Assembly (NCBI GenBank): GCA_003134855.1
Contig: PLCS01000010.1
Location: 124,001 to 188,000, forward strand
Reading direction: 5' to 3'
Origin: Acidobacteriaceae bacterium
GTDB lineage: Bacteria > Acidobacteriota > Terriglobia > Terriglobales > Acidobacteriaceae
DNA length: 64,000 nucleotides
Part shown: positions 1 to 64,000 of the stretch, one piece after another
Layout of the letters: each line of letters begins with the position of its first letter
Position numbering within the stretch: position 1 is the stretch's first letter
Notes under the pieces: generated by a model
The model's input: the letters and a program-made list of their open reading frames with translations, nothing else
Databases searched by the model: none
What the model was told of the DNA's origin: nothing
Made by a program: the position numbers and the translations under genes

Positions 1-333
1 GCCTTCGCGCGTGGTGTCAATGAACTGGCCGCGCAACTCCTCGGCGGGCGCATAGGCGACGGCGTGGACGAGAATATCGAGCTTGCCGAGTTTCTCTTTG
101 AAGGTGGCGAAAACGGCTTCAATTTCGGCGTCGTTGGAGACATCGCACTGGTAGCCGCCGGCCCCCGGCAGCTCGTCGATGAGGCTCTGCGCTTCGAGCT
201 TCATGCGCTCGTTTTGGTAGCAGATGGCCAGGGTTGCACCGGCCTCGTGCAATTTTTGGGCGATGCCCCAGGCGATGGAACGCTTGTTGGCCAGCCCGAA
301 AACGACGGCTGTCTTACCCGCCAGATTAATCAT
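1..333 (-). CDS. fabI: Enoyl-[acyl-carrier-protein] reductase (SDR family), partial, runs off window start
   Basis: Reverse-strand translation MINLAGKTAVVFGLANKRSIAWGIAQKLHEAGATLAICYQNERMKLEAQ..., typical FabI N-terminus; start CAT at 331-333. Confidence 0.85.
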   Translation of the reverse strand, partial: MINLAGKTAVVFGLANKRSIAWGIAQKLHEAGATLAICYQNERMKLEAQSLIDELPGAGGYQCDVSNDAEIEAVFATFKEKLGKLDILVHAVAYAPAEELRGQFIDTTREG

Positions 334-392
334 TCTTGCTTCTTTCCTCCAAGGTCCGTGTCTTGGGGAAGCGGACCTACTTTAATAGAGTA

Positions 393-1328
393 TCAGCCAC
401 CGAGGTCAATCAGCTCGACCTTTCCAGTGGGCTGGTTGAGAAAGCGGGAGCCGAGTCGCTCAAATTTCTCGACGGAATCGGTAGCAAAGCAGCGGATCTG
501 CGCGGTCGGGACCTGCACGGTCGGCGAATGTTTTTTTGTGTCTTGCAAGATGAAGAGGAGCGCGGCAGCCTCGGCGGCGGCCTCGGCGGAGTCGATGACC
601 CTGATTCCGGCGGGCACGACGCAGGCAAGGACGCGTTCTAGCAGCGGGCGCAGCAGCGGGTAGTGCGTGCAGCCGAGGACCAGCGTGTCGGGATTCATGC
701 CCTGGGCGGCGGCTTCGGAGATCAGCTCCGCAAGATAGATGCGAATCACCTCGGCGGTAACCGCCACCTGCGGTGGGGCAGACGCGGCTTGCGCCGCAGA
801 AGCTTCAGTGTCGGCTCCGGCAGCGACCAGAGGCCCCGTCCATCCCTCCTCGACCAGCGGAACGAGCAGGGGGCAGGCCATTTCCAGCGCGCGCAGGCCC
901 CGCGCGCGGCAGGCGGCGGCGTAGGCGTGGCTCTCGACGGTGGCGCCGGTGGCGATGACCAGCACGTCGCCGGTGCGCGAGGCGGCGCGGGCGGCCTCCG
1001 CGCCCGGCTCGATCACGCCCAGCACGGGAACCGGAACCGCGTCCTGAATGGCGTCCAGAGCCAGCGCGCTGGCCGTATTGCAGGCGATCACCAGGAACTC
1101 AGCGCCTTGTTCACGGACCAGGAACTGCGCGCTCTGGACGGCATAGCGGGCGATGGTGCGGCGAGACTTGGAGCCATAGGGAAGGCGGGCCGTATCGCCC
1201 AGGAAGGCGAAGCGCGCGCCGGGCAACCGGGCTACCAGCGCCCGCAGCACGGTGAGCCCGCCAAAGCCGGAATCGAAGACTCCGATGGTGGGGGTGGTCA
1301 TTCCTGTTTTCCATTCAGGGTAGCTCAT
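393..1328 (-). CDS. murI: Glutamate racemase
   Basis: GVFDSGFGGLTVLRAL, ACNTASA and LGCTHYPLL motifs; start may be the internal MTTPTIGVFDSG. Contains an extra Ala-rich segment (see findings). Confidence 0.93.
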   Translation of the reverse strand: MSYPEWKTGMTTPTIGVFDSGFGGLTVLRALVARLPGARFAFLGDTARLPYGSKSRRTIARYAVQSAQFLVREQGAEFLVIACNTASALALDAIQDAVPVPVLGVIEPGAEAARAASRTGDVLVIATGATVESHAYAAACRARGLRALEMACPLLVPLVEEGWTGPLVAAGADTEASAAQAASAPPQVAVTAEVIRIYLAELISEAAAQGMNPDTLVLGCTHYPLLRPLLERVLACVVPAGIRVIDSAEAAAEAAALLFILQDTKKHSPTVQVPTAQIRCFATDSVEKFERLGSRFLNQPTGKVELIDLGG

Positions 1329-2038
1329 GGCTGCGTCCCTTCGGCCGGCACGGCGTCGCCGGCCAGGTAGGTGCGGGTCAGGTCGGCGTGGCCGGCGAGA
1401 GTGGCGCGGGTCTGGCCGTCCACCAGAAAACGCACCTGCGTAATGCGGGGCTGGTTGGCGTGCAGGGTTCCGCAGATGGAGAGCACGGTGAGGGTTTCGG
1501 TCTCGATCCCCGAAGGATGGCTGGCGGCAAAGCTGCCGGTCAGGTTGACGACGGCCAGTTGCGGGCCGGTTTGAGGCTGCTCCCGCGGCGCTGCGCCGGA
1601 TTTATTGGCCCTGAACTCAGCGGAGCTTGATTCAGCGGATTTCGGCTTGACGGATGCGGCTGCGCCGGCTCCGATCTCCGGAACGGGCAGCAGAAAGACC
1701 TGGAGCACAGAGCTTCCGCCGCCGGGGACGGGGTGGGCGGCATCGGGAGCGGCATACAGGTCGAGCAGCTTGCCCAGCACGGCGCGGGCGCGAGAGCCGG
1801 GATCGGCGGGCAGCGGCAGGGAGTGAATCTGCGTCCGCATGGAACTGTCGCTGTCGTTGGCCACCAGCAGGGTTGCCTGCTCGGCGGGCGCCACTTCAGG
1901 AGCGCGGGTGGGCGCCGAGTCCTGGCCGGCAATCAGCCGCTTGTGGGCGCGCTCGCGCAACTGCCACAGCGTGACACCCATGACCAGCGAGGCCAGGAGC
2001 AAAATGCCGAAGAGCAGTTTTTGATGGCGAGGAATCAT
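1325..2038 (-). CDS. GerMN-domain (spore germination GerM-like) protein, membrane-anchored
   Basis: N-terminal TM MIPRHQKLLFGILLLASLVMG; C-terminal LTGSFAASHPSGIETETLTVLSICGTL...ITQVRFLVDGQ typical of GerMN. Confidence 0.75.
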   Translation of the reverse strand: MIPRHQKLLFGILLLASLVMGVTLWQLRERAHKRLIAGQDSAPTRAPEVAPAEQATLLVANDSDSSMRTQIHSLPLPADPGSRARAVLGKLLDLYAAPDAAHPVPGGGSSVLQVFLLPVPEIGAGAAASVKPKSAESSSAEFRANKSGAAPREQPQTGPQLAVVNLTGSFAASHPSGIETETLTVLSICGTLHANQPRITQVRFLVDGQTRATLAGHADLTRTYLAGDAVPAEGTQP

Positions 2039-2775
2039 GGCTGACGAGCCTCCGAACGCCACTCCACGAGCGCCGCGGCCAGCGCCGCGGCCACGCGGGC
2101 CTGGTAGTCGGGATCGTCCAGCCCGGCGGCGACTTTCTTGTCCGGCCCCATCTCCGGCGCAATCTCGACGGCCACGGCCGGGCAACTCATGCTATCCACG
2201 ACTGGTAGAGACGTGCGGCCCAGAGTCACGCTCATGCCCGCGTGCTGCAGCGCGGAGTTGAGCACCCCTTCCAGAGCCAGCGAGCGTGTCACCCAAGCGG
2301 CCTGCGCGGTCTTCCAGGGGACAAAACGCGTGGGCTGCGCGGGTGAAAGCGAAGAGGCAAAGAGATGAACGCCGAGGCCGCTCCCGGAGCCGTTATCGGA
2401 GGCGTGCAGGCTCAGGCAGGCCTGGGCTTGAGCATGGTTGGCGATCTCCACACGCTTATCCGGTTCGACCGCTGCGTCGGATTCGCGGGTGGTCACCACC
2501 TGGATGCCGCGCGCCGCCAGCAGCGACCGCAGCCGCACGCTGAGCGCCAGAGTGAAGGACTTTTCCAGCTGGCTGTTCGAGAGGCTCCCGCCCGCGTCTT
2601 CGCCGCCGTGGGCCGCGTCGATTACGACGACAAAACGGGCCTGGGGAGCGGCTAGGACGGGCGGGGCCGGCTGTGCGGCGGCCGCGCAAGAGAGAAACGC
2701 CAATAAAAGAAGATGGACAAGGGATACCCGGTCAAAGGCATGGAGAAAAGTCCGAATTACCAGCCTTGCCGACAA
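2035..2775 (-). CDS. N-acetylmuramoyl-L-alanine amidase (Amidase_3)
   Basis: VVIDAAHGGEDAGG, SLHASDNGSG, AVAVEIAPEMG motifs; overlaps the GerM-like gene start. Confidence 0.8.
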   Translation of the reverse strand: MSARLVIRTFLHAFDRVSLVHLLLLAFLSCAAAAQPAPPVLAAPQARFVVVIDAAHGGEDAGGSLSNSQLEKSFTLALSVRLRSLLAARGIQVVTTRESDAAVEPDKRVEIANHAQAQACLSLHASDNGSGSGLGVHLFASSLSPAQPTRFVPWKTAQAAWVTRSLALEGVLNSALQHAGMSVTLGRTSLPVVDSMSCPAVAVEIAPEMGPDKKVAAGLDDPDYQARVAAALAAALVEWRSEARQP

Positions 2776-2787
2776 AAAGCTACCTCC

Positions 2788-2852
2788 GGGGCTAAAGCCC
2801 GCGTCGATTTTGCTGCCTTTGCGGCACGGCTAAAGCCGTGCCCTTTCAAAAT
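2788..2852 (-). repeat. Palindromic repeat family A copy
   Basis: Reverse complement TTTTGAAAGGGCACGGCTTTAGCCGTGCCGCAAAGGC...GGGCTTTAGCCCC matches copies at 30399, 35893, 44984, 47911. Confidence 0.85.
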
Positions 2853-2878
2853 ACCGGCTTCATCAGAGCTTTCTTAGT

Positions 2879-4204
2879 TTAGTCCAGCGCATAAATCGTC
2901 AGGCCGCTGAGCAGCTTGGGATAGAAGTCGGTGGATTTTTGCGGCATCACGTCGCCGGCAAAGGCCACTTCCTTGAGTTGCTCCATGGAAACTGGATTCG
3001 TCAGGAAGGCGACATCGGCCTCGCCGCGGCGCACCTGCTCGACGGCCTCGGCGGCGTCGCGCAGATAGCGCAGATTGGTCTGCTCGCGCACTTTTTCCGC
3101 GTCCAGGCCCAGCAGCCGGTCGAGGACGATGGAGTGCAGGCAGCTCAGGTCAAGCTGGCGCTGGCGCTCGGGAAGATGGACCAGCGCGGCGGCTACCGGC
3201 TCCGGCTTCGCGCGCAGCAAGAACGCCCCGGCGCGCGTGACGGCGACAAACGCCGTTCCCTGCTGACTTGCCAGAGCGCCAATGTAGTCCGAAGCCTCCG
3301 CCGTACGTATTGCCGCGACGGTGAAAAACTCTTCGGCGGCGCGCGCAAAGGTGGCCGGGTCGAAGTTCGCCAGGCTATGAACCACGCGGTGGGTGGGCAG
3401 AATCACCAAGCCGTCGGAGTCCATGTTCACGAAGGTCATCATCACCGCAGCCTCAGGGTAAGCCGGCTGTGGCACCTGGCTGGTGCTGGACTCTGTTTTG
3501 GCGGGCGTTGCGGGTGAGTGTTCTTTGGAATAGTTCAGCGCGGTTTCGTAGCGATGATGGCCGTCGGCGATGATCAGCTTCTTGTCGGCCATGGCCGTGG
3601 TCAGCAGGTTGATGATGTTCGGCTCGCTGACCTTCCACAGCCGGTGCAGCACGCCATAGTCGTCGGTAGTCTCGGCGTCGGCGGGACCGGCGCCATCGTA
3701 CAAAATCTTTTCGATGCTGCCGGCCGGGTCGGAATAGAGCATGAAAATCTGGCCAAAATGCGCGTGCGTGGCCTTGAGCAGCTTCAGCCGGTCGCCCTTG
3801 GGCTTGCTGAGCGTCTGCTCATGGCGGAAGACGACCTTTTCGGAGTACTCGTGCAGCTTGCCGAGGGCGATAAATCCGCGCCGTTCCTTGACGATTTCGG
3901 TTCCGGGAACCTTGAATCGCTGCGAATAAGCGAAGATGCAGGGGTCTTTTTCCTGCGCCAGAACGCCCTGCTCGCGCCAGGCGCTGAAGTCGCGCGCCGC
4001 GCGGGTATACACGCTCTCTCCGCGCTCGGAGTCGAAGAGTTCCGGCAGCCCCAGGATGATGCGCACCAGGTTGTAGGGGCTGCGCTGGTAGTAGGCCTGC
4101 TGCATCGCCGGAGAGATTTTGTCGTAGGGCTGGGTAACCACGTTATCCAGGCGGACTACGGTAGGATTGTAGCGCCATGCGCGAAAAGGATAAATGCGTG
4201 CCAT
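2879..4204 (-). CDS. DUF1015 family protein
   Basis: MARIYPFRAWRYN...DNVVTQPYDKISP, IADGHHRYETALNY motifs. Confidence 0.9.
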   Translation of the reverse strand: MARIYPFRAWRYNPTVVRLDNVVTQPYDKISPAMQQAYYQRSPYNLVRIILGLPELFDSERGESVYTRAARDFSAWREQGVLAQEKDPCIFAYSQRFKVPGTEIVKERRGFIALGKLHEYSEKVVFRHEQTLSKPKGDRLKLLKATHAHFGQIFMLYSDPAGSIEKILYDGAGPADAETTDDYGVLHRLWKVSEPNIINLLTTAMADKKLIIADGHHRYETALNYSKEHSPATPAKTESSTSQVPQPAYPEAAVMMTFVNMDSDGLVILPTHRVVHSLANFDPATFARAAEEFFTVAAIRTAEASDYIGALASQQGTAFVAVTRAGAFLLRAKPEPVAAALVHLPERQRQLDLSCLHSIVLDRLLGLDAEKVREQTNLRYLRDAAEAVEQVRRGEADVAFLTNPVSMEQLKEVAFAGDVMPQKSTDFYPKLLSGLTIYALD

Positions 4205-4415
4205 GGGGAAGCTCTTGCTCCACGTTCAAAGGGTTGAATTTGCGCTCTATGGCCTCCTGTCGCTCACTCCGGGGCCGCGATGCGCTTAGCGTCGATTGTA
4301 CTCCTGTGGCTGTGAAAACCGCGCCCGGCGCGTGGAATCTGACCAGGCACCGACAAGTGGCGTAAAGTGAAGGTGAAGGCCGATCCTCCAGCGGGATGGC
4401 CTGCACTCACTGTCT

Positions 4416-5483
4416 ATGCTTGAACCCGTTTCCATGCGCCTTTGCCGTCCCGCGCTTCTCGCGCTGCTTCTTGCCGGAACGGCTACACTGGCGCCCGCGC
4501 AGCAAACCACGCCGCCGGCCCAGCTCCCGGCTCCATCGCTCATCGTGGACCGCGACCCGGTGCGCTCGCCGGATGGCGAACCGCCCGCGCCGCCGGTTCT
4601 GCGCAAAGAGGGCGAGGGCTACGTTCTGCACACCGACGTCGAAGAGGTGGCCCTCAACTGCACCGTGCTCGACGACCACAACCGGCTGGTTCCCGGCCTG
4701 AAAAAGGAAGAGTTCCAGGTCCTCGAAGACGGCGTCAGGCAGACACTGATCAGCTTCCAGCACACCGATCTCCCCGTTTCGATTGCGCTGGTGGTGGACA
4801 ACTCCGGCTCAATGAGCCGCAAGCGCCCCTCGGTGAACAAGAGCGCTCTCGACCTGATCGAGGCCTCCAACCCCCAGGATGAAGCCTTCGTGGTCAACTT
4901 CAGTGACGAGGCCTTCATCGACCAGGATTTCACCTCTGACGTGAGCAAGCTGCGCGAAGGCCTTGGGCACATCGAGGCCCGCGGCGGGACGGCGCTTTAC
5001 GATGCGGTAGTGGCCTCGGCCGACAAGCTGGTTGCCGACGGCAAGCGCCCCAAGCAGGTGCTCATTCTGATCACCGACGGCGAAGACAACGCTTCGACCC
5101 TCAGCCTGGAGCAGACCATCCGCCGCGTTCAGCAGCTCTCCGGGCCGGTCATCTACACGATTGGATTGCTCTTCGGCGACGAAATGAGCCGCTCCGAGGT
5201 GAAGCACGCGCGCCAGGCGCTGGAGATGCTCTCCACCGAGACCGGCGGCATGGCCTTTTTTCCCAAGAGCATCGAACAGGTCGATCAGATCGCCGCCGAA
5301 GTGGCGCGCGACATCCGCAGCCAGTACACGCTGGGTTACCACTCCACCAAGCCGACCACCGAGCCGGGCTTCCGCCGCGTCGAGGTCACCGCCAAGGGCC
5401 AGGGCAAACTCACCGTCCGCACACGCACCGGGTACTTTCCCGTGGCGCGGGTGGCGAAGAAGCCTGTGGCGGCGGAGAAGTAG
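4416..5483 (+). CDS. VWFA-related acidobacterial-type domain protein
   Basis: VDNSGSMSRKRP (MIDAS-like), ALYDAVVASADKL, LITDGEDNAS, DIRSQYTLGYHS. Confidence 0.88.
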   Translation: MLEPVSMRLCRPALLALLLAGTATLAPAQQTTPPAQLPAPSLIVDRDPVRSPDGEPPAPPVLRKEGEGYVLHTDVEEVALNCTVLDDHNRLVPGLKKEEFQVLEDGVRQTLISFQHTDLPVSIALVVDNSGSMSRKRPSVNKSALDLIEASNPQDEAFVVNFSDEAFIDQDFTSDVSKLREGLGHIEARGGTALYDAVVASADKLVADGKRPKQVLILITDGEDNASTLSLEQTIRRVQQLSGPVIYTIGLLFGDEMSRSEVKHARQALEMLSTETGGMAFFPKSIEQVDQIAAEVARDIRSQYTLGYHSTKPTTEPGFRRVEVTAKGQGKLTVRTRTGYFPVARVAKKPVAAEK

Positions 5484-5539
5484 TAGCGAGAAACTACAAA
5501 TTGCAATCGAAGTTGGAATATTCGCTAATTAAAAAGACT

Positions 5540-5580
5540 GTTATCCTGAGCGAAGCGCAGCGCAGTCGAAGGACCTGCGG
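5540..5580. repeat. Dispersed repeat of type TCCTGAGCGAAGCGCAG..TCGAAGGA
   Basis: tatcctgagcgaagcgcagcgcagtcgaaggacctgcgg; imperfect palindrome. Confidence 0.55.
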
Positions 5581-5613
5581 TTGTTTTTCACTCTCTTTTC
5601 CATCCTCAAATGC

Positions 5614-5656
5614 TGGGTGGCCCAGGTCTGGATTTTCAGACCTGGGAAACCACGAG
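5614..5656 (+). repeat. Palindromic repeat family D copy
   Basis: gggtggcccaggtctggattttcagacctgggaaaccacgagcc; arms CCCAGGTCT/AGACCTGGG. Confidence 0.85.
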
Positions 5657-5674
5657 CCAATGGCGCGCAGCGCG

Positions 5675-5726
5675 GCTGCCGCACCGCAGGTGCCGCGCAG
5701 CGCGGCTGCCCCACCGCAGGTGGCGC
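5675..5726 (+). repeat. Palindromic repeat family C, two tandem copies
   Basis: cgcagcgcggctgccgcaccgcaggtg + cgcagcgcggctgccccaccgcaggtgg. Confidence 0.8.
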
Positions 5727-5744
5727 GATACACTTGAGTTGACC

Positions 5745-7139
5745 ATGTTTGAAAACCTTACCGACAAACTCCAGCGCGCCTTCAAGAGCCTTCGCGGCCA
5801 GGGCACGCTCACCGAAGAGAACATCAGCGACGCCCTGCGCGAGATTCGCGTGGCGCTGCTGGAAGCCGACGTCAACCTCAACGTGGTCCGCGACCTGATC
5901 GAACAGATTCGCGTCAAGGCCGTCGGCACCGAAGTGCTCATCGCGCTCTCGCCCTCCGAGCAGGTCATCAAAATCGTCCGCGACGAGCTGATCACGCTAC
6001 TGGGCAAGGACACGGCGCGCTTCAAATTCGCCTCGCAGCCGCCGTCGGTGATCCTGATGGCCGGACTGCAAGGCTCCGGCAAGACGACCACCAGCGGCAA
6101 GCTGGCCGCATGGCTCAAAAAGGGCGGCCATCGGCCCATGCTGGTCTCGGTGGACGTCTATCGCCCGGCGGCTCGCGAGCAGCTCAAGGTCGTCGCCAAG
6201 TCCATCGAAGCCAAACTCTACGAAGGCGACCAGAAGAATGAACCGGCCGGCCCGGCGCTGGTGGCCCGGCTCGCTGCTGAGGCCCGCCGCGAGGCCCGCA
6301 ACATGGGCTGCGACACACTGATCGTGGACACCGCCGGCCGCCTGCACATCGACGAAGAGCTGATGGGAGAGATGGAGCAGTTGAAGAAGCTGCTCAACCC
6401 CAGCGAAATTTTGTTTATCGCCGATGCCATGACCGGCCAGGATGCGGTCAATTCCGCCGCCGACTTCCACACCCGGCTCGGCCTCACCGGCGTCATCCTC
6501 ACCAAAATGGACGGCGACGCCCGCGGCGGCGCGGCGCTCTCGATTCGCCACGTCACCGGCCAGCCCATCAAGTTCATCGGCACCGGCGAAAAGCCCGACG
6601 CCTTCGAGCCCTTTCATCCCGACCGCATCGTCGGCCGCATCCTCGGCATGGGCGACATGATGTCGCTGATCGAGAAGGCCGAATCTACGATGGACCGCAA
6701 GAAGGGCGAGGAGTTCGCCAAGAAGGCCTTGCTCGGCGACGGCTTCTCTCTCGAAGACTTCCGCGATCAGTTGCGCCAGATCTCCAAGCTCGGCTCGATG
6801 GAGAGCATTTTGAAGATGCTGCCGTCGGTGGGGCCTTTTGCCGGATTGCAGCAAGCGTCAAAGAACGTGGACCAAAAGCAGTTCGTGCGGCTGGAGGCGA
6901 TCATCAACTCGATGACCCCCAGGGAGCGCCGCAACCATGAGATTATTTCGGGCACGCGCCGCAAGCGCATCGCGGCGGGCAGCGGAACGCAGGTGCAAGA
7001 CGTAAACAATCTCCTCCGCCAATACGCGCAAATGGCTAAAATGTTCAAGCAGATGGGCAAAAGCGGCATGGCCGGAAAAATGATGCGCGGCGGCCTCGGC
7101 GCCATGGGCATGGGCGGGAAACAGCGGTTCGGGCGGTAA
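5745..7139 (+). CDS. ffh: Signal recognition particle protein Ffh
   Basis: MFENLTDKLQRAFKSLRGQG, GLQGSGKTTTSGKLA, DTAGRLHIDEELM, C-terminal Met-rich M domain. Confidence 0.97.
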   Translation: MFENLTDKLQRAFKSLRGQGTLTEENISDALREIRVALLEADVNLNVVRDLIEQIRVKAVGTEVLIALSPSEQVIKIVRDELITLLGKDTARFKFASQPPSVILMAGLQGSGKTTTSGKLAAWLKKGGHRPMLVSVDVYRPAAREQLKVVAKSIEAKLYEGDQKNEPAGPALVARLAAEARREARNMGCDTLIVDTAGRLHIDEELMGEMEQLKKLLNPSEILFIADAMTGQDAVNSAADFHTRLGLTGVILTKMDGDARGGAALSIRHVTGQPIKFIGTGEKPDAFEPFHPDRIVGRILGMGDMMSLIEKAESTMDRKKGEEFAKKALLGDGFSLEDFRDQLRQISKLGSMESILKMLPSVGPFAGLQQASKNVDQKQFVRLEAIINSMTPRERRNHEIISGTRRKRIAAGSGTQVQDVNNLLRQYAQMAKMFKQMGKSGMAGKMMRGGLGAMGMGGKQRFGR

Positions 7140-7156
7140 GGAAGACGGCTGTAGTT

Positions 7157-7801
7157 ATGACCACCCTCCAGGACCAACTCGACGAGATCACCGCCAACAC
7201 GCGGAACCTTGTGCAGGCTGAGCGGCTGGCTGTCAGCGAGCGCTCCGTTGAGGAGTTATTCGCTACCGGGATCGAGGAGCGGATTCTGCCGGTGGGCGCG
7301 CTGGCGCCGGAGTTTGAGTTACACGATGCCGCGGGGCGGCTGGTGCGCTCTCAGGATATGCTCGCGCTGGGCCCTTTGGTCATCAAGTTTCTGCGCGGGC
7401 GGTGGTGCCCTTATTGCGTCACCGAGTTAGAAGCCTGGCGCGACTTATACGGTACAATCCGCGAGCGCGGGGCGCTGATGGTGGCCATCGGCCCGCAGAC
7501 CGAGCGGCAGAACGACTTTATGGCCGACCAGCATGGGCTTCCCTTTCCGGTGCTCAGTGACCCCGGCTGCGAACTCGCCGATAAATTCGGCCTGGCTTAT
7601 CCCGTGCCCGAATATATGCGCGAGTACTATATGTCCATTCTTATCAATATTCCCTTTGTGAACGGCGAATCGAGCTGGAAGCTGCCGCTGCCGGCGACTT
7701 ATGTCCTCGACCGCGCTGGGCGCGTTCTCTTCGCTGAGGCTCATGCGGATTTCCGTGTACGGCCTGAGCCGGAAGAGGCACTGGCGGCGCTTCGCTTATA
7801 A
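7157..7801 (+). CDS. Peroxiredoxin-like / AhpC-TSA family protein
   Basis: FLRGRWCPYCVTELEAW, VLSDPGCELADKFGLAY. Confidence 0.88.
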   Translation: MTTLQDQLDEITANTRNLVQAERLAVSERSVEELFATGIEERILPVGALAPEFELHDAAGRLVRSQDMLALGPLVIKFLRGRWCPYCVTELEAWRDLYGTIRERGALMVAIGPQTERQNDFMADQHGLPFPVLSDPGCELADKFGLAYPVPEYMREYYMSILINIPFVNGESSWKLPLPATYVLDRAGRVLFAEAHADFRVRPEPEEALAALRL

Positions 7802-7803
7802 CA

Positions 7804-8112
7804 TCAGTTTGTGCGAATCCAAACAGCGAGCTTTGTTTCAGCCTGCGCCAGAGTAACTCCACGCAGAATTATTACCTTGCTGCGCGATAACTCTCCGCTA
7901 ACTAACTCAACAGCATTCTTAGGCAAACCAAAAGTCTCAGCGAGAAAGGCGATCAGCGTCAGGTTGGCGCGGCCTTCAAGCGGGGGCGCGTGGACGGCGA
8001 TCTTCAACTGCGCCGCAGAGCCTTCGCCGTAGACGCCGGTGATGGCGGTCTTCTTTGCGCCGGGCTGGGCGCGGACGGCGAGGGTAACTCCGGATGCGGC
8101 CGCGCGGAGCAT
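7804..8112 (-). CDS. DUF167 / YggU family protein
   Basis: VRAQPGAKKTAITGVYG...LKIAVHAPPLEGRANLTLIAFLAETF. Confidence 0.9.
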   Translation of the reverse strand: MLRAAASGVTLAVRAQPGAKKTAITGVYGEGSAAQLKIAVHAPPLEGRANLTLIAFLAETFGLPKNAVELVSGELSRSKVIILRGVTLAQAETKLAVWIRTN

Positions 8113-8840
8113 CAGTTGATCCCCGGAACTGTGCGCGCGCCAAAGAGCGCCGTCCCCACGCGGACGCGGGTTGCGCCCTCTTCGATAGCCAAATCAAAGT
8201 CTCCGCTCATGCCCATCGAGAGCACGTCGAACGTGAGCTTCGAATAACTCGCGGCCCAGCGCTCGTGCCACTGGCGCAGGCTGCGAAAACAGGCGCGAGT
8301 CTCAGCCTCGGAGACGCCAAAGGGAGCAATCGTCATCAGCCCGCGCATCTGCAAATGCACCAACTCCGGCAGCCGCTCCAATAACTGCGCCGCCTCAACT
8401 GAGTTAGGATCAATTCCGGCCTTGGTTTCTTCTGAACTTAGCTTAACCTCGATCAACACCGGCAGACGCTTGCCTAACTTGCCCGCCGCTTCGTTCAATC
8501 GCTCGGCCAGCCGCAGTGAATCCAGCGAGTCGATAGCATCGAATAACTCCACGGCGCGCTGAGCTTTATTCGATTGCAGATGGCCTATAAGATGGACGCG
8601 AACGAGGTTCGCTGCGCGTATGCGCAACGAGGCGAGTTCCGCAGCTTTGGCGGCAAACTCCTGCACGCGGTTTTCGCCGAAGAGCGTGAGGCCCAGCGCG
8701 GCTGCTTCGGCAATCGTCGCCGCCGGATAGGTCTTCGAGACGGCCATCAGCTCGACCTCGGCGCGCGTGCGTCCGGCGCGGCGGCAGGCGGCTGCTATCG
8801 CCTCTTCCAGCCGTTCGAGATTATCGGCAAGCGTCGTCAT
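8112..8840 (-). CDS. YggS family pyridoxal phosphate-dependent protein
   Basis: LMAVSKTYPA, FGENRVQE, HLIGHLQSNKAQRAVELFDAIDSLDS, LSMGMSGDFDLAIEEGATRVRVGTALFG. Confidence 0.95.
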   Translation of the reverse strand: MTTLADNLERLEEAIAAACRRAGRTRAEVELMAVSKTYPAATIAEAAALGLTLFGENRVQEFAAKAAELASLRIRAANLVRVHLIGHLQSNKAQRAVELFDAIDSLDSLRLAERLNEAAGKLGKRLPVLIEVKLSSEETKAGIDPNSVEAAQLLERLPELVHLQMRGLMTIAPFGVSEAETRACFRSLRQWHERWAASYSKLTFDVLSMGMSGDFDLAIEEGATRVRVGTALFGARTVPGIN

Positions 8841-8865
8841 AGCGTGAAAGAAACCCTTTGCGAGC

Positions 8866-8895
8866 GCTCAGCGAGCGTCTGCCCCACCGCAGGTG
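8866..8895 (+). repeat. Palindromic repeat family C copy
   Basis: cagcgagcgtctgccccaccgcaggtgg between yggS and trxB. Confidence 0.75.
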
Positions 8896-8896
8896 G

Positions 8897-9844
8897 TTAT
8901 TGCCCCTGCTCATCGAGAAACTTCTCCGCTTCCAGCGCGGCCATGCAGCCGGAACCGGCGGCGGTGATAGCCTGGCGATAGCGGCGGTCCTGCACGTCGC
9001 CGCAGGCAAAGACGCCCGCCAGCGGCACGCCGTCTTTTGTGACCAGGACGTTGCCGCTGGTGCGGATATAGCCGTCGCCGTCAAGATCGATCTGGCCGGC
9101 GAAGACCTTCGTATTGGGTTCATGGCCGATGCCGAGAAAGAGGCCGCTGATGTCGAGCTTCGTGACCTCGCCGGTGGCCACATCGCGCAGGCGCAGGCCG
9201 CAGACTTCCTTCTCTTCGACGCCCAGCACCTCTTCGATAATGGTGTTGGGGCGGAGAAAGATCTGCGGATGAGCCTGCACGCGGTCGAGCATGATCTTCG
9301 AGGCGCGGAAGCCTTCGCGGCGATGGAGCAGCGTGACCTTGGAGGCAAAGCGGGTGAGGAAGAGCGCCTCTTCCATCGCCGAGTCGCCGCCGCCCACCAC
9401 GGCAATCTCTTTGCCCCGGAAGAAGAAGCCGTCGCAGGTGGCGCAACTGGAGACGCCGTGGCCGATCAGCGCCTGCTCGCTGGGCAGCCCCAGCCAGCGC
9501 GCGCTGGCCCCCGAGGCGACGATCAGCGTGCGCGTCAGAATCTCGCCGGCCGAGGTTTGCAGCCGGAAGGGATTCTCCTTGAGATCCACCGCAGCCAGAG
9601 GCGCAAGCTGGAAGGTCGCGCCGAAGCGGGCGGCCTGCTTCTTCATGTTGTCAATAAGTTCCGGCCCTTGGATGCCCTCCGGCCAGCCGGGAAAGTTTTC
9701 CACCAGTGTGGTCATCGAAAGCTGTCCGCCGGGCTCGTGGCCCTCCAGAACGAGCGGATTGAGGCCGGCGCGTGCGGTATAGATGGCGGCGGTGAGTCCG
9801 GCGCAGCCGGAGCCGAGAATAACGGTGGAGCGAATCTCTGTCAT
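8897..9844 (-). CDS. trxB: Thioredoxin reductase
   Basis: GSGCAGLTAAIYTARAGL, SSCATCDGFFFRGKEIAVVGGGDSAMEEA. Confidence 0.95.
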   Translation of the reverse strand: MTEIRSTVILGSGCAGLTAAIYTARAGLNPLVLEGHEPGGQLSMTTLVENFPGWPEGIQGPELIDNMKKQAARFGATFQLAPLAAVDLKENPFRLQTSAGEILTRTLIVASGASARWLGLPSEQALIGHGVSSCATCDGFFFRGKEIAVVGGGDSAMEEALFLTRFASKVTLLHRREGFRASKIMLDRVQAHPQIFLRPNTIIEEVLGVEEKEVCGLRLRDVATGEVTKLDISGLFLGIGHEPNTKVFAGQIDLDGDGYIRTSGNVLVTKDGVPLAGVFACGDVQDRRYRQAITAAGSGCMAALEAEKFLDEQGQ

Positions 9845-10107
9845 AGGGTTCCCCGTGTTGATTTTAGCTCTTGCCGAGGGAAGTTGCGGAAGGCAACCCT
9901 CCTCCTGTCTTAGATGAGTTTCCTTAGAGATTTGACTCTGACTTGCGCCGCAACACAACAAAAACGAACGAGATTTTCTTGTTACTTATTGGCTAATTGT
10001 CTAATCGCTAGCGCCGATGAAAGAACTGTGGGCGCCTTTAAGTCCGTACATCGATTGCAGCAGAGGATTTCAAGGCGAGACGGCAGTTTCAGCCTGGAGC
10101 GCACCCC

Positions 10108-13053
10108 ATGTTCGACTCACGACTCGACCTCTCGCAACGCACGGCGGCTTGGCTTCTCGTCATCCTGCTGACGCCGGCGGCGGCGCTGGCCGGAGGGCCG
10201 AAGCACGTGGCCGGGGTGAGTTTCTTTAATCCGGCGGCGGTGGGCCAGCCGATTCACTGGGCGAACGGGCAGGTGAACTACTACGTCGATCAGGGGCCGT
10301 TGAACAGCGCGGTCACCAACCAGCAGGCGAAGGCGATGGTGGACGCGGCAGCGGCTCTGTGGAGCGCGATTCCGACCGCCGGGGTGACGCTGACCGACAA
10401 GGGCGCGTTGAATGAGAACGTGAGCGGCGCGAATATCGTGGTGAGCGGCACAGGCTTTACCGTAACCAACGAGCAGACCAGCCAACAGGGCCAGATGACC
10501 CAGCCGGCCGACGTGACTCCCGGAGCCACCGGCACTCCGCTGGGCGTGATCTTCGACGCCGACGGCTCGGTGATCGACGCTCTGTTTGGCGCGGGCGTGA
10601 GCGAGCAGAACAGTTGTGAGAACAACGGTGTTTATGTGTGGCTGGACAACGTGAACCCGGATGCGACGGTCGCCCACGGCATCATCGTGCTCAACGGCCT
10701 GTGCGCCACCAGCGCCAGCCTGCTGAATATGATGAGCTTTGAACTGGAGCGGGCCTTTGGGCGGATTCTTGGCCTCGACTCCGCGCAGGTGAACCCCGGC
10801 GCGCAGACGAACGGCGAGGCGGGCGGCACTCTGGGCTGGCCGGTGATGCAGCCCATCAGCGGCTTGTGCGGCTACTCCGGCGGAGACTGCATTCCTAACC
10901 CCACGGTTCTGCGCTGGGACGATATCGCCGCGCTGAACCGCATCTACCCCATCACCGCCGGCAACCTGGCCAGCTTCCTCGGCAAGCAGATTACCGCAGC
11001 CCACACGGTTTCCATCCAGGGAACGATCAGTTTTAGAAACGGCTTGGGGATGCAGGGCGTGAATGTGGTGGCGCGGCCGCTGGACACGAACGGCAACCCG
11101 CTCTATCAATACACGGTCAGCTTTGTCTCCGGCTCCTCCTTCAACGGCAATCACGGCGACCCGGTGACCGGCTTCGCCGATGCGAACGGCAACCTGCTGA
11201 CGATGTGGGGATCGAATGTTTCGTCTTTGCAGGGTTTTTTCGACCTGAGCGGTATACCGCTGCCGCCCGGGGTAACGACGGCCAACTATCAAGTGACCTT
11301 CGAGACAGTGAATCCGTTGTACATTCTGACCAACTCGGTCGGCCCATACCTGGACGGATCGCCGGCGCCTTCGGGCACGCTGGCGGCGATCTCGGTTCCG
11401 TCGATGGCCGCGGGCAGCGCGCAGACGCTCACCGTGAACGTTGCCAACTCAGCTGTAGGCGGCTCGGACGACGCCATCGGAACAGAAGCCACTCCGCGCA
11501 GCCTGGCGGCCAGTGGAATGTGGAGCGGCCGGCTCAGCCAGGTGGGCCAGACTGAATGGTTCAGCTTCCCGGTGCGCGGCGGGCGCTCCTTCACCGTGGT
11601 GACCGTGGCCTTAAACGAGAGCGGCGCGCCCACCAACGCGAAGGCGATGCCGGCGCTGGGCGTCTGGGACGCATTCGACGCGGTGGGCACGGCGGCCATC
11701 GGCTACGGCGCTGGTCTGAACGGCCTGGCTACCGGCGAGAGCTGGCTGCAGGTAAGCGCGTCGGCGGACGACGTGGTGCGCCTGGGCATTGCCGATGAGC
11801 GCGGCGACGGGCGGCCGGACTACGCCTATCAGGGATGGGTGCTCTACGCCGACACGGTCTCCCCGCAGCGGCTGACGGCCGCGGGCGGCCCGATTGTGAT
11901 TCACGGAATGGGCTTCCGCCCTACGGACACGGTGCAGGTGAATGGCCTGCAGGCCACGGTCACCAGCATCTCGCCCAACGAAATCACGGCCATCGCGCCC
12001 GCGGCCGGAAGCGGCATTACCGGCTCGGTGAACGTGGAGGTGGACGACCTGCCCATCTTCGATGCGTCTACCGTCATCGCCGGCGGCATCAGCTACGACG
12101 CGGGTACGAGTGACGCGCTGACGCTGGTGACCGCGCCGATGGGCACGGTGCCGATCGGCGTGCCGGAGCCGTTCTCGGTAATCGCGCTGGGTTCTGATCT
12201 GACTCCGGCGGGCGGAGTTTCAGTGATCTACACCGTGACCAGCGGAACGGCGACGCTGAGCTGCGGCCAGAACACTTGTACCGTAACAGCCACCGGCGAC
12301 GGCCGCGCCACCATGAATGTGACGGCAATTGGCGCAACCTGGTCGACGGTTACCGCTGCGCTGCTCAACGGCTCCAGCCTGAAAACCGAATTCGTGGGCG
12401 GAACGCCGCCTACGCTGACCTCGCTCTCGTCGATGCTCTCGCTGGCCGCGGGAGCCACCGTCACCTGGACGGCGCAGGCGCTGGCGCTGAAGAGCGGCGT
12501 TGCCTCGAGCGGCCAATCGGTGGCCTGGCAGACGAGCGGCAGCGGCATCACCTTCCAGAGCGGCGCTGTCATCACCAACTCGAGCGGCGTGGCCGCCAAG
12601 GCGCTCACCGTGGGCCCGCTGACTGCGGGGCAAACGGCGACTGCGACGGCCTGCCTGAACGGAACCAGCCAATGCATCACCTACACCGCCTTCGGCGCGC
12701 GTCCGGAGTACGCGACCCTCGAAGCCGTCTCCGGGAGTTCGCAGAGCCTGGCGGTCAGCGGCACGGCCAGCCAGTTGATCCTGCGCGTGCTGGACATGGA
12801 CGGCAACCCGATGGCCGGCGGCGCGGTCACGCTCTATCAGGCAATTTATGCCTGGACGCCGCCCTGCGGCCTGCACGGCCCTTGCGTCATGGGCACGCTG
12901 CTGGCCACGCAGGCCGCCACGGCCACTTCGGCTCTCGACGGCACTGTCACCTTCACTCCGGCGTCGCTGCCCGGCGTGGCCACGAATATGCTCGCCCTGG
13001 TCGTTACCGGCAACGCCGGCAGCGTGAACCTGGCTGTTGAGCAGCATCCATAA
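10108..13053 (+). CDS. Secreted multi-domain protein: matrixin/metzincin-like N-terminal region, pre-peptidase-type region, IPT/TIG and Ig-like domains
   Basis: N-terminal signal-like segment; HWANGQVNYYVDQGPL; degenerate RAFGRILGLDSAQV; TIG segment PIVIHGMGFRPTDTVQVNGLQATVTSISPNEITAIAP. Confidence 0.75.
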   Translation: MFDSRLDLSQRTAAWLLVILLTPAAALAGGPKHVAGVSFFNPAAVGQPIHWANGQVNYYVDQGPLNSAVTNQQAKAMVDAAAALWSAIPTAGVTLTDKGALNENVSGANIVVSGTGFTVTNEQTSQQGQMTQPADVTPGATGTPLGVIFDADGSVIDALFGAGVSEQNSCENNGVYVWLDNVNPDATVAHGIIVLNGLCATSASLLNMMSFELERAFGRILGLDSAQVNPGAQTNGEAGGTLGWPVMQPISGLCGYSGGDCIPNPTVLRWDDIAALNRIYPITAGNLASFLGKQITAAHTVSIQGTISFRNGLGMQGVNVVARPLDTNGNPLYQYTVSFVSGSSFNGNHGDPVTGFADANGNLLTMWGSNVSSLQGFFDLSGIPLPPGVTTANYQVTFETVNPLYILTNSVGPYLDGSPAPSGTLAAISVPSMAAGSAQTLTVNVANSAVGGSDDAIGTEATPRSLAASGMWSGRLSQVGQTEWFSFPVRGGRSFTVVTVALNESGAPTNAKAMPALGVWDAFDAVGTAAIGYGAGLNGLATGESWLQVSASADDVVRLGIADERGDGRPDYAYQGWVLYADTVSPQRLTAAGGPIVIHGMGFRPTDTVQVNGLQATVTSISPNEITAIAPAAGSGITGSVNVEVDDLPIFDASTVIAGGISYDAGTSDALTLVTAPMGTVPIGVPEPFSVIALGSDLTPAGGVSVIYTVTSGTATLSCGQNTCTVTATGDGRATMNVTAIGATWSTVTAALLNGSSLKTEFVGGTPPTLTSLSSMLSLAAGATVTWTAQALALKSGVASSGQSVAWQTSGSGITFQSGAVITNSSGVAAKALTVGPLTAGQTATATACLNGTSQCITYTAFGARPEYATLEAVSGSSQSLAVSGTASQLILRVLDMDGNPMAGGAVTLYQAIYAWTPPCGLHGPCVMGTLLATQAATATSALDGTVTFTPASLPGVATNMLALVVTGNAGSVNLAVEQHP

Positions 13054-13125
13054 TCAGCCGCACCATTACCCGGCAGCCTGTCACTTATCGTTCCCTCACG
13101 CATCTGATAAGGAGAGGCGCACACC

Positions 13126-14487
13126 GTGGGCGAATTGACCAGACCGCTCGAACCATCGCTGGCTCGCCGTCCTCGCGTGGTGATCGTCGGCGGAGGCTTT
13201 GCCGGCCTTCACGCGGCCAAAGGGCTGGCCCGTTTGCCAGTGGACGTAACCGTGGTGGATCGGCGCAACCATCACACCTTCCAGCCGCTGCTCTACCAGG
13301 TGGCGCTGGCGGTGCTCTCGCCGGCCGACATTGCCCAGCCCATCCGCACCATCCTGCGCCGCCAACAGAATACCCAGGTGCTGATGGACGAAGTGGTGAG
13401 CATCGACGCGGCGGCGCGGCGGGTGGCGCTGGCCAGCGGCGCCGAGCTCCCTTATGACTACCTGGTGCTGGCCACCGGGGCCACTCACTCCTACTTTGGC
13501 CGCAACGACTGGGCGCCGTTTGCGCCGGGACTCAAGACGATCGAGGACGCCACCGAGATTCGCCGCCGGGTGCTGCTGGCCTTCGAGCTGGCCGAACGCC
13601 AGATGGTCGAGCACGGCTGGCACCCGCCGCTCAATTTCGTCGTCATCGGAGCCGGACCCACGGGCGTTGAGCTTGCCGGCGCCATCTCCGACATTGCTCA
13701 GCTTTACATGCGCCACGACTTCCGGCACATCGATCCCGCCAAGGCGAGGGTTCTGTTGCTAGAGGGCTCGCCCCGCGTGCTGGGAGCCTACCCGGAAGAC
13801 CTCTCCGCTAAAGCCGAAGCCGCGCTGGGCAGGCTGGGCGTCGAGGTCCATACCCTCACCCACGTCACAGGGATCGGGCCGGGCTGGGTGGAGATGGCCG
13901 GCAAACGAATGGACGCCGTTGTGACACTCTGGGCCGCCGGCGTCGAGGCTTCGCCGCTGGGCAGCCTGCTGGGCGCGCCACTCGACCGGCGCGGCTCGGT
14001 CCTGGTGGATGACCGGCTCAATCCGCTAGGGCTGCCCGAAGTCTTCGTGCTGGGTGACCTGGCCCACTTCGAGCTGGGCGGCAATCAAGTTCCTGGCGTG
14101 GCCCAGCCTGCGATGCAAATGGGCGACCACGTCGCCAGGATGCTGGCCGCCGATCTGGCTGGCCGGCCACGACCCGCATTCCGCTACTTCGACAAAGGCG
14201 ACATGGCCACCATCGGGCGCATGGATGCGGTGGCCAAGGTCGAATGGCCATTCAAGGCCCACATGAGCGGCTTTCCCGCCTGGGCTGCCTGGCTCGTCGT
14301 ACACATCTTCTTCCTCATAGGCTTCCGCAACCGGCTCTCGGTCTTTGCCGCCTGGATCTGGACCTATTTCACCTTCACCCGCGGCGCGCGCCTCATCACC
14401 GGCGATCAGCGGCTGCCCGGCTGGCAAGATCAGATAGACACCGGACCGGGCGAAGCAGCGAAGAAGCTCAGATCCAAAACTGTCTAG
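13126..14487 (+). CDS. NAD(P)/FAD-dependent oxidoreductase, type II NADH dehydrogenase-like
   Basis: VVIVGGGFAGLHAAKGLA, RRNHHTFQPLLYQVA, VVIGAGPTGVELAGAI; C-terminal membrane segment. Confidence 0.92.
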   Translation: MGELTRPLEPSLARRPRVVIVGGGFAGLHAAKGLARLPVDVTVVDRRNHHTFQPLLYQVALAVLSPADIAQPIRTILRRQQNTQVLMDEVVSIDAAARRVALASGAELPYDYLVLATGATHSYFGRNDWAPFAPGLKTIEDATEIRRRVLLAFELAERQMVEHGWHPPLNFVVIGAGPTGVELAGAISDIAQLYMRHDFRHIDPAKARVLLLEGSPRVLGAYPEDLSAKAEAALGRLGVEVHTLTHVTGIGPGWVEMAGKRMDAVVTLWAAGVEASPLGSLLGAPLDRRGSVLVDDRLNPLGLPEVFVLGDLAHFELGGNQVPGVAQPAMQMGDHVARMLAADLAGRPRPAFRYFDKGDMATIGRMDAVAKVEWPFKAHMSGFPAWAAWLVVHIFFLIGFRNRLSVFAAWIWTYFTFTRGARLITGDQRLPGWQDQIDTGPGEAAKKLRSKTV

Positions 14488-14502
14488 TAAACTGGAAGAG
14501 CG

Positions 14503-15882
14503 ATGCTCGATTCAAATTTCTTAGCCAAGAATTGGCCAGATGTCAGACCGAAGTTGCTTGCGCGAGGGGCTTCAGAAGAAGCCCTCGACAAATTCACGAC
14601 CCTCCTCTTGATGCGGCGTCAAGCCATCACGTTTGCCGAGACGAAGCTTTCTGAAATCAACGATCTGAATCAAATAATCGCTCAACGGAAGCGCAGCGGC
14701 CTCAACGCTGACGACCTGCTCGCGAAAGCGGCAGATCTAAAGGCAAATGTTGATGAATTCCGTAGACTTGCCACCTCAGCTGACAAACAATTCTTTGACG
14801 CGAGGGCAGTTCTCCCAAACCTCACGCGGCCCGAGGTTCCAGATGGCACATCAGAGGCCGACAACCTCACGGTCAAAACCTGGGGTGAGAAGACGGCTTT
14901 TGATTTTGAGGCGAAACCGCACTGGGAGCTGGGCGAGGCGCTGGGGATTCTCGATCTGGAACGGGCGGCCAAGCTGAGCGGCGCACGCTTTGCTGTCTAC
15001 ATGGGCGCGGGAGCGCGCCTCGAACGCGCTCTGGTCAGCTTCATGCTCGATCTGCACACGCAAAAGCACGGCTACACCGAAGTCCTCCCGCCGTTCATGG
15101 TTAATAGCAAGTCCCTCTTCGGGACCGGCAATTTGCCCAAGTTTGGCGAAGATCTCTTCCGCTGTGCGGAGATTCTGCCGGAAGGTGACATTGTCTTGAA
15201 GATGATTTCTGACGCCTTCGAAGGAAGTTCTGAGAAGGTTGAGGACTATGGTCGCTTTTCGGACCACTGGCTGATTCCCACCGCCGAGGTCCCGGTTACG
15301 AATTTGTATCGGGACGAGATTCTCGACGAGGCGCGGCTGCCGATCTGCCTGACGGCTTACACGCCCTGCTTCCGCGCCGAGGCGGGCGCGGCGGGCAAGG
15401 ACACGCGCGGCATCATCCGCCAGCATCAATTCCAAAAGGTCGAGATGGTCAAGTTCACCCGGCCTGAAGACTCCGACGCCGAGCACGAAAAATTGACTCG
15501 CAACGCGGAGGAGATTCTGGAGACGCTCGGCCTGCCCTATCGCCGCGTACTGCTCTGCACAGGCGACACCGGCTTCTCCTCGGCAAAAACATTTGATCTG
15601 GAGGTCTGGCTGCCGGGCCAGCAGCTTTATCGCGAAATCTCTTCCTGCTCGAACTTCGAGAGCTTTCAGGCGCGACGGGCCAACATCCGTTACCGGACGG
15701 CGGGCGCGAAGGGCAAGCCGGAGTTTGTCCACACATTGAATGGCAGCGGACTGGCCGTGGGACGGACGTGGCTGGCGATTGTCGAAAACTATCAGCAGGC
15801 CGACGGCTCTGTGCTGATTCCAGAGGCGCTGCGGCCTTACATGGGCGGGTTGGAGCGCATCACACGGCAAGGGGCACAATGA
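14503..15882 (+). CDS. serS: Seryl-tRNA synthetase
   Basis: [14 protein letters not shown]...; class II motifs [29 protein letters not shown] and [12 protein letters not shown]-like [11 protein letters not shown]. Confidence 0.97.
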
Positions 15883-16256
15883 AGAAACTTCTGAAGAGCT
15901 ACTTTTACTGGACTTACCCGCGCGGCTGCTTCCACTACGACGTGATGGTAACGCTGATTCTATTGTTCATCTTCGTCACGCCGCATCGGTGGAACTACGG
16001 CGACAGGCATTCGAACGCCGCCGGACCGCCGCATCCCATCCAGGTGATCGGCGACGGCGGCCGCGGGCTGATCATCACCGTGCAAGCCGCGGATGTTGAC
16101 CTTGACTTGAATTCCACGGCCTCGCCCCAGGCGGTGAAGAAGGCCCTGCACAGGGCCATTGAGCCGGTCACAGGCGACGCCGTCTTTGTCACGCGCTGGG
16201 AGACCGTGCAAGACGCCCAGGGCAATCTCTCCTGGAAGGTTTGGGCGCGGCGGTAA
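15879..16256 (+). CDS. Conserved hypothetical small membrane protein
   Basis: ATG overlaps serS stop (ATGA); [35 protein letters not shown] with one TM. Confidence 0.7.
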
Positions 16257-16259
16257 TGA

Positions 16260-16313
16260 CAGCTTCTAGCCACTAGCTCCTAGCTAGAAGCTAGAGGCTA
16301 GCAGCTAGCAAAC
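16260..16313. repeat. Low-complexity AGCTTCTAGC-type intergenic hairpin repeat
   Basis: cagcttctagccactagctcctagctagaagctagaggctagcagctagc; 7-9 nt units, self-complementary. Confidence 0.7.
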
Positions 16314-16328
16314 AAAATAAGGAAACCC

Positions 16329-17036
16329 ATGCATCAAGGAAGAAGACTTGTTATTACCGCGTTGATAGCCACGCTTCTGCTTGCGGCGCGCATGGCCATT
16401 GCCGCCCCGGCCGATGAAATGGCAAAGGACGCAGTGCTGCGCCGCCTGGATGTTGCCGCGGCCAACTTCCACTCCACCTCCGCCGACTTCGAGTTCGACG
16501 CCGTTGAAACCGATCCAATCCCCGACAAGGACGTACAGAAGGGCACGGTCTACTACGAGCGCAAGGGCAACTCCTTCCAGATGGCCGCGCATATCCACGA
16601 GCTGAACGGAAAAATTGCGTCGAAGGTGTACTCCTACACGCGAGGAGTCTTCAATTTGTATGAAAAGCTGACTAATCAGGTAACCAGATTCAGCAAAGTA
16701 AGCCAATATGAGAGCTACCTGATGCTGGGCTTTGGCGCCAGCGGCAAGGATCTCGAGCAGAAATGGGATATCAAGTACCTGGGTCCCGAAGTGATTGACG
16801 GCGTGAAGACCGATAAGCTCGAAATGGTGGCCAAGGATCCTGCGGTGAGGAAAAACATTCCGAAGGTCACAATCTGGCTGGACACCGAGCGGGCGGTAAG
16901 CCTGAAACAGGTTTTCGAAGAGGGTCCCGGGCAATACCGAGTCTGCTTCTACTTCAATTTCAAGACCAATCAACCGCTTCCCGCTGACGCCTTCACCTTC
17001 AAGACCGACAAGCAGACGGTGGTCGTGAACCGGTAG
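16329..17036 (+). CDS. Outer membrane lipoprotein-sorting (LolA-like) protein
   Basis: Signal peptide, VLRRLDVAAANFHSTSADFEFDAVETDPIPDKDVQKGTVYYERKG. Confidence 0.75.
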   Translation: MHQGRRLVITALIATLLLAARMAIAAPADEMAKDAVLRRLDVAAANFHSTSADFEFDAVETDPIPDKDVQKGTVYYERKGNSFQMAAHIHELNGKIASKVYSYTRGVFNLYEKLTNQVTRFSKVSQYESYLMLGFGASGKDLEQKWDIKYLGPEVIDGVKTDKLEMVAKDPAVRKNIPKVTIWLDTERAVSLKQVFEEGPGQYRVCFYFNFKTNQPLPADAFTFKTDKQTVVVNR

Positions 17037-17098
17037 AGAGCCGGGAGCCTGCAAACGCACGATGCGATAAGCTGAAAATCAGGAGATCAAGCAGAACG

Positions 17099-18253
17099 AT
17101 GTCCACTTCCCCCTGCAAATACTCAACTCTTGCCGTTCATGCCGGGCAGTACCCGGACCCGCTGACGGGCGCCGTGAATGTGCCTGTTTACCTTTCTTCG
17201 ACCTTTGAGCTGACCGGCATCGGCACCGACCGCGGCTGGGACTACTCGCGCGCCGGCAACCCGACGCGGGACCGGCTGGAAGAGGCGCTGGCGGCGCTGG
17301 AAGGCGGCACGAGCGCCCATGCGTTTACCACCGGGATGGCGGCAATCTCGGCGCTGGTGGCGATGCTGCGCGCCGGCGACCACCTGATCTGCTCCAAGGA
17401 CGTGTATGCCGGCACGGTGCGGCTCTTCGACCGCATCGTGTCGGGCTATGGCATCGAGATTGAGTACGTGGACACCAGCAACCTCGAAGCGGTTGCCGCG
17501 GCGATCCGGCCCTCGACCAAGCTGATTCACATCGAGACGCCCAGCAATCCGCTGATGGTGCTGACCGACATCGCCGGTGTCAGCCAGATCGCCCACGCGC
17601 GCGGCATCGAGGTCAGCGTGGACAATACCTTTCTGTCGCCGGTGCTGCAAAGCCCGCTGGCGCTGGGCGCGGACATTGTGATGCACTCGACGACGAAGTA
17701 CCTGAACGGCCACTCGGACGGGCTGGGCGGGGCGCTGATCGGCTCCACGCCCGAGCACAAGGAGCGGTTTCTGCTGGTGCAGAAGGCGGCCGGCGGCGTG
17801 ATGTCGCCCTTTGAGTGCTTCCTGGTGCTGCGCGGCATCAAGACGCTGCCGCTGCGGATCAAGCAGCACGAGGAAAATGGCCGCGCCGTGGCGGAGTTTC
17901 TCTCCACGCATCCCAAGGTGAATAAGCTGGCTTATCCGGGTCTGAAGAGCAATCCGCAGTACGATCTGGCCGTGAAGCAGCAAAAGGGATTTGGTTCGAT
18001 GATGAGCTTCGAGGTGGAGTCGCGCGAGGCCGCGGGACGGTTCCTGGCGGCGATCAAAATCTTCCTCAGCGCAGAGTCGCTGGGCGGGGTCGAATCGTTG
18101 GCCTCGCACTCGGCCACGACCACGCACGGCTCGGTGAGCGAAGAGGTGCGCGCATCGATGGGAATCACGCAGGGACGCATCCGGCTCTCGATCGGCATCG
18201 AGGACAAGGAAGACCTGATCGCCGATTTGGAGCAGGCGCTGGCGGCGGTGTAG
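17099..18253 (+). CDS. Cystathionine gamma-synthase-family PLP-dependent trans-sulfuration enzyme
   Basis: YSRAGNPTRDRLEEALAALEGG, VMHSTTKYLNGHSDGLGG (PLP Lys), SLGGVESLASHSATTTH. Confidence 0.94.
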   Translation: MSTSPCKYSTLAVHAGQYPDPLTGAVNVPVYLSSTFELTGIGTDRGWDYSRAGNPTRDRLEEALAALEGGTSAHAFTTGMAAISALVAMLRAGDHLICSKDVYAGTVRLFDRIVSGYGIEIEYVDTSNLEAVAAAIRPSTKLIHIETPSNPLMVLTDIAGVSQIAHARGIEVSVDNTFLSPVLQSPLALGADIVMHSTTKYLNGHSDGLGGALIGSTPEHKERFLLVQKAAGGVMSPFECFLVLRGIKTLPLRIKQHEENGRAVAEFLSTHPKVNKLAYPGLKSNPQYDLAVKQQKGFGSMMSFEVESREAAGRFLAAIKIFLSAESLGGVESLASHSATTTHGSVSEEVRASMGITQGRIRLSIGIEDKEDLIADLEQALAAV

Positions 18254-18260
18254 GAGGCTC

Positions 18261-18992
18261 ATGCCAGAATCGACGCTTCTCATCGGCATCGACACCTGCG
18301 GCCCCTCGGGTTCGGTGGCGCTAGGGCGCTGGGACGGCCAGGCCGTTGAGATTCTTGGACAAATTGAGCTGGAAGGGCGCAGCTACTCCTCTACTTTGGT
18401 TGCGGCTGTCGGCGAGTTGCTCGGACGAACCAGTATGCAACTTGGTCTGCTCGATGCAATCGTGGCCGTCAACGGTCCCGGCAGCTTCACCGGCGTGCGC
18501 GTGGGCTTGAGCGCCGTGAAGGGTCTCGCCGAGGCGGCGCGGATTCCGGTAATCGCCGTTTCGCGGCTGGAGGTGCTGGCGGCGAAGGTCGGGGCCCCCA
18601 GCGGCAGGTCTTCGTCGCTGGGGTGGCAAGCTGGCGTGGAATCGGCGGCTCTCGATGCGCATCGCCACGAGGTCTACTTGCGGCTGGGTGTGCGTGGTGA
18701 GCAGGGAAGGGAACTGCTGGCCGGTGCGCATGAGCTTGCGGCCATTGAAGCTATGCCCCCCCGGATCGCCATCTGCGACGAGGCGGCCGCCCTGCTGCTG
18801 GCTTCGGCTTGGCCGCAGGCAGAACTGATCCGCACCGCCGCGCCCACCGCCGCCGACGCGCTTCAGCTCTGCGCGCCGCGCGTCGCCGCCGGCGTGTTCG
18901 TCGATCTCGCGCTGCTGGACGGCCATTACCTGCGCCGCTCGGATGCGGAGATATTTGGCGAGCCGGCTGCGGCGGAGCCGCAACGCCCATGA
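18261..18992 (+). CDS. tsaB: tRNA threonylcarbamoyladenosine biosynthesis protein TsaB
   Basis: IDTCGPSGSVALG, VAVNGPGSFTGVRVGLSAVKGLAEA, AALDAHRHEVYL; carries a 12-codon family B repeat. Confidence 0.92.
   Translation: MPESTLLIGIDTCGPSGSVALGRWDGQAVEILGQIELEGRSYSSTLVAAVGELLGRTSMQLGLLDAIVAVNGPGSFTGVRVGLSAVKGLAEAARIPVIAVSRLEVLAAKVGAPSGRSSSLGWQAGVESAALDAHRHEVYLRLGVRGEQGRELLAGAHELAAIEAMPPRIAICDEAAALLLASAWPQAELIRTAAPTAADALQLCAPRVAAGVFVDLALLDGHYLRRSDAEIFGEPAAAEPQRP
18591..18626 (+). repeat. 36-bp palindromic repeat family B, in-frame within tsaB
   Basis: ggggcccccagcggcaggtcttcgtcgctggggtgg = GAPSGRSSSLGW. Confidence 0.88.
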
Positions 18993-19462
18993 CTCCCCTT
19001 TTCCCCTCCGCTCTTATCCGCCGCATGACCCCTGCGGACCTCGACCGGGTGATGGAGATCGCCGAGAGCCTGAAGGAGGCGCCCCAATGGCCCCGCTCCG
19101 CCTACCTGACCGCGCTGCATCCCGAAGCCGCGCCGCGCCGCATTGCGCTGCTGGCCGATGATTCCATCACCGGCGTTGTTGCCGGATTTGCCGTGGCCAG
19201 TCTGCTGCCGCCGGAGGCGGAGCTGGAGATGATCGCGGTGGCTCCCACGGCCCAGCGGCGGGGACTGGCCCGGCAGCTATTTTTTTCTCTGGCCGCGGAG
19301 CTCCGCACGGCAGAGGTTTTTGGGGTTATTCTGGAGGTGCGCGCCACCAACCAGCCGGCGCTTGAGCTTTACCGGCGGTTGGGTTTTGTGGAAACCGGCC
19401 GCAGATTGCGCTACTACCATGATCCAGTTGAAGATGCGATCCTGATGCGCCTCCGGCTTTGA
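18989..19462 (+). CDS. rimI: Ribosomal-protein-alanine N-acetyltransferase RimI-like GNAT
   Basis: ATGA overlap with tsaB; MIAVAPTAQRRGLARQLF, VRATNQPALELYRRLGFVETGRRLRYY. Confidence 0.9.
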   Translation: MTPLFPSALIRRMTPADLDRVMEIAESLKEAPQWPRSAYLTALHPEAAPRRIALLADDSITGVVAGFAVASLLPPEAELEMIAVAPTAQRRGLARQLFFSLAAELRTAEVFGVILEVRATNQPALELYRRLGFVETGRRLRYYHDPVEDAILMRLRL

Positions 19463-19652
19463 GAGCCCCGCGCCTCAGGCTGACCGAAGACTGATTCCGC
19501 GCGTCTAACGGAACAGGTGGTGATTGCCGTCACGCAAGACGCCTTTCCGCGCTGAATTCCACAGCCGGAGGTTACTTCCGGTTCTTTTTGGCTTGCGAAG
19601 TACGCTGTGAAGGCGATATATGTAAGTGTTCCTTAACAAACGGAGGTGCCGG

Positions 19653-19862
19653 ATGGATGAAGTACAGGATTCCACGCTGAGCGCAGAAATAGATCGCCTG
19701 CAAGTCGAACATCGTCATTACGCTCAGCGGCTGGAAGAGTTGCTGCAAAAGCCGTATCTCTCCACAGAGGAGCAGATCGAGGAAATCAAGCTCAAGAAGC
19801 TAAAGCTGCACGCCAAGGACCTGATCTTCTCCCTGGAGCGCAGATTGCCGGTCACTGCTTAG
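19653..19862 (+). CDS. Small DUF465-like protein
   Basis: SD ggaggtg then MDEVQDSTLSAEIDRLQVEHRHYAQRLEELLQKPYLSTEEQIEEIKLKKLKLHAKD. Confidence 0.75.
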   Translation: MDEVQDSTLSAEIDRLQVEHRHYAQRLEELLQKPYLSTEEQIEEIKLKKLKLHAKDLIFSLERRLPVTA

Positions 19863-20021
19863 GTTTTTTACGGCAACGTTGAACGCAGGCGATTTGTCCG
19901 AGCGCCAGTCCTGCGCGGCCTCCGAGTGGGGAGTGTGCCACACGCGCCGCGCATTGCTGTGTCTGCAAGCGAACCGAATGGCCGTCCCAGATACACGCAC
20001 CAGTAAACAAGGAGGTTCGAT

Positions 20022-20450
20022 ATAAGAGCGTCGCATCGAAGCATCTTCGCCAACGTAGCGGTTTGTGCCTTGCTCATGACCGCAACCGCACCGGCAAACG
20101 CCCAGTCGAGCACCCCCATCGGTGGTGTTACCAATTCCGACGTGGTATGGATCGGCGTTGCAGTAGCCGTCATAGGCGCGGGGGTCGGCATCGGCCTCTT
20201 TTACGCCGTTCATCATGGCCAGTCTCTTAGCGGCTGCGCTGTTTCAGGTTCCAGTGGCCTCGAACTTCAGAACCGTGGCAATCAGCAGACCTATGCCCTT
20301 GTCGGAGAAGTAGCCGGCATCAAGCCTGGAGATCGCGTCCGCGTCTCAGGCAAAAAGGCAAAGAAGAGCGACGGCAGCGCCCAGCAGTTCGTGGTGGAGA
20401 AGCTGACCAGGGACTACGGTGCTTGCAAAGTTCAGCCGGCGGCGCCGTAG
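20022..20450 (+). CDS. Small secreted hypothetical protein, probable non-canonical ATA start
   Basis: SD AAGGAGG at 20009-20015, 6-nt spacer, then ATA; (M)RASHRSIFANVAVCALLMTATAPANA-Q is a complete signal peptide in frame with ORF 20070..20450. Confidence 0.65.
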   Translation: MRASHRSIFANVAVCALLMTATAPANAQSSTPIGGVTNSDVVWIGVAVAVIGAGVGIGLFYAVHHGQSLSGCAVSGSSGLELQNRGNQQTYALVGEVAGIKPGDRVRVSGKKAKKSDGSAQQFVVEKLTRDYGACKVQPAAP

Positions 20451-20569
20451 ACCGGAACGTTGTTCTGTGTGGTCCCGATTCAGCTTGGTGAGTGTGCCTC
20501 GAAATTTGTGCCAAGCCAGCCCGCTCTGCCGGGTAGTGGAACCAAGTGGCCGTATAATCGTCTGGGACT

Positions 20570-21271
20570 ATGGTTCGTGACGGGTACATCTACGGTGTGA
20601 GCTTGCTGGCAGTGGCGGTTGTGCTGGCGTGGGCCACGGGCAACTGGGCGTGGAGCATCGCGCCGGTGCTCCTGGCGGCGTTTTTTCTCTGGTTCTTCCG
20701 CGATCCCGAGCGGACGATTCCATCGGAGCCGGGGCTGATTGTCTCACCCGGAGATGGCCTGGTGACCGAAACGGCCGTTATTGACACCCCCCAGGGGCAG
20801 CGGCAGCGGATCAGCATCTTCCTCAGCGTCTTCGATGTGCATGTGAACCGCTCGCCGATCGCCGGTGTCCTGGCCAGCGTGCGCTATCAGAAGGGCCAGT
20901 ACCTGAACGCGATGAACCAGGCCTCGGCCGACCAGAATGAGCAGAACATCGTGACCGTGCAGGGCGGTGGATACGAGGTCACCTTCAAGCAGATCGCCGG
21001 CCTGCTGGCCCGGCGCATCGTCTTCAACCTCAAGGAGGGCGGCTGGGTGGATCGCGGCCAGCGGGTGGGCCTCATCAAGTTCGGTTCCCGTGTGAACGTG
21101 ATTTTGCCGGCAGAAGCGGAACTGTGCGTGAAGGTGGGCCAGCGCGTCAAAGGCGGCTCCAGCGTGCTGGCCGCCATGGCGGACGCGGAGATGGCGTCGT
21201 TTGTGTCAAGCGTGAAGAAGACCATTAGCGCCAGCGTGCAGCCCGGTGAGCCCCAAGGAGACCGCCCGTGA
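20570..21271 (+). CDS. psd: Phosphatidylserine decarboxylase family protein
   Basis: [38 protein letters not shown]. Confidence 0.93.
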
Positions 21272-22179
21272 ACCAAACCGATGCCTCACTCGCCAAGGCC
21301 AGAGCACAGGCGCGGCTGCGTCGCGGAATGTTCCTGCTGCCTTCGCTGTTCACCGTGGGCAACATCGCCGCCGGCTACGTTTCCATCACCCAGACCATGG
21401 CGGCCCTCACCGGCATCGGCGACGTGCATCAGCACTTGGATTGGGCGGCCATCGCCATTCTGATCGCCATCCCCCTGGACTCGCTGGACGGCCGCATCGC
21501 CCGCATGACCAACACGTGCAGCGACTTTGGCAAGGAACTGGACTCACTGGCCGACGCGATTACCTTCGGCGTGGCGCCCAGCCTGCTGGCGCTGATCTGG
21601 GGCTTTCACTTTTTATCTGATGCGATCAATCCGCAGATGCATGAGAATTTGCTTCACGCCGGAGCCTTCATTTGCTTTCTCTTTCTCATCGGCGGGGTCT
21701 CGCGGCTGGCACGCTTCAATATCAGCCACGACGCGCAGCCGCGCAATCCTGGGCGGCCGGACCGGAAGTACTTTGTGGGCATGCCCATACCAGCGGCGGC
21801 GGGTTTGCTGGCCGCCAGCGTTCATTTCTGCGGCGGCTATCCGGTGATGGAGTGGTGGGTGGCGCTGATCTGGCTGGCTCTGGTAGGCACAAGCGGCTTC
21901 CTGATGGTCAGCACCTGGAGGTTCTGGTCCGGCAAGGAACTCAGCTTCTCCCGCCGTCATCCATACCAGATCCTGATTTTCATCTCGATTGTGCTCTTCC
22001 TGATCCTCAAGTTTTCCCAGGGGGTGCTCTTCACGCTGGCTCTGGTTTATATGTTCAGCGGCATCTGGGCGCGGGCGGCATATTCGTGGTCGTGGCGGCG
22101 GCGCTGGCGGTCGACCGGCGCGATCGCCTCTCTGCCCGAGGCAGCCACAATCGAATCGGAGCCGCTGAAGCGGCCGTAG
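21268..22179 (+). CDS. pssA: CDP-diacylglycerol--serine O-phosphatidyltransferase
   Basis: [35 protein letters not shown]-alcohol phosphotransferase motif; multiple TMs. Confidence 0.95.
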
Positions 22180-22216
22180 TCTTCGCTATTGGACCATCCA
22201 AACCAAAGGAACGCCT

Positions 22217-23242
22217 GTGTACAAGATCGCCATTGCCGGAGCCTCAACCCTGGTGGGCCGGGAGTTGAAGGAAGCCCTGTCGGAGTCGCCACTGGCGGCG
22301 GACCACTTCGTGCTACTGGACGAGGAGGAGACTGAGGGCCAGTTGGACCAGGTGGGCGACGAGATCACCTTCGTCCAGGCCATCGCACCCGACGCCTTTA
22401 ACCGCGTGGACTTCACCTTCTTCTGCGGCACGGAGGATCTGACCCGCAAGCACTGGCGCTCGGCGCTGCGCGCGGGTTCCACGGTCCTCGACCTCAGCGG
22501 CGCTCTCGACCAGGAGCCGGGTGTAATCGTCCGCGCCCCTTGGCTCAGCTCCGAGGCGGCTGCCGTTGACCTGTTTACCCCCGCCGTGGTCCCGGCAAAC
22601 CCCGCGGCGCTGGCGCTGGCGCTGCTGCTGGAAAGGCTGCAACAGGCCGCCCCAGTGCGCAGCGCCTTCGCCACGCTGCTGCTGCCGGCCAGCGAGTTTG
22701 GCCGCGCCGCGCTGGACGAGCTTCATCAGCAGACCGTGAGCCTGCTCAGCTTCCAGGGGATTCCGCGCGAGCTCTACGACACGCAGGCGGCCTATAACCT
22801 GCTGGCCGGCCTGGGAGAAGCCGCCAAGGTCAGCCTGGGCGCGGTCGATGCGCGGATTCGCCGCCAGTACGCCGCACTCTCCCAAGGCCGCTGGCCCGCG
22901 CTGGCTCTGCAAGTCATCTCCTCGCCGGTCTTTCACGGCCACACCTTCTCGATTGCCATCGAGCTGGAGCGGCCAGTGGAGATTGCCGCACTGGAAGAGG
23001 CTATGAGCGGCGGCCATGTGGACCTGGTCCTCGAAGAGACCGATTCTCCCTCGAACCTGGCCGCCACCGGCCAGAACGACGTACTGGTGCGCCTGCGGCC
23101 CGAACTGGACGCGCGCAATTCCAGCCTGGTCTCCCGCCTGTGGCTGTGGGCCGCATCGGACAACCTGCGCATACAGGCACAGAATGCCGTCGAGTGCGCC
23201 CTGGATCTGCGTCGCCTCAGGCCGCAAGGGACGGTGCAGTAA
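22217..23242 (+). CDS. Asd/ArgC-type semialdehyde dehydrogenase-like protein lacking the catalytic Cys motif
   Basis: IAGASTLVGRELKEAL..., FTFFCGTEDLTRKHWRSALRAGSTVLDLSGAL, C-terminal SSPVFHGHTFSIAIELERPV dimerisation-type segment. Confidence 0.75.
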   Translation: MYKIAIAGASTLVGRELKEALSESPLAADHFVLLDEEETEGQLDQVGDEITFVQAIAPDAFNRVDFTFFCGTEDLTRKHWRSALRAGSTVLDLSGALDQEPGVIVRAPWLSSEAAAVDLFTPAVVPANPAALALALLLERLQQAAPVRSAFATLLLPASEFGRAALDELHQQTVSLLSFQGIPRELYDTQAAYNLLAGLGEAAKVSLGAVDARIRRQYAALSQGRWPALALQVISSPVFHGHTFSIAIELERPVEIAALEEAMSGGHVDLVLEETDSPSNLAATGQNDVLVRLRPELDARNSSLVSRLWLWAASDNLRIQAQNAVECALDLRRLRPQGTVQ

Positions 23243-23269
23243 GATCTCCTGCTTCGCTTTCGGTGTGCC

Positions 23270-24628
23270 CTACGGCTTCGCGGCCAGCTTGGGCGGGTCG
23301 GTGATGTACTCGTCGCCAATGCGCGCGAGCAGCAGGGCGCGGCGGTCGGTGAGCAGCTTCAGCCGGTTGGTCGCGTCGATGAACTCCTGCTTTTGCGCGG
23401 CGGTCAGCGGCGTTGCCGGAGTGCTCATTTTGGTCAGCTCATCCAGGCGCGCCTGCAGGCGTGGCAACTCGCGGTCGATCAGGATGGGATGAATCACCGG
23501 CGTTTTGGCGCGGCCCCGTGCCAGCTCATTGCGGTTGTTCTCGCCCCATACGGGCAGAACGCCCACGTGGCCCAGCTCGACGCGCACCCCGGCCGGCCCG
23601 TAATCCTTGCGGACGGCGGAAAACAGCCCGATCATCTCGTCGCGCGGATCGCCATTTTTGTCCGGCATCAGTCCGTCCACATAGGTGCGCGACTGGTTGG
23701 AGAGGAAATTGCCCAGCGAATAGAAGATGACCGCATCGCGTCCGTCGGCGGTGCGGTACGTCTCCACCGGCTGCAAAACGTGCGGATGGTGGCCGACGAT
23801 CACCGCGGCCCCGGCCTCCAGCATCTTGTGCGCGGTCTCTACGTCCTCGGGCCGAGGCGCGGGCGCATACTCCGTGCCCCAGTGAATCGAAACCACCAGC
23901 AGATCGCACTTGAGCCGCGCCTGCCTGATCGCTTCCAGAGCACCGGCTTCGTCCATTCCCGGCGCGCCGCCCGACTCGCCCGGATAGGGAAAGAAGTTCA
24001 CATGCGGCAGCTCGTCCTTGTCGGGATTGCGGCCGCCGTTGAGCCAGCGCGTCATCCCCAGCCAGCCGACTTTGATGCCATTGGCCTCAACGATCACCGG
24101 CTGCCAGGCCTGCTGCGCCGTGTCGCCTGAGCCGACAAAGAGCAGCCCCTGCTCGCGCAGATGCTCGCGCGTCTCGGCAAAGCCGGCCCAGCCCTGGTCC
24201 ATCACATGGTTGTTGGCGAAGGAAACCATCTTGATGCCGTTGGCCTTGAGCGCGTCAATCAAAGCGATGGGCGCATCGAAGAGGAAGGGCTTCGACCCGC
24301 GCGAGTGCGCCGGCGCCACCGGAGTTTCCAGATTCACGAAGCCGAAGTCGGCGTGCTGGAAGACGTCGGCGACATCGGAGAAGAGCGCGCCCCATCCCGC
24401 TGAGCCGTCCCCGGCAGCGGCGGCTGCGGCGCGAACCGGCTCGTGCGGAATCACATCGCCGGCGACGGCAAAGTTCACCTGGGCCAGCTCGTGCGGATAA
24501 GGCACTTGAGCCGCCGCCGAACGGCTTGTACGATAGCCGAGCAGCAGCGCCGCGCCGATGGCCACGACGGCCAGAAGCAATGCGCCGGCTCCGGCCAGCC
24601 ATCCGTGCCTGCGACTCGTCCAGTTCAT
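23270..24628 (-). CDS. CapA family (PgsA-type) metallophosphatase
   Basis: VNFAVAGDVIPHEP, FGFVNLETPVA, SFANNHVMDQGW, VSIHWGTEYAPAP, GHHPHVLQPVE. Confidence 0.93.
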   Translation of the reverse strand: MNWTSRRHGWLAGAGALLLAVVAIGAALLLGYRTSRSAAAQVPYPHELAQVNFAVAGDVIPHEPVRAAAAAAGDGSAGWGALFSDVADVFQHADFGFVNLETPVAPAHSRGSKPFLFDAPIALIDALKANGIKMVSFANNHVMDQGWAGFAETREHLREQGLLFVGSGDTAQQAWQPVIVEANGIKVGWLGMTRWLNGGRNPDKDELPHVNFFPYPGESGGAPGMDEAGALEAIRQARLKCDLLVVSIHWGTEYAPAPRPEDVETAHKMLEAGAAVIVGHHPHVLQPVETYRTADGRDAVIFYSLGNFLSNQSRTYVDGLMPDKNGDPRDEMIGLFSAVRKDYGPAGVRVELGHVGVLPVWGENNRNELARGRAKTPVIHPILIDRELPRLQARLDELTKMSTPATPLTAAQKQEFIDATNRLKLLTDRRALLLARIGDEYITDPPKLAAKP

Positions 24629-24829
24629 TGCCTGCGCCAATTCAGACCTCGTCCTTGCAGCAAATGGAATGCAATCAGCATACAGGTTCACCGGGGAGCG
24701 TAGTCAGGAAAAGCAGGTCATGGAACCAGCCAAATCCCGAAGGCTGTGAGCCGCATGGAGCGAACTGCGAAGATCCGGTTTGCCGGAGCGCTCTGAAATC
24801 CGCTCCGGGAACGCATTACAATCAATCCA

Positions 24830-25435
24830 ATGACTATCCACGCCCAGCAATTGCTTTCGATTCTCGCCCGCTTGAGCTTCCGCCTCGGCCAGTTCAAGCT
24901 CTCCTCCGGCGGCACCAGCGACTACTATGTTGACTGCCGCACCACCACCCTCCATGCCGAGGGCGGACGCCTCACCGGCCACGCCATCCTTGAACTGCTG
25001 GAAGAGCACGGCATTGAGGCCGAGGCCGTCGGCGGACTCACGCTTGGCGCGGACCCCATCGTCTCCAACGTGGCCACCGCCAGCGCCTGGCGCGCGCAAT
25101 CGAAGCCGGGAGCGCCGCTGCTGCACGGATTTCTGGTCCGCAAGGCGGAGAAGGCGCACGGCACCGGCCGCCGCATTGAAGGCTTCAACAGTCCCGGTGC
25201 GCGCGTGGTCATCGTGGACGACGTCTGCACCACCGGCGCCTCTACCATCAACGCCATCGAAGCCGCACGCGAGGCCGGCATGACGGTCGCCGCCGTGGTC
25301 TGCATCGTGGAGCGCGAGGAAGCCAACGGCCGCCCTGCCGTCGAAGCTGCCGCTGCCGGTGTGCCCTTTCTCTGCCTTTTCACAGCCGAACAGGTCCGCG
25401 CCGAGCACGTCAGTCAGATCGCGAAGACGATATAG
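24830..25435 (+). CDS. pyrE: Orotate phosphoribosyltransferase
   Basis: FKLSSGGTSDYYVDCRTTTL, RVVIVDDVCTTGASTINAIEAAREAG. Confidence 0.95.
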   Translation: MTIHAQQLLSILARLSFRLGQFKLSSGGTSDYYVDCRTTTLHAEGGRLTGHAILELLEEHGIEAEAVGGLTLGADPIVSNVATASAWRAQSKPGAPLLHGFLVRKAEKAHGTGRRIEGFNSPGARVVIVDDVCTTGASTINAIEAAREAGMTVAAVVCIVEREEANGRPAVEAAAAGVPFLCLFTAEQVRAEHVSQIAKTI

Positions 25436-25473
25436 TTCGCGGGAAAACGCGAAGCAGTAATCCGGTAATAGCA

Positions 25474-25518
25474 GAAGGCCCGGCGGAGCAGGTCAAAGAA
25501 CCTGCTCCGCCGGGCCTT
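25474..25518. terminator. Bidirectional intrinsic-terminator-like hairpin between convergent pyrE and GH30 gene
   Basis: gaaggcccggcggagcaggt-caaaga-acctgctccgccgggccttc, about 20-bp perfect stem. Confidence 0.85.
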
Positions 25519-25646
25519 CCGTGGCTAGTTGACCGTGCAGGCCGTTCTGTTGAGCAGGAACGCCGCGGGTATTGAGTTGGTGGCGCCGTTCCAGGTAAGG
25601 TTGAAGTACACGCCGGACTTACTGCAGCCGCTGCTGCTGGACGCAG

Positions 25647-27509
25647 CTACGTCACGGTGATGACGAAGGTCTTCGTGCTCTTTACCCCGCTGGTGTTGGT
25701 GTAAGTCGCCACAAAGGTGTTGGTACCGGTGCTCAGCGGAATATTGTCGATCTCGCGCGAGGTGGAAGTGAAGCCGTTGGGGCCGGTCCAGCTCCACGAT
25801 CCGCCGCTGAGTGGCTGCGGTCCAAGGTCCACCGCAGTGCCGCGGGCTACCGAGATACTGGATTCTTGCACCCAGCCGGTGCTGGCGGTGTAAATGTAAG
25901 GCACGATCGCGGTGCCCGCGCCGGGTGCGGTAACGGTGAACGCCTGAGTGCTCTTGGCCCCGCAGCTGTTGGTGTAAGTGGCCGTATAGACGTTAGCGCC
26001 CGCGCTCAGCGCGATGTTGTCGATCTCGCGCGAGGTCGAGGTGAAACCGTTGGGGCCGGTCCAGCTCCATGATCCGCCGCTGGTCGGCTGCGGGCCCAGG
26101 TCCACCGCCGTGGAGGTGGAACTCACGGTTGCAGAGGATTCCTGCGTCCAGGTTCCGCTCACGGAGATATACGGAGTGATCGCGGTGGGCGTGCAGCTGC
26201 CGCCGCCGGTTCCCACGAACGTTGTGATGCTCTGCCCCGGCAACGAGTACGTGAATGCGTCGTTCGAAACGCCAACCGCGCCCAGCTGAGCCAACTGGTT
26301 GGAAGCCGAGGTCTGGTAAGGTGTAACCGAGGTCACGGTCGCGCCCGATATGTCAAAGGTAATGTTTGAGGAGCCGCCATTCGAATTGATGGCTACGATC
26401 ACATAGTTGTTGTTTCCCTTGTAAGACGTGACGTAGACGCCGCTGGTGGGGTTGTAGTTGGCTCCAGTCATCACGTAACCCGGTCTCACAAACTTCGAGT
26501 ACTGGCCCAGGGCATAGGCATCCAAATTCGGGCTGTTTCCGTTCAGCAACAGGGGTGTCCACCAATAGACATAGGCGTTGTACTGCGCCACCGCCATCGA
26601 TTGGTGATACAGCTCGGCTGCCGCGATGGCATCGCTGATGGAAGGCTGGGCAGCTCCATTCGCAGGCGTATAGGTGACCTCGGTCATCCACACATCCTTG
26701 CCCTTGTTCTTGGCATTGGTGTAGTAGAACGGATTGACTCCGTAGTTGTGGCCGGCGACGATCGATACGTGGCCCACCGCATTGGAATCATTCAGCGTCG
26801 GATCGGACTCGTTGAGATTGTAGCTGTCCGACTCCGGCATCATCAGCTTGGTGTTGATCTTGCCGCCTTCCTGCGCGATCCAGGCATCCATCTGCGCGCC
26901 GGAATACCCGCAGGACTCGTAGCTGGGAAGAAAGTCCGGCTCGTTCTGCACGGAGATGGCGTAGAGATTCACGCCGCCGGCCTTCTCGTAAGCGATGAAC
27001 GCGTTCAGATAGTTGGCAAAGTTGTCGTAGTCGGCGGTGTTCAGCGTACCGTCGTCGACGCTGCCATTGCTCTTCCAGACCGCCGGCGGGGTCCACGGCG
27101 TGGCGAAGACGATGACCTGTGAATTGATGGACTGCGCTTGTTGCGCATTGGACCGTTCGGTCGCCCAGTTGGAGCCGCCGGTGGTGGAGCTGGGATCGAT
27201 GCGGGAGCGCAGGATGGTGAGGCCGACTTGGCCCGCGCCGACGCCAAACAGGTTGTTGGCCTGAGTCGAGTTCAGCACCGGCTGCCAAGCCGTCGAAGTG
27301 CCGAATCCGCGGATCGTCTGGTAGGTGGTGCCAAAGTTAATGGCATCGGTCTGCGCGCTGGCCACGGCTGAAGCCAGCAGGATAGTGGATGCAACAATAC
27401 TTGCTAGTCGAATATTCATGATCAACCTACTCCTTGTTGAGCTGTCAAGTGGAGGGATGAAGCCAAAAGGTGCGCACGACTCCCTGTAGACGCACATCAA
27501 GCGCCTCAA
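25647..27509 (-). CDS. Secreted GH30-family glycoside hydrolase (glucuronoarabinoxylanase-like) with two tandem C-terminal Ig-like repeats; start probably near 27419 (MNIRLASIVAS)
   Basis: INFGTTYQTIRGFGTSTAW, YAISVQNEPDFLPSYESCGYSG (acid/base), KDVWMTEVTY (nucleophile). Confidence 0.88.
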   Translation of the reverse strand: MRRLMCVYRESCAPFGFIPPLDSSTRSRLIMNIRLASIVASTILLASAVASAQTDAINFGTTYQTIRGFGTSTAWQPVLNSTQANNLFGVGAGQVGLTILRSRIDPSSTTGGSNWATERSNAQQAQSINSQVIVFATPWTPPAVWKSNGSVDDGTLNTADYDNFANYLNAFIAYEKAGGVNLYAISVQNEPDFLPSYESCGYSGAQMDAWIAQEGGKINTKLMMPESDSYNLNESDPTLNDSNAVGHVSIVAGHNYGVNPFYYTNAKNKGKDVWMTEVTYTPANGAAQPSISDAIAAAELYHQSMAVAQYNAYVYWWTPLLLNGNSPNLDAYALGQYSKFVRPGYVMTGANYNPTSGVYVTSYKGNNNYVIVAINSNGGSSNITFDISGATVTSVTPYQTSASNQLAQLGAVGVSNDAFTYSLPGQSITTFVGTGGGSCTPTAITPYISVSGTWTQESSATVSSTSTAVDLGPQPTSGGSWSWTGPNGFTSTSREIDNIALSAGANVYTATYTNSCGAKSTQAFTVTAPGAGTAIVPYIYTASTGWVQESSISVARGTAVDLGPQPLSGGSWSWTGPNGFTSTSREIDNIPLSTGTNTFVATYTNTSGVKSTKTFVITVT

Positions 27510-27774
27510 GCGTCATCCTGTGATCGAACTGGTCTTCCTTCTTTCCTGTGGGCGGCCTGAGCTTGGCGCTACCTCGGGAGGGTGAGGCTGGCCGCAGTGC
27601 AGTCCATTTGCTGACTGCGCGGTGATAGTACATCAATGAAGCAACGGCGCACAACACTTTTTCCACAGGATAATTTGGTTGTATCTCCCCCCTTTTGTCC
27701 CAGCCAGTTACCCTTTCTTCCTGTCCGCATTCGCAGTCGCGCATCTCCCTTTTTATTTAATCCGCTCCCGCCAA

Positions 27775-27810
27775 ACAAAAGACTCCGGCAGTATTGCCGG
27801 AGTCTTTTGT
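27775..27810. terminator. Intrinsic-terminator-like hairpin downstream of OmpA gene
   Basis: acaaaagactccggca-gtat-tgccggagtcttttgt. Confidence 0.85.
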
Positions 27811-27842
27811 TCGCTTAGCGCAGATTTGAACCGAAGGTTCCC

Positions 27843-28568
27843 CTATCGCATAGCCGCCGTCTGTGTCGGCACATCGCCCGCATTTGCATTCGACAGCAGC
27901 CGCACTTCTACGCGCCGGTTTTGCTTGCGTCCTTCGGCGGTGGTGTTCGGAGCCACTTCCTTATCCTTGCCGATGCCGATCAGGTAGAACCGGTGTGCGG
28001 GAATCTCGTACTTTGCCGCAAGGTACTGCACCACCGCATCAGCGCGCCGCTGGCTCAGTTCATAGTTGTACTGCGCCGGCCCGGTCGCATCGGTCCCGCC
28101 CGTGACTTCCAGGATGAAGCCCTTCGCCGAGGCGATCTGCTCGGCAAAGCCGTCCAGTTCCGCGCGATCATCGTTGGTCAGTACCGCCTTGTCGAAGCCG
28201 AAGGTCACCGCAACATTGCCGATCGGCTTGTAATCGTCCAGCCCCTTCACCACGCTCTCCAGCGAGTCGGCGCGATGCACCGCCAAGCCGGCCGTTGTGT
28301 TGGCGTCGCCGGCGGCCTTGGCCGCGCCCTGCGCATTCTGATTGGCCGAGTCGGCCGCGCCCTGCGCCTGAGTGATCCCCGCCTGCGCCCGGTCGTCCAC
28401 ATCGTGCATCTGCCGGTTGTTGGCTGCCGTCTTGCTGTCCAATTGATTGGCCTGATCCACCAGCGGCGCCGTCTGGTTGCGCACATAGTTCTTAGTTGCG
28501 CATCCCGTCGCGCCCACTACAGCCAACCCCGCCGCCAAACTCAACACACCAAACCGATATGCGTTCAT
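27843..28568 (-). CDS. OmpA family outer-membrane lipoprotein
   Basis: Lipobox-like GATGCATKN; NVAVTFGFDKAVLTNDDRAELDGFA; OmpA C-domain SQRRADAVVQYLAAKYEIPAHRFYLIGIGKDKEV...GRKQNRRVEVRL. Confidence 0.9.
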   Translation of the reverse strand: MNAYRFGVLSLAAGLAVVGATGCATKNYVRNQTAPLVDQANQLDSKTAANNRQMHDVDDRAQAGITQAQGAADSANQNAQGAAKAAGDANTTAGLAVHRADSLESVVKGLDDYKPIGNVAVTFGFDKAVLTNDDRAELDGFAEQIASAKGFILEVTGGTDATGPAQYNYELSQRRADAVVQYLAAKYEIPAHRFYLIGIGKDKEVAPNTTAEGRKQNRRVEVRLLSNANAGDVPTQTAAMR

Positions 28569-28784
28569 ATTGTTCCTTTCTCCGCTTCGCTGCTTGCCGT
28601 ACAGCCAATCCGCCGGCCAAGCTGGCTTTTCCCTGTCGCCTTGTGGAGTGCATTCGCGGGGCCAAACGCCCATACCCCTTCAATGCTCTGAAAACAAGCG
28701 CCTTGCGGCCCAACCTCCGGCGGCTTTCGCGCGCGCCGACCGTGTACTTTTTACGCGAACCGGTAAGGAATGCTTGACGCAAGA

Positions 28785-28864
28785 GAGCTTCTAGCCTTTA
28801 GCTTCTAGCCATTAGCTTTCTCAAGCGGAAGGCTAGAGGCTAGAAGCTAGGAGCTGGAAGCTGT
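28785..28864. repeat. AGCTTCTAGC-type intergenic hairpin repeat
   Basis: gagcttctagcctttagcttctagccattagctttctcaagcggaaggctagaggctagaagctaggagctggaagctg. Confidence 0.75.
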
Positions 28865-28899
28865 TCCCGCTATCCTAGAAGCTGGCCACGCGCCCGCCC

Positions 28900-30939
28900 A
28901 TGGACCTCTACGAGAAAATCCGTATCCTGCCAACGCAGCCCGGCGTCTACCTCTACAAGAACGCCGAGGGTACGGTGATCTATGTGGGCAAGGCCAAAAA
29001 CCTGCGCGCGCGCGTTCGCTCTTACCTGCTGGAGTCCTCGCAGGCCGACGCCAAGACCGGCTCGCTGATGCGCGAGGCCGTTGATCTGGAATACATTCTG
29101 GTCGGCAACGAGTCCGAGGCGCTGGCCCTAGAAACCAACCTCATCAAGGAGCGCAAGCCGCGCTTCAACATTCTGCTTAAGGACGACAAGAGCTATCCCT
29201 ACGTCAAGCTGACCATGCGCGATCGCTTTCCCAAGGTCTTCGTCACGCGGCGGCTGTTGAAGGACGGCGCGGCCTACTACGGCCCTTACTTTCCCAGCAA
29301 CCTGGCCTGGCGGGTCGTCGAGTTGATCCATCGCAGCTTTCTGATTCCCAGTTGCAAGGTCGATCTCTCCCGCTACCACCAGCGCGCCTGCCTGCAGTAC
29401 TACATTCATCGCTGCCTCGGCCCCTGCGTCGAAGCCCTCACCACGCCGGAGACGTACGCCAGCGCGGTGCGCGACGCGCAACTGCTGCTCGAAGGCCGCC
29501 ACGCCGAGCTGGAGCGCGCCCTCACCGCGCGCATGATGGAGGCGGCCCAGGCCGAGCGCTTCGAGGCCGCCGCCAAGCTACGCGACCAACTCTCCACCGT
29601 TCACCAGCTCCAGGAAAAGCAGCGCGCCGCCACCGCCGGGCAGGACGACGACGCCGATGTTTTCGGCTACCACTTCGAGGACGGTTCGCTGGCCGTGAAT
29701 CTTTTCCACGTGCGCGCCGGCAAGATCGTCGACCGCCGCGAGTTCTTCTGGGAGGATTTGCCGGAGCTGCTGGAAGCCGCCGCGCCGGAAGAATCCAACC
29801 CGCCCCAAACGATGGGTGCACAAACGATGGGTGGCCCAGGTCCCGATTCTTGGACCTGGGAAACGACAAAGCCAGAGCCGCCGTTCCACGCCGGTCAGGT
29901 CTTCTCCGCCCTCCTCAAGCAGCTCTACATCGACCAGCGGTACGTCCCGCGCTCGATCCTCGTCCCCACGGACTTCGACGACCGCGAGGCACTGGCCGCG
30001 CTGCTCAGCGAGCGCACCGGCCATCGCATCGAGATCGCCGTTCCCCAGCGCGGAGAAAAACGCTCGCTCGTCGATCTCGCCGGCCAGAACGCCAAGCAGT
30101 CATACATTCAGCGCTTCCGCGTGCTGGAGCCTTCGCGCAAGGCCATTCAGGAGGCGCTGGCCGAGGCGCTCATGCTCGCCGAGTTGCCCCGCCGCATCGA
30201 GTGCTTCGACATCTCCCACATCCAAGGCGCGGAGACCGTGGCCTCGCTGGTCGTCTGGGAAGACGGCCAGATGAACAAGCAGGCCTATCGCAAATTCAAG
30301 GTGAAGACCGTCGCCGGCGTGGACGACTTCGCCTCCATGCGCGAGGTGGTCCAGCGCCGCTATCGCCGCCTGCTCGAGAACACCAAGGGCAATGCCGCTT
30401 TGAAAGGGCACGACTTCAGTCGTGCCGAAAATGCCCCAATAACGCCGCAGGCTCTAGCCCCTGAGGGACGAACCTCTAGGAGCAAAGAACCTTCAACAAT
30501 GCCTTCCCTGATCCTGGTCGATGGCGGTCTGGGCCAGCTTCACGCCGCCGCCGAAGCCCTCGAATCTCTCGGCCTCACCACACAACCGCTGGCGTCGATT
30601 GCGAAAAAGGAGGAAGTCATCTACCTCTACGGCAACGAAGAGGAGCCTATCGTCCTCGACCGCCATTCGCCGGTGCTGCATCTGGTCCAGCTTATCCGCG
30701 ACGAGAGCCACCGCTTCGCCGTCGGCTACCATCGCCAGCGCCGCGCCATGCGCGACCGCGACTCGGAGCTATTGAACATTCCCGGCGTCGGCCCGCAAAC
30801 AAGACAGCGCCTTCTCACTCACTTCGGCAGCCTCCGCGACGTACAGCAAGCTACCGCCGAGTCGCTCGCTGCCGTAGTCCCCCCAAAAACAGCCGAATCC
30901 ATCTGGCGGTATTTTCATGCCGTCCGACTCACAAACTGA
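28900..30939 (+). CDS. uvrC: Excinuclease ABC subunit C, with two in-frame repeat insertions
   Basis: QPGVYLYKNAEGTVIYVGKAKNLRARVRSYL, LILVDGGLGQL, PGVGPQTRQRLLTHFGSLRDVQQA. Confidence 0.96.
   Translation: MDLYEKIRILPTQPGVYLYKNAEGTVIYVGKAKNLRARVRSYLLESSQADAKTGSLMREAVDLEYILVGNESEALALETNLIKERKPRFNILLKDDKSYPYVKLTMRDRFPKVFVTRRLLKDGAAYYGPYFPSNLAWRVVELIHRSFLIPSCKVDLSRYHQRACLQYYIHRCLGPCVEALTTPETYASAVRDAQLLLEGRHAELERALTARMMEAAQAERFEAAAKLRDQLSTVHQLQEKQRAATAGQDDDADVFGYHFEDGSLAVNLFHVRAGKIVDRREFFWEDLPELLEAAAPEESNPPQTMGAQTMGGPGPDSWTWETTKPEPPFHAGQVFSALLKQLYIDQRYVPRSILVPTDFDDREALAALLSERTGHRIEIAVPQRGEKRSLVDLAGQNAKQSYIQRFRVLEPSRKAIQEALAEALMLAELPRRIECFDISHIQGAETVASLVVWEDGQMNKQAYRKFKVKTVAGVDDFASMREVVQRRYRRLLENTKGNAALKGHDFSRAENAPITPQALAPEGRTSRSKEPSTMPSLILVDGGLGQLHAAAEALESLGLTTQPLASIAKKEEVIYLYGNEEEPIVLDRHSPVLHLVQLIRDESHRFAVGYHRQRRAMRDRDSELLNIPGVGPQTRQRLLTHFGSLRDVQQATAESLAAVVPPKTAESIWRYFHAVRLTN
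29829..29864 (+). repeat. Palindromic repeat family D copy inside uvrC
   Basis: gggtggcccaggtcccgattcttggacctgggaaac. Confidence 0.82.
30399..30469 (+). repeat. Palindromic repeat family A copy inside uvrC
   Basis: ttgaaagggcacgacttcagtcgtgccgaaaatgcc...gctctagcccctgaggga; encodes LKGHDFSRAENAPITPQALAPEG. Confidence 0.9.
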
Positions 30940-31082
30940 CCTGCCGCACTGCCGGTTCATTCGAATGGACTGGCAGGTTTCCAGAACGGTTTCGGCCAAG
31001 AAGCCTCCGACCGCTTCACCCGACGCCGAGCTTCCATTCGTAGGGCCACGGGTGCAAAATGGAGAGCAGAGGTTAATGATCG

Positions 31083-32060
31083 GTGAATTTCAATTCGCTT
31101 TCCCCAGGCGAGCAGGTGGAGATTTCACTCCAACCGGAGTGGCTTCGGCGGCTTGATGCATGGCGCGGCCTTCTTGCCCGATGCACACTCAAGCCAAGCC
31201 GGAAGAACGTCCATGCTTTGCGCAGCCAAACGCTGCGCCTGCGTGTGGCGCTCCAGCAAAGGTTGCAGGAGCAGGGCGCGGATTGCGCCGCCGCGGATGC
31301 GTTCCTGCGTTGGAATAAGGAGGGAAAGAGGCTGCGGAGAGTGCTCGAACCGGTTCGCGACGCGGACGTTTACATGGTCCGGCTCAGCAGCCTTCGCAGT
31401 CGCCTGCAAGGGACAGAGGACGGTGCAACGCAACCGAATCCACGCTGCCTGCGCGAAATCAGCCAACTGGAAGGCCGGCTGAAGCGGCAACGCCAGCGTG
31501 GAATCGGCGAGTTGGTGGCCGTCATTGAGGATCGCGGCAAGCGGTTGAACCGGTCAAGCAAAGAGCTGGAAACGGCATTGACGCCTCACATGCCCATATG
31601 GGTGCATTCGACTGCCCCAGAGGCTTTGCGGATATTTGCAGAACTGACCGGCGAACTTCCCAACCTCAACGCCGGCAACTTGCATGAATATCGCAAGCGC
31701 CTCAAGCAAGCGCGATATCTGGCAGAGAGCTCTGCCACGGCAGATCCTCTGGCCAAGCGGTTGGCCGCCGCATTCAGGAGGATTCACTACGCCGCCGGCG
31801 AGTGGCACGACTGGCAGGAGCTCGCCAGGAAGACTAACCGCATTCTTCCCGGCCATGGCAAACAAGACGGCCTGCTTCGCGTGCTGGAGGCTCTGGCGGA
31901 GAAGGCTCTGCATCGGGCACTCGGCCAATGCCGGCGCTGCACAGCACGCCTCCTGAAGAATGGCGGAGAGACTCGGCCGCTCCCGCCGCGAAAACCCGTA
32001 GTTTCCGAGACTGGTTTACAATTTGACAGCGAATCCCACAAAGTGAGAATCAGCCGCTGA
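31083..32060 (+). CDS. CHAD domain-containing protein
   Basis: KNVHALRSQTLRLRVALQ..., LVRDADVYMVRL-like EPVRDADVYMVRL, LHEYRKRLKQARYLAE, YAAGEWHDWQELA. Confidence 0.85.
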   Translation: MNFNSLSPGEQVEISLQPEWLRRLDAWRGLLARCTLKPSRKNVHALRSQTLRLRVALQQRLQEQGADCAAADAFLRWNKEGKRLRRVLEPVRDADVYMVRLSSLRSRLQGTEDGATQPNPRCLREISQLEGRLKRQRQRGIGELVAVIEDRGKRLNRSSKELETALTPHMPIWVHSTAPEALRIFAELTGELPNLNAGNLHEYRKRLKQARYLAESSATADPLAKRLAAAFRRIHYAAGEWHDWQELARKTNRILPGHGKQDGLLRVLEALAEKALHRALGQCRRCTARLLKNGGETRPLPPRKPVVSETGLQFDSESHKVRISR

Positions 32061-32074
32061 CCGGGATTCCTCTC

Positions 32075-33064
32075 TTGCCGGCGATGGCCGAATCGCTGGC
32101 CGCTGTTGTGCCCCGCAAAACCGCGGAGATGATCTGGCGGCATTTTCATACAAGCAAAGTGACGCATTCTGTTGCTCAACCAGCCGCTTCATCAAACCTT
32201 CACGTGCAAAAAGCGGTCTCTTGGAAGAAAATAGAGTCACATGGCTTTTCGAGGATTTTCGAGAAGAATCATTCGAACACGATTGAGGAACGGTTGAGCG
32301 GCAGGCAAATAGAAATCAAACAGTGGACCGCCGAGGAGTTTGAGCGGCTGGTTCTCGACGGCAACCCCAGGGTCGCGGTCTTCGATTGCGATGGAACGCT
32401 GTGGGGCGGCGACGCCGGTTATGGCTTCATGGCCTGGTCCATCGAGCAGGGCCTGGTTTCGCGCTCCGCCAGCGTTTGGATGGATACGCGCTACCGCGGC
32501 TACCTGGCCGGGCGTGTAAGCGAAGTGGAGATTTGCGGCGAGATGGTGCAGCTCTACGCGGGGCTGCGCGATGCAGAGTTGCGTTCGGCCGCCGCCCGCT
32601 ATGTGAGCGAGTTTGTGCGGCCGCGCATCTTCGCGGAGATGGCTCAACTGCTGGCCAGGCTCGGCCAGGCCGGCGTCGCGTTGTGGGCCGTCAGCTCCAC
32701 CAACAAGTGGGTGGTCGCCGAGGGCGGACGCGACTTTGGCATTCCCGAAGAGCGCGTGCTGGCCGCCGAGGCGCGCGTCGTGGACGGCCTCATCACCTCC
32801 GAGCTGGTGGACGTACCTACCGGCGCGGCCAAGGCTGTCTCGCTGAAGCGCGTGGGCATCGAGCGCCCAGATGCGGTCTTCGGCAACTCCGTCCATGATC
32901 TGGCGATGCTGGAAATAGCGCGCTGCGCCTATCCGGTCAACCCCTCGCCGGCGCTGATCGAAGCGGCGGCCCGGAACGGCTGGGGCTACTTCCGGCCTGA
33001 GACGGCAGAAGGCGCCGAAGCGACCGTGGCGGGCGAATCATCCCTTTACGAAACCAACCTCTAG
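32075..33064 (+). CDS. HAD-family phosphatase (phosphoserine phosphatase-like); true start probably downstream (e.g. TTG 32294) because the 5' part is uvrC-derived
   Basis: VAVFDCDGTLWGGDAG, WAVSSTNKWVVAEGGRDFGIPEERVLAAE, AVFGNSVHDLAMLEIA. Confidence 0.8.
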   Translation: MPAMAESLAAVVPRKTAEMIWRHFHTSKVTHSVAQPAASSNLHVQKAVSWKKIESHGFSRIFEKNHSNTIEERLSGRQIEIKQWTAEEFERLVLDGNPRVAVFDCDGTLWGGDAGYGFMAWSIEQGLVSRSASVWMDTRYRGYLAGRVSEVEICGEMVQLYAGLRDAELRSAAARYVSEFVRPRIFAEMAQLLARLGQAGVALWAVSSTNKWVVAEGGRDFGIPEERVLAAEARVVDGLITSELVDVPTGAAKAVSLKRVGIERPDAVFGNSVHDLAMLEIARCAYPVNPSPALIEAAARNGWGYFRPETAEGAEATVAGESSLYETNL

Positions 33065-33154
33065 CCGCGGCAACAGAACGGTTATTAACCCCAGCCGGCC
33101 GGGAAATCCCTGGCACATACTCTGCATCTCTTTTGGTGCGTCTAAACTAATAAA

Positions 33155-33595
33155 GTGGAAGAACTCCAGACGCAACCCAATCCGCGCCCTACCGGTCCCG
33201 CGCTGCGCTTCGTGGCGGCGGCGCTGATCGTGCGCGGCGGCGAAGTCCTGATCGGCCAGCGCCGTCCCGATCAGCCGATGGCGCTGCTGTGGGAGTTTCC
33301 CGGCGGCAAGATCGAGGCCGGCGAAAGCCCCGAGCAGGCGCTGGCCCGCGAACTGGACGAAGAACTCGGCATTCGCGCCACCATCGGCCCCCGCGTCACC
33401 CGCGTACGCCACAACTACCGCCATGGCGGCGCCGTCGATCTGCAATTCTTTGCCGTGCATGAGTTCGCCGGCGAAATCGAGAGCCGTATCTATCAACAGG
33501 TGCGCTGGGTCCGCCTCGAAGACCTTTCCGATTACGAGTTCCTGGCCGCCGACCGCGGGCTGATCCGCGACCTGGCGGCGGGCAAGCTGCTGTAA
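33155..33595 (+). CDS. NUDIX hydrolase, MutT-like
   Basis: GGKIEAGESPEQALARELDEELGI Nudix box; GTG start. Confidence 0.92.
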   Translation: MEELQTQPNPRPTGPALRFVAAALIVRGGEVLIGQRRPDQPMALLWEFPGGKIEAGESPEQALARELDEELGIRATIGPRVTRVRHNYRHGGAVDLQFFAVHEFAGEIESRIYQQVRWVRLEDLSDYEFLAADRGLIRDLAAGKLL

Positions 33596-33752
33596 CCCCC
33601 AACGGTGGGGCAGCCGCCTTAGGCTCATGCGTCGATTCAAACTCAGCGAGAATTACCTCGAATCTTTCATCTTTCCACTTCCTGTAAAGTTGGAAGGAGG
33701 CGCTTCGCGCTTCTTGCGCTATTATTCTTCGCGCTTCGACCATTTTCCATTG

Positions 33753-35852
<2,100 letters not shown>

Positions 35853-35892
35853 GTTGATTCTGCGTATAAGTTATCTCTGATTAAAACTAAAT

Positions 35893-35969
35893 TTTGAAAG
35901 GGTATGGCTATAGCCGTGCCGCAAAGGCTGAAAAATCGGTGTGGGCTTTAGCCTCTGAGGGAATGTTGG
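35893..35969 (+). repeat. Palindromic repeat family A copy
   Basis: ttttgaaagggtatggctatagccgtgccgcaaaggctgaaaaatcggtgtgggctttagcctctgagggaatgttgg. Confidence 0.85.
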
Positions 35970-36004
35970 TTAGCAAAATAGACTTGTCTTGGGCTTTCGA
36001 AGAG

Positions 36005-37537
36005 TTACTTACTGAGCGCTGGGCAGACGCACGCCTTGAATGCTTGTGCGGTATGATTCGACAGCGTGCAAACGTACTCCGGCCAAAACATTGTGAGTAC
36101 CGGCGAAAGATAGCCTACGGAGAAATCCTGGATGTAGTTTTGGCTGGCCTGGGTCTTCGCGCCGGGGTCCGCTGCGAAGCCGGCAATGAGCTGACTTACA
36201 GAAGTCGAAGTAAACTCCGCCTCGTGGTAGCTGCGCGCAAAGTCATATTCTTCGCTCCAGGCAGCATCGACGCCGGTTTGGCTCGACGCAGCGAAGACTT
36301 TGTAGTCCTTGAGCGCAGCCGACGATGGATCGATTTGGGCGACGGTAAAGGACGGATGATTCCCGTTGATTGGCGAGATAGAAGAGACCACTTTGACCGC
36401 GACACTCTTTGCTGATCCCGGAGTCTGGCCGTCCTCCTTCAAAATGTGCAGCGCATCCATGTGGGTGTGCCCGAAGATCGCTAACTTAACAATATCGGCA
36501 GAGTCAGCCAGCACGTCCGCCAGCTTCTCCGAAGAGAGATACATGACCGGGCTCCGGCCGCCGCAAACGTCGATCATCTTCGTTGCTGTTGTATACAGAT
36601 CGACTCCCGGTGGGATGTGGCCCATGACCCAGATTATTTCTTTGCTGGCGCGGGCCACAGCAAGCTGCTGACGAAGCCACGCTATCTGCGCATCGGCGGC
36701 TGCTGGATCGGTTTTACCCGCGCAGGTGGTGTAATTCTTCGACATGAAAATATCATTCAGAACCAGCAGGCGCGTGTTTTCGATGGGCGCGGGCAGAGCA
36801 ACGCTGTAATAGCCTCCAGCGGCAAAGATCTGTTCAGCGTCCTGGCGTTCTGCGGCGGGAAAGTCTTTGGCGACTTCCTTGCCAATAACTTTGAGAAAGT
36901 CGCTGCCGGCATCGAGCCGGTAATCGCCGCAGTCGGAGTCATTGTTTCCCAAAGCTACAAAGACAGGCACGCCAGGAAAGGCTCCATATAACTCATCGAT
37001 TACATAATCCAGCGTCTTTTCAACGAATGTTCTATAAGCTTCTGACTCGGAGTTAGGAAAGAGCGTGTTGTATTTGCATGGAAAGGCATGGGAGATCAAA
37101 TCGCCGCTCACGGCGACAAACCCTGCGCCGGCGGCAGGTTTGCGCATGGCCTTCAAACTGGAGTCGAAGAGCGCAAAGGAGGTGTCGGCGCCACGGGCAT
37201 GGCACGTCTGCTGCAAGGCGGCAAAACGCTGTTGCTGGTCGGGCGACGGCGCCGCGGCGAGAATAGCCTTCCACTCACTGACTGGCGCGGCAACCAGTTG
37301 CGGAACTTTGGCCGGATCCCAGAACGGTTCGAAGTGAATGTCGCTGAGCAGGAGCGCGAGAACGGTTGCTTTGGCTACCTGGCCGCTTTGGAGTGGCGAT
37401 TTGAGCAGAGCTGGATTCGTTGCGGCGGGCGGGCCACTCTGCGCAAGAGCCGCGCCAGCGCACAGAAACAAGCAAGTCATCGCGATATGCCGTCCGGCAA
37501 CTGCGCGGAGGACGCGGGCTGCGAGATTGCGTTTCAT
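36005..37537 (-). CDS. Secreted metallophosphoesterase (acid sphingomyelinase-like phosphodiesterase)
   Basis: ALLLSDIHFEPFWDP, FVALGNNDSDCG, WVMGHIPPGVD, LAIFGHTHMDALH. Confidence 0.87.
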   Translation of the reverse strand: MKRNLAARVLRAVAGRHIAMTCLFLCAGAALAQSGPPAATNPALLKSPLQSGQVAKATVLALLLSDIHFEPFWDPAKVPQLVAAPVSEWKAILAAAPSPDQQQRFAALQQTCHARGADTSFALFDSSLKAMRKPAAGAGFVAVSGDLISHAFPCKYNTLFPNSESEAYRTFVEKTLDYVIDELYGAFPGVPVFVALGNNDSDCGDYRLDAGSDFLKVIGKEVAKDFPAAERQDAEQIFAAGGYYSVALPAPIENTRLLVLNDIFMSKNYTTCAGKTDPAAADAQIAWLRQQLAVARASKEIIWVMGHIPPGVDLYTTATKMIDVCGGRSPVMYLSSEKLADVLADSADIVKLAIFGHTHMDALHILKEDGQTPGSAKSVAVKVVSSISPINGNHPSFTVAQIDPSSAALKDYKVFAASSQTGVDAAWSEEYDFARSYHEAEFTSTSVSQLIAGFAADPGAKTQASQNYIQDFSVGYLSPVLTMFWPEYVCTLSNHTAQAFKACVCPALSK

Positions 37538-37610
37538 CGAAACTCCTTGACTCACGCTCACTCTAACATGAGCCTGTTTGAGGAGGATGAATGGATGTTG
37601 GGGTTTTTGG

Positions 37611-37660
37611 TATCCCACCCTAGCCGCAACAACAAAGACGCGGCGAGGGTGGGGCACCCA
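37611..37660 (-). repeat. Palindromic repeat family E copy
   Basis: tatcccaccctagccgcaacaacaaagacgcggcgagggtggggcaccca. Confidence 0.82.
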
Positions 37661-37702
37661 CTTTCTTGAAACCATTCACATTCTTGTAACGGTGAAAGAG
37701 TT

Positions 37703-38230
37703 TTAGCCGACGCGGTCGATGACGACGGATTGGAGGACGACAGGGGTCTTGGGCTTGTCCTGGCCCCCGCGGGGGACTAATGAAATCTTGTTGACAATCT
37801 CCATGCCCTCGACAACTTCGCCGAAGATGGTGTGTTTGCCGGTGAGCCAGGGCGTGGCGGCTACGGTGATGAAGAACTGGCAGCCGTTGGTGCCGGGGCC
37901 GGAGTTAGCCATGGCCAGCTTGCCGGACTGATCGAACTTATGCGGCCCTTTGGTTTCGTCCTGGAAGCGATAGCCGGGTCCGCCCATGCCGGTGCCGGTG
38001 GGATCGCCGCCCTGGATCATGAAGTCGGGAATAACGCGATGGAAGATGGTGCCGTCGAAGAGCTTGTCGGTGGACTTGACGTGCGTGCTGGGGTGGGTCC
38101 ATTCCTTGCCGCCTTCGGCCAGCTCGATGAAGTTCTTGACAGTGATGGGCGCGTCCTGCTCGAAGAGCTTGACGGTGATCTTGCCTTCGCTGGTAGAGAA
38201 GACGGCGTAGGTTCCTGCTGCGTGGGTCAT
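37703..38230 (-). CDS. Peptidylprolyl isomerase (cyclophilin type), cytosolic
   Basis: FHRVIPDFMIQGGDPTGTGMGGPGYRF, MANSGPGTNGCQFFIT. Confidence 0.95.
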   Translation of the reverse strand: MTHAAGTYAVFSTSEGKITVKLFEQDAPITVKNFIELAEGGKEWTHPSTHVKSTDKLFDGTIFHRVIPDFMIQGGDPTGTGMGGPGYRFQDETKGPHKFDQSGKLAMANSGPGTNGCQFFITVAATPWLTGKHTIFGEVVEGMEIVNKISLVPRGGQDKPKTPVVLQSVVIDRVG

Positions 38231-38257
38231 ATGTTGCTCCTTGTTCCTTGAATTCCA

Positions 38258-38392
38258 GCTTTCAGCCGTCAGCTATCAGCCATCAGCTATCAGCTTTTCG
38301 TACTTGCATATTTCATGGATCGATTACCAAAACCGGCTCCAGCATCATAAAAAACTAAAAACTGAAAGCTGAGAGCTGAGAGCTAGTTACGG
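38258..38392. repeat. AGCTTTCAGC/AGCTATCAGC-type long inverted intergenic repeat
   Basis: agctttcagccgtcagctatcagccatcagctatcagc ... aaactgaaagctgagagctgagagctag. Confidence 0.7.
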
Positions 38393-39073
38393 TTTGGGAG
38401 TGGCGACCGGCGCGGGCGGCAGCGGCTGTCCTTCGCGCACAATCGTGACCTTCTTCAGCACTACTGGCGTCAGCGGCTTGTCGTTGCCGTCGCGCGGGAC
38501 GCGGGCAATGGCCTTGACGACATCGACGCTGGCATCGTCGCACTGGCCGAAGAGGGTGTAATGCTGGTTGAGCGAGTCGTAGCCCTGCTCGGTGATAAAG
38601 AACTGGCTGCCGTTGGTGTTGGGGCCGGAGTTGGCCATGGCCAGGCGGCCGGGCTTGTCAAAATTGAGATTGGGATCGAACTCATCCCTGAAGGCGTAGC
38701 CGGGATCGCCCGTGCCGGTGCCGGTGGGGTCGCCTCCCTGAATCATGAACCCGGGGATCACGCGATGGAAGATGGTGCCGTTGTAGAACGGCTTGTGGTG
38801 TTTCTGATGGGTGGTGGGGTCGGTCCACTCCTGCGTGCCCTCGGCCAGGCCGATGAAGTTGGCCACCGCCTTGGGCGCCTGCTTCTGGTAGAACTGGCAG
38901 GTGATGCGGCCCATGGAGGTGTCCATCACGACAGTGGGGCCGTTGGGGCGGGTCAGGGCGGCGGCGGTGGCAGCGGGCGCGTCGGGAAGATCGTTCGAGG
39001 AGGTTTGGGCGTAGGCCGCAACGGCAAAGGCTGCGGCCAGGGCGGGAAGGAGGAGTGTGTGCTGAAGTTTCAT
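38387..39073 (-). CDS. Peptidylprolyl isomerase with signal peptide
   Basis: Signal peptide MKLQHTLLLPALAAAFAVAAYAQ; FHRVIPGFMIQGGDPTGTGTGDPGY. Confidence 0.94.
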   Translation of the reverse strand: MKLQHTLLLPALAAAFAVAAYAQTSSNDLPDAPAATAAALTRPNGPTVVMDTSMGRITCQFYQKQAPKAVANFIGLAEGTQEWTDPTTHQKHHKPFYNGTIFHRVIPGFMIQGGDPTGTGTGDPGYAFRDEFDPNLNFDKPGRLAMANSGPNTNGSQFFITEQGYDSLNQHYTLFGQCDDASVDVVKAIARVPRDGNDKPLTPVVLKKVTIVREGQPLPPAPVATPKP

Positions 39074-39108
39074 AGCAACTCTGAGGGTAAATCATTCGGC
39101 GGGGGTAG

Positions 39109-39141
39109 GGCCACCACCTGCGGTGGGGCAGCCGCGCTTCG
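39109..39141 (-). repeat. Palindromic repeat family C copy
   Basis: ccaccacctgcggtggggcagccgcgcttcgcg. Confidence 0.78.
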
Positions 39142-39214
39142 CGCCGGGAGTTCGTGGATTCCCACTCTTCGTCTGGTGCGCAAAGGATAGGGCATCCATA
39201 TCTGTAAGCCTCAT

Positions 39215-39251
39215 GCGAGCGAAGAGCGAGCGGCTGCCCCACCGCAGGTGG
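39215..39251 (+). repeat. Palindromic repeat family C copy (inverted relative to 39109)
   Basis: cgagcgaagagcgagcggctgccccaccgcaggtggt. Confidence 0.78.
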
Positions 39252-39488
39252 TCAGCAGCCCTTCTTGCAGCGGGCCATGATGGCGGCGTGGAGGCGGTCG
39301 CGCAGGCTGGCGGGCAGCTCGTAGATCTCGTGAGAGCGATAGATTTCGATGGTCTTGCGGGTAGTGTTGAAAATGACCTCGCAATGCGGACAGCGGCCCA
39401 GGTGGGCTTCGAGTTCGGCGCGCGCTTCGGCGGTAACCGTACCGTCAATCATGTCGTCGAGAAGGGCGAGAAACTCTTTGCAGGTCAC
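39252..39488 (-). CDS. Anti-sigma factor, zf-HC2 type
   Basis: MTCKEFLALLDDMIDGTVTAEARAELEAHLGRCPHCEVIF; C-terminal CKKGC. Confidence 0.88.
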   Translation of the reverse strand: MTCKEFLALLDDMIDGTVTAEARAELEAHLGRCPHCEVIFNTTRKTIEIYRSHEIYELPASLRDRLHAAIMARCKKGC

Positions 39489-40126
39489 TTTCCAACCCCC
39501 GTTTTCTTGACCGCTTTTTTTCTGTGGAAGTAGCGGCTGAGGCGTTCGCGCAGTTGCAGGCGGGCGCGCAGCAGGCGCGATTTCACGGCGGGAATGCTCA
39601 GCCCCAGCGTCTCCGCCGTCTCCTCGGTCGAAAGCCCTTCCACATCCCGCAGCACAAACACGATACGAAACCCCTGAGGCAGCCCCTGAATGGTTTTCCG
39701 GAGAATCTCGCCCAACTCGGCCTGGTTGTAATTCTGCTCCGGGTCGGGCGCCCAGTCGGCCAGATCGCGGGGCACGCTGCCCTCTTCGGTCTCGATGTCC
39801 TCGTCAATCGAAACCATCTTGCCGGTGCGCCGCTTGCGCAGGCGCATCAGGCTTTCGTTGACCGCAATCCGCACCAGCCAAGTGTAAAACTTCGAATTTC
39901 CCTGAAACTGCTCTAGCTTTTCATACGCCTTCAGGAAGGCGTCCTGCATCACATCCTCGGCATCCTCGCGATTCTGGGTGATGTGCTGGGCGATACGAAA
40001 GAGCTGGCGCTCGTACTTGCGGACCAGCGTATCGTAGGCCGAGAGATCACCGCCGCGCACCCTTTCTATCAGGGCTACATCTGGATGCGGTTCGAGTTCT
40101 CCTGCTATCGATTGGATGGTCGGCAT
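39485..40126 (-). CDS. RNA polymerase sigma factor, sigma-70/RpoE (ECF) family
   Basis: YERQLFRIAQHITQNREDAEDVMQDAFLKAYEKLEQF, LRDVEGLSTEETAETLGLSIPAVKSRLLRARLQLRE. Confidence 0.95.
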   Translation of the reverse strand: MPTIQSIAGELEPHPDVALIERVRGGDLSAYDTLVRKYERQLFRIAQHITQNREDAEDVMQDAFLKAYEKLEQFQGNSKFYTWLVRIAVNESLMRLRKRRTGKMVSIDEDIETEEGSVPRDLADWAPDPEQNYNQAELGEILRKTIQGLPQGFRIVFVLRDVEGLSTEETAETLGLSIPAVKSRLLRARLQLRERLSRYFHRKKAVKKTGVGK

Positions 40127-40340
40127 GGCGGTTGGTTGCGGAAATCCTTTGCGCTTGTGGGCGTTTGCGTTTGGGTCGCTAAAGACGAGTGTAACGGACG
40201 GCGGGCTTGGGGGCCAAACAGTAAGATTGCAGCTCTCGTGATTTTCGAAAGGGAAAATCTGTCCCGCTTTGCGGCATTTGCGGTAACGTCAGTGGTTCCC
40301 GTTGGCCGCGCCCAGCGCGAAAGCAGCTTAAAGTGAAGAG

Positions 40341-42824
40341 ATGAGGGTCGCATCTTCCCCCACTTTCGTTCCGCGGCTGGCTACCCGCCGCCTTGCCGTT
40401 CTGTTTTCGATGCTGCTGATAGTGCTGCCGTTTGCGGGGCAATCCTCTGGCGGCTCGGCAACCACGCCGGCCGGCTCGGCTTCTACCCCGGCGAAGAAGC
40501 CTGCGCAGACGGCGAAGAAGCCAGTCCATAAAGCAGCCCAGAAGCCGCCGCCGACGGTGAAGAAGCCGGTTGGAAATACGCCCGCCAAGTCCGCCAGCTC
40601 TACGGCGAAGAAGTCCACGAAGCCAGTGAGCAAAGCTGGCAAGGCTGCCCAAAAGCCCGTCAGCCCCAAGGTCCGGGCGGCGCGGCGCGCGCACACGGCG
40701 CGGATCAAGTTGGCCTTTGTAGCTTCCACCGAGCTGCGCCCCATGGCCCAGCAATTGGCGACCTTGCGCACACCGGCGGCGTACGCGGGCGTGACCAAGT
40801 ACGCGCAGCACCACACCGGCGAGGCAGCGGCGGCGGCTTATCTGGCGCTGGGCCACGCCTACCTGCTGGACAAGCGCTACGGGGAGGCGATCGAAGATTT
40901 TCGCCTGGCTCGGAAGGCGGGCGCGGAGCTGGCCGACTACGCCGACTTTCTGGACGCGCGCGCCAACCACGAGGTGGGCAATGAGGAGACAGCCGAGGGG
41001 TTGCTGAAGGGCTTTGCGGAACGCTATCCGGAGAGCATCTTCGTTGCTCAGGCGCCGGAGCTGGAAGCCAACACGCTGCTGGCGATGAAGGACGCGGCCG
41101 GCGCCGAGCGCGTGCTCGCCGCCGGAACCGAGGCCGCCAACCGTCCCGGCTATCAGCTTGCGCAGGCCCAGGTGGCATTCACACTGGGGCGAGAGCAGCA
41201 GGCCGTGAGCCTCTTCAAGCAGTTGTTGCTGGCTCATCCGCTCGCCTCCGAGGCGGAGATTGCGCGGGCAAAACTCACCGCCATGGGCGCGGAGAGCAGC
41301 CTGACCACGGCGGAGTTGCGCAGCCTGGGCGACGCCTATTACAACGCCGGCCATTACCTGGAGGCAGGCGAGCAGTACCGCGCGCTGGCGCGCCATGCGA
41401 GCCTAGACGCAGCCAGCCGCGCGGGCTTTGCCGTGGCCGCGGCGGCCTGCGACCTGAAGCTGAAGCTGCTGTCGACTGCCGTAGCCGAAGCGCTGCCCGA
41501 CACGCCGGACGATAACGGCGCGCGGCGGCTTTATTTGTTGATGGAAATGGCCCGCAACCGCGGCGATCTGGACGAGCAGCGGCGCATCGTGGTCGAAATG
41601 CAGTCGCGCTTCCCGCAGAGTTCATGGCTGGCCGAGGCGCTCTACGACAGCGGCAATACGTACCTGCTGCGGCGCGAGTATCCGGCTGCGGTTGAGTATT
41701 ACAGCGATCTGGCCACGCACTTTCCTGACAGCAAACATGCTTCCGCCGCGCACTGGAAGGCCGGCTGGCTGAGTTACCGGCAAGGGCTTTACACCGAGGC
41801 GGCGCGCCTCTTCGACGAGCAGATTCAGCTTTATCCCACTACCCCGGAAGCAGTGAACGCCCTGTATTGGCGCGGACGCCTGTATGAGACGCAGGAGCAC
41901 AAGCCGGCCCAGGCCGCGGCCAACTATCGCGCCATCATCCGCGCTTACCAGCACTTCTTTTATGCCCAGATGGCGCGGCAACGGCTGGCCGCTCTGGGCA
42001 ATGCGGCGGCGCAGACCGACCCGCAGCCGCAACTGGATAGCTTCCAGCCTCCGCCCGTGCCTCCGCTCATGGAGAGTTTTCCCGCCGACAGCCCGCACCT
42101 GGCCAAGGCGCGTCTGCTGGCCAACGCGGGCTTGAACGACTATATCCCCCAGGAGATTGCCGCCGACCCTGATTCCGCCTCCTGGAGCGCGCTGGCCGAG
42201 GCGCAGATCTACGCCTCTTATGGCGAGAATTTTCGCGCCCTGCGCGCGGTCAAGCGGGCGCTGCCTTACGCCGCCTCCGCCTCCATCAAATCCATTCCGC
42301 TGGTTTACTGGCGCATCCTCTTCCCCGAGCCGTACTGGGAGACCATCAAGGCGGAGTCGGCCAAAAACAATCTGGACCCGTATCTGGTGGCCGCGCAGAT
42401 TCGCCAGGAGTCGGAGTTCAACCCCTCGGCCGTCTCCAAGGCCAATGCCTGCGGGCTGATGCAGTTGCTGCCTCCGGTTGGCAAAACGCTGGCGCGCCAG
42501 GAGGGCATGAGCAATTTTCAGAGCTTTCAACTCTTTGACCCAGCCACCAATATCCGTCTTGGAACCCGGTACCTTCGTCAAACGCTGAATAAATTCGGCG
42601 GTGTAACAGAGTACGCGCTGGCCGCATACGATGCCGGCGACAGCCGCGTGGAAGACTGGCAGGCCGCCGGGCCCTATCAGGGCATCGACGAGTTTGTCGA
42701 ATCCATCCCCTTCACCGAGACGCGCGGGTACGTCGAGAGCATCCTGCGCAACATGGAAACCTACAGGGCCATCGACGCGGTGGCCGGCGCGCAGGTCAAG
42801 GCAACGGCGGGAGCGGGTAAATAA
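40341..42824 (+). CDS. TPR-containing lytic murein transglycosylase (Slt70-like)
   Basis: LVAAQIRQESEFNPSAVSKANACGLMQLLPPVGK (catalytic ES), Lys/Pro/Ala-rich N-terminal linker, TPR repeats. Confidence 0.92.
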   Translation: MRVASSPTFVPRLATRRLAVLFSMLLIVLPFAGQSSGGSATTPAGSASTPAKKPAQTAKKPVHKAAQKPPPTVKKPVGNTPAKSASSTAKKSTKPVSKAGKAAQKPVSPKVRAARRAHTARIKLAFVASTELRPMAQQLATLRTPAAYAGVTKYAQHHTGEAAAAAYLALGHAYLLDKRYGEAIEDFRLARKAGAELADYADFLDARANHEVGNEETAEGLLKGFAERYPESIFVAQAPELEANTLLAMKDAAGAERVLAAGTEAANRPGYQLAQAQVAFTLGREQQAVSLFKQLLLAHPLASEAEIARAKLTAMGAESSLTTAELRSLGDAYYNAGHYLEAGEQYRALARHASLDAASRAGFAVAAAACDLKLKLLSTAVAEALPDTPDDNGARRLYLLMEMARNRGDLDEQRRIVVEMQSRFPQSSWLAEALYDSGNTYLLRREYPAAVEYYSDLATHFPDSKHASAAHWKAGWLSYRQGLYTEAARLFDEQIQLYPTTPEAVNALYWRGRLYETQEHKPAQAAANYRAIIRAYQHFFYAQMARQRLAALGNAAAQTDPQPQLDSFQPPPVPPLMESFPADSPHLAKARLLANAGLNDYIPQEIAADPDSASWSALAEAQIYASYGENFRALRAVKRALPYAASASIKSIPLVYWRILFPEPYWETIKAESAKNNLDPYLVAAQIRQESEFNPSAVSKANACGLMQLLPPVGKTLARQEGMSNFQSFQLFDPATNIRLGTRYLRQTLNKFGGVTEYALAAYDAGDSRVEDWQAAGPYQGIDEFVESIPFTETRGYVESILRNMETYRAIDAVAGAQVKATAGAGK

Positions 42825-43148
42825 CGGACGGCTTTTCCACACCGCGGGAACCCGCTTCGATACTTCCCGCGCATGTTTCCGGTTGACTTGCCGGCTGCGG
42901 CCAGCGACACTGTTTTGAATCGGAGGCATCCTCAGAGCAAAACCAGGGATACTGTTGCCCGATTAGCTTCGTCGAAGGTCGCCGCTCTCTGTTGGTCGCG
43001 TCGACTTGAATGCCTTGGTTCCGTGATACGTCTTCCCTGGTTTTGCTATAGCCTCCGCGATGCCATTCGCAGCCTGCTGTTGTTGCACAACAGGGCCAGC
43101 CGGGACGATTCGGCGCAGCCCTGGTTCCTCAACCGACCGGAGGGCGCT

Positions 43149-43412
43149 ATGTCAGCCGATTTGCAGTTTCTGGAAGAATGGATTCCCGAAAGAATGGACC
43201 CCGGAACGGTTTTCATGCTGGAAAACCATGCGCAGTTGGGCCATGTGCGAAGTTCGTTCGTAGCCGTCCTCTCCTGCCCGCGTTGCGGAACCATCGGACT
43301 GATTACGCGCCGCCAACTGTGCGGCGGCGATGCGATGATCTGCGGCGGCGACTTCTGCTCGGCCGAGTACCGGCTGGAGGGCGAGACCATCCAATACCGC
43401 AGGGCGCAGTAG
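43149..43412 (+). CDS. Small Cys-rich, zinc-ribbon-like hypothetical protein
   Basis: MSADLQFLEEWIPERMDPGTVF...VLSCPRCGTIGLITRRQLCGGDAMICGGDFCSAEYRLEGETIQYR; four or more Cys in two clusters. Confidence 0.65.
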   Translation: MSADLQFLEEWIPERMDPGTVFMLENHAQLGHVRSSFVAVLSCPRCGTIGLITRRQLCGGDAMICGGDFCSAEYRLEGETIQYRRAQ

Positions 43413-43462
43413 GCGATGGCCGGATTCGTCCGCGTCCGGCGGGGACGGATCGGCCGGCCCCC

Positions 43463-43981
43463 TCAAGGGTGGAGGAGAAGCGCCTTCAACTGCTCTTCCA
43501 TTGCGTTCAGATCCGTCTCGCCCTGAAACTGCGCGCGGACTTCGCCTCGGCTGTCGATGAGAAACGTGACCGGGAGCCCGAGAACTCCGCCGTATAACTC
43601 TCCGACCTTCTCATTGCCCATCATGACCGGGTAATTCAAGCGCAACTTCTTATACAGTTTGCGCGCCAGCTCCGGATCATCGTCCATGGAGATGCCGATA
43701 ACCCGCAGGCCGCGCGGGCCATACTGTTTCTGCCACGCAACAAAGCGCGGCATCTCCAGTTGGCAGGGGGCGCACCAGGTAGCCCAGAAGTCCAGCAGCA
43801 CAACCTTGCCGCGGTAGGCATGAAGGTCCACTCTCTTGCCGTTCAAATCCATGAGATCGATCTCCGGCGCCTGTTTGTGGAGGAGCGATTCAGCCGCGGG
43901 CGCGGTGTTCGCAGCTAGGCAAACGCCCACAAGCAGGCAGGCCAGCCTCAAACGGCGCGGCACTGCCGCCCTCATTCTCAT
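43463..43981 (-). CDS. TlpA/ResA-like thioredoxin-family protein with signal peptide
   Basis: GKVVLLDFWATWCAPCQLEMPRFVAW. Confidence 0.92.
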   Translation of the reverse strand: MRMRAAVPRRLRLACLLVGVCLAANTAPAAESLLHKQAPEIDLMDLNGKRVDLHAYRGKVVLLDFWATWCAPCQLEMPRFVAWQKQYGPRGLRVIGISMDDDPELARKLYKKLRLNYPVMMGNEKVGELYGGVLGLPVTFLIDSRGEVRAQFQGETDLNAMEEQLKALLLHP

Positions 43982-44000
43982 GGCAGTCGTTTGGTGGATG

Positions 44001-44498
44001 TCAGCGTCCCTTTTCAACCGGATAGCCCTTTTCCACCCAATTCGTTCCAAAGTTATCGGCGAGATAGAGCACCTTCACGTTGCTAAAGCCCATCTCCCGC
44101 ATCTTGGAGAATGCCGGCCCCACGTTCGGGCAGCGATTCCACGGGCAGCATCCGCAATAGAGCACAATGAGCTTTGTCCGTGAAAGAGCGTTCACGCGGT
44201 TTTGCAGCAGTTGAATTCCCGCCGGCTGCGAGCCCTGCCCCGCGTACTCAGCTCCGGGTGGATGAGCCTCCGCGAAAAGAACATGGGAGCCGACTTGCAG
44301 CACCAGGGGTTTTTCAGCCCCGCCCGCCTGCAACAAACGGTTGAGAGCTTCGGGCTGGATCAGTTGAGCCTGAGGAATCGAAAAAGCACTCTCCGGCGTG
44401 ACGCCGGCATTGGGCGGCGCAAACTGCGGCAAAACTACGGGAGATGCGAGCGTGACCAGCATAGCGATCATTCCAGAGCCAAGCGTCAGCCTTTTCAT
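44001..44498 (-). CDS. Secreted rhodanese-like domain protein
   Basis: Signal peptide MKRLTLGSGMIAMLVTLASPVVL; LIVLYCGCCPWNRCPNVGPAFSKMREMGFSNVKVLYLADNF. Confidence 0.78.
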   Translation of the reverse strand: MKRLTLGSGMIAMLVTLASPVVLPQFAPPNAGVTPESAFSIPQAQLIQPEALNRLLQAGGAEKPLVLQVGSHVLFAEAHPPGAEYAGQGSQPAGIQLLQNRVNALSRTKLIVLYCGCCPWNRCPNVGPAFSKMREMGFSNVKVLYLADNFGTNWVEKGYPVEKGR

Positions 44499-44769
44499 GG
44501 AATCCCTCCGTGGTAAGTCTAATCCCGCTGGCTTTTCCCGCGCACCGGGCATTGGATGGAAGCTCGGAGTTAATATCCCCGCCAGAGTCGTGGATTCTCC
44601 CGGTCGCAATCACCGGCAAGTGCCGCGCCTCCGAAGGGCAACAGGCGGAGAATGTCTTCTCTCTGCCTCCTCCAGAGTTTTTACAGTTAGAATTCAAGGA
44701 GGTGGAGTAAGAACGGTACGATGCAACGGGGCGGATCTCGCAAAGCGCCCTAGGTTCGTCCGTTCTTTT

Positions 44770-44856
44770 GCCCGGATGGCGAAATTGGCAGACGCAGCGG
44801 ACTTAAAATCCGCAGACCGCAAGGTCGTGGGGGTTCAAGTCCCCCTCCGGGCACCA
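44770..44856 (+). tRNA. tRNA-Leu, anticodon TAA
   Basis: gcccggatggcgaaattggcagacgcagcggacttaaaatccgcagaccgcaaggtcgtgggggttcaagtccccctccgggcacca; 7-bp acceptor stem, long variable arm, encoded CCA. Confidence 0.95.
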
Positions 44857-44950
44857 ATATAATCAATAGTTTATAAGGAATATCCCTCTGCAATAAAACA
44901 TCAAAAATAGTGCTGGCGCCACTTCTGGTACCACGTTGTACCGAAACTGC

Positions 44951-45151
44951 TAGTGGTGTCCGCCACACAGATGGTCGTTTATGTTTTGAAAGGGCACGAC
45001 TTCAGTCGTGCCGTAAACGGCCATAAATGAGCTGGGCTTTAGCCCCTGAGGGAAGACTCTTCTATGAATTCATCCCATTTGCGGTCACGGTAAATGACCC
45101 TATTTGCGGCGGACACCACTAGTGGTATCCGCCATACAGATGGTCGTTTAT
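44951..45151. repeat. Direct-repeat and inverted-repeat cluster, possible IS-end remnant, containing a family A copy (44984-45053)
   Basis: 32-bp near-identical repeats tagtggtRtccgccaYacagatggtcgtttat at 44951 and 45120; inverted ggtgtccgcc/ggcggacacc at 44954 and 45108. Confidence 0.65.
44984..45053 (+). repeat. Palindromic repeat family A copy
   Basis: ttttgaaagggcacgacttcagtcgtgccgtaaacggcc...gggctttagcccctgaggga. Confidence 0.88.
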
Positions 45152-45414
45152 CAATTTGAATGGCGTGACTTTCGGGCTGCTGAAAAACAGGTTTTGTAAT
45201 AGGGCACGACTTTTAGCCTGCCCTGAGCTTGTCGAAGGGTACTGCAAATGCGGCGTTTTTCGGGAGTGATCCCGTCGCAACTTCCGGTTTGGTGACAATT
45301 CGAGCATTCGCAGGAACACGCTGTGCCGGGGAGTCATGGGACTCGAAACCGTGGTCCGGTCTGTTGCTGCGTAGAGATGAACCGCAGGCCGCCAGAACCG
45401 GCTGAAATGTGTTC

Positions 45415-47631
45415 TCAAGGCGCGGGAGAATCATCCGTCAGAATCCGATGCTGGGAGCCAAAGAGGTGGTAGTTCGAAAAAGTCACATCGTTCAGGATGC
45501 TTTCGAACGGACCATAGATGCCGAAGGCCATATTCAAATAGTGCAAGAGGATGACCCTGCGAGACCGGGAAATTGAAACGCTTCGCATGGAGCAGACGAG
45601 GGTTTGACCTCCGATATCAGTGGGGCTGAATTCCACCATCACCTCCGAGCGGTCGATAGGGAGCCTGGGAAGAAGATCGGCTTCGGCCGTGACCCGGTAG
45701 ATTGCTCCGGTTACCGGATCGATGGTAATCTCGCCGTGATAGGCGGACGTGGAGTTGAAGGGCACGGTTCCGTCCGGGTCCGCCAGGCAACAGAAACTTA
45801 CATTAAAATGGGCGAACTTACTGGGAACTGCGTAATGAAACACCGCGCGTTGACCATGCGCGTCACGCTCCCAGCGGCTCCATTTCAACTGGCTGTGCGG
45901 ATCGGCTACGTCGACCAGAAACGTTGCAAGCATCGGGCCAAAGGTTCCTTCGGCGATCAGACTGCTTTCTCGCTGAGGCTGATGCTTTGCCGCCCGCGCA
46001 TCTCCCTCGGTTGTCTCCCTGGAATTGCGCACGAGCACGGTAACCGACTCCGTCGCCGCCGCGTGCAACGATTGATCAGCCGCGGCGATCTTCCAGGTCT
46101 GATCCTGTTTCCGCTCCGGCTCTTCGTAGCGCACCGTCGTTCGCGTCGCGAAAAGGTCCGGCAGCCTGAGAAACGTCTCCTGCAGATAGTGAATCGTCCG
46201 GTCCAGCATCCGACGCTGCTCTTGCACCTCGGGCGCAGGAGCGTCGGAAATCTCCGCGACCGGCGGAGGCAGAAACGCCGAGCGGTCGGTCAGGGCTATA
46301 AACGCTTCGTTTGCCTTCTTGCCATGCACAAGCGATCGCAGTTCCGCGGCATTCGCACTGCTGAGCCGTGCAGTCAGTTCCATGCTGGAGAGACGTTTGG
46401 CCGCTTCGGAGTCGGAAAGCCTCCGGAGCGTCTCCAGCACCTGCTGTAATTGGCCGACGGCAATCTTGTCGCGCGCTTCCGGCTCATCGTAAAACGAGGG
46501 CTGATCATAGTACTCGCTGTTGGTGCGAGCGGCCGCATCCGTCTTGTCGACCGTGACCTTCAATTCGTGATACTCGTCGGGCCGTTCGGACCTTGGCGGA
46601 TCGAAGGTGAGCGTGTAGTAATCGCCTGCTTCTTCCACGGATTTGTCGATCACCTCTTTGATAGTCGAGGTTTTAGTCGACGCGCCGCCTCCACTTTTTG
46701 AGGCGAGTACATTGAGCGCCAGATCGCCCGGCGCAGTTTCCGCCGCACTGAGGACGGTCTTCACGTGAACCTCGATGGTGGGACCGAGTTCCGGATACGA
46801 CTGCAAATTTAAGCAAAAAAGACTGATCCGCGCCTCGCGAAGACGCGTCGAGAACTCGACAATTTCATCGAATCGCGATGGCCGGGACTTCATGGCTAAA
46901 CCACTATACGGTTGATTAGTATCAGCTTCTACGGGCGCTACGTCGTCCAGATCTTCCGGATTCACTGACCAACCCGGGCCAATCCAAAACAAGAGCTTTC
47001 GCCCCGGCCTTCTCCTGGCTTCAATTGCAATCGCTCCGAGCGCTTGGCGCGAATGGAGGTTGCGAGTGTCCAACTGGTTCCCAAGCATAAGATAGGCGTC
47101 GGAGCGAGCGGGCGTTTCCCAGACTGTTCGCGGTTCCGATCCGCTCGCGATCTCTCCAGCCAGAGCGTTTCCGTCGGTCGAAGGCTGCTCCGAAGCCCAC
47201 AGGCCTTTGTCGGTGAGCCGATAGACCATCGCCGGGCACTTGAGCCAGCCCTGATCTTCCCGCAGAAACCACTCAACTTCCTGTTTGGCGGCGGCCGCTC
47301 GTTTCGAGCTCAGGTTCAGCTCATCGATAAGCAGGATGATTTCAACGGGCTCATTCGCCTTGTTGGTGGCCGCATCGTTGGCTCGAAATGAAACAAGCTT
47401 TTGCGGCTGCCCGTTGTCGAGCAGAGTGAAGTCTTCGGCCTTGAGCCCTGGTACCGGGCTCCCGGAGTGATCGGTAACCGTGACGTCCAGCCGCACCAGA
47501 CCGTCGCTGGAATCGGGTACTGTGCTGACGGCGCTGGGCGCGGAAGCAGCAGCGGAAAGATGGCCGGGGCAGGCTGCAATAAGGACGAGGGAGAGAAATG
47601 AATACGCCAGAATCCGAAATGAATGAACCAT
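45415..47631 (-). CDS. VWFA-related acidobacterial-type domain protein (large)
   Basis: VRLDVTVTDHSGSPVPGLKAEDFTLLDNGQPQKLVSFRAND, ILLIDELNLSS; signal peptide MVHSFRILAYSFLSLVLIAACPG. Confidence 0.85.
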   Translation of the reverse strand: MVHSFRILAYSFLSLVLIAACPGHLSAAASAPSAVSTVPDSSDGLVRLDVTVTDHSGSPVPGLKAEDFTLLDNGQPQKLVSFRANDAATNKANEPVEIILLIDELNLSSKRAAAAKQEVEWFLREDQGWLKCPAMVYRLTDKGLWASEQPSTDGNALAGEIASGSEPRTVWETPARSDAYLMLGNQLDTRNLHSRQALGAIAIEARRRPGRKLLFWIGPGWSVNPEDLDDVAPVEADTNQPYSGLAMKSRPSRFDEIVEFSTRLREARISLFCLNLQSYPELGPTIEVHVKTVLSAAETAPGDLALNVLASKSGGGASTKTSTIKEVIDKSVEEAGDYYTLTFDPPRSERPDEYHELKVTVDKTDAAARTNSEYYDQPSFYDEPEARDKIAVGQLQQVLETLRRLSDSEAAKRLSSMELTARLSSANAAELRSLVHGKKANEAFIALTDRSAFLPPPVAEISDAPAPEVQEQRRMLDRTIHYLQETFLRLPDLFATRTTVRYEEPERKQDQTWKIAAADQSLHAAATESVTVLVRNSRETTEGDARAAKHQPQRESSLIAEGTFGPMLATFLVDVADPHSQLKWSRWERDAHGQRAVFHYAVPSKFAHFNVSFCCLADPDGTVPFNSTSAYHGEITIDPVTGAIYRVTAEADLLPRLPIDRSEVMVEFSPTDIGGQTLVCSMRSVSISRSRRVILLHYLNMAFGIYGPFESILNDVTFSNYHLFGSQHRILTDDSPAP

Positions 47632-47826
47632 GCTTAACCTTTCCGCGAAACTTCGCGCACCGAACACACGCACCAGCTGCCTGCTTCCCCGATACGTCAA
47701 TACACAAACTTAGACCCCAAGATGGATTGGGTGGTTAGGGGAAATTGTACGGCAAACGGACTTGGCGTGTGCCTTCTGGGCGGATGGCGCAGGTTCCCAT
47801 AAGTAAAAATGGGCGCCCCATGTCCA

Positions 47827-47862
47827 GGGGTCCCCACGGACAGGTCTTCGTCCACGGGGTGG
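47827..47862 (+). repeat. 36-bp palindromic repeat family B (inserted in a family D-like repeat)
   Basis: ggggtccccacggacaggtcttcgtccacggggtgg. Confidence 0.88.
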
Positions 47863-47900
47863 AGGTCCGGATTTTCGGACCTGGGAGACCAGGAACCCAA
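47863..47900 (+). repeat. Palindromic repeat family D copy (3' part)
   Basis: aggtccggattttcggacctgggagaccaggaaccc. Confidence 0.75.
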
Positions 47901-47910
47901 ACTCACCGCT

Positions 47911-48034
47911 TTGTATCAAGGCACGACTTCGCCGGGGTCCCCATCGACAGGTCTTCGTCGATGGGGTGGGAGTTCAGTCGTGCCGAAAAGGCAGCCGAAG
48001 ATTGCCTGAGCTTTAGCACCTGAGGGAATGTTGG
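47911..48034 (+). repeat. Palindromic repeat family A copy interrupted by a family B element
   Basis: aaggcacgacttc-[gcc B gag]-ttcagtcgtgccgaaaaggc...gagctttagcacctgagggaatgttgg. Confidence 0.85.
47934..47969 (+). repeat. 36-bp palindromic repeat family B, nested in family A
   Basis: ggggtccccatcgacaggtcttcgtcgatggggtgg; perfect 10-bp stem. Confidence 0.9.
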
Positions 48035-48130
48035 TACGCATATTCACAGCTTCTTCAGGTGAACACTCTCCAAAACTCAAACTGCCCCCGTTTGTTCTAC
48101 ACTGAGGGGTTCCATCTGGAGCCTGCATTG

Positions 48131-49102
48131 ATGTCTTCTGCCACTGTTACCGTTACCGTGCAACGCCTGCCTTCGCCCGCCCTGCGCCGCTTTGCCTGGG
48201 GCGTGCTCTGCTACTTCATCGCCGTGATTCTGTGGGGCACGTTGGTCCGCGCCACCGGCTCTGGGGCCGGCTGCGGCAACCATTGGCCGCTGTGCAACGG
48301 CACCGTGATCCAGCACTCGGCCAGCGTGAATACGATGATCGAGTTCACCCATCGGCTCACCAGCGGCCTCTCGTTCTTCGCGGTCGTGGGCCTGCTGGCG
48401 TGGACCTTCGCCGGCACGGTGCGCGGCCACCTGGCGCGCTGGGCGGCTGTGGCTTCGGTGGCCTTTACGCTGATTGAGGCGCTGCTGGGAGCGCTGCTGG
48501 TCAAGCTGGGATACACGGCGCAGAGCCAGTCGCCGCAGCGGCCCGCCTTCCTGGCGCTGCACCTGACCAACACGCTGCTGCTCGTGGCCGCGCTCACGCT
48601 GACCGCGCACCTGCTCAGCCGGAAGCAAGGCTATCTACGCGGCAGCGTGCGCCTGAGTGCGCCCTTCGCAGCCGTTGCCAGCGTCGTCGTGGTGATGGTC
48701 GTGGGCGTCACCGGCTCGCTGGCCGCGCTCGGCGATACGCTCTTCCCGGCCAGTTCGCTGGGCCTGGCGCTGGCGCAGGATTTTTCGTCGGCCAGCGGCT
48801 GGCTGGTGCGCTGGCGCTGGACGCATCCGGGGATCGCCTTCGCCGCCAGCTTCCTGCTCATCTGGCTGCTGGTGCGCTCGGCGCAGCGCCGGACGCACTG
48901 GGACAATCGCGGCCTCTCAGCATTGATTCTTCTGCTGCTGGCCGCGGTCTACACGCTGGGCCTGCTGGACGTGATTCTGCTGGCTCCGCTCTGGGTGCAG
49001 GTGGCGCATCTGCTGGCCGCCGATACGCTGTGGGCCGCACTGGTGGTGCTGACGGCGCGGCTGACGCTCGAACCGATAGAAGCAGGGAGCGGGTTTGATT
49101 GA
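48131..49102 (+). CDS. Heme A synthase CtaA/COX15 family protein
   Basis: VILWGTLVRATGSGAGCGNHWPLCNG, IEFTHRLTSGLSFFAVVGLL, eight TM segments. Confidence 0.93.
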   Translation: MSSATVTVTVQRLPSPALRRFAWGVLCYFIAVILWGTLVRATGSGAGCGNHWPLCNGTVIQHSASVNTMIEFTHRLTSGLSFFAVVGLLAWTFAGTVRGHLARWAAVASVAFTLIEALLGALLVKLGYTAQSQSPQRPAFLALHLTNTLLLVAALTLTAHLLSRKQGYLRGSVRLSAPFAAVASVVVVMVVGVTGSLAALGDTLFPASSLGLALAQDFSSASGWLVRWRWTHPGIAFAASFLLIWLLVRSAQRRTHWDNRGLSALILLLLAAVYTLGLLDVILLAPLWVQVAHLLAADTLWAALVVLTARLTLEPIEAGSGFD

Positions 49103-49235
49103 GCAAGCAGGGTAGTTGCGCGAAATTTCTTTTTCAGCTTGCATTGGACAATAGCCGCTCCGTGACAGGCCCGCCTCCAGCGCGATACTCTCAATGGGTA
49201 CGCGTTCGCAGCGTCGAAGGAGTATTTTAACCCTC

Positions 49236-50219
49236 ATGCCTATCCAAGCCACATCGAAAATCTGGCACAACGGCAATCTGATTCCCTGGGAGCAGGCCAA
49301 CATCCACGTGATGAGCCATGTGATCCACTACGGCTCCAGCGTTTTTGAAGGCATCCGCGCCTATGGCCAGCCGCACGGCTCGGCTGTCTTCCGTCTCCCG
49401 GAGCACATGCAGCGGCTGCTGGACTCGGCCAAAATCTACCGCATGGAGCTGCCCTTCGACATCGAGGAGCTGTGCGCCGGCGTGGTCGAGCTGATTGAAG
49501 CCAACGGCGTTGCTCCCTGCTATATCCGCCCCATCGCGCTGCGCGGCTACGGCGAGATCGGCGTCAGCCCCAAGGGTTCGCCGGTCGAGGTCTACATCGC
49601 CAACTTCCCCTGGGGCAAGTACATCGCCGGCCATGGCGGCGCGGACGTCTGCGTCTCCAGTTGGAATCGCCTGGCGCCTAACACCATGCCGTCGCTGGCC
49701 AAGGCCGGCGCCAACTACATGAACTCCCAGCTCATCCACATGGAGGCTGAGATCAACGGCTACGCCGAGGGCATCGGGCTGGACGTGAACGGCCTGGTCA
49801 GCGAGGGCTCCGGCGAGAACATCTTCGTCGTCCGCAACGGCGTGATCTATACGCCGCCGCTCTCCAACTCGGCGCTCTCCGGCATCACCCGCGACTCGGT
49901 GCTGACCATCTCCCGGCACCTCGGGCTGACAGTGAAGGAGCGCTCCCTTCCTCGCGAACTGCTTTACATCGCCGACGAGGTATTCTTCACCGGCACGGCC
50001 GCCGAGGTCCAGCCCATCCGCTCCATCGACCGCATCCTCATCGGCGACGGCAAGTCCGGGGTCCCCTGCGACGAGTCTTCGTTGCAGGGGTGGAAGCCGG
50101 GCGAGATCACCAAGAAGATCGCCGACGAATTCTTCGGCATCGCCAACGGCCTCAAGCCCGACCGCTTCGGCTGGCTGACGCCGGTCAAGGTGAACGCCAC
50201 GGAGCCAGTCGGCGCATAG
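49236..50219 (+). CDS. ilvE: Branched-chain amino acid aminotransferase
   Basis: KIWHNGNLIPWEQANIHVMSHVIHYGSSVFEGIRAY, EGSGENIFVVRNG, FFTGTAAEVQPI; carries a 12-codon family B repeat. Confidence 0.96.
   Translation: MPIQATSKIWHNGNLIPWEQANIHVMSHVIHYGSSVFEGIRAYGQPHGSAVFRLPEHMQRLLDSAKIYRMELPFDIEELCAGVVELIEANGVAPCYIRPIALRGYGEIGVSPKGSPVEVYIANFPWGKYIAGHGGADVCVSSWNRLAPNTMPSLAKAGANYMNSQLIHMEAEINGYAEGIGLDVNGLVSEGSGENIFVVRNGVIYTPPLSNSALSGITRDSVLTISRHLGLTVKERSLPRELLYIADEVFFTGTAAEVQPIRSIDRILIGDGKSGVPCDESSLQGWKPGEITKKIADEFFGIANGLKPDRFGWLTPVKVNATEPVGA
50058..50093 (+). repeat. 36-bp palindromic repeat family B, in-frame within ilvE
   Basis: ggggtcccctgcgacgagtcttcgttgcaggggtgg = GVPCDESSLQGW. Confidence 0.88.
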
Positions 50220-50560
50220 CTTTTCCGCGGAAATAAATGAGGGCCGCAAGGGCAAACTCGACTACTCGGCACCGAACGAAGCCAGCGAGAGCAAGGCGGT
50301 CAAGCCCGCCAAGAAGGCCAAGTAGCACCCGCGCAACCTGAAGGCGGCTCTTCGGAGCCGCCTTTTCTATGCCCACTGAGCGACCATCCGGCACCGGGTC
50401 AACGCCTTCGCCACCCTTAGCTTCCTTGTAACATGGCACCGACCCGGAGCCAACGAGATTGGCGTCATTTCCTCGGCAGTTCTATGGAAGGTTCACTGAG
50501 TGACTCGGATTTTGCGTAAACCGACATAGGAGGTCAATTCAGGAGGGTTCAGATCTGTGC

Positions 50561-50606
50561 TATCCCACCCTTCCCGCGCCGAGACTGCGGGAAGGATGGG
50601 GCACCC
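50561..50606 (-). repeat. Palindromic repeat family E copy
   Basis: tatcccacccttcccgcgccgagactgcgggaaggatggggcaccc. Confidence 0.78.
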
Positions 50607-50644
50607 GGCGCCTGCGCGGGCGGATCAGCAAGAGCGAGCTGGTG

Positions 50645-50686
50645 TGGAGTTCCAGATCTCGAAATCGAGACCTGGAACTTGACACA
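50645..50686 (+). repeat. Divergent family D-like palindrome
   Basis: ggagttccagatctcgaaatcgagacctggaac. Confidence 0.5.
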
Positions 50687-50761
50687 CTGGCCACCAATCT
50701 AGCGGTTTTTGTCGCTTCAGGCCGGCGGTTTGAATACCTCGCATTCACAACCGCCAGGGAG

Positions 50762-53569
50762 TTAGTCCACCGTAACTGTGGTGAAGGTCACGTAGCTTCC
50801 CAGCACATTACCGTCAGAGAATGAAACTACGAACTGATTGTAGCCCCAGAAAAGTGAAAAGGTGTCGCTGCAGGTGAATCCGGGGTCTGGAACCTGTGGG
50901 GGATAAGTAACGGTCACTTTCACCGTTCCCGGCCCGTTTCCGGAAGCCGGGCTCAAGCTGCCGTTGGGAGGGGGGGGATAAGGAAAGTTCTGAAGGGATG
51001 CCGTCCATGTGACTCCGGTTGCGGGCTGGACGGAGAAAGTGGCCGTCCCACTGCCTCCGGCGCAGCCGCCAATAACTGGCGGGTTGAGTGCGAGGGTTGC
51101 TGGAGTAATCGAGTCAACTCCCGACGAAACCACACTGCCATTCCCGGAAAGGCTGATCACTATGGGGGATGCCGGGAAGTTACCGGTAATGCCAAGCGCC
51201 GCATACTCACTCTGAGCCACCGAGGGAGTGAAGAGATCCGTGATGGTGCATGTGCCGCCGACTGGGAGTGTCATCCCGGAACAACCGTCGCTGACCAGAG
51301 TGAAGTCCGGAGACTGAGCGGGGTTCGGCCCACCGACCACCGCACCGGAGATGGTTACAGGAGCGGTACCGCTGCTGGTCACCGTCACCGATTGGGATGA
51401 GCTGGCAACCCCAAGCGCCTCGGTTCCAAAATTCTGAGAAAGGACTGAAACGCACACCGCGGCCTGAGGGTTCGGAGGAGTGCCTTGGGGAAGGTTTTGT
51501 AGGTCTCTTTGCAGATCACTTACCCCCACAGCGAATGTGGTAATGTCGCCCGCCAGGCCGAGGCTGAGGTTGCCGATTATTGTAGTGAGGAGTTCGACGT
51601 TATCCTTTCCCGTGGGGGCAGGGTTCTGAATATAGCTGGAAGCCACAACCAAGGTGTGAATTCCCTCGTAAATCTCAGCAGCTACAACCAAGGGCGAAGC
51701 CACAACAACAGCACCTGTTTTGGTAACAATCAAAATCGCAGACGGTGCTAACTTCAAGGTGTTGATAATCAGGTCGTATGCGGCGGGAGAGGTACTGATC
51801 GTCTGATTGAAGTACAGAAGGTTAGATGCGACACCCGAGGCAGTTGCTCCCCCGCTATTGGCCACCTCAAAATTGGATTCGAGCACAGCCTGAGCAGAGA
51901 GGCAACCCGTGCCCGTCGCGGCCTGGGCGGTTATAGCGGCTCTTCCAGAAACGAGATTCCTTAAGCCCGCGGGCACCGCGCTCGCGCCAACCCCAGCCGA
52001 GTTGGTCAAAGACTGCAGAAGAGCCAAAGACACTTGGTCGATCTGGCCAAGTTCGGTTGGTCCTATTATCACGGGCTGTCCATTTGTTGTCCCGAGATTT
52101 GCTGACGACGCCGTACCGTCGACGACGGCTTGTATCTGGGGAATGATTGCATTCAATGTGCCGATAAGGGCGGTGAGGTCGGAAGATACAGGGCCCGAGG
52201 TGATTTCGGAGCTGAGCTGATTGGCGACGGCAAGTTCGCCCTCCAACAGGCCTAATGTAACGGTTCCTGGAACACTTGGAGGCGCTACAGGCACGGCGGC
52301 GATTTGGAGTTGTACACTGCTGGACTGAGCGGAAGACTGGACCACTACGACATTGACCGCACCACTGAAAAAAGTAGTACCGCTTCTGATCACGGGAACA
52401 GGCACGATAAGAGACGTCGGGCTGACAAATATTGGCTGAATGTCAACAGAGAATCCGCCAGATGAGGAAGAGAAGTTGACCGTTGCGGTGGAATCGAATC
52501 CGGAGCCGGTGATGGTGAGTGAATCGAATGGGTTGCCCGTGGTCTCGCTGAGCGAGCTGATTTGAACTGTCGACGGCGCGGATGTAATGGTTACCGTCGC
52601 CGACCCGGACTTTGTTGTGTCCTCGGTGCTGGTGGCCGTGACGGTGACGGGGTTGGTGGCAGGGACAGCGCTGGGCGCGGTGTAGAGGCCGGCCGTCGAA
52701 ATGGTACCGACAGTGGAGTTGCCGCCTTGAACGCCGCTCACGCTCCAGGCGACCGTCGAGCTGTAGGCTCCGGTTCCTGTGACAGTGGCTGCGCATTGTG
52801 AAGTTTGCCCTGTCTGCACTGACGCGGGAGTGCAGGAGGCCGCAACCGAAGTGATCGTCGGCGGGTTGGTGGCAGCAGACAGAGTAATGGATGCAGAACC
52901 GGACTTTGTTGCGTCCTCGGTGCTTGTGGCTGTGACGGTGACGGGGTTCGTGCTGGGGACAGCGCTGGGTGCAGTGTAGAGGCCCGCCGCCGAGATGGTT
53001 CCGACAGTGGAGTTGCCGCCTTGAACGCCGCTCACGCTCCAGGCGACCGTCGAGCTATAGGCTCCGGTTCCTGTGACGGCGGCTGTACATTGTGATGTTT
53101 GGCCGGTTTGGACCGAGGCCGGAACGCATGACGCCGCAACGGAAGTGATGGTTGGCGGAGCAGCGGGCGGATTCAGCGTGATGGCGGCCGAGGCGGACTT
53201 CGTTGTGTCGGTCACGCTGGTCGCCGTCAAGGTCACGGTGGTGGTCGCGCTGACCGTGGCTGGCGCAGTATAAGTAACGCCTGTCACGGTGGAAGCGCTG
53301 AGTGCGCCTGCGCCGGAGCCGATGCTCCAGGTGACACCTGCATTGGAAGAGTCGTTAGAAACAGCCGCAGTGAAGGACTGCACCCCGTTGCCGCTGAGCG
53401 ATGCGGTGGTGGGGCTCACGCTGACACTGATGGAAGGTGGTGGGTTTGAATTCGATCCACTGTTGTTTCCTCCACAGCCGGAGAGGAAAACGAGCGCCGC
53501 AAAGCCAGAGAAACTGATCCTGAGTAGGATTGCCGAACCGGCGAAGTTTTTGCGAACGAACGTCTTCAT
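50762..53569 (-). CDS. Secreted lipoprotein with multiple bacterial Ig-like domains
   Basis: Lipobox LVFLSGCGGNNSG; two near-identical tandem units PPTITSVAASC.PASVQTGQTSQC...; HYDIN/choice-of-anchor-like FGTEALGVASSSQSVTVTSSGTAPVTIS. Confidence 0.85.
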   Translation of the reverse strand: MKTFVRKNFAGSAILLRISFSGFAALVFLSGCGGNNSGSNSNPPPSISVSVSPTTASLSGNGVQSFTAAVSNDSSNAGVTWSIGSGAGALSASTVTGVTYTAPATVSATTTVTLTATSVTDTTKSASAAITLNPPAAPPTITSVAASCVPASVQTGQTSQCTAAVTGTGAYSSTVAWSVSGVQGGNSTVGTISAAGLYTAPSAVPSTNPVTVTATSTEDATKSGSASITLSAATNPPTITSVAASCTPASVQTGQTSQCAATVTGTGAYSSTVAWSVSGVQGGNSTVGTISTAGLYTAPSAVPATNPVTVTATSTEDTTKSGSATVTITSAPSTVQISSLSETTGNPFDSLTITGSGFDSTATVNFSSSSGGFSVDIQPIFVSPTSLIVPVPVIRSGTTFFSGAVNVVVVQSSAQSSSVQLQIAAVPVAPPSVPGTVTLGLLEGELAVANQLSSEITSGPVSSDLTALIGTLNAIIPQIQAVVDGTASSANLGTTNGQPVIIGPTELGQIDQVSLALLQSLTNSAGVGASAVPAGLRNLVSGRAAITAQAATGTGCLSAQAVLESNFEVANSGGATASGVASNLLYFNQTISTSPAAYDLIINTLKLAPSAILIVTKTGAVVVASPLVVAAEIYEGIHTLVVASSYIQNPAPTGKDNVELLTTIIGNLSLGLAGDITTFAVGVSDLQRDLQNLPQGTPPNPQAAVCVSVLSQNFGTEALGVASSSQSVTVTSSGTAPVTISGAVVGGPNPAQSPDFTLVSDGCSGMTLPVGGTCTITDLFTPSVAQSEYAALGITGNFPASPIVISLSGNGSVVSSGVDSITPATLALNPPVIGGCAGGSGTATFSVQPATGVTWTASLQNFPYPPPPNGSLSPASGNGPGTVKVTVTYPPQVPDPGFTCSDTFSLFWGYNQFVVSFSDGNVLGSYVTFTTVTVD

Positions 53570-53673
53570 ACAACCTCCTGTGTGCGCTCCCGGCGCGGTT
53601 GAGAATACCCCCGGTTCGGACCTGCGATGGTGAACGGCCTTGGTTCGGGGCGATTTTGGCCGAAGGTAGAAGA

Positions 53674-53758
53674 CTGACTGTGATTTGCATCAGAGGCGAG
53701 GCGGCGTTTGCATCACAGGTGAGGCGGCGAATGTGCAGCCTGACTGTGATTTGCATCG
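53674..53758. repeat. Short direct repeats upstream of Ig-like lipoprotein gene
   Basis: ctgactgtgatttgcatc at 53675-53692 and 53741-53758; intermediate unit gtttgcatcacaggtgaggcggcg. Confidence 0.7.
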
Positions 53759-53961
53759 CATGAGACAGCGAGGGGAAGAACCTACCAGTGATTCTTGTCA
53801 CAGAACGCGGCAATGTCAACAAGTATTTTTAGTTGTTTTTGCCCCGTCTCAACCCTGGCTGTGCTCCTGCTTCCTGCTGTGCAGGTGCGGCGCGTCGTTC
53901 GTGCAGAGCGGCTATCATAACGGAAAGTGTAGAATTCGATGGTAAAGGAAGACAGCCGCGC

Positions 53962-54888
53962 GTGAAACCCGACATGAAAGTGACGCTGGCCGGCTTGGAG
54001 CTGGCCAACCCGATCATTGCCGCCAGCGGCACCTTCGGCTATGGCATCGAGTTTGAAGAGATCGTGCATTTGGAGCGGATCGGCGGCCTGGTCACTAAGG
54101 GCATCTCGATGGAGCCGATGGCCGGCCACGCCGCGCCGCGTATCATCCAGACCGCGGCCGGTATGCTCAACGCCATCGGACTCCAGAATGTCGGCGTGGA
54201 AGAGTTCATCAGCCGCAAGCTGCCGCCGCTCCGCCGCTATCCCCGCTGCAACGTCATCGTCAATGTCTTCGGCTACACGGTGGGCGAATACATCGCGGTC
54301 ATCGAGCGGCTCAATCAGGCTATGGGCATCTCGGCCTATGAGCTGAACGTCTCCTGCCCCAACGTCCACGCCGGCGGCATGGCCTTCGGTTCCGATCCAG
54401 GATCGCTGGAGTACCTTGTGGCCCGCGCCAAAACCGCCAGCGCCCGGCCGCTGATCGTCAAGCTCTCGCCCAACGTCACCTCCATCGCGCACATGGCCAG
54501 GATCGCCGCCGAGGCCGGGGCCGACGCGGTCAGCCTGACCAATACCTTTCTGGCAATTTCCATTGACGCCGAGACCCGCCGCCCGCGCCTCAGCAATATT
54601 ACCGGCGGCCTCTCCGGCCCGGCCATCAAGCCCATCGCCCTGCGCATGGTCTACGAGACCGCCCGCGCCGTCAGCATTCCGATCATCGGCATGGGCGGCA
54701 TCACGACTCCGGAAGATGTGGTCGAATATCTGCTGGCCGGCGCCACAGCCGTCGAGGTGGGCACGGCCAGCTACGCCGACCCGCGCGCCGTCGAGCGGCT
54801 GGCCAGGGGCCTCGAATCCTGGTGCCGCGGCCACGGGGTCGAGCACGTGGCCAGCCTGACCGGAGCGCTGGAGATCGCGCGGGATTGA
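53962..54888 (+). CDS. pyrD: Dihydroorotate dehydrogenase (class 1B-like)
   Basis: LANPIIAASGTFGYGIEFEEIVHL, YELNVSCPNVHAGGMAFG, PIIGMGGITTPEDVVEYLLAGATAVEVGTA; GTG or ATG (53974) start. Confidence 0.94.
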   Translation: MKPDMKVTLAGLELANPIIAASGTFGYGIEFEEIVHLERIGGLVTKGISMEPMAGHAAPRIIQTAAGMLNAIGLQNVGVEEFISRKLPPLRRYPRCNVIVNVFGYTVGEYIAVIERLNQAMGISAYELNVSCPNVHAGGMAFGSDPGSLEYLVARAKTASARPLIVKLSPNVTSIAHMARIAAEAGADAVSLTNTFLAISIDAETRRPRLSNITGGLSGPAIKPIALRMVYETARAVSIPIIGMGGITTPEDVVEYLLAGATAVEVGTASYADPRAVERLARGLESWCRGHGVEHVASLTGALEIARD

Positions 54889-55206
54889 TGGGACAGCGGT
54901 AGCGCTTCGCCCAAAACGCCGTTTTTCCCGGAAAGCTGCATTTTGTGTCAAATACACGATTAAAAATTAAAATACTGTGGAAAAAGCTTGCATAAGGCGT
55001 ACATACAAGGTATTTTTTTGAGTGGCTGTACTTTCCTGTAGGCCGATTCGGCCATGATTCATGGCGGGCGCAAATAGGAGAAGCTTGGACCATGCATCTT
55101 GCTGGTTTCAGCGACGGCAGCCGATAGGCTAGGTATGCGCTTCCGCCCTCGGGCAGCGCGTTCTCGATGTATGAAGCGGAAGATCGCGGTGTAAGAAGGC
55201 TACGAA

Positions 55207-58200
55207 ATGCGCATACAAGCAGAAGCCAATCTCTCGGCCTTGATCGAGAGCACCGAAGACTTGATTTGGTCGGTGGACCCGCGCTTACGCTTGATTACCT
55301 TCAACCACGCCTTCAAAGAGTATTTCGAGCGAAATTATGGCGGCCCGGTCGCTCCGGGGATGAGCGTTCGGGAGCTGCTTCCGCCGGATCGCGCGGTGTT
55401 TTGGCTTCCGCTCTATGAACGGGCGCTATCGGGGAAAACGTTTTCCGTCGAGCACACCATCGCCGATGGCCGAACGCTCGAGATTTCCTTCAGCCCGATT
55501 GTGGTGGATGGGGAGACGATCGGCGTCTCCGTCTTCGGCAAGGACATCACCGAGCGGAAGAAAGCGGAGAGCGAGCTCCGCACAGCGGAAGCGGACCTCT
55601 CGGCCCTGATCGAAAGCACGCGGGACCTGGTCTGGTCAGTCGACCTCGATTACCGGCTGACGACATTCAACGGGGCGCTGCGGCAGAACATCGAAGAGAC
55701 CTTTGGCGTCCGGCTTGAGATAGGGATGCGCCATTACGAGTTGCTCCCGCCGGAGAGGGCGGCGCTTTGGCCGCCGTTCTATGCGCGCGCCATCTCCGAA
55801 GGCCCCTTCCGGGTCGAGTATACCCTGATCCTTCCCCGCATCCTTGAACTGGCCTTCAACCCCATCGTGGTTGATGGGAAAATTACCGGCGTCTCCGTAT
55901 TCGGCAAGGACATCACCGAGCGCAAGCGGGCCGAGGAGGAACTGCGCGAGAGCAGCGACTTCCTGAAAGAAGCTCAGCGGATTGGAGACCTTGGCTGCTA
56001 TGTCCTGGATATCTCCGCCGGAGTCTGGACAAGCTCCAGCCGGCTGGATGAGATCTTCGGCATCGACGAAAACTATGAGCGCTCCATAGCCGGATGGGAA
56101 GCCTTGGTGCATCCCGGCGACCAGGCGATGATGGCTGCCTATTTCGCCGGCGAGATCATTGGCGATGGAAAGCCCTTCGACAAGGAATACCGCATTATTC
56201 GCCAGACAGACCAAGCCGAGCGGTGGGTGCGTGGATTGGGCAGGCTCGACTTCGATGCCCGGGGCAAACCACTCAAGATGCGCGGCATCATCAGTGACAT
56301 CACCGCGCATAGACAATGGGAGATGCAGCTGCAAAACAGCGAAGAACGCTATCGCACCGTATTCGAGACCTGTCCCGATGCTGTCATGATTTCCCAGCGG
56401 AGCGATGGGGTGATCCTCGACGCCAATCAGACATTCCTCGATATGGCGGGGTACGAGCGCAACGAGATCGTTGGGCACACGACGACGGAACTTGGCATTT
56501 GGGTAAATGCCGGCGACAGGCAGAAATTAGTCGACGAGTTGCTCCGCAACACCGAGTTCCGGGATTTTGAAGTCCAGTCCAGGAGAAAGAACGGGGAGAC
56601 ATATTGGGTACGGTTGAACGCATCCTTGATTGAGATTGGGGGGATTCGATGCCTGCTGGCGTTCGCACAAGACATCTCTGCGGCCAAGGAGGCCAAGGAT
56701 CTCCTAACCGCGGCCGCCGAGGCACTGCGGCTGAGTGAGGAGCGCTACCGCACCGCCTTCCAGACCAGCATCGACGCCATCAATATCAACCGCCTGGACG
56801 ACGGCAAATATGTTGACTGCAATCAGGCGTTTCTTGACGTTTTTGGATATGAGCGCGAAGAAGTCATCGGGAAAACTTCGCTGCAACTGGGGGTATGGGC
56901 GGATATACACGACCGGATCACGATGGCGAATCAGGTGCAGGAGAACGGCAGTTGCCGGGGCCTGGAGGTTCAGTTCAGGAAGAAGAGCGGGGAGCTCTTC
57001 TGGGGGGTGATGTCGGCCTCGGCGATGGAGGTGGACGGTGTGCCCACCATCCTTTCGATCACCAGGGATTTGTCCGAGGTCAAGGCCGCGCAGAACGAGA
57101 TCAGGAGTCTGGCTTACTATGATCCGCTGACCGGCTTGCCCAACCGCCGCCTGTTATTGGAGAGGTTGCGCCAGACTCTGGCCGCCGGCGGCCGAGGCGG
57201 CCGTTTGCGCGCGCTGCTCTTTGTGGAGCTGGATAACTTCAAGATGTTGAATGAGACCATCGGCCATCTCAACGGCGACCTTCTGCTTATGGAAGTGGCG
57301 CGGCGCATCGTCACCTGCGCCCGCGAAGCCGACATCGTGAGCCGGTTCGGCGGTGATGAGTTTGCCTTGATGCTCGAAGATCTGAGCGAGATCGCCGAGG
57401 AAGCGGCGGCTCAGGCCAAGACCGTCGCCGAAAAGATCCAGGATTCGATTGGCCAGCCCTTCATGCTGGAGGGGCGCGAGTGCATCACTACCGCCAGCAT
57501 CGGGATTACCGTCTTTGGGACAGACCGGGAAGGCGCCAGCGAACTGATCCAGGAGGCCGACATCGCCCTCTATCAAGCCACGTCGGCGGGCCGCAACACC
57601 ATTCGCTTTTTCTCTCCCGCCTTGCAGACCGCCGTGAACGCTCGCGCCACGCTGGAGGAGGATCTCCGCCAAGCGATCAAGGCCAGGCAGTTCCTGCTTT
57701 ACTATCAGCCGCAAGTGGCGCGGGGCCGCTTGGTGGGCGCCGAGGCCCTGATCCGCTGGCAGCATCCAAAACGCGGCCTGGTGTGGCCCGACGAGTTCAT
57801 TCCGCTGGCCGAGGAGACGGGCTTGATTCTGCCGCTGGGAGATTGGGTTCTGGAGGCCGCCTGCGAGCAGCTTGCCGCCTGGGCAGGCCACCAGCAGTCC
57901 GCCCATCTCATGCTTGCAGTGAACATCAGCGCCCTGCAGTTCCGCCAGCCGGGCTTCGTCTCAACGGTACTGTCGGCCCTGGAGCGCTCCGGAGCCAACC
58001 CGAAGAATCTCAAGCTGGAACTCACCGAGAGCATGCTGGTCGAGAATATCGAGGAGGTCATCGCCAAGATGAGCGAACTCAAGGCGCATGGCCTGAGCTT
58101 CGCGCTGGACGACTTTGGCACCGGATATTCGTCGCTGGCCTACCTGAAGCGCCTGCCTCTCGATCAACTGAAGATCGACCGGGCCTTTGTGCGCGACATG

Positions 58201-58401
58201 CTGGTGGATGTGGCCAGCGGCGCCATTGCGCAAACCATCATTTCGCTGGGCCGCGCGATGGGATTGTCGGTGATGGCCGAGGGCGTGGAGAACGAAGAGC
58301 AGCGCGGCTTCCTCGCCGGTCTGGGCTGCCATACCTTCCAGGGCTTCCTGTTCAATCCCCCCTTGACGCTGGAGCAGTTCGAGGTGCTGCTTCTGCTATA
58401 G
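55207..58401 (+). CDS. Multi-PAS GGDEF-EAL cyclic-di-GMP signalling protein
   Basis: Four PAS/PAC units, FGGDEFALMLEDL, GAEALIRWQHPKRGLV, DDFGTGYSSLAYLKRLPLDQLKIDRAFV. Confidence 0.95.
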   Translation: MRIQAEANLSALIESTEDLIWSVDPRLRLITFNHAFKEYFERNYGGPVAPGMSVRELLPPDRAVFWLPLYERALSGKTFSVEHTIADGRTLEISFSPIVVDGETIGVSVFGKDITERKKAESELRTAEADLSALIESTRDLVWSVDLDYRLTTFNGALRQNIEETFGVRLEIGMRHYELLPPERAALWPPFYARAISEGPFRVEYTLILPRILELAFNPIVVDGKITGVSVFGKDITERKRAEEELRESSDFLKEAQRIGDLGCYVLDISAGVWTSSSRLDEIFGIDENYERSIAGWEALVHPGDQAMMAAYFAGEIIGDGKPFDKEYRIIRQTDQAERWVRGLGRLDFDARGKPLKMRGIISDITAHRQWEMQLQNSEERYRTVFETCPDAVMISQRSDGVILDANQTFLDMAGYERNEIVGHTTTELGIWVNAGDRQKLVDELLRNTEFRDFEVQSRRKNGETYWVRLNASLIEIGGIRCLLAFAQDISAAKEAKDLLTAAAEALRLSEERYRTAFQTSIDAININRLDDGKYVDCNQAFLDVFGYEREEVIGKTSLQLGVWADIHDRITMANQVQENGSCRGLEVQFRKKSGELFWGVMSASAMEVDGVPTILSITRDLSEVKAAQNEIRSLAYYDPLTGLPNRRLLLERLRQTLAAGGRGGRLRALLFVELDNFKMLNETIGHLNGDLLLMEVARRIVTCAREADIVSRFGGDEFALMLEDLSEIAEEAAAQAKTVAEKIQDSIGQPFMLEGRECITTASIGITVFGTDREGASELIQEADIALYQATSAGRNTIRFFSPALQTAVNARATLEEDLRQAIKARQFLLYYQPQVARGRLVGAEALIRWQHPKRGLVWPDEFIPLAEETGLILPLGDWVLEAACEQLAAWAGHQQSAHLMLAVNISALQFRQPGFVSTVLSALERSGANPKNLKLELTESMLVENIEEVIAKMSELKAHGLSFALDDFGTGYSSLAYLKRLPLDQLKIDRAFVRDMLVDVASGAIAQTIISLGRAMGLSVMAEGVENEEQRGFLAGLGCHTFQGFLFNPPLTLEQFEVLLLL

Positions 58402-58451
58402 GCCTTCGCCGAATTCGTTCCCTATTCCCTATTCCCTGCTCCCTGTACTTC

Positions 58452-59144
58452 TCACTCCTCCGCCATGCTCATCTGGTGGCGCACGTCGGCGCCGCGAATC
58501 CAGAAGATGACGTCGGTAGCAATGTTCGCGGCGTGGTCTGCGATGCGCTCCAGATTCTTCGCCACCAGAATGGCGCGCATCGCCTGCTGCGTGCAGCCCG
58601 GCTGTTCCGCGATGAACTTCAGCAGGTCGTCGAGGGCGCGGCGGTTCATGTGGTCGATCTCATCGTCCATCTCGCGCACTGAATTGGCCAGCTGCGCGTC
58701 ACCCTCCAGAAAAGATTGCAAGGCCGTGCGGATCATGCGCCCGGCAAACTCCCCCATCGACGCAATATCCACCGGCAGATCGACCGCGTCGAGCTTCAGC
58801 ATCTCCCGGGTGCGGCGCACAATGCCCATCGACTGGTCGCCGATCCGCTCCAGGTCGCTGTTGATCTTGATGACCGCCAGGATGAAGCGCAGATCGATGG
58901 CCATGGGCTGCTCCTTGGCCAGCAGATCATAGGCCATCTCATCCAGTTCGCGCTGCGCTGTGTCGATAGCCCTCTCATTCTGCTTGACATACTTGCACAG
59001 GCCCTTGTCGCGCTGCAGGTAGGCGTCCACTGCGGAATCGACCGCCGTCAGCGAGAGGGCCGCCATGGCCAGCAGCTTGTCCTTGAGTTCGGCGAGCTGG
59101 ATCTGAAAGTGTATGCGCGGCAAGGCAGTTTCTCCCTTATCCAT
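58452..59144 (-). CDS. phoU: Phosphate signalling regulator PhoU
   Basis: VDAYLQRDKGLCKYVKQNERAIDTAQRELDEMAYDLLAKEQPMAIDLRFILAVIKINSDLERIGDQ, NLERIADHAANIATDVIFWI. Confidence 0.95.
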   Translation of the reverse strand: MDKGETALPRIHFQIQLAELKDKLLAMAALSLTAVDSAVDAYLQRDKGLCKYVKQNERAIDTAQRELDEMAYDLLAKEQPMAIDLRFILAVIKINSDLERIGDQSMGIVRRTREMLKLDAVDLPVDIASMGEFAGRMIRTALQSFLEGDAQLANSVREMDDEIDHMNRRALDDLLKFIAEQPGCTQQAMRAILVAKNLERIADHAANIATDVIFWIRGADVRHQMSMAEE

Positions 59145-59236
59145 GATTGTGCATCATGGAATGTTAACAACAGACGAATATTCGGCGGCGCACCAGAACG
59201 GTCACGCCCGGCGCGGCAATGTTCTAACCTAGCAGC

Positions 59237-59878
59237 ATGGCAACTTCCATGCTCAGTTTCAACCCGGCCGAGTGCCAGCAACGGCAGATCTACAAGCTGA
59301 TGACCGGCATCATCGTACCGCGGCCGGTGGCGCTGGTCTCCACCGTAAGCCGCGGCGGCGTGGCCAACCTCGCGCCCTTCAGCTTCTTCTGCGGCGTAGG
59401 CTCCGCGCCGCCCACGGTGCTCTTTTGCCCGGCGCTGCGCCCCTCAGATTCAGATACGCCTGAGGCCGGTCAGCGAAAAGATACACTGCGCAACGTCGAG
59501 GAGACCGGCGAGTTCGTCATCAACGTGGTCAGCGAAGAGATCGCCGCGGCCGCCAACGCCTCCTCCGCCGAGGTGCCTTTCGAGGTGGACGAGTTCGTGC
59601 TCTCCGGGCTGACGCCGATCGTGAGCGAAGCCGTCCGCCCGCCGCGCGTCGCCCAGTCGCCCGCGCAGATGGAGTGCAGGCTCCTCCAGGTCATCTACAC
59701 CGGCCACGCGCCGGCCAGCGGCGTCATCGTGCTGGGCGAGGTCGTCCGCTTTCACCTGCGCGAGGATCTCTTCGAGGATTTTCGCGTCGATCCTGCGGCC
59801 CTCGACGCCGTAGGCCGCATGGCCGGCAACACCTGGGTCCGCACCCGCGACCGTATCGAGCTGATCCGGCCCAAGTGA
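59237..59878 (+). CDS. Flavin reductase family / FMN-binding split-barrel protein
   Basis: YKLMTGIIVPRPVALVSTVSRGGVANLAPFSFFCGVGSAPPTVLFCPALR, TGEFVINVVSEE. Confidence 0.92.
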   Translation: MATSMLSFNPAECQQRQIYKLMTGIIVPRPVALVSTVSRGGVANLAPFSFFCGVGSAPPTVLFCPALRPSDSDTPEAGQRKDTLRNVEETGEFVINVVSEEIAAAANASSAEVPFEVDEFVLSGLTPIVSEAVRPPRVAQSPAQMECRLLQVIYTGHAPASGVIVLGEVVRFHLREDLFEDFRVDPAALDAVGRMAGNTWVRTRDRIELIRPK

Positions 59879-60086
59879 AGGGCAGGGAAGAGGGAACAGG
59901 GAACAGGTATGGTCCAAAAGGCAAGACTGCCGGCAAATCCGCTAACTTGCGAACTTGCTATCACTGCGAAGCGGTGGCTGACTTGCTGTCTTTTTACAAA
60001 ATAAAGATTCGATGCCGCATTCCAGGAACAATGAAAACGCGATAAAATTCCTTCTCGTTGGCAAGATTGCAAGAAGAGGGCTACGA

Positions 60087-60680
60087 ATGAGCACGAAGAC
60101 AAGTCAGAACCGGAAGAGCTTCGGCGGTGGATCGCGTCCTGTGGCGTGGGGTGTTGCGGCAGTGCTTCTGCTCGCGGCCGCGGCGCTGACCGGTTGCCGT
60201 GGTTCCTTGGCGAGGGGGCAGACGATGAATCTAACCAGTACAAGTTTCCCGGAAGGAAGCCGGATCCCGGCAAAGTACACCTGTAACGGAGCGGGTATAT
60301 CGCCGCAACTGGCCTGGAGCGCGCCCCCGGCGGGGACGGTGAGCTTTGCACTGATCGTCACCGATCCGGACGCACCCGGCCGGACTTTCGTGCATTGGGT
60401 GCTTTATGACCTGCCCGCGGCGGCGCAAGCGCTTCCCGAGGGAGTGCCGACCCAAGGCCAGCTTCCGGACGGCTCCCGCCAGGGCCGCAACGACTTCGGC
60501 GATATTGGCTATGGAGGCCCCTGCCCTCCGCCCGGTTCGCCGCACCACTACGTTTTCACAATCTATGCGCTGGACGCAAAGTTGAATCTGCCGATAGGCG
60601 CGACGCGCGCGCAGGTGGAAGCCGCGATGCAGGGACACATCCTGGCGCGCGGCGAACTGATTGGGTTGTTTCAACGGTAA
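60087..60680 (+). CDS. YbhB/YbcL family Raf kinase inhibitor-like (PEBP) protein, secreted/lipoprotein
   Basis: LTSTSFPEGSRIPAKYTCNGAGISPQLAWSAPPAGTVSFALIVTDPDAPGRTFVHWVLYDLPA; YGGPCPPPGSPHHYVFTIYALD. Confidence 0.93.
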   Translation: MSTKTSQNRKSFGGGSRPVAWGVAAVLLLAAAALTGCRGSLARGQTMNLTSTSFPEGSRIPAKYTCNGAGISPQLAWSAPPAGTVSFALIVTDPDAPGRTFVHWVLYDLPAAAQALPEGVPTQGQLPDGSRQGRNDFGDIGYGGPCPPPGSPHHYVFTIYALDAKLNLPIGATRAQVEAAMQGHILARGELIGLFQR

Positions 60681-60696
60681 GCGACAATCCCATCTG

Positions 60697-60747
60697 TGGG
60701 TGCCCCACCTTCGGCGCGTCTTTGTTTTTGCGCCTAAGGTGGGATAT
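60697..60747 (+). repeat. Palindromic repeat family E copy
   Basis: tgggtgccccaccttcggcgcgtctttgtttttgcgcctaaggtgggatat. Confidence 0.8.
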
Positions 60748-60934
60748 CTCCATCTATAGATAGCTTTTTACAGATTCGTCGGGCCTTTTATCACTTTTCC
60801 GAACCGCTTACATCATAAGCCTCAAAAGCGGGATCTGAGTCACACTGGTTTGAGATTTGGTCTCCCGTATCCATAAGTTTGTTAAAAGGGATAGAATACA
60901 GAGCAGTCATACATGCTGAAAGGGGATTGGCGCG

Positions 60935-61666
60935 ATGCATCCAAGAGGCGTGGTTCACTTAAAACGACAGTCTTTCTTTACGAGACATAGTCGAGCAATT
61001 TCTATTCTCGGATTCCTGATCGTTCTTCTCAGTTTTGTTGTTAAAGAAATCTTTCAAAGTAAGTTGAAAGATCTTCGTGACACAATTACTGAAGCTCAAG
61101 ATATAGAGAAAATGAATGGTTTGTATGATGCATCAACTTTGCATAAAGTGGATCTTGATATGCGGCTACGTACGATTCGGAATCAAATAGCAGGGCAACG
61201 AATTGGAGGTACAACATCTCGAAGTGACATACAGGATGAGGTAACTGATGTTTTTCAGGTCTATGCGATCGAAAAGCAGCGTTTTGATCGAGTATCAAAC
61301 ATGATCGATAAGCTTCCCGGTCACACTGAAACACTGAAAGCTGTTCGCGACCAACTGGGGAAGAAGTTAGAGAATTTGAATAGTGATATACAGGATACTA
61401 GCACAAAGAATCTAGTTACTAAAGACCCAAATGTCGCCAATGAAATTCTGGAGATTATACAATTGATCAAGGTCTTGACTTTTGACATAGAGTTCATCCC
61501 GTTGCAGGATGCAGTTGCTAAATCAGCAACAAATGTAAAGGAAGCCGCTCAAAGACGCTACGACGAATGCTCCTATACCTGGTGGCTTTTATTTATTCTC
61601 GGATGGGTTCTCGGCTTTGGCGGATCGATTTATGGGAAGAGAACAGATGTTAATCCAGGTGATTAG
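60935..61666 (+). CDS. Orphan two-TM membrane protein, low GC
   Basis: TM AISILGFLIVLLSFVVKEIF, long helical/coil region, TM WWLLFILGWVLGFGGSIYG; AT-rich relative to flanks. Confidence 0.65.
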   Translation: MHPRGVVHLKRQSFFTRHSRAISILGFLIVLLSFVVKEIFQSKLKDLRDTITEAQDIEKMNGLYDASTLHKVDLDMRLRTIRNQIAGQRIGGTTSRSDIQDEVTDVFQVYAIEKQRFDRVSNMIDKLPGHTETLKAVRDQLGKKLENLNSDIQDTSTKNLVTKDPNVANEILEIIQLIKVLTFDIEFIPLQDAVAKSATNVKEAAQRRYDECSYTWWLLFILGWVLGFGGSIYGKRTDVNPGD

Positions 61667-61763
61667 TGGAAGTCGATCTTAATCATGTTGAATATAATTG
61701 GGAGACATTCCTGGTCTCGATTATGTTTCTCGGGATAATCTCGGAACGATCATTACTCTTCCC

Positions 61764-63014
61764 TCACGCCGCCGTCATCTCCCGCCCCTTGGCTTCGCGC
61801 CCCATCAGCGTCAGTCCGGCCAGCGTCAGCGCCACGACGATCACCGTAACCGCCAGCACAGCCGGGTAGTTGCCGGTGCGCTCGGCGATCAGCGCCTGCG
61901 CCTTGCCGTTCCAGGAGGTGATGAGGCCGCCCAACTGGTAGGCCAGCCCCGGCGCCGTGGCCCGGACCGGCGCGGGCGCGAGCTCGGTGAGATAGGCCGG
62001 AACCACCCCCCATGCTCCCTGCACCATGAACTGCATCAGCACCGCGCCGATGCCCAGCGAAACGGCCGAGTGGCCATAGGCGTAAAGCGGAATCACCGGA
62101 ATCGCCAGCAAGGCTGCTGTGACGATGGCCCGCTTACGCCCCCACTTTTCCGAGAGCGCCCCGAAAACAAAGCCGCCGGCGATGGAGCCGAAGCCGTAGA
62201 GCACACCGATTAGCCCCACAGTCCCCGGCGTGAGGTGGGCCTGGGTGGCCAGGAAGGTCGGATACACGTCCTGCGTGCCGTGCGAGAAGCTCATGAAGGC
62301 GGTCATCAGCAAGACCAGGAAGAGAAACGTCGGCAGGAAGGCTAGCAGCCGGGCCAGATCGTGGATCTTAGCGGATTGGGCGTCAGCGGCGGAGCGCGCC
62401 AGCCGCCGCTTCTTCCCTTCCAGCCAGACCGGCGATTCCGCCACCCGCGCCTGCACATAGAAGACCAGCAGCGCCGGCATCGCGCCCAGGATGAAGAGCC
62501 CCCGCCAGCCAATCGAATGAAAGAAGAGAGCGAAGGCGCCTGCTGCCAGGATCGAGCCCAGCGCGTAGCCCTCCTGCAAGATGCCGCTGAAGACGCCGCG
62601 GCCCTCGGTGGGAAGCGTCTCGAAGGCCAGCGCCGCGCCCACGCCCCACTCGCCGCCCATCGCCAGGCCAAAGAGCGCGCGCAGCACGAGCAGAGCGCCC
62701 AGCGAGGGCGCAAAGGCGCAGGCCAACTCGATCACCGTGAAGCTCAGGATGTTCGCCATCAGCACCGGGCGGCGGCCATAGCGGTCGGCCAGCATCCCAA
62801 AAACCAGCGCGCCCAGCGGACGGAAGAACTGAGTCATAAATACCGCTCCCAGAACGGCCGAGGGCTGGGCATGGAAATCCGCGGCGATGGCTTTGACGCA
62901 GAAGATGAGCAGGAAAAAATCCAGCGAATCCATCGTCCAGCCCAGAAAGGCGGCCATAAAGGTGTGCCGCTGGGGGCCGGTCAGGCGCCGGAAGTCGTTC
63001 AAAATGGACATCAA
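61764..63014 (-). CDS. MFS transporter, sialate/carboxylate:H+ symporter-like (NanT/JEN-like)
   Basis: GWTMDSLDFFLLIFCVKAIAADF, GMLADRYGRRPVLM, GGEWGVGAALAFETLPTEGRGVFSGILQEGYALG. Confidence 0.9.
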   Translation of the reverse strand: MMSILNDFRRLTGPQRHTFMAAFLGWTMDSLDFFLLIFCVKAIAADFHAQPSAVLGAVFMTQFFRPLGALVFGMLADRYGRRPVLMANILSFTVIELACAFAPSLGALLVLRALFGLAMGGEWGVGAALAFETLPTEGRGVFSGILQEGYALGSILAAGAFALFFHSIGWRGLFILGAMPALLVFYVQARVAESPVWLEGKKRRLARSAADAQSAKIHDLARLLAFLPTFLFLVLLMTAFMSFSHGTQDVYPTFLATQAHLTPGTVGLIGVLYGFGSIAGGFVFGALSEKWGRKRAIVTAALLAIPVIPLYAYGHSAVSLGIGAVLMQFMVQGAWGVVPAYLTELAPAPVRATAPGLAYQLGGLITSWNGKAQALIAERTGNYPAVLAVTVIVVALTLAGLTLMGREAKGREMTAA

Positions 63015-63027
63015 AGCGAGAATAGCA

Positions 63028-63071
63028 GGAAACAGAGATCAGAGATCAGGGATCAGAGATCAGAGACTCGA
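63028..63071. repeat. Short tandem repeat (AGAGATCAG)n between divergent genes
   Basis: aaacagagatcagagatcagggatcagagatcagagact. Confidence 0.75.
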
Positions 63072-63262
63072 ACTTCCATTCCAATACTGGTCTATAGGAA
63101 ACAGACAATAATTGTTGCAACAAATAACAATCGTCCAGCATCGATATTATGCAAGCGGATTTCGCGTGGCAGATCTCCCGTTTCCGCGCGCATTCGGTAA
63201 GAGCCTCTCCTCTCCACAACCCCCGCAGCGGCCCAACGGCCCTAAAACGAAAGGATTATGCA

Positions 63263-63841
63263 ATGAAGCGTTTGGCAATTCTGACTGGCATACTGGCGCT
63301 GGCGGCTCCCATGGCCGTGGCGCAAACCTCCGCCTGGGCCACCGATCCGGCCCACAGCGAAGTCGATTTCACGATCCGCCACGGCGGCGTCTCCAACATA
63401 CATGGTCGCATAGGCGGAGTCAAAGGCACCCTTGTTTACAATGAGGCGGACGTTACCAAGTCCACCGTGACGGTCACCATCGACACCACCACCGTGGACA
63501 CCGGCGAGGCGGCCCGCGATACGCACCTCAAAACAGACGCATTTTTCGACGTGGTCAAGTTTCCCACGGCAACTTTCACCAGCTCCAGCGTGGTGAAGAA
63601 TGGCAGCAAGCTGACGGTGAACGGCAACCTGACCCTGCACGGCGTCACCCTGCCCGTGGTGCTCGATGTGGAAGGCCCCAGCACGCCCGTCGAAGGAATG
63701 ATGGACCATAAGACGCACTCCGGCTTCTCCGCCACCACCACCATCAGCCGCACCGCCTTCGGGATTGGGACCAACTTCCCGGCGGTCATGGTGGGCGACA
63801 TGGTCAAGCTGACCATCGATGTGGAGATCGTCAAGCAGTAA
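63263..63841 (+). CDS. YceI family periplasmic protein
   Basis: Signal peptide MKRLAILTGILALAAPMAVAQ; WATDPAHSEVDFTIRHGGVSNIHGRIGGVKGTL; DAFFDVVKFPTATFTSSSV. Confidence 0.94.
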   Translation: MKRLAILTGILALAAPMAVAQTSAWATDPAHSEVDFTIRHGGVSNIHGRIGGVKGTLVYNEADVTKSTVTVTIDTTTVDTGEAARDTHLKTDAFFDVVKFPTATFTSSSVVKNGSKLTVNGNLTLHGVTLPVVLDVEGPSTPVEGMMDHKTHSGFSATTTISRTAFGIGTNFPAVMVGDMVKLTIDVEIVKQ

Positions 63842-64000
63842 CCCGGGCCGGTTCCGGTCCGGAAACAGATCGTTGGCATCTCCTGCCGGGAATCGACTCA
63901 TCTCCTCCGCGGTTCCGGTCGCTGCCGGTCTTCCCTCCGGCGGCGACCGGAACTTGCGAACCGGCGATGCGCATCGCCACTCACCCGGAGATGGTCTTGC

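Follow-up and report, generated by a model that had tools for sequence, protein, structure and literature searches.

The uvrC gene of this Acidobacteriaceae genome carries a dispersed palindromic repeat, family A, in frame within a linker of its RNase H-like domain. We consider it very probable that this insert and its counterparts across the genus are transposase-mobilised palindromes that are tolerated in disordered linkers of a UvrC protein held under purifying selection.

The family A copy in linker 2 of UvrC

The open reading frame in question lies on the plus strand of the window (the whole stretch of 64,000 nucleotides that was analysed) and is identified as uvrC by a match of 529 bits to NCBIfam TIGR00194 and by the Pfam domains GIY-YIG, UVR, UvrC_RNaseH and HHH. 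The UvrC_RNaseH family (PF08459) covers UvrC residues 422-608, which places the linker 2 insert inside the RNase H-like domain. The features of the gene are as follows:

28900-30939, plus strand: uvrC open reading frame, 679 aa, intact, both nuclease active sites present
29821-29867, plus strand: family B repeat (TMGGPGPDSWTWET), in frame in linker 1, common to this genome and sister species G009
30208-30210, plus strand: codon of D437 (FDISH), the first catalytic Asp, which precedes the insert, invariant column
30399-30468, plus strand: family A repeat, 70 bp, in frame in linker 2, coding for LKGHDFSRAENAPITPQALAPEG
30406-30426, plus strand: family A hairpin 1, GGGCACGACTTCAGTCGTGCC, with an 8-bp stem and a 4-nt loop
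30450-30468, plus strand: second conserved block of family A as seen in aligned copies, GGCTCTAGCCCCTGAGGGA, coding for the ALAPEG part
30469-30500, plus strand: rest of the expanded linker 2, 32 nt of non-repeat sequence coding for RTSRSKEPST
30520-30522, plus strand: codon of D541 (VDGG), second catalytic Asp of the RNase H-like domain, invariant column

Aligned copies define the family A unit as hairpin 1 and the block GGGCTTTAGCCCCTGAGGGA, separated by some 20 nt of variable spacer, and the 21-nt palindrome GGGCACGACTTCAGTCGTGCC has two exact copies in the window as against 0.00 expected by chance. Linker 2 leads from a helix ending in RRY to the strand bearing DGG and has 48 residues here, compared with the 12 of RRLKDEDQPMPS, the short state that, going by the outgroup and most of the genus, is the ancestral one. 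The original prediction of a dispersed repeat in frame in uvrC, beside the strand with a catalytic Asp, is borne out by family A, of which this genome holds at least 39 copies. That prediction had drawn the repeat from 30399 to 30500 and derived about 35 extra residues from it; family A matches in the uvrC interval are confined to 30399-30468, and while the linker did gain 36 residues, only 23 of its residues are repeat-derived and the last 32 nt fall outside the repeat. It had also taken the nearby downstream Asp as the first catalytic one, which is incorrect, as D541 is the second and D437 precedes the insert. We take both to belong to the D-D-H catalytic set of UvrC. D437, D541 and H604 as well as several GIY-YIG positions are invariant alignment columns, so that the GIY-YIG and RNase H-like sites are both kept.

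An AlphaFold2 model based on a 47-sequence alignment resembles solved UvrC halves (PDB matches 3c65, 2nrt and 1yd6) and comprises a helix at residues 476-502, a low-confidence stretch and a strand at 537-541 with confidence above 90. Block means of pLDDT are 50-59 for residues ~501-530 and below 50 for 302-326, with neighbours above 90. As to the suggested check whether the insert loops out, it is modelled as a low-confidence loop between well-modelled elements. In the conserved blocks of uvrC, dN/dS is 0.05-0.16 (about 0.1) for species pairs including tagged ones, which indicates that the gene is under purifying selection. No plasmid record was found to resemble the uvrC locus.

Family A as a dispersed repeat and its transposase

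Besides the copy in uvrC, the window contains four further copies of family A:

2781-2851, minus strand: family A copy
35891-35962, plus strand: family A copy
44982-45053, plus strand: family A copy following a tRNA gene
47917-48027, plus strand: family A copy whose hairpin 1 is split by a nested family D repeat (GGGGTCCCC...GGGGTGG)

These had been called intergenic; three lie in no frame of at least 100 codons, and the copy at 35891-35962 meets only a stop-to-stop frame that starts there. The nesting of family D within family A at 47917-48027 shows the relative age of the two insertions. An Rfam search of the window returned one tRNA and nothing else. More widely, a search for family A was positive in each of 37 genus genomes and negative in 14 genomes of the nearest other family. 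Its consensus, TTTTGAAAGGGCACGACTTCAGTCGTGCCG or GTGTCAGGGCACG..., has no unpaired GTAG/CGTC tag beside the stem and family A is thus no REP of the GTAG/CGTC type. With strand-specific insertion in mind, the strands of the family A copies were compared: on contigs C8 and C15 of this genome they agree regionally (8 switches, P about 0.02), and the complete genome G061 shows this less clearly (P 0.10); the pattern is possibly linked to replication direction.

At ten sister-species loci (L304, L306, L308, L309, L317, L319, L326, L327, L328 and L333), inverted pairs of family A copies stand at near-constant spacing around open reading frames for Y1 transposases; at L317, just one of the two flanking copies is above the blast cut-off. 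The open reading frame at L326 matches NF047646 (REP_Tyr_transpos) with 106.7 bits at a cut-off of 80. Family A thus shows two hallmarks of a TIRYT/TIRtron-derived repeat, inverted copies around the transposase gene, seen in sister species, and dispersal as a family without the transposase; set beside a MITE, a solo family A unit equals one end of the transposase element. This arrangement identifies family A as the terminal inverted repeat of an element with a REP-associated tyrosine transposase, and the notion that the intergenic copies could be fragments of uvrC is ruled out along with it. In the genome studied here, we found no transposase flanked by family A, and the Y1 proteins that it does have share no more than 33% identity with the A-flanked ones; the cognate transposase may have been lost from this genome and mobilisation may have ceased. 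Family B, with at least 40 copies in this genome, surrounds a Y1 transposase gene on its own contig C9 (locus L064, copies at 535-579, 1297-1330 and 1895-1937), where one copy overlaps the 3' end of the transposase open reading frame.

Family A is also found in frame in dnaE2-like, mnmE, mnmG, pbp, rarA, miaA, rsmB, thyX and dinG genes of the genus and, in this genome, in mtaB. In one dnaE2-like gene for an error-prone polymerase (L281), the family A insert is preceded by a partial one (EVLKGHGLSGNNESEMEVLKGHDFSRA).

Our preferred reading is that family A forms the end repeat of a small IS200-like TIRYT/RAYT element with a Y1 (HUH) transposase gene between inverted copies, and that solo copies, mobilised in trans by this transposase, would have spread over the chromosome and settled mostly between genes. 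Some copies would have hit genes, of which those in frame in disordered linkers escaped purging. In UvrC, such accepting sites would be linker 1, which joins the N-terminal part to the RNase H-like part, and linker 2, which connects the helix behind the first catalytic Asp to the strand that bears the second; both linkers would have gained and lost copies repeatedly across the genus. The UvrC studied here would then be a working enzyme with a nearly neutral loop of about 36 residues added in linker 2.

Filling and history of the two UvrC linkers

We collected uvrC from nearly all of 81 genus genomes and detected recognised repeats in linker 1 (around residues 291-330) of 37 out of 75 sequences and in linker 2 of 17 out of 72. 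Five families (A, B, C, E and G) occur there in varied combinations and frames and are patchily distributed among sister species, with linker lengths between aligned blocks ranging from 11 to 146 aa for linker 1 and from 12 to 116 aa for linker 2. The conserved parts of uvrC (125 kb) contain no credible repeat, the six weak matches all falling at one homologous spot. In the ortholog alignment, the outgroup and most of the genus keep a linker 2 of 12-14 residues; orthologs outside the genus mostly do the same and only a few Acidobacteriaceae have longer ones, so that comparable linkers elsewhere do not overturn the original prediction. Within linker 1, G009 translates family A as LKGHGFSRA, and G052 and G063 translate it as YQGTTSVVP, with LKGHDFSRA as another form of the LKGH frame. 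Since these frames differ between species, the unit is the DNA and not the peptide. The close relative G009, whose N block is 97% identical, has an empty 12-aa linker 2 and carries family A in linker 1 beside the family B copy that it shares with the genome studied here. All recognised linker repeats are in sense orientation (79 species-family cases versus 0), even though families B and C are open in all six frames, and this counts against our preferred reading.

The insertion history of linker 2 is recorded in its copies in conflicting ways. The copy studied here has its nearest relatives in linker 2 of G003 and G047, with which it partly shares the variable spacer, and is farther from the other copies of its own genome, and most expanded linker 2 alleles of the genus end alike in KEP..(M/L)PS; judged by sequence likeness, both suggest an old shared allele of linker 2. 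In five species, hairpin 1 of the linker 2 copy is nearly the same, with 0-2 differences in 32 nt, although third positions of uvrC diverge by 25-38% among them (rough Poisson P 0.002). Such near-identity does not agree with free drift after a single old neutral insertion; renewed insertion, homogenisation with copies elsewhere and constraint are each a possible cause. Parsimony yields 15 gains of expanded linker 2 in one analysis and 10-18 in another, which are no counts of events given that 30 of 72 branches are unresolved and that the KEP end suggests shared ancestry. An apparent sorting of the uvrC sequence just downstream of linker 2 with the filled state (6 changes as against 15-17 in other blocks) disappeared upon removal of the KEPST linker columns that this block still contained, and so gives no support to an exchange of flanking alleles.

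A single old family A insertion in linker 2, inherited or exchanged by homologous recombination and made patchy by loss or exchange, would account for the KEP..(M/L)PS end and for the proximity to the G003 and G047 copies, and we hold it to be a serious possibility with somewhat less than an even chance. It fits poorly with the different spacers of the G045 and G097 linker 2 copies, with the scatter of filled and short states over trees built from conserved uvrC (most blocks need 13-18 changes, and shuffles about 19.6) and with the sequence beside the linker, which is unsorted by state after linker columns are dropped. Linker 1, with its differing frames and subtypes, demands several insertion events either way.

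It is also conceivable that the insert is functional and that UvrC activity is tuned by its repeat-derived residues or by the hairpin, be it in the DNA or in the mRNA. The conservation of hairpin 1 beyond uvrC third positions in five species and the KEP..(M/L)PS end kept by nearly all expanded linker 2 alleles speak for such a role, as does the prominence of repair and replication genes among tagged genes, both here and in PMC3733652. We nevertheless find it improbable, because species differ freely in what the linker contains, in its length (12 to 116 aa) and in the reading frame, close relatives such as G009 lack the linker 2 insert, the insert has low pLDDT and many unrelated genes are tagged. 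A wider version, in which linker repeats are kept or re-acquired as they alter nucleotide excision repair, with uvrC as a recurrent and reversible target that tunes repair or mutation rate and the over-conserved hairpin as its trace, strikes us as very unlikely. Repeats can break metagenome assemblies, and in G052 the two parts of uvrC indeed lie on separate contigs; still, an artefact of assembly or gene prediction is practically refuted by independent assemblies of other genomes, which have equivalent inserts at this site, and runs counter to the 679 open codons in an assembly of 3.94 Mb that is 99.6% complete in 17 contigs. Tolerance of transposase-mobilised palindromes is, in our view, the reading that best accommodates these observations.

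Relation to known systems and further duplications

The TIRtron/TIRYT arrangement was described by Di Nocera et al. (2013; PMC3733652), with a sharply defined Acidobacteria group that comprises T. saanensis, K. versatilis, A. capsulatum and G. mallensis, and family A shares with it the Y1 (HUH) transposase gene between inverted repeats that are also dispersed. The intragenic examples given in the available portion of that paper are GTAG/CGTC REPs, whereas we see a TIR-type repeat in frame in proteins. The same source reports REPs within uvrA, uvrB, dnaE2, recBCD and other repair genes, at times twice per gene, and speculates that REP tags tune repair genes; as far as its accessible text goes, these cases concern other phyla and repeat families, without a genus-wide filling of two UvrC linkers by multiple families.

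REPINs and RAYT-mobilised REPs are matched by family B, which is REP-like and located around a transposase gene of its own genome, while family A differs from them as a single two-part unit without a GTAG tag. Rickettsia palindromic elements (RPE) are palindromic repeats that lie in frame in many protein genes as well as between genes. Family A likewise occurs in several otherwise conserved genes and in intergenic regions and thus qualifies as a coding palindromic element of RPE-like mode of action; it differs in its host and in having an identified transposase that carries the repeat on both sides.

The principle of in-frame palindromes, from Rickettsia, and REPs in genes of the uvrA, uvrB and dnaE2 type are therefore already known; the novelty lies in the TIR type of the element, in its acidobacterial setting and in the way multiple families have colonised two UvrC linkers across a genus. 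In the openly readable literature, the supplement on intragenic REPs aside, we came across no account of palindromic repeats that lie in the UvrC linkers of Acidobacteriota. An acidobacterial repeat is now tied to its transposase, and the 70-odd UvrC proteins of one genus form a natural series with linkers that are empty, singly filled or multiply filled near catalytic residues. Through this series, it becomes testable how much sequence encoded by mobile DNA can be accommodated by a repair nuclease and whether repair genes are preferred as targets or just tolerate insertions, a question that dates from 2013 (PMC3733652).

Apart from the repeat families, a degraded second 3' end of uvrC is found 1.1 kb downstream of the gene, at 32087-32149 of the window (~63 bp, matching 30856-30918), behind an open reading frame with a CHAD domain (31083-32060) and at the start of one for a HAD-like hydrolase; it resembles a gene terminus that an insertion duplicated and left behind. 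Long direct duplications of 294, 185 and 76-106 nt with 81-83% identity are located at 52599-53186, 25655-26112 and 37864-38787.

Follow-up and report, generated by a model that had tools for sequence, protein, structure and literature searches.

The window analysed here is a 64,000-nt stretch of an Acidobacteriaceae genome (G000; 3.94 Mb, 17 contigs), which contains a uvrC gene for excinuclease ABC subunit C. The product matches the Pfam domains GIY-YIG, UVR, UvrC_RNaseH, UvrC_RNaseH_dom and HHH, as well as TIGR00194 (529 bits), and its gene carries two unrelated palindromic repeats, which together with the other features of interest are listed in Table 1. It had been predicted that a repeat, called D here, was inserted in-frame in uvrC, and this was borne out: D is a dispersed repeat, the 679-aa reading frame runs intact across the copy, and the encoded peptide is as originally read. 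The hairpin of this copy has a predicted DNA fold of -10.0 kcal/mol (z -2.35) and a 9-bp stem topped by a C-T mismatch, i.e. one stem pair has been lost, while the closest relative (G009) has the same uvrC insertion with a perfect 11-bp stem. The second insertion claimed for the gene was likewise confirmed: its family has three copies in the window and, genome-wide, 38 sites against none for reversed controls. In the AlphaFold prediction of UvrC (mean pLDDT 86.5), only residues 306-325 and 518-526 have a pLDDT below 50; the first of these disordered segments encloses the D copy, and the other is adjoined and partly overlapped by the second insertion (about aa 500-523), which falls in an RNase H domain loop. 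The loop entered by D belongs to the RNase H-like half of UvrC, and the insertion was probably near-neutral there.

Table 1. Position and nature of the repeat-related features in the window
Feature	Position	Strand	Details
uvrC, excinuclease ABC subunit C	28900..30939	+	679 aa, no stop in D copy
D repeat in uvrC	29829..29864	+	exact core match; encodes about GGPGPDSWTWET (aa 310-322)
GTGG tetranucleotide, hairpin foot	29831..29834	+	from sequence
D hairpin in uvrC	29835..29860	+	stem CCCAGGTCC / GGACCTGGG (29835-29843 / 29852-29860), loop 29844-29851
Partial tandem duplication	29806..29833	+	15-nt period, CAAACGATGGGTG at 29806-29818 and 29821-29833
Second, different palindromic repeat in uvrC	30399..30468	+	GGGCACGACTTCAGTCGTGCC family; encodes ALKGHDFSRAENAP...ALAPEG
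Intergenic D copy	5614..5656	+	~90 nt upstream of next gene
Third D copy, damaged	47861..47892	+	5' arm without CCC; 66% identity; adjoins another hairpin repeat

The window contains further repeats. A 63-nt stretch of the uvrC 3' end (30856-30918) recurs ~1.2 kb downstream at 32087-32149 (76% identical), separated from it by an ORF at 31083-32060, and it looks from the sequence as if a gene was inserted at the tail of uvrC with part of the tail duplicated. Inverted and direct repeats (AGCTTCTAGCC / GGCTAGAAGCT) are present at 16258-16306 and 28783-28862, both apparently intergenic. The hairpin repeat GGGGTCCCCATCGACAGGTCTTCGTCGATGGGGTGG is found at 18590-18626, 47826-47862, 47933-47969 and 50057-50093, and has four close members and one weak one.

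D is a repetitive extragenic palindrome (REP)-type element of ~45 nt. The consensus of 93 copies reads TG-GGTG[G/C]-CCCAGGTC-YS-loop-SR-GACCTGGG-AAACCACGAACC, and comprises a GTGG or GTGC foot, a covarying stem of 8-11 bp, a short T-rich loop and the 3' tail. The textbook REP foot is GTAG, and a REP/RAYT system would have either GTAG or GTGG at 0-2 nt on the 5' side of its hairpin. GTAG was never seen in D, which has GGTGG in 32 and GGTGC in 47 of the 93 copies, so that about half carry GTGC rather than GTGG. The two upper stem pairs, which were left free by the search pattern, are T-A or C-G and C-G or G-C, respectively; the first is paired in 89/93 copies (shuffles: mean 68, maximum 76) and the second in 87/93 (shuffles: mean 54, maximum 66). 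These unconstrained pairs covary far above shuffles, as expected when paired changes maintain a REP stem, so the hairpin has been conserved structurally. The CGTC end tag of RPE-4 and RPE-6 is absent from D, with its GGTG[GC] foot and different 3' tail, as are the terminal inverted repeats and target site duplication of MITEs, D being a single hairpin.

Two exact-core copies are present in the window (5616-5646 and 29830-29860; none expected from 100 shuffles), and both the uvrC segment and the intergenic copy that it was said to match fit the core pattern exactly. The intergenic copy has a predicted DNA fold of -13.9 kcal/mol (z -4.89), and the gene following it starts with MFENLTDKLQRAFKSLRGQGTL and may, in our reading, be ffh-like; immediately after the copy there are two 30-nt units in tandem (5661-5720, TGGCGCGCAGCGCGGCTGCCGCACCGCAGG). 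Searches of the whole genome identified 26 exact-core copies, and 92 matches with up to three mismatches (reversed-pattern control 0), and the stretches retrieved around the copies contain 93 unique places with up to four mismatches; D is clearly dispersed beyond the two sites from which it was proposed. When the search was expanded to 61 genomes, D was found in 37/37 genomes of the same genus and in 0/24 genomes that represent other families within the order or class, and the reversed pattern gave no match in any of the 61.

The majority of D copies are intergenic, as in REP/RAYT systems, with only 12 of the 93 places lying in genes. This represents a strong depletion, as ~79 would be expected at an assumed coding density of ~85%. 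The 12 copies are distributed over 11 genes, as judged on ~0.3 Mb of sequence around D copies, with genes called real by codon usage and most confirmed by Pfam. All 12 are in-frame, as in Rickettsia palindromic elements, although ORF-based counting detects in-frame copies only and this is therefore partly built in. Besides uvrC, the genes encode an AddA/UvrD-like helicase-nuclease, RNase R (rnr), Era, RecG, PurF, TatB, a protein with a weak urocanase match, a TPR/FG-GAP protein, a GntP permease and, in our reading of the sequence, a carboxypeptidase-regulatory/TonB-like protein; an ORF at C9:79609 with a borderline score reads like an antisense ORF and was left uncounted. The recG gene of G000 contains a tandem of two D copies 45 nt apart and that of G016 a single one, while most of the 20 other same-genus orthologs aligned by tblastn lack D in this loop; by eye, G008 recG looks to contain a D remnant broken by a nested repeat. 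The era gene contains D in G000 and G010 and a decayed copy in G002, and lacks it in G021. The purF copy (L011, C8:818502 in G000) is located just before CGVI(AIHGH), the start of the mature enzyme, and likely falls in the propeptide.

The flanking near-duplicate in uvrC had been proposed to be a target duplication, but this did not hold up. The duplicated stretch ACGATGGGTG has a 15-nt period, includes GGGTG from D's own conserved 5' foot, and is absent from G009 even though the D insertion is shared. A target site duplication was thus rejected for this copy, and the near-duplicate looks like later local tandem slippage.

We also compared the first UvrC linker in 36 genomes of the genus, where its length varies from 25 to 113 aa; in class-level relatives, e.g. 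Bryobacterales, UvrC linkers are ~10-20 aa. D or decayed D was found in 11/36 genomes, and the other linker repeats include the GHDFSRA/YQGTTSVVP, GAPSxxxxxERVGD hairpin and VILSxxxVEGSAV families and an RDQGSGIRDQG repeat. In the G033 linker, D occurs twice, in different frames, alongside another hairpin, and in G001 and G019 D is broken by a nested PALSLSKG-type repeat. Apparent nested interruptions of D were seen in L089 and L071 (UvrC linker), L157 (G000 C15:47847 protein) and L283 (G008 RecG), with the nested repeats encoding EPALSLSKG, EPALSVPKG or FDKLRAGT. Recognisable repeats are absent from the linkers of G017 and G011 (25 aa), G028 (31 aa) and G034. Several same-genus orthologs aligned without the D segment, giving the site without insert that had been anticipated, and conservation of the segment in all UvrC orthologs is rejected. 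Dispersed repeats matched 19/36 linkers versus 1/180 length-matched UvrC core pieces in a search against other G000 DNA (1e-4), in a database rich in D neighbourhoods which favours D matches. The presence of D requires at least eight state changes on a uvrC core tree (linkers left out), which suggests that the UvrC loop has repeatedly gained and lost REP-type insertions within the genus.

The common strand and frame of the UvrC copies, shared by 12/13 linker-1 D copies (GAPGLDSETWET, one of them in L197), fit ancestry with many losses, peptide constraint and target preference alike. A single ancestral insertion close to the root of the genus, with frequent later deletion and overwriting, would account for this near-uniformity, and the flanks shared by G000 and G009 indicate that at least that insertion was inherited. 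The number of state changes on the core tree argues against it, however, as do the flanks and stem types that differ between clades (CC/GG vs TC/GA) and the two frames in G033, and we regard it as rather unlikely. It is improbable that insertions are directed to the loop as a preferred landing site, for example by a target motif or by single-stranded DNA, or that inserts are retained as useful linkers; a selfish hairpin family would then have come to supply a DNA-repair enzyme with new protein segments throughout the genus.

With regard to function, the inserted peptides could have been selected at this site, with a longer or more flexible loop altering activity or partner binding. The colonisation of the loop in many species by several families is in line with this, as are the shared strand and frame and the use of only three of the five open frames by the genic copies in G000. 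Against it, many species have no recognisable insert, sister species differ freely in repeat families and lengths, the model shows the segment as disordered, unrelated proteins have similar insertions, and the common frame may stem from shared ancestry; selection for the peptides is distinctly improbable. D could also be an RNA element retained for a regulatory role (terminator or mRNA stabiliser), with its location in uvrC incidental, since most copies are intergenic and such roles have been reported for REPs elsewhere (PMC3733652). However, Rfam gave no match to a known RNA family at the D sites, the sequence contains no T-run 3' of the hairpin, and copies occur within ORFs and in both orientations relative to genes; a role as an RNA element is very improbable. 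Chance similarity or an assembly artefact can be dismissed, given the lack of control matches and the presence of D in independent genomes, including the single-contig G002.

Our preferred reading is that D spreads as a mobile REP element, for which the genome contains a candidate mover. G000 has six Y1 transposase matches, one of which (C9:124454-124690, 181 aa) scores 92.1 bits with the REP_Tyr_transpos model NF047646 of NCBIfam (cut-off 80), matches Pfam Y1_Tnp, and has TnpA-REP (4ER8) as its only PDB match. On either side of this RAYT lie oppositely oriented D copies with the GTGG foot, and the last residues of the transposase (DPRSQSRDLGHPFIVVD) are encoded by the downstream copy (L093 4733-5278). 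Inverted D pairs surround related RAYTs in six genomes (G000, G033, G013, G016, G002 and G001), the arrangement of RAYTs between inverted copies of the same repeat, and further RAYTs of the genus are bracketed by different inverted hairpins, several of which have the GGTGC foot. Against this reading stand the frequent GTGC foot noted above and the D-flanked RAYTs, which do not form a single monophyletic clade, with four changes on a weakly supported tree; partner switching or decay may be behind their scatter. Also against it, in G009, which contains many D copies, no close RAYT was detected in an assembly that is 89% complete.

D is probably mobilised by the flanking RAYT. As E. coli TnpA-REP recognises the single-stranded REP hairpin (PMC6006769), the RAYT (TnpA-REP, a Y1/HuH transposase) would recognise the single-stranded D hairpin and mobilise D in trans, and copies landing in genes would survive only where the frame is kept and a surface loop is hit. 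Such survival would be fairly easy, because the unit in tandem pairs (C8:352830/352875 and C14:310496/310541) is 45 nt or 15 codons, and 5/6 reading frames of D are usually free of stops. One copy would have landed in the UvrC loop, where REP-type insertions would come and go repeatedly within the genus. We consider this account as a whole, of a RAYT-mobilised REP element landing in a tolerant UvrC loop, very likely to be correct.

The D system resembles REP/RAYT systems (REPtrons, E. coli REP/TnpA-REP; PMC6006769, PMC3733652) in its short palindrome, whose foot is GT[AG]G-like (GTGG) in part of the copies, in its tens to hundreds of mostly intergenic copies, and in a transposase located between inverted copies, a REPtron layout described previously (PMC3733652). 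It differs in having a GTGG or GTGC foot, in being confined to one Acidobacteriaceae genus among those searched, and in the RAYT C-terminus encoded by a D copy in G000. In-frame REPs in real genes, many of them for DNA repair and replication, have also been described, with GTAG/CGTC REPs in O. terrae uvrA, R. conorii uvrB and Xanthomonas recB, the latter at about the same site in two species (PMC3733652). While both insertions in uvrC are real, their co-occurrence in one repair gene, originally considered striking, has precedent in these in-frame REPs in repair genes (PMC3733652). As in those reports, genes for repair and housekeeping functions carry repeats in-frame, in some cases more than one each; several families in one UvrC loop across 36 genomes sets D apart, and uvrC is not named in the main text of that paper. 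The Rickettsia palindromic elements, as cited in PMC3733652, are likewise in-frame palindromes within real protein genes, but CGTC-tagged families are reported there without a transposase, whereas D has a flanking RAYT. Acidobacteria, including K. versatilis, also contain TIRYTs, Y1 transposases with inverted ends, one of them from a dispersed family (PMC3733652). These share a Y1 transposase between inverted repeats with the D system, from which they would differ in that D forms a complete hairpin and has a GTGG/GTGC foot.

The insertion of REPs in-frame in repair genes is known already (PMC3733652). Measured against the open-licence literature, in which earlier reports were sought, the additions here are a genus-restricted family whose foot is GTGG/GTGC, together with its likely RAYT, and the colonisation of one repair-protein loop by several families across a genus. 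An acidobacterial repeat is thereby linked to a candidate mover, and the linkers provide a natural series, from no insert via one copy to tandem and nested copies, for watching selfish DNA become protein sequence. In acidobacterial housekeeping proteins (UvrC, Era, RecG, RNase R, PurF, TatB), odd segments of 20-60 aa often derive from repeats, a point to heed in annotation and alignment.

Follow-up and report, generated by a model that had tools for sequence, protein, structure and literature searches.

A probable 38-nt mobile palindrome within genes, an RNA gene and other hairpins of an Acidobacteriaceae genome

Introduction

The Rickettsia palindromic elements (RPEs) are palindromic, lie in frame in unrelated housekeeping genes and have no known transposase of their own (PMC10969869). 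They measure about 150 bp (PMC10969869), and RPE-4 and RPE-6, which are CGTC REPs, belong to the short CGTC repeats (PMC3733652). In REP/RAYT systems and TIRtrons, hairpins of 20-40 nt are present in many copies, some of them intragenic (PMC2817692; PMC3733652), and tyrosine transposases flanked by TIRs have been reported for Acidobacteria (PMC3733652). Enzymes of the IS200/IS605 type make no larger target duplications (PMC2817692). REP dimers within larger palindromes have been described in A. variabilis, T. roseum and H. neapolitanus; for A. variabilis and H. neapolitanus, target palindromes without the insert were not found (PMC3733652). Finally, MITEs are short and non-autonomous, are bordered by flank duplications and occasionally produce an in-frame gene fusion (PMC10969869).

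The repeat considered here, B, from the 3.94-Mb genome of an Acidobacteriaceae bacterium, shares features with each of these systems. It appears to behave like the RPEs, being palindromic, in frame in unrelated housekeeping genes and without a known transposase of its own; this is a likeness of behaviour only, and kinship is not claimed. B differs from RPEs in its 38-nt length, in stem feet that read GGGGT and TGG instead of a CGTC tag, in its flank duplications and in its Acidobacteriaceae host. With REPs and TIRtrons it shares the small hairpin, the many copies and the occasional intragenic position, but it never flanks a Y1 transposase gene, its consensus has no unpaired GTAG or CGTC tag at the stem foot, and its sites have flank duplications. 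Families A, C and D of the same genome can themselves be classed with REPs or TIRtrons, as reported for Acidobacteria (PMC3733652). Like the REP dimers, B can form a palindrome within a palindrome; in contrast to A. variabilis and H. neapolitanus, empty copies of the hairpin families A, C, D and E exist here, and those of A and C are abundant. B resembles MITEs in being short, apparently non-autonomous and bordered by duplications, with in-frame insertions in genes; unlike them, it has no known parent transposon and consists of a single 38-nt hairpin, MITEs usually being longer. No description of B was found in the literature on such elements in Acidobacteria, most subscription journals being outside the scope of the search. 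We infer that B is probably a small non-autonomous mobile palindrome, a unit inserted by an enzyme, whose copies in genes are tolerated in frame.

The composite locus and its repeat families

By the window we mean the whole 64,000-nt stretch of DNA that was analysed, and positions refer to it unless stated otherwise. At 47920-47984, B lies inside a family A hairpin, and the arrangement given in a preliminary description, GGCACGACTTC-GCC-GGGGTCCCCATCGACAGGTCTTCGTCGATGGGGTGG-GAG-TTCAGTCGTGCC with TTC on either side, is exact. The element (CC plus a 36-nt core; 47932-47969, plus strand) has a 10-bp stem and an 8-nt loop, with a DNA fold of -11.5 kcal/mol (z -3.9). It is preceded by the left arm of A, GGCACGACTTCG (47920-47931, plus strand), and followed at 47970-47984 (plus strand) by a stretch that includes the right arm TTCAGTCGTGCC (47973-47984). 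The distal second part of the A unit, TGAGCTTTAGCACCTGAGGGAA, lies at 48007-48028 (plus strand), and in relatives the same two parts together make up the terminal inverted repeats that enclose Y1 transposase genes. TTC had been taken for the extent of a duplication; it is indeed on both sides, but only as the core of an imperfect 7-nt repeat, GACTTCG on the left (47925-47931) and GAGTTCA on the right (47970-47976). In the composites L002 and L007, which read GACTTCACC-[36]-GAGTTCA, the flanks are GACTTCA and GAGTTCA, identical in 6/7 letters with TTC as the invariant core; L002 has a second B in tandem.

The A+B composite is found at four genomic places with one junction (C15:171900, which is the window copy, C8:877004, C8:110307 and C14:188743), and its B, altered in C8:110328 and C14, is of the subtype ATCGAC..GTCGAT. 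The common junction and subtype make it most likely, as far as sequence can tell, that B entered A once and that the nested unit was copied afterwards. The locus had been put forward as direct evidence that B moves. Since the composite was itself copied, at least four times and always with a single junction and a single B subtype, the locus is a duplicate of a nesting that already existed, not an independent insertion, and is thus weaker evidence than first thought. Synteny with the sister contig L082 ends at about 48052, right beside the composite, which precludes an orthologous empty-site comparison with this sister here. Beyond the break the upstream gene of L082 looks like a xylulokinase-type kinase, the window having a VWFA gene. 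Rfam gave no match in L001, which holds the composite.

Genome-wide, a tolerant pattern finds 51 copies of B, with the 38-nt consensus CCGGGGTCCCC-NNNGAC-AGGTCTTC-GTCNNN-GGGGTGG; about 35 of them lie outside A and C. Uninterrupted family A (GGCACGACTTCAGTCGTGCC or close variants; fold -8.4 kcal/mol, z -6.5) occurs at about 45 genomic places, four of them in the window (2823, 30407, 35901 and 44993-45012, the last on the plus strand). Reversed-pattern controls (0 for B, 0 and 1 for A) rule out that A and B are chance repeats.

B is found inside the hairpin families A, C, D and E and inside B itself. A second copy in the window (47827-47862, plus strand), 70 nt upstream of the composite, sits in a family D hairpin whose right part is AGGTCCGGATTTTCGGACCTGGG (47863-47885); L061 and L065 are further cases in D. 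About 10 C+B composites have one common junction, and family C (...GCGGCTAGGGTGGGA) has about 40 genomic copies without an insert at that position. The window contains such an empty form at 37611-37661 (minus strand) and a second, C-like copy at 60696-60746 (plus strand). In the relative G027, about 20 copies of B lie in the loop of hairpin E (GTGGCTTTTTCCTC/AAGAAAAAGCCAC), and empty E copies are found in the genome itself (L025, L081) and in G027 (L265, L298). These G027 copies are near-identical and appear as a burst of about 20 composites (L243-L307, GTGGCTTTTT..AAAAAGCCAC). B within B reads ATCGAC-[B']-GACAGG in L006 and L007. A+B, C+B and E+B composites thus recur with fixed junctions, which shows that REP-type repeats that acquire B take it along. 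The loop position of B in the repeats is clear, but it could reflect survival, as only loop insertions may keep the REP copyable.

Other repeats were noted. Copies of B are carried within repeated elements (L033 and L040, and also L029, L047, L066 and L070): one B is common to two copies of a repeat, one of which has a DUF772 transposase ORF, and another is common to the copies of a four-copy repeat. A further hairpin family, GCGGCTGCCCCACCGCAGGTGG, occurs in the window at 762-786, 5694-5725, 8859-8910 and 39113-39265, with some pairs inverted, and the minus-strand ORF 50762-53569 has an internal tandem 294-nt repeat that is 83% identical (52599-53186).

Conservation and distribution

In 50 distinct copies from several genera, the B stem has 61 double-change cells versus 22 after shuffling; both sides change in five of ten pairs, and slid structures fail. 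Columns 10-11 and 28-29 were not constrained by the search pattern, and covariation there is therefore not built in. The aligned copies thus show a stem conserved by compensatory changes.

B (at most 3 mismatches) is present in 36/36 relatives of the same genus, in 1 to 102 copies, and at the same threshold in 0/24 genomes of other families; reversed-pattern controls in the surveys of relatives gave 0. Across the class, 22 of 300 sampled genomes have B; nearly all belong to the same family, with two genomes from another family in addition. By these counts B is almost confined to the Acidobacteriaceae, in which the relatives place this lineage near Terracidiphilus and Occallatibacter.

Empty sites and insertions in genes

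About 20 filled B sites are empty in the sister MAG bog_399 (G061) or in other relatives. For 26 further sites, a query made of the joined flanks was used, with matches in G061 and three other genomes, and insert lengths were taken from the alignments; L011, L061, L063 and L068 had no alignable relative and are not part of the comparison. One window case lies in ilvE (49194-50219), where a 42-nt insert at 50055-50096 (plus strand; core 50058-50093) is flanked by AAG repeats. The sister contig L082, in which COX15 is 97% identical, has ilvE without B and with an exact 42-nt gap, and E. coli IlvE (PDB 1i1k) also lacks the insert, leaving a gap of 14 aa. In tsaB (18261-18992), the B core at 18591-18626 (plus strand) encodes GAPSGRSSSLGW, and 42 nt are missing in the sister.

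The same 42-nt length is found in FtsK, Lnt (versus four relatives), RNase R, RnpA, IlvE, DPP-IV and TsaB, as well as in an ABC transporter (versus four relatives), an Ig-like protein and a PadR-like protein (L069, by our own frame reading). The DUF748 insert is 45 nt, two further long ORFs have 42 and 45 nt, and TrpF has 84 nt, equal to two tandem copies, versus five relative loci. All 14 gene insertions compared (Pfam-supported or long aligned frames) are multiples of 3 (42, 45 or 84 nt), so that B meets the RPE criterion of in-frame insertion in conserved ORFs. Pfam recognises FtsK, Lnt, TrpF, RNase R, IlvE, DPP-IV, TsaB, RnpA and the ABC transporter among the targets. The coding count does not include L015, where B lies near an ORF start and differs from the sister by 43 nt, L021 (46-47 nt), where it lies upstream of a conserved phosphorylase domain, or L049 (41 nt), which has no supported gene. 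Elsewhere, inserts of 45 nt (family D), 43 nt (RNase P RNA) and 41 nt (a broken RAYT gene, the IS-like repeat L033 and L049) are also found.

RNase P has B in its RNA as well as in its protein. In the RNA (L067:1569-1604), a peripheral arm holds the 43 inserted nt, and the score against RF00010 is 220.6 bits, versus 231.4 bits in the sister without them; in a relative (L184), this arm contains a different B. The protein gene rnpA (L025:1502, B strand) has a 42-nt in-frame copy.

Two peptides predominate among the copies in genes, GVPSDRSSSLGW from the B strand and HPSDEDLSLGTP from the other. No stop is present in any of six frames in 20/21 distinct copies of the genome, versus 40% of shuffles. 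Frame preservation is read from the survivors, not from the mechanism. The data show that B enters genes, an RNA gene and five hairpin families as a whole unit, in the hairpins at the loop or its edge.

Flanking duplications and the route of insertion

Flank duplications had been suspected from the composite. Comparison of the four letters preceding CC with the four following the core, at 32 own sites that differ in context, gives 63/128 matching positions, versus a permutation expectation of 35.5 (0/5000 permutations), and the excess is thus real, meeting the MITE criterion of target-site duplication, with many duplications imperfect. The duplication is most often 4 nt and in a few cases 7, a 7-letter match being better than 4 at few sites (the A composite, L065 and L021). 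Perfect repeats include AGCACC/AGCACC (L071), AGAGCC/AGAGCC (L072), GAAGCC/GAAGCC (L009) and CAGAAGG/CAGAAGG (L021); in about half of the sites the duplication is imperfect or weak. The same test is only suggestive in G061 (16 sites; 24 versus 17.5, 85/2000) and in G027 (38 sites, mostly E+B composites; 46 versus 38.7, 114/2000), where it is uninformative because most copies are in one composite. Past the duplication, the right flank tends to CCGG (20, 17, 20 and 17 of 32 sites), which equals the left-end letters of B. A preference for foldable DNA in coding targets looked strong at first (percentile 0.27) but is weak once GC content is matched (mean 0.35 at 20 sites).

Together with the roughly 20 empty sites elsewhere, these duplications above chance support the earlier proposal that B moves, or moved, as a discrete unit, a reading for which the composite locus alone would not suffice. 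As for the route, a trans-acting enzyme, which is inferred and of which none was found, would recognise the B hairpin and join it to a short staggered cut, likewise inferred, with exposed hairpin loops and NNNN^CCGG as preferred targets. Within genes, copies would then survive because B is free of stops and a total of 42 or 45 nt keeps the frame, out-of-frame insertions being purged. No mobilising gene for B was found, and the enzyme step is pure inference.

The main rival, which we consider unlikely without being able to set it aside, is template switching during replication by CCGG microhomology: a nascent 3' end ...NNNNCCGG would anneal to the CCGG start of B, copy the hairpin and return a few nt upstream, leaving a duplicated NNNN. 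This would fit a target CCGG equal to the left end of the element, duplications that are short and of variable length, the tandem copies of period 42 (L009, L011, L015 and L055; also G031, G032 and G204) and the copy number at L015, which is 2 in the genome and 1 in G061. It fits less well with unit ends that are constant across five hairpin families and genes, with family A and the D copy L065, which have no CCGG at the target and a complete B nonetheless, and with the right end, where microhomology with the target is not evident. At one of the tandem loci (L055; G000:C3:1439-1516), the two copies lie immediately upstream of a tRNA gene; the sister has no B there and G064 has one differing copy.

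More doubtful still is mobilisation in trans, with B acting as a REP for the Y1 transposases (RAYT/TIRYT) of families A, C and D. A search for Y1 tyrosine transposase genes (PF01797) gave 6 in the genome and others in eight B-rich relatives, and 36 loci were read. The gene is bracketed by A at L228, L234 and L241, the second part of A, GGGCTTTAGCCCCTG, being inverted on the opposite side as in the TIR-flanked tyrosine transposases of Acidobacteria (PMC3733652). It is bracketed by D at L079 and by C at L231; single copies of A-, C- or D-type repeats occur at other Y1 loci. Because A, D and some C flank Y1 genes and the fixed-junction composites recur, REP-type repeats can be seen to co-spread B, and the idea of direct Y1 mobilisation draws on these clearly spread composites with A, C and E, on the REP-sized hairpin of B and on the 1-10 Y1 genes that the same genomes carry. 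B, however, flanks 0/36 Y1 loci in 9 genomes and is rejected as a RAYT-flanking REP; the only B near a Y1 gene lies inside the RAYT reading frame and breaks it. Its sites, moreover, have target duplications, whereas IS200/IS605-type enzymes make no larger ones (PMC2817692). In the broken RAYT gene (L030/L078; G000:C16:31660-32014), the 41-nt B causes a frameshift with a stop right after. No transposase gene lies between neighbouring B copies at the 51-copy coordinates, half-elements being outside the scope.

Two last alternatives hardly deserve credence. That A+B is one repeat type, always found together so that no separate insertion is needed, as the four composites with a common junction and B subtype might suggest and as the preliminary description had allowed, is refuted by the roughly 45 uninterrupted A hairpins, by the presence of B in genes, in RNase P RNA and in the hairpins C, D, E and B, and by the empty sites in the sister and other relatives. 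Equally improbable is an ancestral B in genes that relatives lost precisely, as direct repeats can permit precise excision, since the corresponding position is free of B in several relatives (four each for lnt and the ABC transporter, five loci for trpF) and E. coli IlvE lacks it as well.

Implications

It is possible, though we hold this only tentatively, that B stands for a class of mobile DNA of its own: a 38-nt hairpin without genes whose targets would be the loops of other nucleic-acid hairpins and NNNN^CCGG sites, whose entry would leave a short duplication, and whose route, by an enzyme or by template switching, would differ from those of RAYT, IS and the known MITE families. Essential genes would thereby gain blocks of 14 codons, and a ribozyme would gain helices. 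Rickettsia is the striking case of selfish palindromes in essential proteins; here the host is a soil lineage and the unit is 38 nt. The sister genomes provide a clean before and after at about 20 loci, two of which are both RNase P subunits, and such comparisons make movement, and its tolerance by proteins and ribozymes, testable, while the nesting shows one mobile hairpin riding on others.
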